A stretch of 34,604 bases of DNA from Synechococcales cyanobacterium bin31.maxbin.ball.101 (GTDB lineage Bacteria > Cyanobacteriota > Cyanobacteriia > Leptolyngbyales > Leptolyngbyaceae). This document shows, one piece after another, positions 1 to 34,604 of the stretch. The notes below the pieces were generated by a model. It was not told the origin of the DNA. It worked only from the letters and a program-made list of their open reading frames with translations, and ran no database searches. A program made the translations under genes and the position numbers. How positions within the stretch are numbered: the first letter of the stretch is position 1; each line of letters begins with the position of its first letter. Location of the stretch: positions 1 to 34,604 of the forward strand of contig JAAFJU010000038.1 of NCBI GenBank assembly GCA_013298165.1, written 5' to 3'.

Positions 1-56
1 TGCAAGACGATCTTGCTCTTAAATTCTGCGGTGTATTGACGACGTTTTCCACTCAT
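1..56 (-). CDS. IS3-family transposase OrfA, N-terminal fragment (cut by window edge)
   Basis: Eighteen complete codons and part of a nineteenth are visible. They read MSGKRRQYTAEFKSKIVL, the usual opening of IS3/IS911-type OrfA (a KRRxYTxEFKxxxV helix that starts the helix-turn-helix DNA-binding domain). A strong GGGAGGGA ribosome-binding site lies just upstream of the ATG at 56, between it and the IS end. In this family OrfA is joined to the DDE catalytic OrfB by a programmed -1 frameshift; that part is outside the window. Confidence 0.8.
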   Translation of the reverse strand, partial: MSGKRRQYTAEFKSKIVL

Positions 57-120
57 GATGTTGTCCCTCCCTTGGAACAAGAATACTACTCTTAGTATCC
101 TGTCCGAAAGTTGGGGGTCA
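1..120 (-). mobile_element. IS3-family insertion sequence, end fragment
   Basis: Read on the minus strand from position 120, the element begins TGACCCCCAACTTTCGGACA, a 5'-TG terminus typical of IS3-family inverted repeats. About 64 bp further in, a transposase OrfA starts (ATG at 56). The host sensor gene is intact from 601 down to about 121 and changes abruptly at 120, so 120 is taken as the element boundary. The rest of the element and its other end lie left of the window, so the target-site duplication cannot be checked. The family assignment rests on the OrfA N-terminus and the end sequence. Confidence 0.75.
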
Positions 121-601
121 CTTCAATCTTCTTTTGGTCGTTGTAGAGATCCCCACGCAATAATGCCACGGCTTTTTCCCGTTTTCCCTGACGGACCCAC
201 TCAAATGACTGAGACTCCATTTCGACCAGCTTCAGGTTGGCGGCATCGGTAATGCTGGTAATGCTTATGTCGTAGGCGTCAGGTGCGAGTTTAATGGATT
301 CTTTGATGGCGGCATCGAGTTGCGGCTCGAATTTTTTATATCGCTCTTCCCAATGGGTTTCGCCCGTGGCTGCATTCATCTGGGCCGACATCGTGAGAAC
401 TTCGTCTAAATAAACGATCGTCCCCATGATTTTTTGAAGATGTAGATCGGAGACAATGACCCGATTGAAATTTTGATAGACATTCCAAGCATTTAATCCC
501 AGTGGGAAAAACAGCATGAATGTCAGTAAAATAGTCAAAAAAACAGCAGAAACTGGACGATTTCTGAGTCTATTGACGATCGGGAATAGCATTTTAGACA
601 T
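92..601 (-). pseudogene. Membrane sensor/signalling protein, N-terminal part, disrupted by an IS
   Basis: Residues 1 to about 160 are native. A short basic N-terminus is followed by one membrane segment at about residues 17-38 (VFLTILLTFMLFFPLGL) and then a helical extracytoplasmic sensor region. That region contains YLDEVLTMSAQM, YKKFEPQLDAAI and DAANLKLVEMESQSFE, a pattern I know from the N-termini of cyanobacterial PAS/GGDEF or histidine-kinase proteins, where it ends in a (D/E)xYxxQKxIY motif. Here the frame reads LYNDQKKIE and then runs into insertion-sequence DNA at 120, giving a foreign tail and a stop at 92. The output domain is missing from the window, so the type of signalling protein cannot be stated. 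The remaining product would be a membrane-anchored sensor stub with no output domain. Confidence 0.7.
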
Positions 602-718
602 AGAGCAAATTTCAAATTTGAGACTTCATAACCAGACCTAAACACAGGGTACAAGAATTGACGGTTTTTCCTATTGTTCCCTATTTAAATCTGAACGTGA
701 CAAGGCCATTGGATCTGC

Positions 719-1612
719 TTAATCCCATTCGCCCGATCGTTCTCCCAATTGCATCCAGTCAACACATTGCTGCATTGCCGATCGCATTTCCATCTGTGTT
801 GCATGAAATCGCCGTCCATGTCCTGGCAAGATCCATTCGAAATCATAGGCTTGCAATCGTTTCATGGATTCGATTTGGATTTCCCAGGAGTACCAGCAGG
901 CTTCCTTAAAGCCGACTAAATGCCCTTGGCGCTTGGAATAGGCAAGGTGATCCCCGCTGAACAGGTATTGATGTTGATAGAGCAGGACGGTGTGACCTTG
1001 GGTATGTCCGGGGACGGTGAGGATTAGTAAATCATCTGCCAATTGAAATGGATCTGAGCCGACGAGTTTTTGCTCAATGGCTTGCGTGCCACTATTGACT
1101 TCATCTGCATGTAAAATTCGATCGCACCCGAACCGATCGTACCACTGCGCATGGTCGGCTACATCATCCCGATGGGTTAAGTACAGCCATTTTACGCCCC
1201 CCAAGGCATCAATTTGTTTGGCTAGGGGTGCGGAGAATCGCGGAGAATCTACTAAGACATTTCCGTCTGGACGCACAATCAAATAACTCGCGGCTCCGAA
1301 GGAACTTTCGGCATGGTAGCCACAGTGATAGATATTCTCATCCACCAAAATCGGAAAGGTTTCCTGGACGGCTTTAATGGTTTTTGGCGGAGAGAGGGTG
1401 CCGATCGATGCGGTTGGGCAGGAGAGTAATGCCTGTAATGCCCGAGTGGTAGCGGTTTCGGAGGCTGGCTGGTGGATGACGGCGGATTGACCGTTGAGCC
1501 GATCGAAGGTTTCTGGGGCCATCCAGCGGCAGGTGTCACAGTCAATACAGGTGCGATCGACGTAAAATTCGCCTGCGGTATTTTCGTCCCGACGTTGATT
1601 GATATGAGCCAC
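719..1612 (-). CDS. Ferredoxin-like [Fe-S] domain fused to an MBL-fold metallo-hydrolase
   Basis: The N-terminus carries CxxCxxC (CIDCDTC, residues about 22-28) and a fourth Cys in SCP at about 65, the ligand pattern of a single-cluster ferredoxin domain. A metallo-beta-lactamase fold follows, with motifs THRDDVADH (about 146-154), GHTQGH (about 202-207), SGDHLA (about 219-224) and a late PGHG. The canonical HxHxDH reads HRDDVADH, so the second His is replaced by Asp. The substrate is unknown; the family includes glyoxalase II-like and flavodiiron-related hydrolases, and cyanobacteria commonly carry this fusion. I prefer the GTG at 1612 because GAGGG sits 7 nt upstream; a TTG at 1630 would add six residues. 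It lies 101 bp downstream of the COG2509 gene, separated by a 20-bp tandem repeat. Confidence 0.85.
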   Translation of the reverse strand: MAHINQRRDENTAGEFYVDRTCIDCDTCRWMAPETFDRLNGQSAVIHQPASETATTRALQALLSCPTASIGTLSPPKTIKAVQETFPILVDENIYHCGYHAESSFGAASYLIVRPDGNVLVDSPRFSAPLAKQIDALGGVKWLYLTHRDDVADHAQWYDRFGCDRILHADEVNSGTQAIEQKLVGSDPFQLADDLLILTVPGHTQGHTVLLYQHQYLFSGDHLAYSKRQGHLVGFKEACWYSWEIQIESMKRLQAYDFEWILPGHGRRFHATQMEMRSAMQQCVDWMQLGERSGEWD

Positions 1613-1651
1613 ACCAAAACCCTCGATCAATTGCTTTTCTAGCTCAATTTA

Positions 1652-1720
1652 AGTCAAATATTATGTTTATTAGCCAAATATTGTTTTTGTTAATCAAATA
1701 TTATATTTATTAATCAAATT
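1652..1720. repeat. 20-bp AT-rich tandem repeat, about 3.5 units
   Basis: Units at 1652-1671, 1672-1691, 1692-1711 and a partial unit from 1712 follow the pattern (A/G)(A/G)(T/C)CAAATATTxTxTTTxTT. Units 1 and 3 differ by only two bases. The array fills the gap between the two minus-strand genes, and the stop codon of the upstream flavoprotein gene (1714-1716) lies in the partial unit. It contains no obvious hairpin. Confidence 0.85.
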
Positions 1721-3330
1721 GAGATCATGAATTGCGCCACCGCCTCTGCAACTCGGATCCCATCAATCCCCGCTGACAAAATGCCGCCCGCATATCCAGC
1801 GCCTTCTCCCGCTGGGAAAAGCCCCACGGTATTCAGGCTTTGAAACTGGTCATTGCGCTTAATCCGAATGGGTGAGGAGGTTCTGGTTTCAACGCCCGTC
1901 AGCACCGCATCCTCCATGGCAAACCCTCGAATCTGCCGATCGAACGCCGGAATCGCCTCTCGCAGCGCCTCGATCGCAAACCCCGGCAAACAGTCACTCA
2001 AATCCCCCAATCGCACCCCCGGCTTATAACTCGGCACCACTGACCCAAACGCTGTCGAAGCTTTTCCTGCCAAAAAATCTCCCACTAACTGTCCCGGAGC
2101 CTCATAGCTCCCACCTCCCCGTTCAAAGGCCCGCACTTCTAATTCCCGCTGCAAAGCCATTCCAGCCAGCGGACTTCCGGGATAATCTTCTGGCGTAATT
2201 CCGACGACGATCGCACTATTGGCATTCGACTCATCCCGCGCATACTCACTCATGCCATTTGTGACCAAACGTCCCGGCTCAGAAGCCGCCGCCACCACCT
2301 TGCCCCCTGGACACATACAGAAACTATAAACCGCCCGCCCATTCTCACAGTGATGCACCAACTTATAATCCGCCGCCCCGAGCAGTTCATGACCCGCCTG
2401 TGGACCAAACCGACAATCATCAATCAATCCCTGGGGATGCTCTACTCGAAACCCGATCGCAAAGGGTTTCGCTTCTACAAAGACGCCCCGATCGTACAGC
2501 ATCTCAAAGGTATCTCTGGCACTATGCCCCACCGCCAACACCACACAGCGCGCCGCCAAAAACTCCCCATTCGCCAACTGCACGCCTCGCATTTGTCCTT
2601 GGCCTGAGTTGTCACGATCGATGTCCACATCCACCACCCGCGACTCAAACCGAACTTCTCCGCCCAAACGCAAAATCTCCTCTCGCATCCGCTGCACAAT
2701 CTTCACCAATCGATAGGTGCCAATATGGGGTTTATTCACGTATAAAATCTCATCACTCGCCCCCGCCGCCACCAACTCCTCCAACACCTTCCGGCCATAA
2801 TGCTGCGGATCGCCCACGCGACTATAGAGTTTCCCATCCGAAAACGTCCCCGCCCCGCCTTCTCCAAACTGCGCATTCGACTCTGGATTCAATCGACCCT
2901 TCACCCAAAACCCAAAGGTATCCACACTCCGATCGCGCACCGCTTTTCCGCGTTCCAACACGATCGGACGTAGTCCCATCTGCGCCAACAACAACGCCGC
3001 AAACATCCCACAGGGACCCATCCCAATGACCACAGGCCGTTCCGCGATCGGCTCCGTCAAACTCACCACAGGCTTATAGCGCATATCCGGCGCTTCAAAA
3101 ATCTGCGAGTTTTTCTTAAACCGTTTCAGCAAAGACTTTTCATTCTTAACGGCCACATCTACGACATAAACGAGAACGATCGCGCCTCGTTTCCGCGCAT
3201 CATAGCTGCGCTTAAAAACCACCATCTCCAACAGATCCCCATCCCCAATCTGCAACCGTCGCAAAACCGCCGATCGCAACTCCCCCTCCGCATGGTCTAG
3301 CGGCAACTTGATCTCAGTAAGTCTCAACAT
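1714..3330 (-). CDS. FAD-dependent dehydrogenase of the COG2509 family
   Basis: A 538-residue flavoprotein. The N-terminal about 90 residues (MLRLTEIKLPLDH... KRSYDARKRG) form the small alpha/beta domain typical of this family. A dinucleotide-binding motif VIGMGPCGMFAALLLA and a GDAGxG-like late motif (AGEGAGYAGGI) bind FAD. The family, widespread and poorly characterised, resembles geranylgeranyl-reductase/HI0933-type flavoproteins; its substrate is unknown. The ATG at 3330 matches the family start and has AGGG just upstream; a TTG at 3342 in the same frame is less likely. It lies downstream of purF on the same strand, 150 bp away, with a palindromic repeat between them. Confidence 0.85.
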   Translation of the reverse strand: MLRLTEIKLPLDHAEGELRSAVLRRLQIGDGDLLEMVVFKRSYDARKRGAIVLVYVVDVAVKNEKSLLKRFKKNSQIFEAPDMRYKPVVSLTEPIAERPVVIGMGPCGMFAALLLAQMGLRPIVLERGKAVRDRSVDTFGFWVKGRLNPESNAQFGEGGAGTFSDGKLYSRVGDPQHYGRKVLEELVAAGASDEILYVNKPHIGTYRLVKIVQRMREEILRLGGEVRFESRVVDVDIDRDNSGQGQMRGVQLANGEFLAARCVVLAVGHSARDTFEMLYDRGVFVEAKPFAIGFRVEHPQGLIDDCRFGPQAGHELLGAADYKLVHHCENGRAVYSFCMCPGGKVVAAASEPGRLVTNGMSEYARDESNANSAIVVGITPEDYPGSPLAGMALQRELEVRAFERGGGSYEAPGQLVGDFLAGKASTAFGSVVPSYKPGVRLGDLSDCLPGFAIEALREAIPAFDRQIRGFAMEDAVLTGVETRTSSPIRIKRNDQFQSLNTVGLFPAGEGAGYAGGILSAGIDGIRVAEAVAQFMISI

Positions 3331-3380
3331 AGCCCTAAACAAAACCTAAAAAACAAAACCCACCCCAACCACCCCCGTAA

Positions 3381-3405
3381 GATGCGTTAAGCGAAGCAAC
3401 GCATC
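3381..3405. repeat. Dispersed palindrome, copy 1 (GATGCGTT / AACGCATC)
   Basis: A perfect 8-bp inverted repeat, GATGCGTT and AACGCATC, encloses AAGCGAAGC. A second copy at 6422-6446 has the same loop but GATGGGTT/AACCCATG arms. It lies in the gap between purF and the COG2509 flavoprotein gene. Confidence 0.85.
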
Positions 3406-3479
3406 TTTTACCAACCACTCCTCCCATCACCCGCATCTCTCCGATCGCCCCCACCCCCCAGGGCGCGGAAAGCGCGCCC

Positions 3480-4979
3480 CTATACCCCTGCCGTCTCCAA
3501 CATCAACTTCGATCGCTTCAACACCTCCGGAATCTCGATCGGATACTTCCCATCAAAACAAGCCGAACAAAAATGTCCCGTATCCTGATGCGTCGTCTCC
3601 AACATCCCCATCAACGACAAATACCCCAACGAATCCGCCCCAATCTGCTTCCCAATCTCCTCCACCGTCTTCGTCGCCCCGATCAAATGATCCTGACTAT
3701 CCGTATCAATCCCATAAAAACAAGGATGCGTCACCGGAGGCGAAGAAATCCGCATATGCACCTCCGTCGCCCCCGCATCCCTCAACGCCTTCACAATCTT
3801 CCGACTCGTCGTCCCCCGCACAATAGAATCATCCACAATAATCACCCGCTTCCCCTTCAACACATCCTTCAACGGATTCAACTTCATCCTTATCCCAGCT
3901 TCGCGCATCGACTGCGTCGGCTGAATAAACGTCCGTCCCACATAGCGATTTTTAATCAACCCCTCCGCATAGGGAATCCCCGACTCCTGCGAAAACCCGA
4001 TCGCCGCAGGCACCCCCGAATCTGGCACCGCAATCACAATATCCGCATCCACCGTAGACTCCCGCGCCAACTGCCGCCCAATCCGCATCCGATAGGTATA
4101 CAACGTCTCATCATTCACCAAACTATCCGGACGCGCAAAATAGATCATCTCAAAAATGCACAACTTCCGATCGAGCGTCCCCGTCCACCGCAGCGACGTA
4201 ATCCCCTCCGCCGTAATACAAACCAACTCACCCGGCTCCACCTCCCGGACATAACTCGCCCCAATAATATCCAACCCACAGGTCTCCGACGCCAACACAT
4301 AGCGCATCGGCTCCAAATTCGACTCCCTCGGCAACACCCCAATCACCAACGGGCGCACCCCACTCGAATCCCGCGTCCCATACAGCGCCCCCGGCGTCCC
4401 AATCACCAGACTAAACGCCCCGATCGCCCGCTTACAAGCCATCACGATCGCCTCCGTCCAATCCGCCCCGTCTTCTACGGCCTCCCCGATCGCCACCGCC
4501 ACCATCTCCGAATCCGTCGTCGTCAACAGACTATGCTTCCGCGCCAACAGCTCAGCCTGCAATATCGCCGTATTAACCAAATTTCCATTATGGGCCAGCG
4601 CCAAGGGTCCCTTACTCGTCTTCACCACCGCAGGCTGGGCATTCACCACCCGACTCGAACCTGTTGTTGAATATCGGGTATGCCCCACCGCCATCGAACC
4701 CGGCAGCGTCGCCAAAATCGTGTCATTAAAAACCTGAGACACCAGGCCCATATCTTTATGTAAGTGGACATTGCCATCATCATCAAACGTCGCAATCCCC
4801 GCCGACTCCTGCCCCCGATGCTGCAGCGCAAACAGCCCAAAATATGCTAGCTTCGCCGTCTCCTTATCCCCCGGCGAAAACACCCCGAAAACCCCGCAGG
4901 CTTCCTCAGGCTTATCCGGGCGATCGTCCATAGCAGCGTCCAGAATGGAAAACTCACACAATTCTTCAGTCGGCAGCAT
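3480..4979 (-). CDS. purF: Amidophosphoribosyltransferase
   Basis: First committed enzyme of purine synthesis: PRPP plus glutamine give 5-phosphoribosylamine. The Ntn-hydrolase glutaminase domain starts at Cys28 (EEACGVFG), which follows a cleavable propeptide of 27 residues. The phosphoribosyltransferase domain has the PRPP loop VIIVDDSIVRGTTS. Four cysteines in KLCIFEMIYF, HPCFYGI and HFCSACFDG match the [4Fe-4S] ligands of the Bacillus-type enzyme, so this is the oxygen-sensitive, cluster-bearing class. The length of 499 aa is normal. The ATG at 4979 allows the propeptide. It lies 57 bp downstream of rarA on the same strand. Confidence 0.97.
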   Translation of the reverse strand: MLPTEELCEFSILDAAMDDRPDKPEEACGVFGVFSPGDKETAKLAYFGLFALQHRGQESAGIATFDDDGNVHLHKDMGLVSQVFNDTILATLPGSMAVGHTRYSTTGSSRVVNAQPAVVKTSKGPLALAHNGNLVNTAILQAELLARKHSLLTTTDSEMVAVAIGEAVEDGADWTEAIVMACKRAIGAFSLVIGTPGALYGTRDSSGVRPLVIGVLPRESNLEPMRYVLASETCGLDIIGASYVREVEPGELVCITAEGITSLRWTGTLDRKLCIFEMIYFARPDSLVNDETLYTYRMRIGRQLARESTVDADIVIAVPDSGVPAAIGFSQESGIPYAEGLIKNRYVGRTFIQPTQSMREAGIRMKLNPLKDVLKGKRVIIVDDSIVRGTTSRKIVKALRDAGATEVHMRISSPPVTHPCFYGIDTDSQDHLIGATKTVEEIGKQIGADSLGYLSLMGMLETTHQDTGHFCSACFDGKYPIEIPEVLKRSKLMLETAGV

Positions 4980-5036
4980 AAAGAAAGTCCTAAGGATATC
5001 CAGTAAGAAAATCTCAGTATAGGGGTTAAGGATCTC

Positions 5037-6383
5037 CTAAAGATCCCCCGAATCAAGAGATTTTTTCAAACTTCTCTCCCGACATCTCGCCAACCGCCGC
5101 AAAATCTCCAACTCCTCCCCCTGATCAGACGGCTGATAAAACACCCGCCCCACCAGCGAATCCGGCAAATACTGCTGCTCCACCCAATGCCCTTCAAAAT
5201 CATGGGGATTCACATATCCCACCCCATCCCCCAAGCCTTCCTGATCTCGACTTTTATCGCGCAACGGACCCGGCACCTCGTAGGACTGCTCCTGCTCCAC
5301 CACCGCCAACGCCTCAAAAAAGCCCTTCACACTATTCGACTTCGCACAGGTCGCCAGATACAGCGCTGCCTGCGCCAACGGATAGCGTCCCTCCGGCATC
5401 CCGACCCGATCGAACGCCATCGCACAGCTATTCACCACCCCGATCGCCTGCGGCTGCGCCAACCCCACATCCTCCCCCGCAAAAATCAACATCCGCCGAA
5501 AAATGAATCTTGGATCCTCCCCTGCATAGACCATCTTGGCTAACCAATACATCGCTGCATCCGGATCACTTCCCCGCAAGCTTTTAATAAAAGCGCTAAT
5601 TGTATCAAAATGTGCATCACCCTCCTTATCATAAAAAACAGCCCGCTGTTGAATCGACTCCTCCGCGATCGCCAACGTAATCCGAATCACCCCATCCTCA
5701 TCTCGAACAGTGGTTAAAACCGACAACTCCAACGCATTTAACAATGCCCTTGCGTCACCATTTGCAATATTTGCCAAATGCTCCAACGCCTCGTCATCCA
5801 GCCTCACCGATCGTTTGCCATATCCCCGATCGCAATCCTTCAGAGCCATTTGTGCAATCCACTTCAAATCCTCTACTTCAAGTGGCTTGAGGAGAAACAA
5901 CCGCGATCGGCTCACCAGCGCCTTATTCACCTCAAAATAAGGATTTTCCGTCGTCGCTCCGATCAATACCACCGTCCCATTTTCCACCCAAGGCAGCAGT
6001 GCATCCTGCTGCGACTTATTAAACCGATGCACCTCATCCACAAACAAAATCGTCTTTTGTTGAAATTGCCCGCGTCTATCCTGCGCCACCTGCACCGCAT
6101 CTCGAATCGCCTGTACCCCCGACAGCACTGCATTAATCGAAATAAAATGTGCCCGCGTCGTATTTGCAATAATCCGAGCCAACGTCGTCTTCCCCGTCCC
6201 TGGCGGCCCATAAAACAATAAAGACGACAACTGATCTGCCTGAATCGCCCGTCTCAGCAAACGACCTTCCCCCACGATCGCCCCTTGTCCCACAAACTCC
6301 TCCAGCGATCGAGGCCGCATCCGATCGGCCAAAGGAGCCTCCGCCTCCACCAAAGTCTCACGATGATAATCAAACAAATCCAT
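5037..6383 (-). CDS. rarA: Replication-associated recombination protein A (RarA/MgsA AAA+ ATPase)
   Basis: A clamp-loader-like AAA+ ATPase acting at stalled replication forks. Walker A GPPGTGKTT lies at about residues 59-67, Walker B in ILFVDEVHRFNKSQQD, and sensor 1 in IGATTENPYFE. The C-terminal tetramerisation region (FIKSLRGSDPDAAMYWLAKM and following) is intact. The frame stays open upstream to 6500, but the extra 39 residues run through a dispersed palindrome and CGATCGATCG repeats and look non-native. MDLFDYHRE at 6383 is the family start, with a G-rich ribosome-binding site upstream; 6386 is also possible. Length is 448 aa. Confidence 0.93.
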   Translation of the reverse strand: MDLFDYHRETLVEAEAPLADRMRPRSLEEFVGQGAIVGEGRLLRRAIQADQLSSLLFYGPPGTGKTTLARIIANTTRAHFISINAVLSGVQAIRDAVQVAQDRRGQFQQKTILFVDEVHRFNKSQQDALLPWVENGTVVLIGATTENPYFEVNKALVSRSRLFLLKPLEVEDLKWIAQMALKDCDRGYGKRSVRLDDEALEHLANIANGDARALLNALELSVLTTVRDEDGVIRITLAIAEESIQQRAVFYDKEGDAHFDTISAFIKSLRGSDPDAAMYWLAKMVYAGEDPRFIFRRMLIFAGEDVGLAQPQAIGVVNSCAMAFDRVGMPEGRYPLAQAALYLATCAKSNSVKGFFEALAVVEQEQSYEVPGPLRDKSRDQEGLGDGVGYVNPHDFEGHWVEQQYLPDSLVGRVFYQPSDQGEELEILRRLARCRERSLKKSLDSGDL

Positions 6384-6421
6384 CATCCCACCCCCCCAAA
6401 ACGAAGCCCCCGTCCACGTAG

Positions 6422-6446
6422 GATGGGTTAAGCGAAGCAACCCATG
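6422..6446. repeat. Dispersed palindrome, copy 2 (GATGGGTT / AACCCATG)
   Basis: It shares the loop AAGCGAAGC with the copy at 3381-3405. The arms are GATGGGTT and AACCCATG: the C-to-G change in the left arm is matched by G-to-C in the right arm, while the last base of the arm is unpaired. It lies just upstream of rarA. Confidence 0.85.
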
Positions 6447-6465
6447 CGGACCATCCCCGCAATCA

Positions 6466-6541
6466 ACGATCGATCGCCAAAAACGATCGATCGCAATCAA
6501 TCAACCCAAAAACGATCGATCGCCCAAAAACGATCGATCGC
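6466..6541. repeat. Cluster of four ACGATCGATCGC repeats
   Basis: Identical 12-mers ACGATCGATCGC start at 6466, 6483, 6512 and 6530, mostly separated by short C/A-rich spacers such as CAAAA. They fill the space between the end of acnB (6551) and the region upstream of rarA. The unit is a self-complementary HIP1-like sequence (overlapping CGATCG sites), so the cluster could also fold into hairpins between units. Confidence 0.85.
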
Positions 6542-6550
6542 CTAACAAAC

Positions 6551-9142
6551 CTACAAACTAGCCGCCAACCGAGCCTCATCCTCCCTAGACACAACCCGCC
6601 CCTCATCCTCAAACCCAACGATCGTATCAAAATTCAAATACTGATACACCTCATCAGCCCCCTTACTCAACCGATCGCCCACGATCGCAATATACTCCTG
6701 CGGCGTCGGCAACTTCCCAAGCAGCGCACAAGCCGCCGCCAGTTCCGCAGACCCGAGGTATACCTGTGCCCCCTTACCCATCCGGTTATTGAAATTCCGG
6801 GTTGAAGTCGAGAACACCGTAGTATTGTCCTCAACACGAGCTTGGTTGCCCATGCAAAGCGAACAGCCGGGAACTTCCGTACGAGCTTTGACGCTTTCGA
6901 GGATGTCATAAATCCCTTCTTTACGCAGTTGCTCCGCGTCCATCCGCGTCGGCGGTGCGACCCATAGGCGAACCCCTTGCAGTTCCGGTTGTCCTTCTAA
7001 GACTTTCGCAGCGGCGCGGTAGTGACCAATATTCGTCATACAGGAGCCAATGAAGACTTCCTGAATTGGATCGCCCGCCACATCAGACAGCGTTTTGATA
7101 TTGTCCGGATCATTGGGAGCCGCAACGATCGGTTCCGTAATCTGATTCAAATCAATCTCAATGATGTCGGCATATTCCGCATCCGGATCAGCCGTCATCA
7201 GCACCGGATTCGCCAACCATTCTTCCATTTTGCGAACGCGACGGAGAATGGTACGCGGATCGCCATAGCCACGGGCGACCATGTTTTTCAACAATGCAAC
7301 GTTAGAGCGCAAATATTCACTAACGGTTTCAACGGAGAGAGCGATCGTAGAACCCGCCGCCGATCGTTCCGCCGTCGCATCCGTCAGTTCAAACGCTTGC
7401 TCTAGCTTCAAATCGGGCAAGCCTTCCATCTCAATGATGCGTCCCGAGAACACGTTAATTTTGTTCTCCTTCGACACCGTGAGTTTGCCTTGCTGGATGG
7501 CAACGTAAGGAATCGCATTCACGACATCGCGCAACGTAATTCCCGGCTGCAATTCACCTTTAAACCGCACCAACACCGACTCCGGCATATCCAACGGCAT
7601 CGCCCCAAGCGCAGCAGCAAACGCTACCAAGCCAGAACCAGCCGGGAACGAAATCCCCAACGGGAATCGCGTATGGGAATCGCCACCTGTGCCAACGGTA
7701 TCGGGCAAGAGCATCCGATTCAACCAAGAGTGAATAATGCCATCACCGGGACGCAATGAAACGCCACCGCGATTATTCATGAAATCGGGAAGTTCCGCAT
7801 GGGTGGCGAGATCCACGGGTTTCGGATAAGCCGCTGTGTGGCAGAAACTTTGCATCACTAGATCCGCACTGAAGCCCAAGCAAGCGAGTTCCTTCAGCTC
7901 ATCCCGCGTCATCGGTCCAGTCGTATCTTGCGAACCCACGGTCGTAATGTGCGGTTCGCAGGAAATCCCCGGACGCACGCCCGCCACCCCGCAAGCTTTC
8001 CCAACCATCTTCTGCGCCAGCGTGAAGCCTTTGCCACCCGCCGCCTGGACCTGCGGACGCACAAACAGGTCACTAATGGGCAACCCGATCGCAGCCCGCG
8101 CCTTATCCGTCAACGTCCGCCCAATCAACAACGGAATCCGTCCACCTGCGCGCACTTCATCCAAAATCGTTTCAGGCTTCAACATAAACGTTGTCACCAC
8201 TTCACCGCTAGTGTTGGTAATAACACCTTCATAGGGATAGATGATAATGACATCGCCAGTGTTCATCTTCGCGACATCACATTCGATCGGCAACGCCCCC
8301 GAATCCTCTGCCGTATTAAAGAAAATCGGTGCAATCTTAGAGCCTAAAACAAACCCACCCGATCGCTTATTCGGCACAAACGGAATGTCATTCCCCATAT
8401 GCCACAACACCGAATTAATCGCCGACTTCCGCGAAGACCCCGTCCCCACAACATCCCCGACATAAGCCACCGGATGCCCCTTCTTCTTCAACTCAGTCAA
8501 CACTTCTAGCGAACCCGGCAACCGCGTCTCCAACATCGCCATGGCGTGCAACGGAATATCTGGGCGAGTCGTCGCATGGGTTGCAGGCGACAGGTCATCG
8601 GTATTGGTTTCACCGGGAACCTTGAACACCGTCACGGTAATCGATTCTGCTAATGTGGGTCGATCGGTAAACCACTTGGCATCCGCCCAAGCCTGCATCA
8701 CCGTCTTCGCATTGGCATTCCCCGCCTCCGCCAACTCATTCACATCATTAAACGCATCATAAACCAACAACGTTTTGCACAATGCTGTGGTAGCTGCTGT
8801 TGCGATCGCCCCATCACTCACCTGCATCAACTCAATCAAGGCGCTCACATTGTAGCCCCCCATCATCGTCCCCAGCAGTTCCACCGCATAAACAGGCGTC
8901 ACCAACGGACTCGTCGCACTACCTTTTGCAATCGCACTCAAGAACCCCGCCTTCACATACGCCGCCTGATCCACCCCCGGCGGAATCCGATCGCGCAGCA
9001 GCTCCACCAAAAATTCTTCTTCCCCATCGGGCGGGACTTTCAACAGTTCACACAGGTCAGCCGTTTGCTCGGCAGACAGCGGTAACGGGGGCACACCTTG
9101 GGCGGCGCGATCGGCAACATGCACACGATAAGCTTCTAGCAT
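6551..9142 (-). CDS. acnB: Bifunctional aconitate hydratase 2 / 2-methylisocitrate dehydratase
   Basis: TCA-cycle enzyme that interconverts citrate and isocitrate. Its 863 residues match the usual AcnB length of about 865. The AcnB order is visible: an N-terminal helical HEAT-like domain, the swivel domain with [13 protein letters not shown], then the catalytic core with [11 protein letters not shown] and the [4Fe-4S] cluster ligands in GSCMTN (Cys about 699) and CSLCMGNQ (about 760 and 763). The ATG at 9142 gives the standard MLEAYRxHV start. A GGGAGGA ribosome-binding site lies upstream. It is divergent from a small HicB gene. Confidence 0.97.
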
Positions 9143-9200
9143 CAGGGCTTTCTCTCGGGAGGATTATAGGAAATTTTTTCATTGTACCGCGAGATGGACG

Positions 9201-9253
9201 ATTCCCATTCTGGGAGGCTCTGCCAACGGACGATCGGGCTAATGGAATGTTAT
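9201..9253. repeat. Upstream flank repeat of antitoxin cassette A
   Basis: This stretch matches 11087-11139, upstream of an unrelated antitoxin gene. Both contain ATTCxCxTTCxGGGAGG, then the identical GCCAACGGACGATCG (9222-9236 here), then TGGAAT (9243-9248). It lies 41 bp before the start of the orphan hicB and probably holds its promoter. The acnB start is on the other side, so the region is also the acnB upstream region. Confidence 0.75.
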
Positions 9254-9293
9254 GTTGAGAAAAACGATCGGACCTCTAGCTCATGCCTAATCG

Positions 9294-9500
9294 ATGAAAT
9301 ACAGTATTTTGATTCAATGGTCTGAAATCGATCGGGTTTATGTGGTGACACTTCCGGAATGGGGAGATCACGCCCATACTCATGGAGAAACCTACGAAGA
9401 AGCCTTGATGAATGCCCAGGAAGTTCTAGACGACCTCATCTATGGTTATACGTCGATCGGAAAACCACTACCGACTCCACGAATTCTACAGGCAGCATGA
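9294..9500 (+). CDS. hicB: Orphan HicB-family antitoxin
   Basis: A 68-residue protein with the partial RNase H fold of HicB antitoxins: MKYSILIQWSEIDRVYVVTLPEW, then the acidic helix TYEEALMNAQEVLDDLI and a proline-rich end. It lacks a separate DNA-binding domain. No HicA gene lies within reach on either side (36 bp to the next gene downstream, acnB upstream). It is clearly related to the HicB at 11912-12130, which does have a HicA partner, so it may cross-neutralise that toxin or be a remnant. That is inference. Confidence 0.85.
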   Translation: MKYSILIQWSEIDRVYVVTLPEWGDHAHTHGETYEEALMNAQEVLDDLIYGYTSIGKPLPTPRILQAA

Positions 9501-9516
9501 TTTGGATCAGATGAGG

Positions 9517-9532
9517 TCGTCCTCCCGTTGTG
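9517..9532. repeat. Downstream flank repeat of antitoxin cassette A
   Basis: TCGTCCTCCCGTTGTG is identical, 16 of 16 bases, to 11493-11508. Both copies lie 17-24 bp after the stop codon of a plus-strand antitoxin gene. Confidence 0.8.
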
Positions 9533-9536
9533 CCTA

Positions 9537-10202
9537 CTATGGCCTAGTGCGGAGGGAGGAGAGCACATTTTCCCATTCGAGGTTTCCGGGTGTCCAGTAA
9601 TCACCCCCTAGTGCTGAACACAAATGATGAATAATCTGTTCACTTCGCTTATTGAGAATTCGGACCTGCTCCACAAAGTATTGACGATCACAAAAAATCT
9701 GGATTTGCTTCCCAATATCACCTAAGCTGCCTTCTCGAAAGAATAATTGGTTGGAAACTGCATAAATCTCTAAATCCCAACCTTGATCTGCATCAATAAA
9801 CAAATATCCATCTTTGGCTGCACTCACCGCCTCCAAAAAATCTTTTGTTTCTCTCCAAGTATCGTGCCAAGGAAAAGGAATAGCTACATCTTGATGTGAA
9901 TATATTACGGGACTCATCCAAAAATAGCTCTTACTCATCTCACATTGATACTTCTTACTCAGACGGAAGACATCGACATAGTACTTCACTAGCTCGTCAA
10001 TATTGGATTCTAAAATATGCGTGAGGATTAAGCCTTTTTCTGGGTGAAGCTGAGGTTGATACAATGGTTCACGTAATTCCTCCCATTCCTGCTTAGAACC
10101 ATTGTGCGGACCATAATAAAAGGAATCTGAGATGCTAAAACCAACCTCAACTACAATTTCCTCTATTAACTTAGCGGATTCTATCCAGGCTGGATTTTTC
10201 AT
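9537..10202 (-). CDS. Unrecognised 221-residue protein
   Basis: I do not recognise a family. The protein is soluble and acidic, with no signal peptide, membrane segment or metal-binding motif, and is rich in aromatic residues (SYFWMSPVIY, FPWHDTW, YWTPGNLEW). The segment YLFIDADQGWDLEIYAVSNQLFF has the alternating pattern of a beta-sheet. Its style and its place among toxin-antitoxin genes resemble immunity proteins of polymorphic toxins, but no toxin is adjacent. It starts at an ATG at 10202 and converges with the orphan hicB. Confidence 0.6.
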   Translation of the reverse strand: MKNPAWIESAKLIEEIVVEVGFSISDSFYYGPHNGSKQEWEELREPLYQPQLHPEKGLILTHILESNIDELVKYYVDVFRLSKKYQCEMSKSYFWMSPVIYSHQDVAIPFPWHDTWRETKDFLEAVSAAKDGYLFIDADQGWDLEIYAVSNQLFFREGSLGDIGKQIQIFCDRQYFVEQVRILNKRSEQIIHHLCSALGGDYWTPGNLEWENVLSSLRTRP

Positions 10203-10332
10203 AATTCAACGATTGAATCAGGTTCTTTTGACTAAAAATCTAGATATATATTCTCCCTCAAGTGGCGTAAAGTTCCAACAATTTGACTCAATCGCTCAAT
10301 TACCATCACCGCCCCGTAGTATTCTCCAAGAT

Positions 10333-10383
10333 CGATCGCCCAATTCAACCCTCATCCGGCACCAAAGGTTCCAACTGTGCCAA
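10333..10383. repeat. Island repeat C (CGATCGCCCAATTCA ... ATCCGGCACCAA)
   Basis: The sequence begins CGATCGCCCAATTCA and continues with CATCCGGCACCAA, matching 12429-12480 in the same orientation. A shorter relative lies at 11862-11888. Here the right arm has decayed, so the inverted repeat seen in the 12429 copy is lost. It is between the 221-aa gene and brnA, in a 267-bp gap with no gene I can support. Confidence 0.7.
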
Positions 10384-10469
10384 TAGCCGAGGCCACTCCA
10401 CCATTACGATCGACGATAATCCGGTCTTACTGAACCTGGCATCAGAGGAGCGGACCATCGATCGCCCCC

Positions 10470-10733
10470 CTAACTAACCTGCTGCAAAAGTATGGCATTA
10501 ATCACAGCTTGATAAGCAATTCCTTGTTTTTCAGCTTCTGCCTTTGCCCAACTTAAAACTTTAGGATGTAACTGTAGCACCACAGACTCATAGCTTTCCT
10601 CGGGTTGAGCAACGATCGTCCGATCGCGCAGCTTTACCCCTAACTGCTGTTCGATCGCAGCCTTAAACCGTTGATGTTCTTCCGGTGTAACCTGTCGTGA
10701 ACGATCGAAGGGAAATTCAGTTTCCTGACTCAT
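10470..10733 (-). CDS. brnA: BrnA-family antitoxin
   Basis: An 87-residue protein. The N-terminal half (FPFDRSRQVTPEEHQRF) is the variable toxin-binding region. The C-terminal half (SVVLQLHPKVLSWAKAEAEKQGIAYQAVINAILLQQ) reads as a ribbon-helix-helix DNA-binding domain of the BrnA/CopG type. The start ATG at 10733 lies inside the end of brnT, with a 17-bp overlap, so the pair is translated together. The toxin comes first, as is usual for BrnT-BrnA. The operon is probably autoregulated through BrnA; no operator was identified. Confidence 0.85.
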   Translation of the reverse strand: MSQETEFPFDRSRQVTPEEHQRFKAAIEQQLGVKLRDRTIVAQPEESYESVVLQLHPKVLSWAKAEAEKQGIAYQAVINAILLQQVS

Positions 10734-10992
10734 AACGTCTAATCTCCTTTTGGGTAGCGGGTCTAGCGCTGATGATTCTGATTTCGTCCTCACGCATCGT
10801 AAAAACAACGACAAGGACCGCCCCTTCTTCTGTTTCTCCGATTGCCCATTCGCGTTCTTCTCCATAGGAATGTTCTGGATCAGTCGCAAATCGTAAATTG
10901 GGATCAGCAAAAATGGTAATGGCTTCCTCAAAGGTAATTTGATGTTTCCACCAATTCGATCGAGCCTTGTTTGGATCCCATTCAAAGGGCAT
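10717..10992 (-). CDS. brnT: BrnT-family ribonuclease toxin
   Basis: A 91-residue DUF497 protein with the family landmarks: FEWDPNKARSNWWKHQITFEEA at the N-terminus, an acidic middle, REWAIGETEEGAVLVVVFT, then the end motif IRIISARPATQKEIRRYE. BrnT toxins cleave RNA with a RelE-like fold. All the usual conserved residues (WD.NK, KH, F.EA, R.ISAR) appear present, so the toxin looks intact. ATG at 10992. It is related to the second BrnT at 14146-14424. Confidence 0.92.
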   Translation of the reverse strand: MPFEWDPNKARSNWWKHQITFEEAITIFADPNLRFATDPEHSYGEEREWAIGETEEGAVLVVVFTMREDEIRIISARPATQKEIRRYESGN

Positions 10993-11086
10993 GTTGGTCA
11001 GGAGCGTAGTAAGTTTAGCTTCCTAATTCTAACGTATCAGCCCGAGTTGCTCAATCATCACGATCACCATTCTATAAAATGGGCAA

Positions 11087-11139
11087 TTCTCGTTCCGGGA
11101 GGTTGGCCAACGGACGATCGATCGGTTTTGGAATACGTT
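11087..11139. repeat. Upstream flank repeat of antitoxin cassette B
   Basis: It matches 9201-9253: GGGAGG at 11097-11102, GCCAACGGACGATCG at 11106-11120 and TGGAAT at 11129-11134. ACGTTAAACTAGAAAG follows, and a similar ACGCTAAACTAGAGCAG lies upstream of the HicB-like gene at 12538. TAAACT is a plausible -10 element. Confidence 0.75.
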
Positions 11140-11184
11140 AAACTAGAAAGACATCTGTAGCTGTAAAGTCTGGAGTTGCTGGTT

Positions 11185-11469
11185 ATGGTGATCGGATTGC
11201 CGCCTGAGTTGGAAACATTAGTGCAAAGCCAGGTTGAGAATGGAAATTATGAGAGTGCGATCGATGTCCTCTTTGCGGGCATGAATCTTTTGGTTCAACA
11301 ACAGGAAGCGGTGGGTGATGAAGTGTCTCAGGCTAAATTACGCCAGGAAGTGCTGATCGGTTGGGAAGCCTCACAGCGTGGTGAGGTAGTAGATGGTCCG
11401 ACGGCGATGAATCAGATTTTAGAAGATCTACGATCGCGCTATGCTGCTGGGCAACCAATTGTTTGCTGA
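11185..11469 (+). CDS. ParD-like antitoxin, orphan
   Basis: A 94-residue ParD/CopG-family antitoxin. IGLPPELETLVQSQVENGNYESAIDVLFAGMNLL is the ribbon-helix-helix DNA-binding domain; the following helices (LRQEVLIGWEASQRGEVVDG) would bind and block a RelE/ParE toxin. No ParE gene follows: the next gene is on the other strand. The ATG at 11185 has GGAG 9 nt upstream and is preferred over a TTG at 11176. A second ParD-like orphan lies at 15986-16255. Confidence 0.85.
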   Translation: MVIGLPPELETLVQSQVENGNYESAIDVLFAGMNLLVQQQEAVGDEVSQAKLRQEVLIGWEASQRGEVVDGPTAMNQILEDLRSRYAAGQPIVC

Positions 11470-11489
11470 GATACCGACTGATGAATAGG

Positions 11490-11541
11490 CGATCGTCCTC
11501 CCGTTGTGGAGGCGGTGGGGTTGGCGGGGGAGGGGCGATCG
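11490..11541. terminator. Imperfect inverted repeat between convergent genes
   Basis: CGATCGTCCTCCC (11490-11502) pairs with GGGAGGGGCGATCG (11528-11541) with one mismatch/bulge, around a G-rich loop. It sits between the convergent parD-like gene and the 109-codon frame on the minus strand. There is no T-run on either strand, so its action as a terminator is inferred from position. The left arm includes the cassette B downstream repeat at 11493-11508. Confidence 0.4.
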
Positions 11542-11542
11542 G

Positions 11543-11854
11543 CTATTTGTCATTGACAAACCTGATCGCCTCTGCGATCTTCGGCTCTATCTCTCCTAAC
11601 ATAATTGGCAAATCAATAGTTTGCCCATGATGAAATGCAATGACCGCATGAATGAAATCTTGTGTTCCTTTGACATCACCTGAAACATAGGTCAAAATCT
11701 GCCATAGATTACGATCGAAATTGACAGTTTCAATACCATGATAATCTTCCACAGATGCCGAAAATTGGAATATCTTCGTACCAATTAAAAGACTCAGAAT
11801 AGCAATAGAGGATTGATCTGAGGCACCTTCAACTTTTTCAACAGAGACCATCAT
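11543..11854 (-). CDS. Unrecognised small protein of about 103 residues
   Basis: No family recognised. It is a small soluble protein with a beta-rich first half (IAILSLLIGTKIFQFSASVED) and a helical end (LPIMLGEIEPKIAEAIRFVN). There is no signal peptide or metal motif. I chose the ATG at 11854 (another at 11851), since the only upstream in-frame start is a TTG at 11872 inside a repeat. It lies downstream of hicB on the same strand, so it could belong to the hicAB transcript. Context suggests an immunity-like or accessory role, unproven. Confidence 0.5.
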   Translation of the reverse strand: MMVSVEKVEGASDQSSIAILSLLIGTKIFQFSASVEDYHGIETVNFDRNLWQILTYVSGDVKGTQDFIHAVIAFHHGQTIDLPIMLGEIEPKIAEAIRFVNDK

Positions 11855-11861
11855 TTTGACT

Positions 11862-11888
11862 CGATCGCTCAATCACTAGCTCATCCGG
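11862..11888. repeat. Island repeat E, partial copy
   Basis: CGATCGCTCAATCA followed by CATCCGG resembles the beginning of the repeats at 10333 and 12429 in the same orientation. The rest is not conserved. Confidence 0.5.
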
Positions 11889-11911
11889 TATTCTTCAGCT
11901 TCGATCGTAAA

Positions 11912-12130
11912 TCAAGCTGCGTAAAGTTCCAACGATCGCGGCACAGGCAAAACCTTACCGGATTCTTGATAAGACTCAATCAGCAGTTCGAGAACTTCCT
12001 CAGCCATTTCCGCTGCCTCTCCATAGGTCGATCCATGGGTTCGAGCGTAAGGACCAAACTCAGGCAAACTCGCAATATATTTTTGATCTTCATCAGACCA
12101 TTGAATCAAAATGCTGTAAGGATATTTCAT
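11912..12130 (-). CDS. hicB: HicB-family antitoxin (partner of hicA)
   Basis: A 72-residue HicB with the partial RNase H fold: YSILIQWSDEDQKYIASLPEFG, then TYGEAAEMAEEVLELLIESY and a short proline-containing end. There is no C-terminal DNA-binding domain, so HicB alone may not repress its promoter. Its start codon overlaps the hicA stop codon by 1 nt (TGATG), the typical coupled arrangement. It is a paralogue of the orphan HicB at 9294-9500. Confidence 0.92.
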   Translation of the reverse strand: MKYPYSILIQWSDEDQKYIASLPEFGPYARTHGSTYGEAAEMAEEVLELLIESYQESGKVLPVPRSLELYAA

Positions 12131-12354
12131 CAGTCATCACCTCGCTCTTTTGCTTTCTCAAGTTCAATCAACGCATCACGGACTTCACGTTCTTGATACC
12201 GATCGGCATCATCACCATCCTTTCCAGAAATCACAACTAAATTAGCCAAGAGCGGATGCTCCCACATCGTATGACTTCCCTTCCCGCGCTTTTTGAGCAA
12301 CACGAAACCCGCTTTCTGAAGTTTAGACTTCAATTCTCGAATTTTCTGCGGCAT
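12130..12354 (-). CDS. hicA: HicA-family mRNA interferase toxin
   Basis: A 74-residue HicA toxin with a double-stranded-RNA-binding-like fold. LKSKLQKAGFVLLKKRGKGSHTMWEHP contains the catalytic GSH, and the segment before the tail (DDADRYQEREVRDALIELEKA) forms the last helix. HicA cleaves mRNA and is neutralised by HicB, encoded immediately downstream with a 1-nt overlap. The protein is full length with the catalytic His present, so the toxin appears functional. ATG at 12354. Confidence 0.92.
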   Translation of the reverse strand: MPQKIRELKSKLQKAGFVLLKKRGKGSHTMWEHPLLANLVVISGKDGDDADRYQEREVRDALIELEKAKERGDD

Positions 12355-12428
12355 CTAGATATCGATCCTCAACCTAAATCTAGCTCATACCCAAGTTTAA
12401 CCCATCCGTCGAAAACCTTCTACCGTGT

Positions 12429-12480
12429 CGATCGCCCAATTCAGTCCTTATCCGGCACCAACAGCTCCAATTGGGCGATC
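12429..12480. repeat. Island repeat D with terminal inverted repeats
   Basis: GATCGCCCAATT (12430-12441) and AATTGGGCGATC (12469-12480) form a perfect 12-bp inverted repeat around a 27-bp centre containing ATCCGGCACCAA. The centre and left arm match 10333-10361. The compact shape, with matching ends and a short core, resembles a small MITE or REP-like element. Confidence 0.75.
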
Positions 12481-12537
12481 TTTACCCCGCTACGCTAAAC
12501 TAGAGCAGGAACCGTTCATCTCCACTCGGTCTTGACG

Positions 12538-12840
12538 ATGCAATATCAAGTCTTTGTCCAAAACCCCGCCGATCGCACCTTCACCGCCTCCGTCGTTGGA
12601 TTGCTGAACGTAAGTACCCACGGCGTCACTGAACAAGAAGCCATCGATAAGCTCAAAGAAATTCTAGAGGCACAGTTTACGCAGGCAAAGTTTGTCACGA
12701 TCGATGTTGGCACCTCACAAGTGTCCACTACTTCAAGCCAATTCCCTGCGGGAGTCTTTAAAAACGATCCCACCTTTGAGGATTGGATGGAAAAGATGGC
12801 GGAGATTCGTCAAGCTGATAATGAAGTGGATAGGGTGTAG
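12538..12840 (+). CDS. HicB-like antitoxin, orphan
   Basis: About 100 residues. The N-terminus MQYQVFVQNPADRTFTASVVG, the helix TEQEAIDKLKEILEAQ and the conserved tail GVFKNDPTFEDWMEKMAEIRQ are typical of a HicB-related antitoxin common in cyanobacteria, which as I recall is usually followed by a PIN-domain toxin. No such toxin follows. Only ATGTACGTTTATTCGATCG and an early stop remain (12850-12873, MYVYSIA), possibly the decayed start of one. An upstream in-frame start at 12532 would add two residues. Confidence 0.75.
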   Translation: MQYQVFVQNPADRTFTASVVGLLNVSTHGVTEQEAIDKLKEILEAQFTQAKFVTIDVGTSQVSTTSSQFPAGVFKNDPTFEDWMEKMAEIRQADNEVDRV

Positions 12841-12894
12841 GCGATCGATATGTACGTTTATTCGATCGCGTAATCACTAAATCGTCTCAGACTT
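12841..12894 (+). other. Short gap after the HicB-like gene; possible toxin-gene remnant
   Basis: Contains ATG TAC GTT TAT TCG ATC GCG TAA at 12850-12873. The MY(V/L) opening is shared with many PIN toxins, but eight codons cannot prove it. Together with the small minus-strand frame at 12895-13047 and about 100 bp of featureless sequence to 13149, this fills the 309-bp interval before the NUDIX gene. Confidence 0.25.
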
Positions 12895-13047
12895 TTAGAA
12901 TGCAGACCCAACACAATATCTGATGGCTTCACCCCCCATTCGAGAAGGTTCCTGCAACATATCGAGGATGCAGTTACGATATCGCCGATCGCTCCACCAT
13001 TGCTCCAGACCGTCATCTACAGGTACTACAGTGGTTTGGGACTCCAT
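12895..13047 (-). CDS. Small open reading frame, 50 residues, unknown
   Basis: The frame begins MESQTTVVPVDDGLEQWW and ends YCVGSAF. The ATG at 13047 has a strong AGAGGAAG ribosome-binding site at normal spacing, the main reason to take it as a gene. The product is soluble, Trp- and Arg-rich in the middle (EQWWSDRRYRN), and belongs to no family I know. It follows the NUDIX gene on the same strand with about 100 bp between them. Confidence 0.4.
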   Translation of the reverse strand: MESQTTVVPVDDGLEQWWSDRRYRNCILDMLQEPSRMGGEAIRYCVGSAF

Positions 13048-13149
13048 TGTGTCACTTCCTCTAAATCAGCATGGACTATTGAACTTTATAATATCTAAGA
13101 CGGCAGGTGTTACGAGGCGGGCTTCTCCCGATCGCGTTGTTACTGGTCA

Positions 13150-13728
13150 TTATAGCTCATGGTTTGAGGTCAGATTTCGGGGAGGGGCGATCGTCTTTTT
13201 AATCATTCGAGTGAGTCCAGCATCCTGTTCCGAAGCGGCCAAATCATCCAAATCAAACCATTGGGCTGGGCTATCTTCGCTCTCCGGCGTCAATGGCTGA
13301 ACCTCGCAAAGGCAGAGATATCGCACATCAAAATGCCAATGCTCTGGATAGCGGCCACCTGGAATCAAATGAACATCGATATCAAACAAACTTGCCTGCT
13401 CAAAATCAAGCTGCAAGCCCAACTCTTCTTGGGCTTCTCGTAATGCGGCAACTTTTAAATTGGGTTCATCTAATTCCGCATGACCACCGGGCTGTAACCA
13501 ACGCTTGAGTTTACGATGAAAAATCATCGCCACCTGTCGGCGCACCGGATCAACAATCCAAACGCTTCCCGTTGCATGTCCAGGGTCAAACCGATCGGCA
13601 TCTAATGGATCGGGACTGGTCTTGATTAAATCAATCAGTTTTTGCTGATGTTGTGCTTCCAGTTCATCATAAGCTTGGTAAAGCTGAAACTCTTGTAGCA
13701 TTTCTACGATCGCCCGACTCGAATCCAT
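13150..13728 (-). CDS. NUDIX hydrolase
   Basis: A 192-residue protein with a NUDIX box: GGHAELDEP followed by AALREAQEELGL, i.e. G-x5-E-x7-REUxEExGU, the magnesium-binding helix that cleaves nucleoside diphosphates linked to another moiety. An N-terminal extension of about 50 residues (MDSSRAIVEMLQEFQLYQ) precedes the domain, and RKLKRWLQPGGHAE and WFDLDDL are recognisable. The substrate cannot be predicted. ATG at 13728 with AAGG upstream. Confidence 0.92.
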   Translation of the reverse strand: MDSSRAIVEMLQEFQLYQAYDELEAQHQQKLIDLIKTSPDPLDADRFDPGHATGSVWIVDPVRRQVAMIFHRKLKRWLQPGGHAELDEPNLKVAALREAQEELGLQLDFEQASLFDIDVHLIPGGRYPEHWHFDVRYLCLCEVQPLTPESEDSPAQWFDLDDLAASEQDAGLTRMIKKTIAPPRNLTSNHEL

Positions 13729-13773
13729 AAGATGACCTTTTGAATCAATTTGAAGATTTATCTCAGCGACTCA

Positions 13774-13998
13774 TCACACAAACACCATATCATCTGGCGC
13801 TTTAGCAAAACATTCGATCGCGATCGCCCGTCCTTTTCCGAGCGACACCGCGCCATAAACCTCATCCCGATCCACGGAATGTGCCAAAACTTCTCCGGCG
13901 ATCGGCTTCAGATTGCGATCGACTTCTGTGTAAGCAATCAGCACCCATTCGCCCTCAAAGCGTCGCTCAATTTCCTCAAAGCTCAGAATCTCAGTCAT
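13774..13998 (-). CDS. Conserved cyanobacterial hypothetical protein, 74 residues
   Basis: MTEILSFEEIERRFEGEWVLIAYTEVD followed by GEVLAHSVDRDEVYGA and a beta-strand ending GRAIAIECFAKAPDD. I know this small family only as a cyanobacterial hypothetical, often found next to retropepsin-like aspartyl protease genes; no such gene is here. GGAG lies upstream of ATG codons at 14001 and 13998; the second matches the family start. The function is unknown. Confidence 0.75.
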   Translation of the reverse strand: MTEILSFEEIERRFEGEWVLIAYTEVDRNLKPIAGEVLAHSVDRDEVYGAVSLGKGRAIAIECFAKAPDDMVFV

Positions 13999-14145
13999 CA
14001 TGATCAATCTCCATAAGCAAGATCTATATTTGATCCTAGCCGATCGTTGGCGAGTACGATCGACATTCTTCTCAGTTTGTGCCTGTCAAGGTGGCAGCAG
14101 TAATGATAATATTTTTAATAACACAGTTGGAAACGAGTATCAGTG

Positions 14146-14424
14146 ATGGCATCGCAGTTTGAGTGGGATGACGACAAAGCCTATCGGAACTTCAGGAACC
14201 ATGATGTGTCCTTTGAAGAAGCGGCAACTGTCTTCAACGATCGAAGCGCGATCACGCTTGCTGACACACTCCACTCTGAGGAAGAAGAACGTTATATTGA
14301 TATTGGGATGTCCTCTCAAGGACGACCTCTTTTCGTAGTCTATACAGAACGAGGACAAAAGACTCGGATTATCAGCGCTCGCCCTTGTACCGCCAGAGAG
14401 GCAAAACTTTATGCTCGAATCTAA
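14146..14424 (+). CDS. brnT: BrnT-family ribonuclease toxin, second copy
   Basis: A 92-residue DUF497 protein: QFEWDDDKAYRNFRNHDVSFEEAATVFND, then EERYIDIGMSSQGRPLFVVYTERGQKTRIISARPCTAREAKLYA. All core positions of the family are present (FEWD.DK, F.EA, ER.., R.ISARP). The ATG at 14146 is preferred over GTG at 14143. Its last 14 bp overlap the start of the next gene in another frame, so toxin and partner are coupled. The partner is not BrnA but the DUF4926-containing protein that follows. Confidence 0.92.
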   Translation: MASQFEWDDDKAYRNFRNHDVSFEEAATVFNDRSAITLADTLHSEEEERYIDIGMSSQGRPLFVVYTERGQKTRIISARPCTAREAKLYARI

Positions 14425-14887
14425 TTCTCCTATCGACTCTGACGACGACCTAATGCCCGAGATTGATTTTAGTCAAATTCAGCCGGACAAACTCATTCGC
14501 GGAAAGCACTATCATGCCATTCAACAGCACGGTTATTCTGTCACTGTTCACCATGAAGATGGTACTTCGACCTATCGTGAGGTTTCACCGAAAGAAGTAG
14601 CAGAACAAATGCATCAGAGAGCACAATTCAAACAATCTCCTCAGTATTCGCTACAAAAAGCTTCCCAAACAGTCAGGATTCAACATAGGGATATTGTTGC
14701 CTTAATCGAAGATCTGCCCGAGCGGGGTCTTTCTGTAGGACAAGTGGGTACGATCGCCAAAATTCTAGCGACCGATCTCTACGAGGTGGATTTCAGCAAT
14801 GACCAAGGCGAAACCTATGCAATGCTTCCGCTTCACCATCATCAATTGCTTCGTCTTAAGTACAGTCCCGATCGGCAATTGACGTAG
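14411..14887 (+). CDS. BrnT partner: antitoxin-like N-terminus fused to DUF4926
   Basis: 158 residues in two parts. The first about 60 residues (PEIDFSQIQPDKLIRGKHYHAI, then YSVTVHHEDGTSTYREVSP) carry the DFS...RGK(H/F)Y motif I associate with short antitoxins paired to BrnT in cyanobacteria. From about residue 93, RDIVALIEDLPERGLSVGQVGTI and the following strands to LPLHHHQLLRL match the DUF4926 family closely. A low-complexity linker joins them. It overlaps the upstream toxin by 14 bp. The role as antitoxin is inferred from order and overlap; what the DUF4926 part adds is unknown. Confidence 0.8.
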   Translation: MLESNSPIDSDDDLMPEIDFSQIQPDKLIRGKHYHAIQQHGYSVTVHHEDGTSTYREVSPKEVAEQMHQRAQFKQSPQYSLQKASQTVRIQHRDIVALIEDLPERGLSVGQVGTIAKILATDLYEVDFSNDQGETYAMLPLHHHQLLRLKYSPDRQLT

Positions 14888-15156
14888 ATTTAAAATTTAA
14901 TTGATTTGGGTTTTATTTGAAGGCCGATCGATAAGTTTTTATTGATTATTTTTTAAGCTACTTTGATTTGCATAAATTTTTTTAATTTAGAATCGATTTA
15001 CTTGATTTGGGATTTAGGTTACTCGATCGGAGTTTCGGATATTGAGTTGGAAATCTAAAGTAGTTGTTTGGGAAAGTGAATTATGTATTTAATGACTTTA
15101 CTAGAGCAATATTTAGAATAATTCTGTATACCAATTACTTTATCTTAACGATAGAT
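14888..15156 (+). other. AT-rich intergenic stretch with no supported gene
   Basis: Runs of A and T (TTTTTATTGATTATTTTTTAA and similar) contrast with the surrounding DNA. The frame of the next gene stays open back to a TTG at 15064, giving MFGKVNYVFNDFTRAIF and so on, but no ribosome-binding site supports that start. Nothing else is seen. Confidence 0.5.
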
Positions 15157-15531
15157 ATGACAGATTTACGTAATGTCAACTTAAGAGTTAGAGATGTTAG
15201 AAGACTAGTCAGCTACAAATACTCATTAATAAGATGGGATCGAGGATCTGAAGAAGAAAGTGAGTGGCAGTTTGCTTCGTTAGAAAGTGAAGACAAAAAA
15301 GAACAATTAACGTTACTGCTAGAGAGTAAAGAGATTTTGTCATCCTGTGAGGCTTTACTAGTGGAATCGAGTTGGTCTAAACTTCGAAGAATAACCTGGG
15401 GAGATATTTTATCAAGTCCAGAACATTATTTTGGTAAAAGTGATTTTCAGCTCTATTGTATTGATCTGGTTTGGGTATTAGAATATAAGTCATTACAGGT
15501 CTTTCGATTCGGCAGAATCTCTCCAAATTGA
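15157..15531 (+). CDS. Unrecognised 124-residue protein in AT-rich DNA
   Basis: The product starts MTDLRNVNLRVRDVRRLVSYKYSLIRW, has an acidic middle (EEESEWQFASLESEDKKEQ) and ends in a beta-rich segment FQLYCIDLVWVLEYKSLQVFRFG. No signal peptide, membrane segment or known motif. Low GC and rare-looking codon use (ATA, AGA, TTA) set it apart from its neighbours and suggest transfer. With the SUKH-like gene 31 bp downstream it forms a likely immunity-type pair. The start is uncertain: ATG 15157, or TTG 15064 for 155 residues. Confidence 0.55.
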   Translation: MTDLRNVNLRVRDVRRLVSYKYSLIRWDRGSEEESEWQFASLESEDKKEQLTLLLESKEILSSCEALLVESSWSKLRRITWGDILSSPEHYFGKSDFQLYCIDLVWVLEYKSLQVFRFGRISPN

Positions 15532-15562
15532 ACTTGAATAATCATATTTTCTGAAAAAACTC

Positions 15563-15931
15563 ATGACGCAGCCATTCTATTGGCAATCTTTCATTGAATC
15601 TGAAGGGCTTGTCGGAAAGCTTACTACTATTCCGGAAGAAGAAGATCTGTCGAGACTTGGTGCTGATATTTGTTGGTTCGATGATGAAAATTCTCGTTTG
15701 GAGCAAGAAGATTTTTATCCTGGCATTACAGTCTCGAATGATGGATTTATTCCAGTTGGTGGTTGCAATATTGGCAGCGGAGATCCATATTTCATCTGCG
15801 AGAAAGATGGTGCCGATGGCCCGCTCTATCGTATTTACCATGACGCAGTGCGCGAAGATGGGTATTGTAGAGAAGATGCTGTAGCGATCGTCCTTCAGAA
15901 TTATCGGTCAATTTTGAAATTCAAAGAATGA
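15563..15931 (+). CDS. SMI1/KNR4 (SUKH)-like protein
   Basis: 122 residues. The middle segment GFIPVGGCNIGSGDPYFICEKDGADGPLYRIYHDAV has the SUKH pattern: a G-(D/S)-P-Y-F-I strand followed by a loop and (V/I)YxxxHD. SUKH proteins are best known as immunity proteins of bacterial polymorphic toxin and contact-dependent inhibition systems. No toxin gene is visible, so this is an orphan. ATG at 15563. It converges with a ParD-like gene 54 bp away. Confidence 0.7.
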   Translation: MTQPFYWQSFIESEGLVGKLTTIPEEEDLSRLGADICWFDDENSRLEQEDFYPGITVSNDGFIPVGGCNIGSGDPYFICEKDGADGPLYRIYHDAVREDGYCREDAVAIVLQNYRSILKFKE

Positions 15932-15985
15932 GCCATTAGTGAATCCTATTGATGATTCATTCTAGTGCCCCCGAAATATTCAATG

Positions 15986-16255
15986 CTAATCGCATGAGAC
16001 CCCATAACGCTGTTGCATTTTCTCGCGGATCGTATCCATTGCTTTATCGAGATCAATTAGCTCACCTCTCGCCACAGAATCAATTCCGCGCTGTGCGTCC
16101 TGACGCAATTCCTCCAGACGCCCTTGATAGAGGTCCTCTTTTTCCCATAACGATCGCACACCTTCCACTAAGACCTCTTCGATCGAATGATATTTACCGC
16201 TCTCAATCTGCTGTTGTGCAAATTTTGCTAACTCAGGTGGCAACGCGATCGGCAT
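15986..16255 (-). CDS. ParD-like antitoxin, second orphan
   Basis: 89 residues. MPIALPPELAKFAQQQIESGKYHSIEEVLVEGVRSL is a ribbon-helix-helix domain; EELRQDAQRGIDSVARGELIDLDKAMDTIREK is the toxin-binding tail. It is similar to the ParD-like protein at 11185-11469 in fold and tail (RGE(V/L)(V/I)D). GGAG lies 9 nt before the ATG at 16255. No ParE/RelE gene lies next to it on the same strand. Confidence 0.85.
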   Translation of the reverse strand: MPIALPPELAKFAQQQIESGKYHSIEEVLVEGVRSLWEKEDLYQGRLEELRQDAQRGIDSVARGELIDLDKAMDTIREKMQQRYGVSCD

Positions 16256-16429
16256 AAGAATCAACTCCAAACTTTATCGCTACAGATCTACTATCAGTTT
16301 ACCCTGTTCAAGCAATGACGATCGACTCGCATCACCCCCTCATAAAATCGTCCTAAAAATCTAGCTCACAAATGCAGTAAAATCACGATCGGTAAACCCT
16401 ACGGACGTGTGTTGACGCGATCGATTGGC

Positions 16430-17809
16430 ATGGCTAACGCGGTGATTATTGGACTGGGGAAATCGGGGAACGCAGCGGCGAAACTCCTGAAGCATCAAGG
16501 CTGGGATGTGACGATTAGCGATCGGAATGCCGCCGAAACGCTCAAGCCCCAAGCGGAAGAACTCCGAGCAGAAGGCATCACCGTCCTGCTGGGCGACAAT
16601 TTTGATCCCGAAGCCACAAAGCCCGACCTGTTGCTCGTCAGTCCCGGTGTGCCCTGGGATGTCCCGAGTTTGACCAAAGCGCGAAGTCTGGGCGTCGTGA
16701 CGATCGGCGAAATGGAACTGGCATGGCGTAACCTCCGCAACATTCCCTGGATCGCCATCACCGGGACCAACGGCAAAACCACCACCACCGCCCTCACCGC
16801 CGCCATCTTTGAAGCCGCTGGCCATCATGCGCCTGCCTTTGGAAATATTGGGTATGCCGCTTGTGAAGTGGCGCTGTTGCATCAGACGAAACCGATCGAG
16901 TTTGCGATCGCTGAACTCAGCAGCTATCAGATTGAAAGTTCACCCACCTTGACGCCGAAGATTGCCCTTTGGACCACCTTTACGCCCGATCATTTGGCCC
17001 GTCACAAAACCATGACGAACTACTTTGAAATGAAGGCAAGATTATTGGCCCGATCGGATATTCAAATTTTCAATGGTGACGATCCCGAATTGCGAAAACT
17101 CGGTCAAGCTCAGGGTTTTCCGGTGAATCCAACGGCTTGCTGGACGAGTGTTACAGGGAAAGCGAATCTGATTGGCAGTCCTGAAACAGGCATTTGGATT
17201 GACGACGGGCAGATCGTGTTTCAAGGTGAAACGGTGATGGCCGCGAATACTTTGAAAATGCCGGGGGAACACAATTTACAAAACCTGCTGATGGCCGTTG
17301 CTGCTGCTAAATTTGCGGGGATCAAAAATAGCGCGATCGTCCAAGCGATTCAAAACTTTGGGGGCGTTGAGCATCGATTGGAATATGTCTTGACTTGGAA
17401 CGGCATTGATTTTATCAATGACAGTAAAGCGACCAATTATGATGCTGCCGTCGTGGGTTTGAGATCTGTTAAATCGCCCGCGATCTTAATTGCAGGTGGC
17501 GAACCCAAGGAAGGGGACGATCGGGAATGGCTCGACATGATTAAAAGCAAAGCCGCCGCTGTTTTATTAATCGGGAACGCCGCCCAACAGTTTGCCGATC
17601 GGCTCACCAGCGTCGGCTATCCCCACAGCGAAATCGTCGAAACCATGGAAAACGCCGTCAGACGATCGGGCGAACTTGCGCAGCAGCAGGGTGCAAAAGA
17701 CGTGTTGCTCTCTCCAGCATGTGCCAGTTTTGACCAGTATCGTAGCTTTGAACACCGAGGCGATGACTTCCGATCGCACTGTCAAGCCATGTTTGGAGAG
17801 AAAAAATAA
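16430..17809 (+). CDS. murD: UDP-N-acetylmuramoylalanine--D-glutamate ligase
   Basis: Cytoplasmic step of peptidoglycan synthesis: adds D-glutamate to UDP-MurNAc-L-Ala. Three domains: an N-terminal UDP-binding Rossmann-like domain with VIIGLGKSGNAAAKLL, the central ATPase domain with P-loop ITGTNGKTTTT (about residues 110-120) and ELSSYQIE, and the C-terminal ligase domain with GGVEHRLE, NDSKATN and SPACASFDQY. 459 residues, normal. The ATG at 16430 matches the family; a GTG at 16409 would add seven residues. About 250 bp separate it from topA on the same strand. Confidence 0.96.
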   Translation: MANAVIIGLGKSGNAAAKLLKHQGWDVTISDRNAAETLKPQAEELRAEGITVLLGDNFDPEATKPDLLLVSPGVPWDVPSLTKARSLGVVTIGEMELAWRNLRNIPWIAITGTNGKTTTTALTAAIFEAAGHHAPAFGNIGYAACEVALLHQTKPIEFAIAELSSYQIESSPTLTPKIALWTTFTPDHLARHKTMTNYFEMKARLLARSDIQIFNGDDPELRKLGQAQGFPVNPTACWTSVTGKANLIGSPETGIWIDDGQIVFQGETVMAANTLKMPGEHNLQNLLMAVAAAKFAGIKNSAIVQAIQNFGGVEHRLEYVLTWNGIDFINDSKATNYDAAVVGLRSVKSPAILIAGGEPKEGDDREWLDMIKSKAAAVLLIGNAAQQFADRLTSVGYPHSEIVETMENAVRRSGELAQQQGAKDVLLSPACASFDQYRSFEHRGDDFRSHCQAMFGEKK

Positions 17810-17884
17810 TCGAGACCATCGGGAAAAAGTAATTTGACAAAATGACCGATCTTGTGGAAAGGTCAGAAACAATTGCACGTTCTA

Positions 17885-17900
17885 GAGGGAAATCCCTCTT
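17885..17900. terminator. Perfect palindrome downstream of murD
   Basis: AGAGGGAAATCCCTCT is a 7-bp inverted repeat around two bases, 76 bp after the murD stop. There is no clean T-run after it, so a role in ending murD transcription is only suggested by position. Confidence 0.35.
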
Positions 17901-18055
17901 AGCGTTGCTTTCAATCTCAATGCTCCGTCGCAACTCTTAAGAAAATCTGGGTAGATTGAAGCCAAACCCACAAACGGCCTATATAAGGTACAAATTAGAG
18001 AAGTACTTCGAACAACCTTTTCCCTGTCCACCCACCCGCCCCCGCTAGACCTCTC

Positions 18056-20863
18056 ATGTCCACCCTTGTCATCGTCGAATCTCCTACCAAAGCTAAAACC
18101 ATCCGAAACTACCTTCCAGCAGGGTTTCGGGTCGAAGCTTCCATGGGTCACATCCGGGACTTACCTCAGTCCACCTCAGATGTCCCGAAAGAAATTACCG
18201 ACAAGCGGGTTCGTGAACTAGGCGTCGATGTCTATGGGGACTTTGACCCGATTTATCTAATTCCTGACGACAAGAAAAAAGTCGTCAAAATGCTGAAGGA
18301 TGCGCTGAAAGAGGCTGACGAACTGCTTCTGGCGACGGACGAAGATCGCGAAGGCGAGAGCATTTCCTGGCATTTGCTACAGGTTCTGAAACCCAAAGTG
18401 CCCGTCAAGCGCATGGTGTTTCACGAGATTACCCAAGAAGCGATCCAGGCGGCGATCCTCGACTGCCGCGATGTGGATGATAAAGTCGTACGCGCTCAGG
18501 AAACTCGACGAATCCTCGATCGGCTCGTGGGTTACACCCTGTCTCCCCTGCTGTGGAAAAAAATTGCCTACGGACTCTCCGCAGGTCGGGTGCAGTCAGT
18601 AGCTGTCAAAGTTTTGGTCCGTCGAGAACGCGATCGGCAAGCCTTCAAACGGGGTTCTTACTGGGATCTCAAAGCCTTACTGGGCGTGACAGAAGGCACA
18701 GGCAAAACCGCGAAATTGATCCAGTTCGAAGCCAAAATGATGACCTTAGCGGGTCAAAAGTTGGCTACGGGAGCTGACTTCGACGAAAACACCGGACAGG
18801 TGGCTGAGGGTCGCAAGGTCGTGTTGCTCAACGAGGAGCAAGCCCGTGCCCTGCAGGCGCGCCTCGATGGCAAGCCCTGGACGGTGACAGACGTAGAAGA
18901 GCGTCCCGTCACCCGCAAGCCCTCTCCGCCCTTCACGACCTCCACCCTACAGCAGGAATCCAACCGGAAAATTGGTCTGTCCGCCCGCGACACCATGCGG
19001 ACCGCCCAGAGTTTGTACGAAAACGGCTATATCACCTATATGCGAACGGACTCCGTGCATCTGTCGCAGCAGGCGATCGAAGCCGCCCGTGAATGCGTCG
19101 AAGCCATGTATGGCGCAGACTACCTCAGTCCGCAACCTCGCCAGTACACCACCAAAGCCAAAGGTGCTCAGGAAGCCCACGAGGCCATTCGTCCCGCAGG
19201 CAGCACCTTCCGCACGCCCCAGCAGACGGGACTCTCAGGTCGTGAGTTTCAGCTTTACGACTTGATCTGGAAACGCACCGTCGCCACCCAAATGGCCGAA
19301 GCGCGTCAAACCCAGATTGCGGTGATTATTCAAGTGGAAGATGCAGGCTTCCGTGCCTCGGGGAAACGGATTGACTTCCCTGGATTTTTCCGGGCGTACG
19401 TCGAAGGATCGGACGATCCCGATGCGGCGATCGACAACCAAGAAGTGATCCTGCCGACCTTAGCGAGCGGCGATCATCCCGCTTGCCAAACCCTCGATGC
19501 GATCGGCCATGAAACCCAGCCCCCCGCCCGATTCACCGAAGCCTCCCTGGTCAAAACCTTGGAAAGCGAAGGCATTGGTAGACCGAGTACCTACGCCAGC
19601 ATCATTGGAACCATTATCGATCGGGGCTACGTCCAGCCTGCGGGCAACGCCCTTGTGCCCACTTTCACGGCTTTTGCTGTGACGACGCTTCTGGAAAACC
19701 ACTTCCCTGATTTGGTCGATACCGGATTTACGTCGAAGATGGAGCGCACCCTGGATGAGATTTCCACGGGCGAAGTTGAATGGTTGCCGTACTTGAAAAA
19801 CTTCTATTTGGGTGATTTGGGATTGGAGACCCAGGTTAAGGTGCGCGAAGGCGACATTGATCCCACTCAGGCGAAGACCGTTGAACTGGAAAATCTCGAC
19901 GCCAAAATCCGCATTGGTAAGTATGGCGCTTATTTGGAAATCGAACGCGAAGGCGAAACGATCAAAGCCAATATTCCCAAGGGTTTGACGCCTGCGGATC
20001 TAGATCCCCAGCAGGTGGAGCAACTGCTACGCCAAAAACTAGAAGGCCCGGATAAACTCGGTATTCATCCCGAAACCGGGGAAGCGATCTTTGTCCTCAA
20101 TGGCAACTATGGTCCCTACGTTCAACTCGGCGAGATTCCCGAAGATAGCAAAGTCAAACCCAAACGATCGTCTCTCCCCAAAGGAACCACACCCGAAAAT
20201 ATCACCCTTGAGCAAGCGATCGGATTGCTCACCTTGCCACGCACCTTGGGAATGCATCCGGAATCCGGCTGTAAAGTGCAAGCGAGTCTCGGACGTTTTG
20301 GTCCCTATGTCGTGCATGATCAAGGGAAAGTGGGCAAGGATTACCGATCGCTTAAGGGTGACGATGAACCTGTGACCATCACCCTAGAACGTGCGCTGGA
20401 ATTGCTCGCTCAACCGAAGGCGGTGCGTGGGAAACGATCGGTCACGCCATTGCGCGAAATGGGTCCCCACCCTGAGGATGAGGAACCCGTGAATCTCTAC
20501 GAGGGACCCTACGGTGTGTACATCAAACACGGTAAGGTCAATGCATCACTTCCAGAGGGCCAAACCCTGGAGACAGTGACGATGGAAATGGCCGTAGAAG
20601 CGCTGAATGCTAAAGCAGGAAGTGCGAAAAAAGGTGGTAAAAAAGCTGCTGCTAGCACTACTAAGAAGGCCGCTACTAAAACGACAACCAAGAAAACTAC
20701 TACCAAAAAAGAAACGGCAGCGGTAACAGCAGAACCCGCTGAAGCGACGCCCAAAAAAGCTGCTACTAAAAAAGCAACGACTAAGACGACCACCAAAACC
20801 ACAACTAAGACCAAAACCGCTGCGGCTAAAAAAGTGAGTGCAAAAACCAAAGCGACTGATTAG
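18056..20863 (+). CDS. topA: DNA topoisomerase I (type IA)
   Basis: Relaxes negative supercoils. The TOPRIM domain opens with TLVIVESPTKAKTI and carries DEDREGE (about 95-101). The strand-cleaving Tyr is Y328 in YITYMRTDS. After the core come four repeats ending in motifs such as GKYGAYLEI, GNYGPYVQLG, GRFGPYVV and GPYGVYIKHG, the non-zinc C-terminal repeats usual in cyanobacteria. From about residue 858 to 935 the protein is a Lys/Thr/Ala tail like histone H1, likely a DNA-binding segment. ATG at 18056. Length is 935 aa. Confidence 0.96.
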   Translation: MSTLVIVESPTKAKTIRNYLPAGFRVEASMGHIRDLPQSTSDVPKEITDKRVRELGVDVYGDFDPIYLIPDDKKKVVKMLKDALKEADELLLATDEDREGESISWHLLQVLKPKVPVKRMVFHEITQEAIQAAILDCRDVDDKVVRAQETRRILDRLVGYTLSPLLWKKIAYGLSAGRVQSVAVKVLVRRERDRQAFKRGSYWDLKALLGVTEGTGKTAKLIQFEAKMMTLAGQKLATGADFDENTGQVAEGRKVVLLNEEQARALQARLDGKPWTVTDVEERPVTRKPSPPFTTSTLQQESNRKIGLSARDTMRTAQSLYENGYITYMRTDSVHLSQQAIEAARECVEAMYGADYLSPQPRQYTTKAKGAQEAHEAIRPAGSTFRTPQQTGLSGREFQLYDLIWKRTVATQMAEARQTQIAVIIQVEDAGFRASGKRIDFPGFFRAYVEGSDDPDAAIDNQEVILPTLASGDHPACQTLDAIGHETQPPARFTEASLVKTLESEGIGRPSTYASIIGTIIDRGYVQPAGNALVPTFTAFAVTTLLENHFPDLVDTGFTSKMERTLDEISTGEVEWLPYLKNFYLGDLGLETQVKVREGDIDPTQAKTVELENLDAKIRIGKYGAYLEIEREGETIKANIPKGLTPADLDPQQVEQLLRQKLEGPDKLGIHPETGEAIFVLNGNYGPYVQLGEIPEDSKVKPKRSSLPKGTTPENITLEQAIGLLTLPRTLGMHPESGCKVQASLGRFGPYVVHDQGKVGKDYRSLKGDDEPVTITLERALELLAQPKAVRGKRSVTPLREMGPHPEDEEPVNLYEGPYGVYIKHGKVNASLPEGQTLETVTMEMAVEALNAKAGSAKKGGKKAAASTTKKAATKTTTKKTTTKKETAAVTAEPAEATPKKAATKKATTKTTTKTTTKTKTAAAKKVSAKTKATD

Positions 20864-20918
20864 GTGATTTCTACAAAAAGCTTTACCTGTCAGAGGCTTC
20901 GAGTCTCCGTTCCAGACC

Positions 20919-21196
20919 GTGCCGGAATGAATTCGGCACTCTTAGTGCGAAGTCAGTTGAAACTGACTGAAGAACACTGAATCACTCTTTCAGTCTACTT
21001 ACAGTAGACTTCGCCCTGAGAGCGCCAACTTCCAGTTCGGCGCGGATCTGGCAACGATCGACCAGATTGTTCCGGTAGAGGCTTTCTTAGAAATGACCTT
21101 AGTTGTCTGCGTTGGAAACAATCAACTAGTTAGGAATAAGGATTTAATAACACCCACAAATTCGCTCGGCGGGTGTTGTTAAATCCTCGTTCCTTA
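20919..21196 (+). ncRNA. Chain of hairpins: candidate TnpB/omega-RNA or MITE relic
   Basis: The 364-bp gap after topA is packed with complementary arms. GTGCCG/CGGCAC (20919-20939), GCACT/AGTGC (20936-20948), AGTCAGT/ACTGACT with loop TGAA (20951-20968), AGTCTACT/AGTAGACT (20992-21010), GCGAAGTC/GACTTCGC closing over these (20947-20954 with 21007-21014), GCGCC-AAC/GTT-GGCGC (21022-21043), ATCTGG/CCAGAT (21046-21067), and a hairpin of about 21 bp at 21133-21195. Some stems are mutually exclusive. Known knowledge: TnpB omega-RNAs are such structured scaffolds at an IS605/IS607 end. The link to them is inference; a MITE or other RNA is possible. The direction is assumed. Confidence 0.5.
21131..21196. 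repeat. Long imperfect inverted repeat (transposon-end-like hairpin)
   Basis: The arm at 21131-21156 (containing GGATTTAATAACACCC) pairs with 21171-21196 (containing GGGTGTTGTTAAATCC) over about 21 positions around a 14-nt loop. On the plus strand two mismatches become G-U pairs and one A-C remains. No T-run follows, so a simple terminator is less likely than the folded end of an IS200/IS605-type element or the 3' stem of an RNA. Confidence 0.7.
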
Positions 21197-21227
21197 GCGC
21201 ATCAGGTTGTGTTGGGGGCACGGCGGC

Positions 21228-22910
21228 TTAAATACTTAAACTCCCATTTTGTAAAAATAACGTCACCACCTGAGCCTCGATCGCCCGAGCCTCCGCCACT
21301 TGAACCCCCGTTCCAGGATTCACTGGAAACGCCGGAAAGCAGGACAGACTCACACTCACGCGCAAAGCCGATCCGATCGGCACTACAATGCTTGTCGCCT
21401 GCATCGTCACCGTTGCCAAGCTAGTTTCCTGCGGGCAAACGGTACAAACCCCCTGCACGATCGGCAGCACTTTCCCGATCGCCGTAACTTGAGATAAGAC
21501 AACATGAAGATCAATCGATTTGGCATCACTGAAGAAACCTAACTCGATCGTTGGATTACCTTGAATAGAAACAGGACGAGTTAACACGTCAGTCGTGTAA
21601 GTCAGGACATCCGATCGATCGTCCACCGCACTGCGATCGATCGGACCTGCAGGCGAACTCGCATGACCTCCCACCGATGGCACAGGTCTCCAAGGATCAT
21701 GAACAATCACATCAGGAACCTGCTCCCCCAGAATTAGGGACCGGGGGGCCTCTTCCAAATCTTGCTCCCCCAGAATTGGGGGCCGGGGGGCCTCTTCCTC
21801 CAATCCTCCACCTCGCATCGAAGCCAAACCCGTGATGACCAACTGCCAGTGCGATCGCTGTTTCCCAGACGGCCAAACCTGCTCCGTGACCCAACGGTTT
21901 GTCCCCATCTCAAACCAAGTCGCCGATCGATTTAGCGCCCCTTCCCCTTTCAACCAATAATCAAACCACCGAACCTGCGCCCGATCGCAATCACTCACTG
22001 CTTCTACACCGAAATCAACCTCCCCCGATCGGCGTCCCCAAGGTAAATGCGCCCAAGGTCCCACAATCAACGACTGCGGCAAATCAGACCGTTCCCGCAT
22101 CGCTTCATACAATCGCAACGTCCCCCGCAAATAGGGATCAAACCACCCACCAATATGCAACATTGGCAAATGCGTAATTTGATCAATCCAATGGCTGGGA
22201 GATAACCGTTTCCAATACTCATCCTCGGACGATCGGCGAATCCAATCATGATAAAAAGAATCCGGTGCCAAGGTTTTCATCACATCTGGATAGGCTGGAA
22301 ACTCACCTTGCAACGGTAGAGAACTCGCCGCAGACTTGAGTGTTTGAAATGCAGCATGATTGCCCGATCGTCTTGCTGTTTCTGCGGCCAATTGAATCGC
22401 CCATCCTAAATTTCCCTGTAAACAAAACACCCTATTTTCATAGGCCCAATCCTCATACAAATCATAGGCTAACATCGCCGGACAAATTGTTTTTAGCGGC
22501 TCAGGATTGGCTGCTGCCGCATACAGTTGGGTCATGCCCTGATAGGAAAATCCATACATGCCCACCAGCCCATTACTATGGGGTAAATTCGCCGCCCACC
22601 GTACCGCATCTGCTCCATCTTCAATCTCTGATTCAAACAACGCAAACTCGCCCTCCGACGTGCCCCGCCCCCGCACATCTTGAATCACCACAATGTAACC
22701 CTGGGCCGCATACCAACTGGGATGGGCATAGACCACGGTAGAAGCGATCGCCCGACCGTAGGGTTGGCGCATTAGTAGCACTGGAAACGTTTGACCGGGT
22801 TGAATTGAAGGGGGTAGATAGAGATCTGCCTCTAACTGTACGCCCGATCGACTGACCATCGAAATCACACTAGAAGTGGAGAAATAGTTTTGAGAAAAAT
22901 GATGGATCAC
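21228..22910 (-). CDS. CocE/NonD-family (X-Pro dipeptidyl-peptidase S15) hydrolase
   Basis: An alpha/beta hydrolase of the S15 type, 560 residues. The nucleophile is Ser122 in GMYGFSYQGM; the acid is likely in GGWFDPYLRG and the His in GPWAHLPWG. RQPYGR and DVRGRGTSEGEF are family signatures. A C-terminal jelly-roll domain (PepX_C) follows. Family members cleave acyl esters or amides; the substrate here is unknown. Residues about 371-397 are encoded by two in-frame copies of a dispersed GC-rich repeat (EAPRPPILGEQ and EAPRSLILGEQ). The start is a GTG at 22910; an ATG at 22859 would cut into the first conserved strand. Confidence 0.88.
   Translation of the reverse strand: MIHHFSQNYFSTSSVISMVSRSGVQLEADLYLPPSIQPGQTFPVLLMRQPYGRAIASTVVYAHPSWYAAQGYIVVIQDVRGRGTSEGEFALFESEIEDGADAVRWAANLPHSNGLVGMYGFSYQGMTQLYAAAANPEPLKTICPAMLAYDLYEDWAYENRVFCLQGNLGWAIQLAAETARRSGNHAAFQTLKSAASSLPLQGEFPAYPDVMKTLAPDSFYHDWIRRSSEDEYWKRLSPSHWIDQITHLPMLHIGGWFDPYLRGTLRLYEAMRERSDLPQSLIVGPWAHLPWGRRSGEVDFGVEAVSDCDRAQVRWFDYWLKGEGALNRSATWFEMGTNRWVTEQVWPSGKQRSHWQLVITGLASMRGGGLEEEAPRPPILGEQDLEEAPRSLILGEQVPDVIVHDPWRPVPSVGGHASSPAGPIDRSAVDDRSDVLTYTTDVLTRPVSIQGNPTIELGFFSDAKSIDLHVVLSQVTAIGKVLPIVQGVCTVCPQETSLATVTMQATSIVVPIGSALRVSVSLSCFPAFPVNPGTGVQVAEARAIEAQVVTLFLQNGSLSI
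21721..21798 (-). repeat. Two in-frame copies of a dispersed AATTCTGGGGGAG repeat inside a gene
   Basis: Two 36-bp copies, 21721-21756 and 21763-21798, lie 42 bp apart (14 codons) and differ at a few bases. On the minus strand each reads GGAAGAGGCCCCCCGG, then a (C/T)CC block, AATTCTGGGGGAGCA. The same core occurs at 24997-25025, 25041-25056 (inverted) and 25997-26025. The 42-bp period keeps the reading frame. Confidence 0.9.
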
Positions 22911-23100
22911 AGGATTTCTACCACTTAAAATAGGCTTCTCTTAGATAAAATCTGCTAAGTGGGTAAAGTTGGATAAATCCGTCTAATCTGACAAAATAAG
23001 CGTAAATTATATTGAGATCTGATTTTATTCATGAGAACTGGATATTTTTGGGTATGCTCTTAAGAATTGTGGCGCATGTGCCAAATTTCAGGATAACTCG

Positions 23101-23799
23101 ATGAGACGACTTTATTTTTGGATACTAGGAACGATCGCCATGGGCATCGTTCTCTTGAGTGGTGGCTGCTTTGGTCCGGTGACATCCACTGCGGCCCCGT
23201 CGATCAGTCCGACCCCATCACAGAACAAGACCACACCTATCCTAAAACCGGGTCTCTCTAGCGACTATAAATTAGTCGATATTCAGACGATCGCGCCGGA
23301 TATCCGCTTAGACATGCGCTACGCCACCGCGAACAACTTTTTAAAAACGCCCGTCTACCCTGCCGCACGCTGTCTCCTGCGTGCCCCGGTCGCCCAAGCC
23401 CTGAAGGCAGTCCAGGCCGATCTGCGCACCCAAGGATTAGGGTTAAAGCTCTATGACTGCTATCGCCCCCTTTCGGTCCAAAGCGCCATGTGGAAGATTC
23501 TCCCAGACAGCCGCTACGTCGCAAATCCCGCCAATGGATCTCGCCACAATCGCGGTGCAGCGGTGGATTTAACCCTAGTGGATGCCCAGGGTAAAGAATT
23601 AGAAATGCCAACGGAGTTCGATGACTTTACAGAGCTAGCAGGACGGGACTCCACGGCTATGAGTCCCGCCGCTCGGCGGAATGTGGACATTCTCACCGCT
23701 GCCATGGAGCGTCAAGGCTATACGTCGATCGTCACTGAATGGTGGCACTATGACGGACCCAATTGGCAACGCTTTGGAATCTTAAATAAATCCCTATAA
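23101..23799 (+). CDS. VanX-like D-Ala-D-Ala dipeptidase (M15D), predicted lipoprotein
   Basis: 232 residues. A signal peptide ends in a lipobox LSGGC (Cys23), followed by a Pro/Ser/Thr linker. The M15 zinc peptidase domain has CYRPLSVQ with Arg122, SRHNRGAAVD (147-156; His149 and Asp156 would be zinc ligands) and EWWHYD (213-218; Glu213 catalytic, His216 zinc). These match VanX/DdpX enzymes, which hydrolyse D-Ala-D-Ala. A lipid-anchored periplasmic form more likely serves in peptidoglycan turnover than in glycopeptide resistance; no vanHA genes are near. AGGA lies upstream of the ATG. Confidence 0.9.
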   Translation: MRRLYFWILGTIAMGIVLLSGGCFGPVTSTAAPSISPTPSQNKTTPILKPGLSSDYKLVDIQTIAPDIRLDMRYATANNFLKTPVYPAARCLLRAPVAQALKAVQADLRTQGLGLKLYDCYRPLSVQSAMWKILPDSRYVANPANGSRHNRGAAVDLTLVDAQGKELEMPTEFDDFTELAGRDSTAMSPAARRNVDILTAAMERQGYTSIVTEWWHYDGPNWQRFGILNKSL

Positions 23800-23822
23800 A
23801 TACAGCCTTCACAGCCCTAACT

Positions 23823-23864
23823 ATGAGACGGTAAATCACGGTAAGAGTGACCGTCTCATTTTTA
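23823..23864 (+). terminator. Intrinsic terminator of the VanX-like gene / adhC leader
   Basis: ATGAGACGGT (23823-23832) pairs perfectly with ACCGTCTCAT (23850-23859), followed directly by TTTTT. It begins 24 bp after the vanX-like stop and ends 13 bp before the adhC start, whose ribosome-binding site AGGAG is at 23867-23871. If the adhC promoter lies upstream, in the 3' end of the vanX-like gene, the hairpin would act as an attenuator. Confidence 0.75.
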
Positions 23865-23876
23865 TTAGGAGCCGTC

Positions 23877-24986
23877 ATGGATGTGAAAGCTGCGATCGCC
23901 TTTAAAGCGGGACAACCCCTGTCGATCGAAACCGTCCAACTCGACGGACCTCGATCGGGCGAGGTTCTGGTCGAAATCAAAGCCACAGGCATCTGTCACA
24001 CAGATGCCTACACGCTGTCGGGACTTGATCCTGAGGGACTGTTTCCTGTAATTTTGGGCCATGAAGGTGCGGGCATCGTCGTCGAAGTTGGACCCGATGT
24101 CAAATCGCTTAAAGCAGGCGACCACGTCATTCCGCTCTACATTCCCGAATGCCGTCAATGTGAATATTGCCTCAATCCCAAAACCAATCTCTGTCAGTCC
24201 ATTCGCGTGACCCAAGGCCAGGGCTTGATGCCAGATGGCAGCAGTCGCTTTTCCTACAAAGGCCAAAAGTTGCATCACTACATGGGCACTTCTACCTTTT
24301 CAAATTACACGGTCGTTCCTGAAATTGCTCTGGCCAAGATCCGATCGGACGCGCCCTTTGAGAAGGTCTGCTACATTGGCTGCGGGGTGACGACGGGGAT
24401 TGGGGCGGTGATTAATACGGCTAAAGTTGAACCCGGATCTAACGTGATTGTCTTTGGTCTAGGCGGCATTGGATTGAACGTGATCCAAGGTGCAAAACTG
24501 GTCGGCGCAAACCAGATTATCGGCGTCGATACCAATCCCAGCAAACGATCGATCGCCGAAAAGTTTGGCATGACGCACTATGTCAATCCCCGTGATTTGG
24601 AGGGTGATTTGGTGGCGCATTTAGTCGAGTTAACCAATGGCGGTGCTGATTATAGTTTTGAATGCATTGGCAATATCAATGTGATGCGACAAGCTTTAGA
24701 ATGCTGTCATAAAGGCTGGGGCGTTAGCGTTATTATTGGCGTTGCTGCCGCAGGTCAGGAGATTAGCACTAGGCCCTTTCAACTGGTGACGGGACGAACC
24801 TGGAAAGGGACGGCCTTTGGTGGAGCGAAGGGGCGGCGGGATGTGCCGAAGATTGTGGATTGGTATATGGAGGGGAAGATTAATATTGATGATTTGATTA
24901 CGAATGTGATGCCGATCGATCGGATTAATGATGCGTTTGATTTAATGCGGAATGGGGAAGGGATTCGGAGTGTGGTGACGTTTTGA
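23877..24986 (+). CDS. adhC: S-(hydroxymethyl)glutathione dehydrogenase (class III alcohol dehydrogenase)
   Basis: Oxidises S-hydroxymethylglutathione, formed from formaldehyde and glutathione, to S-formylglutathione with NAD+. Zinc enzyme: catalytic Cys40 (GICHTDAY), His62 (GHEGAG) and a third Cys in GCGVTTGIG; structural zinc Cys92, 95, 98 and 106 ([16 protein letters not shown]). Rossmann motif GLGGIGLNV. 369 residues, standard. The ATG at 23877 has AGGAG 5 nt upstream; a GTG at 23847 in the same frame falls inside the terminator. The gene for the next step, fghA, follows after 124 bp. Confidence 0.97.
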
Positions 24987-24996
24987 AACCCGGATG

Positions 24997-25066
24997 GCCC
25001 CCCAGCCCCCAATTCTGGGGGAGCCGAACCTTTTCAAAGTCCCCCAGAATTGGGGGATTTAGGGGG
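24997..25066. repeat. Two opposed copies of the CCCCCAATTCTGGGGG repeat
   Basis: CCCCCAATTCTGGGGG at 25006-25021 and its reverse complement CCCCCAGAATTGGGGG at 25041-25056, the latter followed by ATTTAGGGGGC. They form a large inverted repeat in the 124-bp gap between adhC and fghA. Confidence 0.9.
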
Positions 25067-25110
25067 CGAAAGGATGACAGCAAAGATAAACCATTCCTAA
25101 ACTCAAACCC

Positions 25111-25962
25111 ATGCTAAAAAAACGATCGGCCTTTGCAAGTTTTGGTGGAAGTACGGAATTTTATAGCCATTCGTCCGATCGCTGTAAAACCGACATGAAC
25201 TTTGCTGTCTACCTTCCACCTCAAGCCCAAACAACCCCAGTTCCTGTTTTGTATTTCTTGTCGGGACTCACCTGCACGGATGAAACCTTCATGATCAAAG
25301 CAGGCGCACAGCGTATTGCATCTGAACTGGGAATCATGCTCATCGCGCCGGATACCAGTCCTCGGGGCGATCGGATTCCGGATGTGGAGGAATGGGATTT
25401 TGGTGTGGGTGCAGGGTTTTATGTGGATGCTGTCGTGGAACCTTGGCGATCGAATTTTCAAATGTATTCCTACGTCACCAACGAACTTCCAAAACTGATT
25501 GCCCATTCATTTCCCGTTGCAAAATCGTCCACGGGCCAACCTATTCAAAGTATCTGTGGCCATTCCATGGGGGGGCACGGCGCATTGGTTTGTGGATTGC
25601 GAAACGCTGAGGCTTACCGTAGTATTTCAGCCTTTGCACCGATCGGCGCACCGATGGAGTCTCCTTGGGGGCGGAAGGCGCTTCAGGGCTATTTGGGAGA
25701 CGATCATGGTCTTTGGCAAGACTATGACGCGAGTGAATTGCTCGCTGAATATGATCATCCTGCGCCGATTTTGATTGATCAAGGATTGCAGGATAATTTT
25801 TTAGAAACCCAACTCAAACTTGATAGTTTTGAATCTGCTTGTCACCGATCGGCCCAGCCTCTTATTCTACGTCGCCATCCGGAGTACGATCATGGCTACT
25901 ATTTTATTGCTAGTTTTATTGAAGATCATTTGCGGCATCATCATCGGTATTTGAGCCTTTGA
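25111..25962 (+). CDS. fghA: S-formylglutathione hydrolase
   Basis: Hydrolyses S-formylglutathione to formate and glutathione, completing formaldehyde oxidation begun by AdhC. Esterase-D-like alpha/beta hydrolase of 283 residues. Nucleophile Ser152 in GHSMGGHGAL; acid in IDQGLQDNF; His in YDHGYYF. The family signature YFLSGLTCTDETF is near the N-terminus. ATG at 25111. An inverted repeat between adhC and fghA may reduce read-through, but the pairing of the two genes is a normal operon order. Confidence 0.97.
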   Translation: MLKKRSAFASFGGSTEFYSHSSDRCKTDMNFAVYLPPQAQTTPVPVLYFLSGLTCTDETFMIKAGAQRIASELGIMLIAPDTSPRGDRIPDVEEWDFGVGAGFYVDAVVEPWRSNFQMYSYVTNELPKLIAHSFPVAKSSTGQPIQSICGHSMGGHGALVCGLRNAEAYRSISAFAPIGAPMESPWGRKALQGYLGDDHGLWQDYDASELLAEYDHPAPILIDQGLQDNFLETQLKLDSFESACHRSAQPLILRRHPEYDHGYYFIASFIEDHLRHHHRYLSL

Positions 25963-25996
25963 GTCGATCGGTTTGATAGATAGATCCTGGCGAACC

Positions 25997-26025
25997 GCCC
26001 CCCGACCCCCAATTCTGGGGGAGCC
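25997..26025. repeat. Dispersed CCCCCAATTCTGGGGG repeat, third locus
   Basis: CGCCCCCCGACCCCCAATTC, then TGGGGGAGCC, between fghA and ppk2 (core 26006-26021). Same orientation as 24997-25025 and same core as the copies in the CocE hydrolase gene. Confidence 0.9.
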
Positions 26026-26046
26026 AAACAATTTAAACAAATCCCT

Positions 26047-26913
26047 ATGAACCTTAAATCTTTTCAAGTTCCAACTAGCAAAACCATTAGTCTGAGCCGA
26101 GATTATGACCCTGCTTTTTTAGCTGATAATATCACCAAAGAACAATCCGTCGAACAACTCCGATCGGGCATCGAGACCCTGACAAAACTCCAGGATGTTC
26201 TCTACGCCCACAATGCCTATGGTTTGTTATTGATTTTCCAAGCGATGGATGCTGCAGGCAAAGATAGCACGATTAAACATGTGATGTCTGGCGTTAATCC
26301 CCAAGGTTGTCAGGTGTTTAGTTTCAAAACGCCCAGCACTGAAGAACTCGACCATGACTACCTTTGGCGCTATTCGCAATGTCTCCCAGAGCGCGGTCGC
26401 ATTGGGATTTTCAATCGATCGTATTACGAAGAAGTCCTCATTGCGCGCATTCATTCCGAAATCCTCGATCGGCAAAATCTACCGCACCGACCTAAGGGCG
26501 ATCGGCTTTGGGCGCAGCGCTTTGAAGAGATTAATCACTTTGAACAATACCTCACGAACAATGGAATTGTGATCTTAAAGTTCTTTCTCAACATTTCCAA
26601 AACTGAACAAAAGAAACGCTTTCTAAAACGCATCGATACCCCGGAAAAGAATTGGAAATTTGCCATCAGTGACATCGAAGAGCGACAGCATTGGGATGCT
26701 TATCAAAACAGCTATGAAAATGTCTTTAACCATACGAGTACAGAGGCAGCACCTTGGTATATCATTCCCGCCGATCGGAAATGGTACACCCGTCTAGTGG
26801 TTGCCGACATTATTACAAAACGCTTGAGTGAATTGGATTTAAGCTATCCCACCATTGACGCAGACCAAAGAGCGATGTTGAAAATCGCTCGCGATCGGCT
26901 CGAAGCAGAATAA
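26047..26913 (+). CDS. ppk2: Polyphosphate kinase 2 (PPK2)-family nucleotide phosphotransferase
   Basis: 288 residues. Transfers phosphate between polyphosphate and AMP or ADP. P-loop-like QAMDAAGKDSTIKHV (about 66-80) and Walker B-like IFNRSYYEEVL (about 121-131; the family has DRSWY or NRSYYE). RPKGDRLWAQRFEEINHFE and IPADRKWYTRLVVADII complete the lid and C-terminal signature. One-domain form; which class (AMP, ADP or both) cannot be told by eye, though NRSYYE fits class III. ATG at 26047. Confidence 0.92.
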   Translation: MNLKSFQVPTSKTISLSRDYDPAFLADNITKEQSVEQLRSGIETLTKLQDVLYAHNAYGLLLIFQAMDAAGKDSTIKHVMSGVNPQGCQVFSFKTPSTEELDHDYLWRYSQCLPERGRIGIFNRSYYEEVLIARIHSEILDRQNLPHRPKGDRLWAQRFEEINHFEQYLTNNGIVILKFFLNISKTEQKKRFLKRIDTPEKNWKFAISDIEERQHWDAYQNSYENVFNHTSTEAAPWYIIPADRKWYTRLVVADIITKRLSELDLSYPTIDADQRAMLKIARDRLEAE

Positions 26914-26971
26914 TATCAGATCCCTAACCTGTCAGATATCGTGGACTTTGCTGACGCAACACGATGCGAAC

Positions 26972-27018
26972 GACTCCGCTCAGCCCACTAGATTCTAGGT
27001 TGAGGACTGAGCGGAGTC
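26972..27018. repeat. Palindrome between ppk2 and the Mrp operon
   Basis: GACTCCGCTCAG (26972-26983) and CTGAGCGGAGTC (27007-27018) form a perfect 12-bp inverted repeat around a 23-nt loop, between the convergent ppk2 and mrpB genes. No T-run follows. It could be a bidirectional terminator or a dispersed REP-like repeat. Confidence 0.8.
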
Positions 27019-27065
27019 GAAGTCCGGCTGGGATGCTGTTTCTAAGCAAGTCGGATCTTCTAAAC

Positions 27066-27725
27066 CTACAACAACCCACGATATCGAATAAAAATCAATA
27101 CCACCGCCCAAGATCCCAAAGCCACTTTCACCGCCACTAAAATATTCAAAATCGGTACAATGCCGCCACTCACCAACGCCCCCATTTCACCAAACGGCAA
27201 CTCATACCCCGCCAACGTAATCACCGACAGCACAATAAACACCAACACCGAAATCTTTTCCCAAACCGCCGCATTCCATTGCTGATACACCGATCGCATC
27301 CATTCCGGCGAAGAAGTCATCGCCACGAGTCCGATCGCCGTCCCCCCTGCAACCCCTGCCGCAAAGCCGCCCCCCGGACTCAAATGTCCCCGAATGGCCA
27401 ATTCAATTCCGACTAAAGCGGCGATCGTCGATCCTAATCGCGCCAAAATAATCGAGGATGGATCGGTGAATTGATAGATTTTCTCCGCTGGGCGTTCGGT
27501 TGCGAGTAAAAAGCTGGCTCCCATGATGGCGATCGTGAATACAATCACCTCAAAAATGGTGTCATACAAACGATTGCGTAAAATAATTGCTGAAACTGCA
27601 TTGGGTAAGCCACTTTCTCGAACAACTGTTTCCACAATTGAGAACTCTAATGTTGGCGTTGGGTTCGCTAAAAATAGCATCTTAAAAAAGAACAAAATTC
27701 CCGCAATTAAATAGATCCACTTCAT
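27066..27725 (-). CDS. mrpB: Mrp antiporter subunit B (MnhB)
   Basis: Last gene of the Mrp Na+/H+ antiporter operon. 219 residues, about six membrane segments. The second half carries the MnhB signature GHLSPGGGFAAGVAGG and following helices. The N-terminal third (IYLIAGILFFFKMLFLAN to about residue 75) is longer than the shortest MnhB proteins and resembles the C-terminal part of a split MrpA. ATG start overlaps the stop of the preceding gene (ATGA). Confidence 0.88.
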   Translation of the reverse strand: MKWIYLIAGILFFFKMLFLANPTPTLEFSIVETVVRESGLPNAVSAIILRNRLYDTIFEVIVFTIAIMGASFLLATERPAEKIYQFTDPSSIILARLGSTIAALVGIELAIRGHLSPGGGFAAGVAGGTAIGLVAMTSSPEWMRSVYQQWNAAVWEKISVLVFIVLSVITLAGYELPFGEMGALVSGGIVPILNILVAVKVALGSWAVVLIFIRYRGLL

Positions 27726-28294
27726 GATTGAGCCTCTTTCAAATCACTAGACTGTAACAAGACAAGCGCAGATGTAATGTCAGGCTTGATAATTTCATAG
27801 ATTCGATTTAGACGAGTGACCAGTTGATAGGACTTAATTTGAATCTCATCCAATTTGGCATTAGAGATGGTATTTCCATAAACTTTGACGTGAATCTCCT
27901 GTTGTCTTAAAGCTTGATCCAATGCCTTGAGATCAGCATAAGGCATTAGCTTAACTCGGACGTAATAGGGATCGAGTGAGGTTTGAACCGCACTGATCAA
28001 AACTTGAAAATCAAGAGTTTGATCTTCAATCTCAAATTCTTCTTGTAAGACCCCGATCGTCAACACTAAAGACGATCGCACCGCCACGGCATACAGCGTA
28101 ATTGCCAACAACGTTCCCACTAATGCTTCTGTCAAAGCGACGTCTGGCGCACCCAAGATTGAATACACTAATGCTGCGATCGCGCCTAGGACTCCGCGAA
28201 TCACTAACGCATGGTAGGGATTCGTTTGAAAAACGACCATCATCGCAGCTAATGGTAATAGGGCAATAATGATATAAAGATAGCTATCCATCAT
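27722..28294 (-). CDS. MrpA C-terminal-like subunit (DUF4040/MrpA-C)
   Basis: 190 residues. The first about 80 residues contain three membrane helices with FQTNPYHALVIRGVLGAIAALVYSILGAPDVALTEALVGTLLAITLYAVAV split over several segments, the DUF4040 signature found at the C-terminus of MrpA. A cytoplasmic domain of about 100 residues follows (LISAVQTSLDPYYVRVKLMPYADLKALDQALR and more), unknown. The large antiporter-like N-terminal part of MrpA is absent. Overlaps mrpG and mrpB by ATGA. No accepted symbol is given for this short form. Confidence 0.8.
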   Translation of the reverse strand: MMDSYLYIIIALLPLAAMMVVFQTNPYHALVIRGVLGAIAALVYSILGAPDVALTEALVGTLLAITLYAVAVRSSLVLTIGVLQEEFEIEDQTLDFQVLISAVQTSLDPYYVRVKLMPYADLKALDQALRQQEIHVKVYGNTISNAKLDEIQIKSYQLVTRLNRIYEIIKPDITSALVLLQSSDLKEAQS

Positions 28295-28617
28295 GACTCA
28301 TCTCCTATCTCAAAATCTGGGTCAAAATACAGGACATCATGTTGATTTTTGACTGCATCGCTAGAGCAAGAGGCTAATACATAGCCCAGCATCGTATTCC
28401 ACAGCATAAGTGAAATAATTGCTAGCAGTAATAAAGGCCATTCTCTGGGTCTTAGGAAGAGTAAACCGACGATAATACTGATGGATCCTAAGGTGTCAGA
28501 TACTGAGAGATTGTGTAATTTAAACAGCACCGATCGGCTACCCAAAAGGGACGACGTTCCCCAAAAGCCAAAAACCAGTCCAACTAGAATACAAAAAGAA
28601 CTCAAAACTTCAATCAT
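28291..28617 (-). CDS. mrpG: Mrp antiporter subunit G
   Basis: 108 residues with three membrane helices and the MnhG/PhaG pattern: ILVGLVFGFWGTSSLLGSRSVLFKLHNLSVSDTLGS and a second helix pair. MrpG is one of the small subunits that complete the Mrp membrane complex. Its start and stop both overlap neighbouring genes by ATGA. Confidence 0.88.
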   Translation of the reverse strand: MIEVLSSFCILVGLVFGFWGTSSLLGSRSVLFKLHNLSVSDTLGSISIIVGLLFLRPREWPLLLLAIISLMLWNTMLGYVLASCSSDAVKNQHDVLYFDPDFEIGDES

Positions 28618-28889
28618 GCTTCCCCCATCCGCTTCAAAATATGAGCCAACAGCATAAATCCTGCATTTCCCACACTAATCATAATCACCCCACTCACCCC
28701 GATCATCCAGTCATCCCGAAGCACAGAAAGCATCAAAACAATCAGCGATGATTTTGTTGAAATACTGGCCATGGATAGCATCGTCTGCCAGATATCTTCA
28801 TCTTTCCAAGCGGCATACATGGGAATTAATATCGAAAGGGTCATCGCAATGATTGCAATATTTAAGACCGTCATCATTACACTGGTCAT
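28614..28889 (-). CDS. mrpF: Mrp antiporter subunit F
   Basis: 91 residues, three membrane helices. MTSVMMTVLNIAIIAMTLSIL and LIVLMLSVLRDDWMIGVSG are typical of MnhF/PhaF. Overlaps mrpE (upstream) and mrpG (downstream) by ATGA. Confidence 0.85.
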   Translation of the reverse strand: MTSVMMTVLNIAIIAMTLSILIPMYAAWKDEDIWQTMLSMASISTKSSLIVLMLSVLRDDWMIGVSGVIMISVGNAGFMLLAHILKRMGEA

Positions 28890-29272
28890 GGCAATCTCCT
28901 CCTAGGGCGAACCTGATGAACTTCGTACCAGCCTTCTTCGTGATAATTCAAGACGGTGGTTTTCGGAGTAAAGGTAATTAGGAAAATATCTAAAAACACT
29001 AGTCCTGGCGATCGTCTTAACTGCACTCGCTCCATCACGATTTCTTCCTCGGTATGAGGATTTAAAATTAGCTCAACGGCTTCAGCGTAAGCCTGAGGAA
29101 TGGCTAAGATAATCTTCCAAATGCCCTGGAATAAATCCTTCAGGCGTTCTGGGGAAGCACTACTTCGGGGAAGTAGAAAGGCGATTAATAGTCCGATCAC
29201 GATGTTTGCGATCGTAAAATTAGCCGTCAATAAGAACCAAATAATCAACCGTAAAACCACATCTCCAATCAT
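28886..29272 (-). CDS. mrpE: Mrp antiporter subunit E
   Basis: 128 residues. Two N-terminal membrane helices (VVLRLIIWFLLTANFTIANIVIGLLIAFLLP) and a cytoplasmic C-terminus with VQLRRSPGLVFLDIFLITFTPKTTVLN, the MnhE region; the C-terminal HEEGWYEVHQV region is also as usual. An upstream start at 29287 would overlap mrpD by 19 nt; the ATG at 29272 gives the ATGA overlap seen at every other junction. Confidence 0.9.
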   Translation of the reverse strand: MIGDVVLRLIIWFLLTANFTIANIVIGLLIAFLLPRSSASPERLKDLFQGIWKIILAIPQAYAEAVELILNPHTEEEIVMERVQLRRSPGLVFLDIFLITFTPKTTVLNYHEEGWYEVHQVRPRRRLP

Positions 29273-30723
29273 ACAAATACCATCCAAAAGAGTACAACCA
29301 AACTCAAACTCATCACGCCCACCAAATGCTCAAACTGTTCCAGAACACGGGGCAATTTAATCGACAGCTTACGGAAAAGAAACCAATAGGCCAGCCAACC
29401 TAACCCGATCGTCCCCACAGATTTGACTATGGTTTCAAATGTATAGGCTTGGAGATAAAGGCCGTTGCCCAGCACGAGAGCGCCCAAGAGCAATCCGATC
29501 GCCCACCAAAAGCCGGGGTTTTCAGGTTTCGATATCGCAGATTTGTCTGGTTCACCATGGGGCAGGAAAATGAACTTTGCAAATGAAATCGCGGTTCCCA
29601 ATGCCGCAATATTCATCACAATCACCTGCCAAGGGAGCAATTCCTTCATCGTCAATGCCTTCGTCCCAAACCCAGCCAGTAACGGCATTCCAGAAATCGA
29701 GAGACTTGCGATCGTCAGGGCAATCCAAAGTCGTTGGTCGATCGGCTTTTGCTGCAATACTTTAAAGTCACGACTCGGCAGATTTCCCACTATGAGGAAC
29801 AATGCCGATTTGACTAATCCATGGGTTAAAGCATACAAACCACCCACAACTGGAGCCGCTAAAATAAACCCTAATTGTGAAACGGTATGAAACGCCAGCA
29901 TTCGCTTTGTATCCTTTTCAAAGACCGCACAGGACACGCCCAACAGGGCTGTGGATAATCCTAAGGCTCGGACGATCGGATTGATTTCTTCCAGCAGCAA
30001 CGCACAGCGCACCAATGGGAAAATCCCTGCTTTGACCACAATGCCCGACATCAAAGCCGACACAGGGGTTTCAGACTCCGCATGGGTCAACGGCAACCAC
30101 AACCCCGAAACAAATACGCCGCCTTTGACTAAAAGCCCTAAGAAAATCAGGGAAACGGCTTCAGTGGGTGCGCCTCTGAGACCGACGAAATCAAAGGAAT
30201 GGTGGGTTTGGTAAATCAGAATCGCCCCAACTAAATAGAACAGCATGGCGACATTGCTAATAAACAGATATCGCAAGGCAACCCACAGCGATCGATCGGT
30301 TCTAGAGTAAGCAATCAGCAGGAATGCCGAAATGCTAATCACCTCCAGCGCAACGTACAGACTAATGAAATCAGAACAAGCAAAGGCCGCATTTAAACTG
30401 CCATGCAAAATCAAGGCTTGAGCGTAGAAGAAAGTACTCTTGTCCGTGCGCCAGCAATATAGGACAACGGCCATTGTAACCAAGGCATTGGTCAGAATAA
30501 AGAAGCCTGCTAAGGGATCTAAAATCAAACTCACCCCAAAGTGGTCCATCAATCGCAGCGTGAGTGGCCCTTGATTAGAGAGCAATAACAGTGCTGCATA
30601 GGCCATAGAGCCGATCGTCCCCAGCAATGCCAGCGATCGGTCCAGAGTTGGAATGAGATAGATAATGAACCCGATTAAAAACGGGAAAGCAATCCAAATG
30701 AGTGTTATCAGGTCCATCGTCAT
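29269..30723 (-). CDS. mrpD: Mrp antiporter subunit D (NuoL/M/N-like)
   Basis: 484 residues, about 14 membrane helices, homologous to complex I subunits NuoM/N. Recognisable segments: VALEVISISAFLLIAYSRTD (helix with the conserved Glu), LPLTHAESETPVSALMSGIVVKAGIFPLVR (the Lys/His channel region) and LAFHTVSQLGFILAAPVVGG. MrpD is thought to form the ion/proton channel of the complex. It is the only large antiporter subunit in this cluster. ATGA overlaps with mrpC and mrpE. Confidence 0.93.
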   Translation of the reverse strand: MTMDLITLIWIAFPFLIGFIIYLIPTLDRSLALLGTIGSMAYAALLLLSNQGPLTLRLMDHFGVSLILDPLAGFFILTNALVTMAVVLYCWRTDKSTFFYAQALILHGSLNAAFACSDFISLYVALEVISISAFLLIAYSRTDRSLWVALRYLFISNVAMLFYLVGAILIYQTHHSFDFVGLRGAPTEAVSLIFLGLLVKGGVFVSGLWLPLTHAESETPVSALMSGIVVKAGIFPLVRCALLLEEINPIVRALGLSTALLGVSCAVFEKDTKRMLAFHTVSQLGFILAAPVVGGLYALTHGLVKSALFLIVGNLPSRDFKVLQQKPIDQRLWIALTIASLSISGMPLLAGFGTKALTMKELLPWQVIVMNIAALGTAISFAKFIFLPHGEPDKSAISKPENPGFWWAIGLLLGALVLGNGLYLQAYTFETIVKSVGTIGLGWLAYWFLFRKLSIKLPRVLEQFEHLVGVMSLSLVVLFWMVFV

Positions 30724-31067
30724 AGCACATTACTCTTTTCAATTTCACGGGTTTCCAGTGTGGGGTTATTTCGCGCTAATTTCATTACGCCTACTAGCAT
30801 CAACGCTTGAATCGAAAAGCCAATCACGATCGCGGTTAAAATGACTGCTTGCGGCACTGGATCAGCATAAGCGCCCTTTTGCGAGTCCACTAAAATAGGC
30901 GTAAAAAAGCCAATCCGACTCGCAACGACGACATAATAGGCAATCACTCCTGTACTCATCACGTCCATAGAGACGATTTTCATCACCAGATTTTTCTTAA
31001 AAATAATGCCAAAAAAACCACACAATATTGTGGCTAAAACCAAGGCTTCTACCCAATTTCCCAACAT
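30720..31067 (-). CDS. mrpC: Mrp antiporter subunit C (NuoK-like)
   Basis: 115 residues, three membrane helices, homologous to NuoK. Segments: LGNWVEALVLATILCGFFGIIFKKNLVMKIVSMDV and DPVPQAVILTAIVIGFSIQALML. The ATG at 31067 follows GGGAGGGAG; a TTG at 31103 would add twelve residues that look non-native. First gene of the operon; its promoter must lie in 31068-31334. Confidence 0.9.
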   Translation of the reverse strand: MLGNWVEALVLATILCGFFGIIFKKNLVMKIVSMDVMSTGVIAYYVVVASRIGFFTPILVDSQKGAYADPVPQAVILTAIVIGFSIQALMLVGVMKLARNNPTLETREIEKSNVL

Positions 31068-31334
31068 ATCTCCCTCCCAATAGACGCCAAAATCCCTATC
31101 CAAAAAAGTTATGAACGATCGCCTCCAAGGACTGGATCAAAATCGTTTAACTTAGTTAAATCTCATTCAAGCCATAGATTTAAATCGATGATTAATTTAA
31201 AATCTATAGTTTTCTGATTATGTTCTATTTTGAGTTCAGATGGGGGAATCAGCCCATAACGATCGGTGCGCTGATCCATTGAGTTGACCCAATGTCTTTA
31301 TCAGCACAAGACAATACTAAAGATCCAGCAGTTG
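31068..31334 (-). promoter_or_regulatory. Region upstream of the Mrp operon
   Basis: 267 bp between mrpC and the end of the P450 gene. It is AT-rich, with a hairpin-forming TAGATTTAAAT (31175-31185) and ATTTAAAATCTA (31195-31206). No gene is seen. The mrp promoter is expected here, but no clear -35/-10 pair can be assigned. Confidence 0.4.
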
Positions 31335-32687
31335 CTAAACGATCGTCAACCGAAACGCTTCTGGGGGCACAAAGGTAATGCCTCGACGATCGGCTTTCAC
31401 ATCATCCATGAGATTACTTTCAAACTCAAATGTATCTAATACCGTCGCTAAAACCAGTTTCATTTCAAATAGTGAAAGAGCCATTCCAACGCAGCTTCGA
31501 CTCCCGCCACCAAAGGGAAAGAATTCAGAGGGTGAAAACTTTCGTTCAATAAATCGATCGGGATTGAACTGTTTGGGTTCTGTATAGGTCGCCGATCGTT
31601 GATGGGCGGTTAATATACAGGGAATCAATACGGTTCCTTCGGGATAAATCCGATCGTTCCAACTCACGGTTTCCTTCACTCGACGGGGCTGAGCAATCAA
31701 TGCGATCGGTTTTAATCGCAACGACTCTTTGCACACTGCTGTCAAATAAGGCTGCTCTGATAATGCAATTGGCTCTGCTCGCAATAGTGCTGTTTCCGAT
31801 CGGAGTTTCGCCAAAATAGCTGGATCGCGATGTACCCAATAAAAGGCCCAAGAGAGAGACGAAGCCGTGGTTTCATGGCCGAGCAATAGCAATGTCATCA
31901 ATTGATCACGCAGTTCCACATCGGGCATTGCTTCGCCCTCTGCATCCCGTGCCAACATCAATAGGGATAAAATATCACCCCGGTTTTCTAGGGATTCTAC
32001 AGGCTGCGATCGTCGATCATTCATTTCCCCATAGATCAAGTCATCAATCTCCGCCATCTGCGTCTGAAACCGCCCCCAAGGACTCCAAGTCCCCCAGTTT
32101 TGCTGTAAAGGCGGCAGGAAAAATTGCACGGAATACAACGGATCGGTGATCTGATCTAAGAGCTTTTCTAAGCGCGATCGGAGGGCTTCATAGCGCTCCC
32201 CTGGCACTAATCCAAAGACCACTTCCAAAATCACCCTGAGTGAAATCTGCGACATTTCCTGACGGATATTAATCGCCTGCCCCGATCGCCAGTCCTTCAT
32301 TTGGTCACTTGTCAATTGACAAATCAATTCACCTTGCCGCAGCAAACTCTCCCGATGGAATGCAGGCATCAACAATTGCCGTTGCCGCTGATGCCGATCG
32401 CCCTGTTGCATAATCAGCGACTGACTCCCCACCAACGGCAAAAAAACCTGCGTTACTTTCCCAAATTCCAAAGCCCCTGCCAGAGCGCCCCACACCGCTC
32501 CCACTTCATCCGGGTCGCTTAAAAACACAAGGGGCGGCGACTTTGGCCCTAGCAATCGCAACGTAAACCGATCGCCATACCGTTCCCGACAGCCTGTTAA
32601 AAATCCGATCGGGTCAACAATCAATTGTCCCAATTGAACAAACCACGGCGAACCCGGACCGACAAAATCATGCTCAGACATAACCAT
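31335..32687 (-). CDS. Cytochrome P450 (CYP110-like)
   Basis: 450 residues, soluble bacterial type. Oxygen-activation helix LLLLGHETTASS (GHETT at 270-274; the first residue is G instead of the common A), K-helix ESLR (321-324), and the heme loop FFPFGGGSRSCVG with Cys399. The closest remembered relatives are the cyanobacterial CYP110 family, which hydroxylate fatty acids or isoprenoids. No terpene cyclase or ferredoxin gene is adjacent, but the SDR gene 26 bp upstream probably shares its transcript. ATG at 32687, or 32681. Confidence 0.93.
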   Translation of the reverse strand: MVMSEHDFVGPGSPWFVQLGQLIVDPIGFLTGCRERYGDRFTLRLLGPKSPPLVFLSDPDEVGAVWGALAGALEFGKVTQVFLPLVGSQSLIMQQGDRHQRQRQLLMPAFHRESLLRQGELICQLTSDQMKDWRSGQAINIRQEMSQISLRVILEVVFGLVPGERYEALRSRLEKLLDQITDPLYSVQFFLPPLQQNWGTWSPWGRFQTQMAEIDDLIYGEMNDRRSQPVESLENRGDILSLLMLARDAEGEAMPDVELRDQLMTLLLLGHETTASSLSWAFYWVHRDPAILAKLRSETALLRAEPIALSEQPYLTAVCKESLRLKPIALIAQPRRVKETVSWNDRIYPEGTVLIPCILTAHQRSATYTEPKQFNPDRFIERKFSPSEFFPFGGGSRSCVGMALSLFEMKLVLATVLDTFEFESNLMDDVKADRRGITFVPPEAFRLTIV

Positions 32688-32713
32688 TTCTCTGATCTGA
32701 AGTTCAATTTGAT

Positions 32714-33370
32714 TTAAAGACTAAAGGGCGTTAAATCCCGATCGCCATAGGTCATGTTCCGATCGACGGCACCCAAAGTTTGGTGATAGCTTTTGGGGTT
32801 TTGCACACAATTGACAATCAATTCTGCCACATCCGATCGATGAATCAAGCCACCTACACTTGGGTCACTAATCAAAATGCCGTTTCCCGTAGCAGGCTCC
32901 GACTTCAAGCCACCCGGACGAATAATCGTATAGGTCAACCCGCTTGCAATCAAATGCTGTTCTGCCCGGTCTTTCTCTTTTAAGACGGCCCCAAGCGTTT
33001 GCAAAGCGGCTTCGGGAAGCGCGATCGAACTATCTCCTGTGCCCAGTGAAGTGATTAAAATAAAATGTTTGGCTCCTGCCGCCACCGCTGCATCGATCAA
33101 ATTGCGATTTCCTACAAAATCCGATCGCACCTGGTCGGGCGACATTCCCCCAATCGTGCTGATTACCGTTTCGATCGTCTTTCCAGCCATGGCATTCGTC
33201 AGATCTTCTGGATTCATCGCATCCCCCGATCGCGTTTCAATGCCCAGGGCTGTGACAGCGGGCTGAGGCTGACGCAGGAGGGCGATCGTGGGAATGTCCC
33301 TTTGCACTAGGCGAGTGGCGACTTCGAGACCCACACCCCGACTAGCTCCAGCAAGAAAAACAGTAGACAT
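32714..33370 (-). CDS. NAD(P)-binding atypical SDR protein
   Basis: 218 residues. Rossmann motif VFLAGASRGVGLEVA at the N-terminus (GxxxGVG), then STIGG, ITSLGTGDSS and a tail typical of atypical short-chain dehydrogenases that bind NAD(P)H (the Ycf39/NmrA-like group). The YxxxK catalytic pair of classical SDRs is not clear: KEKDRAEQHLIASGLTYTIIRPGG fits the atypical type. It is upstream of the P450 gene by 26 bp, so the two may act together in modifying a small molecule, or the SDR may be a regulator or chaperone. Divergent from cobD. Confidence 0.85.
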   Translation of the reverse strand: MSTVFLAGASRGVGLEVATRLVQRDIPTIALLRQPQPAVTALGIETRSGDAMNPEDLTNAMAGKTIETVISTIGGMSPDQVRSDFVGNRNLIDAAVAAGAKHFILITSLGTGDSSIALPEAALQTLGAVLKEKDRAEQHLIASGLTYTIIRPGGLKSEPATGNGILISDPSVGGLIHRSDVAELIVNCVQNPKSYHQTLGAVDRNMTYGDRDLTPFSL

Positions 33371-33479
33371 GATGAAAAGAGTTTTGTAAGAATGGTTTAC
33401 TGATCTTATCGTGGATTGGAATCGCGGATTGAATCTGTGGCAATCTTAGGTTTTACGATCGTGGGTTCGTTATTTTTCT

Positions 33480-34436
33480 ATGTGGATTCTTCTTCTAGCA
33501 GCTATTGTAGATTTCTTGGTCGGGGATCCATGGGATTGGCTCCATCCGGTTCAAGTCATCGGTTGGGGCATTAGCGCCCTGAGTCAGACGGCGCTCAAAA
33601 CTTGCAAACGACCCATCGCTCAATTCCTCGCAGGTTTAGCTCTAGCTTTAATCATTATTTTAGGCAGCGCTACGATCGCCCATGTGATGATTCACCTCGC
33701 GCAGACCATCCATCCCCTCCTCGGCATCGCGATCGAAACCATAGTACTAGCCAGTTGTTTTGCAGGCCGGAGTCTGAGAGATGCAGCGGAGTCTGTTTTA
33801 AAGCCGATCGAAGCGGAAGATTGGGAGACGGCGCGATCGCAGCTTAGTCGCTATGTCGGTCGGGATACGGCGGATCTCGATCGATCGGAAATGTTGCGTG
33901 CTGTATTGGAAACCGTTGCTGAGAATGGTGTCGATGGTGTCATGGCTCCTTTGTTTTGGGCGATCGTTGGACTATTCACACCACTAAGTCCCGCAGTGTT
34001 AGCCATCGCATTTAAAGCCACGAGTACGATCGATTCGATGATTGGTTATAAAAAGCATCCCTATCGCCATTTAGGAACAGCGGGCGCGATCGCGGATGAC
34101 ATTCTCACCTACATTCCCTGTCGGCTGATGGTCTTAACTCTCGGCATCATGTCACACCATCCGATCGAACTTTGGAAACACTGCGCTAAAGACGGCAGCC
34201 AAGACCCCAGCCCGAACTCCGGCTGGAGCGAATGTGCCTACGCCATTGCCCTGGGGGTTCAACTCGGAGGACTCAATACCTACCAAGGCGTTCCCCGCCC
34301 TAAGCCGCTACTTGGAATCCCACAACGACCCATTACGCCAGACGCGATCCGATCGGCCCTGACTCTAAATCGACGCGCATTTTTAAGTTGGCTTTGTTTT
34401 GCAGGGGCGATCGTTCTTATGCGGGGGAATGGGTAA
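33480..34436 (+). CDS. cobD: Adenosylcobinamide-phosphate synthase (CobD/CbiB)
   Basis: Inner-membrane step of cobalamin (in cyanobacteria often pseudocobalamin) synthesis that attaches the aminopropanol arm to cobyric acid. 318 residues with about five membrane helices. Signatures: DFLVGDPWDWLHPVQVIG near the N-terminus, AGRSLRDAA, LSRYVGRDTADLDRSEMLRAVLETVAENGVDGVMAP, KATSTIDSMIGYK and ADDILTYIPCRLM. ATG at 33480. The 109-bp gap to the divergent SDR gene should hold both promoters. Confidence 0.96.
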   Translation: MWILLLAAIVDFLVGDPWDWLHPVQVIGWGISALSQTALKTCKRPIAQFLAGLALALIIILGSATIAHVMIHLAQTIHPLLGIAIETIVLASCFAGRSLRDAAESVLKPIEAEDWETARSQLSRYVGRDTADLDRSEMLRAVLETVAENGVDGVMAPLFWAIVGLFTPLSPAVLAIAFKATSTIDSMIGYKKHPYRHLGTAGAIADDILTYIPCRLMVLTLGIMSHHPIELWKHCAKDGSQDPSPNSGWSECAYAIALGVQLGGLNTYQGVPRPKPLLGIPQRPITPDAIRSALTLNRRAFLSWLCFAGAIVLMRGNG

Positions 34437-34604
34437 GAATGCCTGCCAAAATTAGAACCAGTTGTTCTAGATCTTCAGGAACACGATAAATCTTGAGGTC
34501 TTGGGTCACGGTGCGCTGCTTGCGATCGAAACAACCGAAGACCCACGATTCGCCTGTGGTGACAGCACCGTAGAGGAGGGGATGGGGCGCATCTGTCCAT
34601 TGGT
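34417..34604 (-). CDS. C-terminal end of an unknown cyanobacterial protein (runs off the window)
   Basis: The minus-strand frame ending at TAA 34417-34419 reads QWTDAPHPLLYGAVTTGESW, then VFGCFDRKQRTVTQDLKIYR, then VPEDLEQLVLILAGILTHSPA. I know endings of this kind (TTGE.W.FG, TQDL..YRVP.DLE.L) from cyanobacterial hypothetical proteins, some annotated as restriction-endonuclease-like, but cannot assign one. The gene enters from the right edge and overlaps the last 20 bp of cobD, tail to tail. Confidence 0.6.
   Translation of the reverse strand, partial: QWTDAPHPLLYGAVTTGESWVFGCFDRKQRTVTQDLKIYRVPEDLEQLVLILAGILTHSPA

Follow-up and report, generated by a model that had tools for sequence, protein, structure and literature searches.

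The hairpin-rich DNA that follows topA in the analysed stretch (34,604 nt; hereafter, the window) is a copy of a gene-less mobile element, not the relic of a TnpB guide RNA that a first-pass annotation had suggested. The element is very probably a composite, non-autonomous one, in which a REPIN-like core of units of the Y1 transposase (subclass 1.2) type lies inside transposon ends. The 278-nt segment originally singled out joins two unrelated features, namely the element (20863-21098), which starts 56 bp upstream of the start given earlier and whose end was placed at 21098 by alignment of the genomic copies, and a single-copy hairpin at about 21131-21195 (Table 1).

Table 1. Features of the element downstream of topA and of the adjacent hairpin, in window coordinates
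Feature	Position	Strand	Observation
Left target-site duplication, TTA	20860..20862		Bases 20861-20862 also begin the topA stop codon; TTA identical at both ends
Non-autonomous mobile element, REPIN-like core in MITE ends	20863..21098		236 bp; one of 19 near-full-length core copies
Left terminal inverted repeat, type A, GGTGATTTCTACAAAAAGCTTTACC	20863..20887	+	17 ends in genome; reversed-pattern control 0
Left unit, hairpin A	20919..20939	+	Two pairs with compensatory changes among the copies
Left unit, hairpin B (AGTCAGTTGAAACTGACT), preceded by GCGA	20951..20968	+	Three pairs with compensatory changes
Spacer between the two inverted units	20969..20991		Alignment; the corresponding units of Phormidesmis (L065) enclose a Y1 gene
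Right unit, hairpin B, inverted	20992..21010	-	R2 model match 20986-21046, minus strand, E = 0.0018; covariation among copies
Right unit, hairpin A, inverted	21022..21043	-	GCGCGGAT overlaps its 3' arm; R2 match and covariation
8-bp long-range complementarity, GCGAAGTC / GACTTCGC	20947..21014		Conserved CGAAG of both inverted units; pairs nearly invariant, without covariation support
Right terminal inverted repeat, type A	21074..21098	-	End-pattern match 21074-21101, minus strand, 1 mismatch
Right target-site duplication, TTA	21099..21101		Identical to left flank; all six complete type-A copies flank-matched
Separate long hairpin, outside the element	21131..21195		Folds on both strands; no second genomic copy

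The dense hairpins reported for this segment are genuine. The 278 nt fold at -106 kcal/mol compared with -71.5 +/- 5.1 for shuffles (z = -6.74), the opposite strand folds equally well (z = -7.22), and the stems lie where they had been placed (GCGAAGTC at 20947-20954, GACTTCGC at 21007-21014, and GCGCGGAT at 21040-21047). The proposed structure of at least seven pairs with a terminal hairpin holds for its stems and fails as one feature, as the terminal hairpin is separate and single-copy; one single 280-bp structure was ruled out by the copies, which stop at 21098. The separate hairpin is located between the convergent topA and an alpha/beta-hydrolase-like gene and probably acts as a bidirectional terminator; no T-run terminator was called at 21131-21195.

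A search of the window's own draft genome (5.39 Mb, 356 contigs) recovered 19 dispersed near-full-length copies of the core, all of them intergenic and none within any ORF of 120 aa or more, and one fragment. The copies anticipated by the first-pass annotation thus exist, ending at 21098 instead of 21196, and its secondary suggestion of a MITE was borne out by terminal inverted repeats, a 3-bp duplication, a lack of coding capacity, and the many copies. Read from sequence, these copies, repeats, and duplications would mark the element as mobile. A search of plasmid records for the element and an exact-pattern search of genome contigs returned no match. In this genome the core occurs within at least three types of outer repeat (A, B, and C). 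Type A, represented by GGTGATTTC (TIR GGTGATTTCYA...), is a 25-bp imperfect repeat accompanied by a 3-bp TWA duplication; the window element opens with GGTGATTTCTA, carries an imperfect inverted copy at its other end, and has TTA on either side. Matching 3-bp flanks were found in all six complete type-A copies (TTA/TTA in three, TAA/TAA in three). Each of the 17 type-A ends of the genome is part of a copy that has a core, and a control search with the reversed pattern gave 0, so it is the composite that multiplied. The search turned up no autonomous partner for the type-A ends in this draft genome.

Type B (CAGCAATTCCAAATTC) shows 9-bp duplications in its best copies (perfect in L012, one mismatch in L018), and type C (CTGATTGACTGACACA) has no clear duplication. 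A 650-bp transposase remnant (L143, G000:C206:9078-9730) is bounded by type-B ends (CAGCAATT...AAATTC), and its only Pfam match, DDE_Tnp_1_assoc, falls below the cut-off of that model, hinting, at the level of sequence similarity, at an ISAs1-like source. Type-B ends also stand beside other, unrelated-looking REP-like double hairpins at L147 (G000:C327:2659) and L148 (G000:C346:16416), which suggests that this end enclosed more than one hairpin family. Among the core copies, L013 (G000:C354:11455-11592) has the inner part between GCGAAGTC and GACTTCGC inverted relative to the outer hairpins, and L004 and L012 have the hairpin B loop TTCA, not TGAA, as would result from the flipping of hairpins in situ.

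The core (about 20914-21047) is made of two inverted copies of a two-hairpin unit, an arrangement that produces both the local and the long-range stems; the two strands fold alike. It is near-palindromic, and its copies are found in both orientations. The alignment of 17 genomic cores (A1) revealed two-sided changes in 9 of 38 pairs, with 98.8% of cells paired, whereas pairing reached at most 37.6% in the slid-partner control, every slid version being lower. Long-range pairing of the two halves was considered as a conserved fold and rejected, since the covariation lies within the hairpins and the long-range stems are nearly invariant and hence uninformative.

At the insertion site, the topA stop codon TAG (20861-20863) is shared between duplication and element, its TA coming from the end of the TTA and its G being the element's first base. 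With the element and one copy of TTA removed, the sequence is GACTGATTAGTTG and the stop codon is still TAG; the codon was retained because the element end starts with G. The element would be one that landed on the topA stop codon and kept its TAG. In two congeners, topA ends in TAG with no element at the site, and the core was not found in either of these two genomes. Four of the six complete type-A copies (the window copy L001, L004, L005, and L006) are placed precisely at the stop codon of an adjacent long frame; a TWA target followed by G keeps an in-frame stop codon, for which target preference and survival bias are both possible.

The core is also present in relatives, as detected by BLAST (G009, E = 4e-17) and by a covariance model of this genome's copies, which gave as many as 80 matches in a single genome of the family, where a palindromic copy counts once per strand. 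There it lies inside yet other inverted repeats, for example TTAACTGAGATCTTGCACC, CTAAGAGGATGTTTGAAAAGT, and TATAGCTGAATGTCACTGA, and some copies have no significant outer repeat. This variety of unrelated outer inverted repeats around the core, both here and in relatives, suggests that REPIN-like cores were enclosed in MITE ends more than once.

Units of the same kind surround Y1 transposase genes. The best Y1_Tnp ORF of the window's genome (L021, on contig C333) is truncated and has inverted two-hairpin units on both flanks; a third hairpin unit, at about 1719-1778, occupies the place where the C-terminal half of the gene should be, and may have truncated it. In a relative matching Phormidesmis priestleyi BC1401 (G007, locus L065), a complete Y1 gene of 142 aa lies between inverted units of the window-core type, with its stop codon inside hairpin B, and the covariance model built only from the window genome's copies matches both of its flanks. 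The left hairpin B of the window core occupies the same place as hairpin B of the Y1-flanking units. The NCBIfam models placed the Phormidesmis protein above the cut-off as IS200/IS605 and at 28 bits against a cut-off of 80 bits for the REP-associated model, and its relatives of solved structure are IS200-type transposases (e.g., ISHp608). Six related Y1 proteins (alignment A2) have Y---Q--HH in common, with invariant Y114, Q118, H121, H122, and H53/H55 (Y motif and HUH motif). As Y---Q--HH is the signature of TnpA_Y1 subclass 1.2 (PMC6006769), the unit-flanked proteins would be assigned to this subclass. Among 42 family genomes, at least 13 core matches were detected in 8 of the 11 with a close Y1 gene or remnant vs 3 of the 31 without, so that a close Y1 gene or remnant went with more core copies (p = 1.8e-4, without correction for kinship).

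A wider set of 80 loci with relatives of the Y1 gene, drawn from named genomes, yielded 77 usable loci. A locus was counted as flanked when its two 400-bp flanks shared an inverted repeat with a score above 40; by this measure, inverted repeats flank 52 of these 77 relatives compared with 1 of 19 other Y1 genes, which were taken from the window's family (p = 6e-7). The sole control gene with a strong flanking inverted repeat is L128 (G042:C2:13046-13309; score 74). Chloroflexi and other groups also have relatives of the Y1 gene, and L194, L195, L197, L198, and L202 (Chloroflexi, Nitrospirae) have strong direct flank repeats instead of strong inverted ones, so the arrangement may differ there. 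A common plan was recognised in 57 units from Y1 flanks, consisting of hairpin A, a GCTA-N6-CRA linker, and hairpin B; GCTA is invariant in the alignment of 33 unit sequences. Both results are conditional on the search pattern, which itself required a CTA linker. The unit model R2 was built from Y1-flanking units and included nothing from this genome; it holds only hairpin B as pairs because the underlying unit alignment (A3) is not structure-aware. R2 matches the units on either side of L021, the decayed Y1 ORF of this genome (E about 1e-13), and both arms, in inverted orientation, of several other element copies, whereas its match to the window copy is modest (right arm, E = 0.0018).

Some observations count against the composite explanation. 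The target duplication is short (3 bp), type-A ends have no autonomous partner among the sequences of this draft genome, and R2 did not match the left arm of the window copy. GCTA, which never varies among the aligned Y1-flanking units, is missing from the window linkers. In addition, three genomes have many core copies and no close Y1 gene, and one (G041) has a close Y1 gene and no core matches.

Under the composite explanation, the hairpins most likely work as structures of single-stranded DNA, not as RNA, and would be recognised and cut by a Y---Q--HH Y1 transposase when replication exposes the DNA. This expectation rests on analogy with IS200/IS605 elements and TnpA_REP, from which the Y1 enzyme would be predicted to recognise such units as hairpins in single-stranded DNA and to cut beside them. 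The window copy itself most likely arrived through a DDE-type transposase acting in trans on the outer ends, an assignment made because Y1 enzymes are not known to generate terminal inverted repeats or a target duplication. We also lean, though only slightly, towards a broader proposal: that Y---Q--HH Y1 transposases (subclass 1.2) and a distinctive two-hairpin unit (hairpin A, GCTA-N6-CRA, hairpin B) together make up a REPtron-like system, widespread in Cyanobacteria and present in some further phyla, whose REPIN-like cores have been captured repeatedly by unrelated types of ends and spread even where their own transposase decayed.

Other explanations account for part of these data. The element could be an ordinary MITE of a DDE insertion sequence, with inner hairpins of its own that merely resemble Y1-flanking units, which would agree with the terminal inverted repeats, the matching 3-bp flanks, the absence of coding capacity, and the fact that type-A ends never occur without the core. 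However, this genome and its relatives also carry the same core within outer repeats of other, unrelated kinds, and the core flanks Y1 genes in inverted orientation, making this explanation unlikely. A functional non-coding RNA or mRNA-processing element at many gene ends, for which mobility would be history only, is less likely again: its strong fold and covariation, and intergenic copies of which several lie exactly at stop codons, have to be set against two strands that fold equally well, a near-palindromic sequence copied in both orientations, the lack of an Rfam match, and its absence from two congeners.

The TnpB/IscB guide-RNA relic can be set aside almost entirely. Besides the dense stems, what speaks for it is kinship with the IS200/IS605 superfamily, and this runs through TnpA, not TnpB; the original hunch therefore pointed to the right superfamily and to the wrong enzyme, the Y1 transposase TnpA taking the place of TnpB. 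Nothing in the window matched Rfam at the gathering score, and a relaxed search gave chance-level matches only. The segment GCGCGGAT, which the first-pass annotation had likened to conserved parts of Cas12k tracrRNAs, falls partly on the 3' arm of hairpin A in the right unit. The stop-free frame of 71 codons exists, but 185 of 1000 shuffles contained one as long, and a frame of such chance length lends no weight to a tnpB 3' end overlapping an omega-RNA. Moreover, no meaningful similarity was detected around the three tnpB genes of this genome, beside which copies had been looked for, and the copies end at 21098.

A literature search by sequence string gave nothing relevant among the matches listed. 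In the openly readable literature, no description was found of the two-hairpin unit as the partner of subclass 1.2 or of the repeated enclosure of a two-hairpin core in different transposon ends; an earlier account of the repeats is possible. REPINs, MITEs, and subclass 1.2 proteins are kinds already known. If the composite explanation is true, two kinds of mobile DNA have merged here, and the window holds a mobile element in place of the supposed guide RNA.

As regards the ends, the window element resembles MITEs in being 236 bp long, gene-less, intergenic, and multicopy, with terminal inverted repeats and a target duplication, but it differs from them in its interior, a REPIN-like pair, and in that no autonomous type-A partner was found; the cyanobacterial Nezha (cited in PMC3733652) is a named example, alike at the level of the MITE class. 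As regards the core, it shares with the REPIN/BIME elements of TnpA_REP (RAYT) two inverted palindromic units that are dispersed and intergenic (PMC3116915, PMC6006769), and, as in REPtrons, the same unit flanks a Y1/HUH gene (Phormidesmis L065, both flanks), with related units beside L021. It differs from REPINs in having two hairpins per unit instead of one, and in that the window copy has terminal inverted repeats and a target duplication. The GTAG-type tetranucleotide at the hairpin foot of REPINs and REPtrons is absent from the window linkers; in Nostoc-type units, GTAG stands beside hairpin A on the opposite strand (from GCTAC). The linked protein also has Y---Q--HH, not the Y---NP of RAYT class 2, and reaches 28 vs 80 bits with the REP-associated model. 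Elements of the IS200/IS605 type have in common with the present system the Y1 transposase family and hairpins near their ends. They are, however, without terminal inverted repeats and target duplication, which the window element has, and the units here are inverted and dispersed without a gene.

With respect to subclass 1.2, the unit-flanked proteins agree in the Y---Q--HH signature and in their occurrence mainly in Cyanobacteria (PMC6006769). Quentin et al. (2018) described this subclass as generally without terminal secondary structures (PMC6006769), whereas inverted repeats flank 52 of the 77 relatives in the present survey, and matches reach Chloroflexi and others. If true, the two-hairpin unit would provide a concrete DNA substrate for a transposase subclass described as lacking one, with a chemistry that is directly testable. 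REP dimers inside longer palindromes were reported in Anabaena variabilis and H. neapolitanus, without REP-free palindromes being found, and the longer palindrome was treated as the target in that 2013 survey (PMC3733652). These palindromes resemble the window element in that each encloses a central REP pair, but the matching flanks observed here suggest a pair of transposon ends, not a target; the absence of REP-free palindromes (PMC3733652) fits a repeated merging of core and ends, and an enclosing transposon end pair would, if the composite explanation is true, supply a mechanism for this puzzle.
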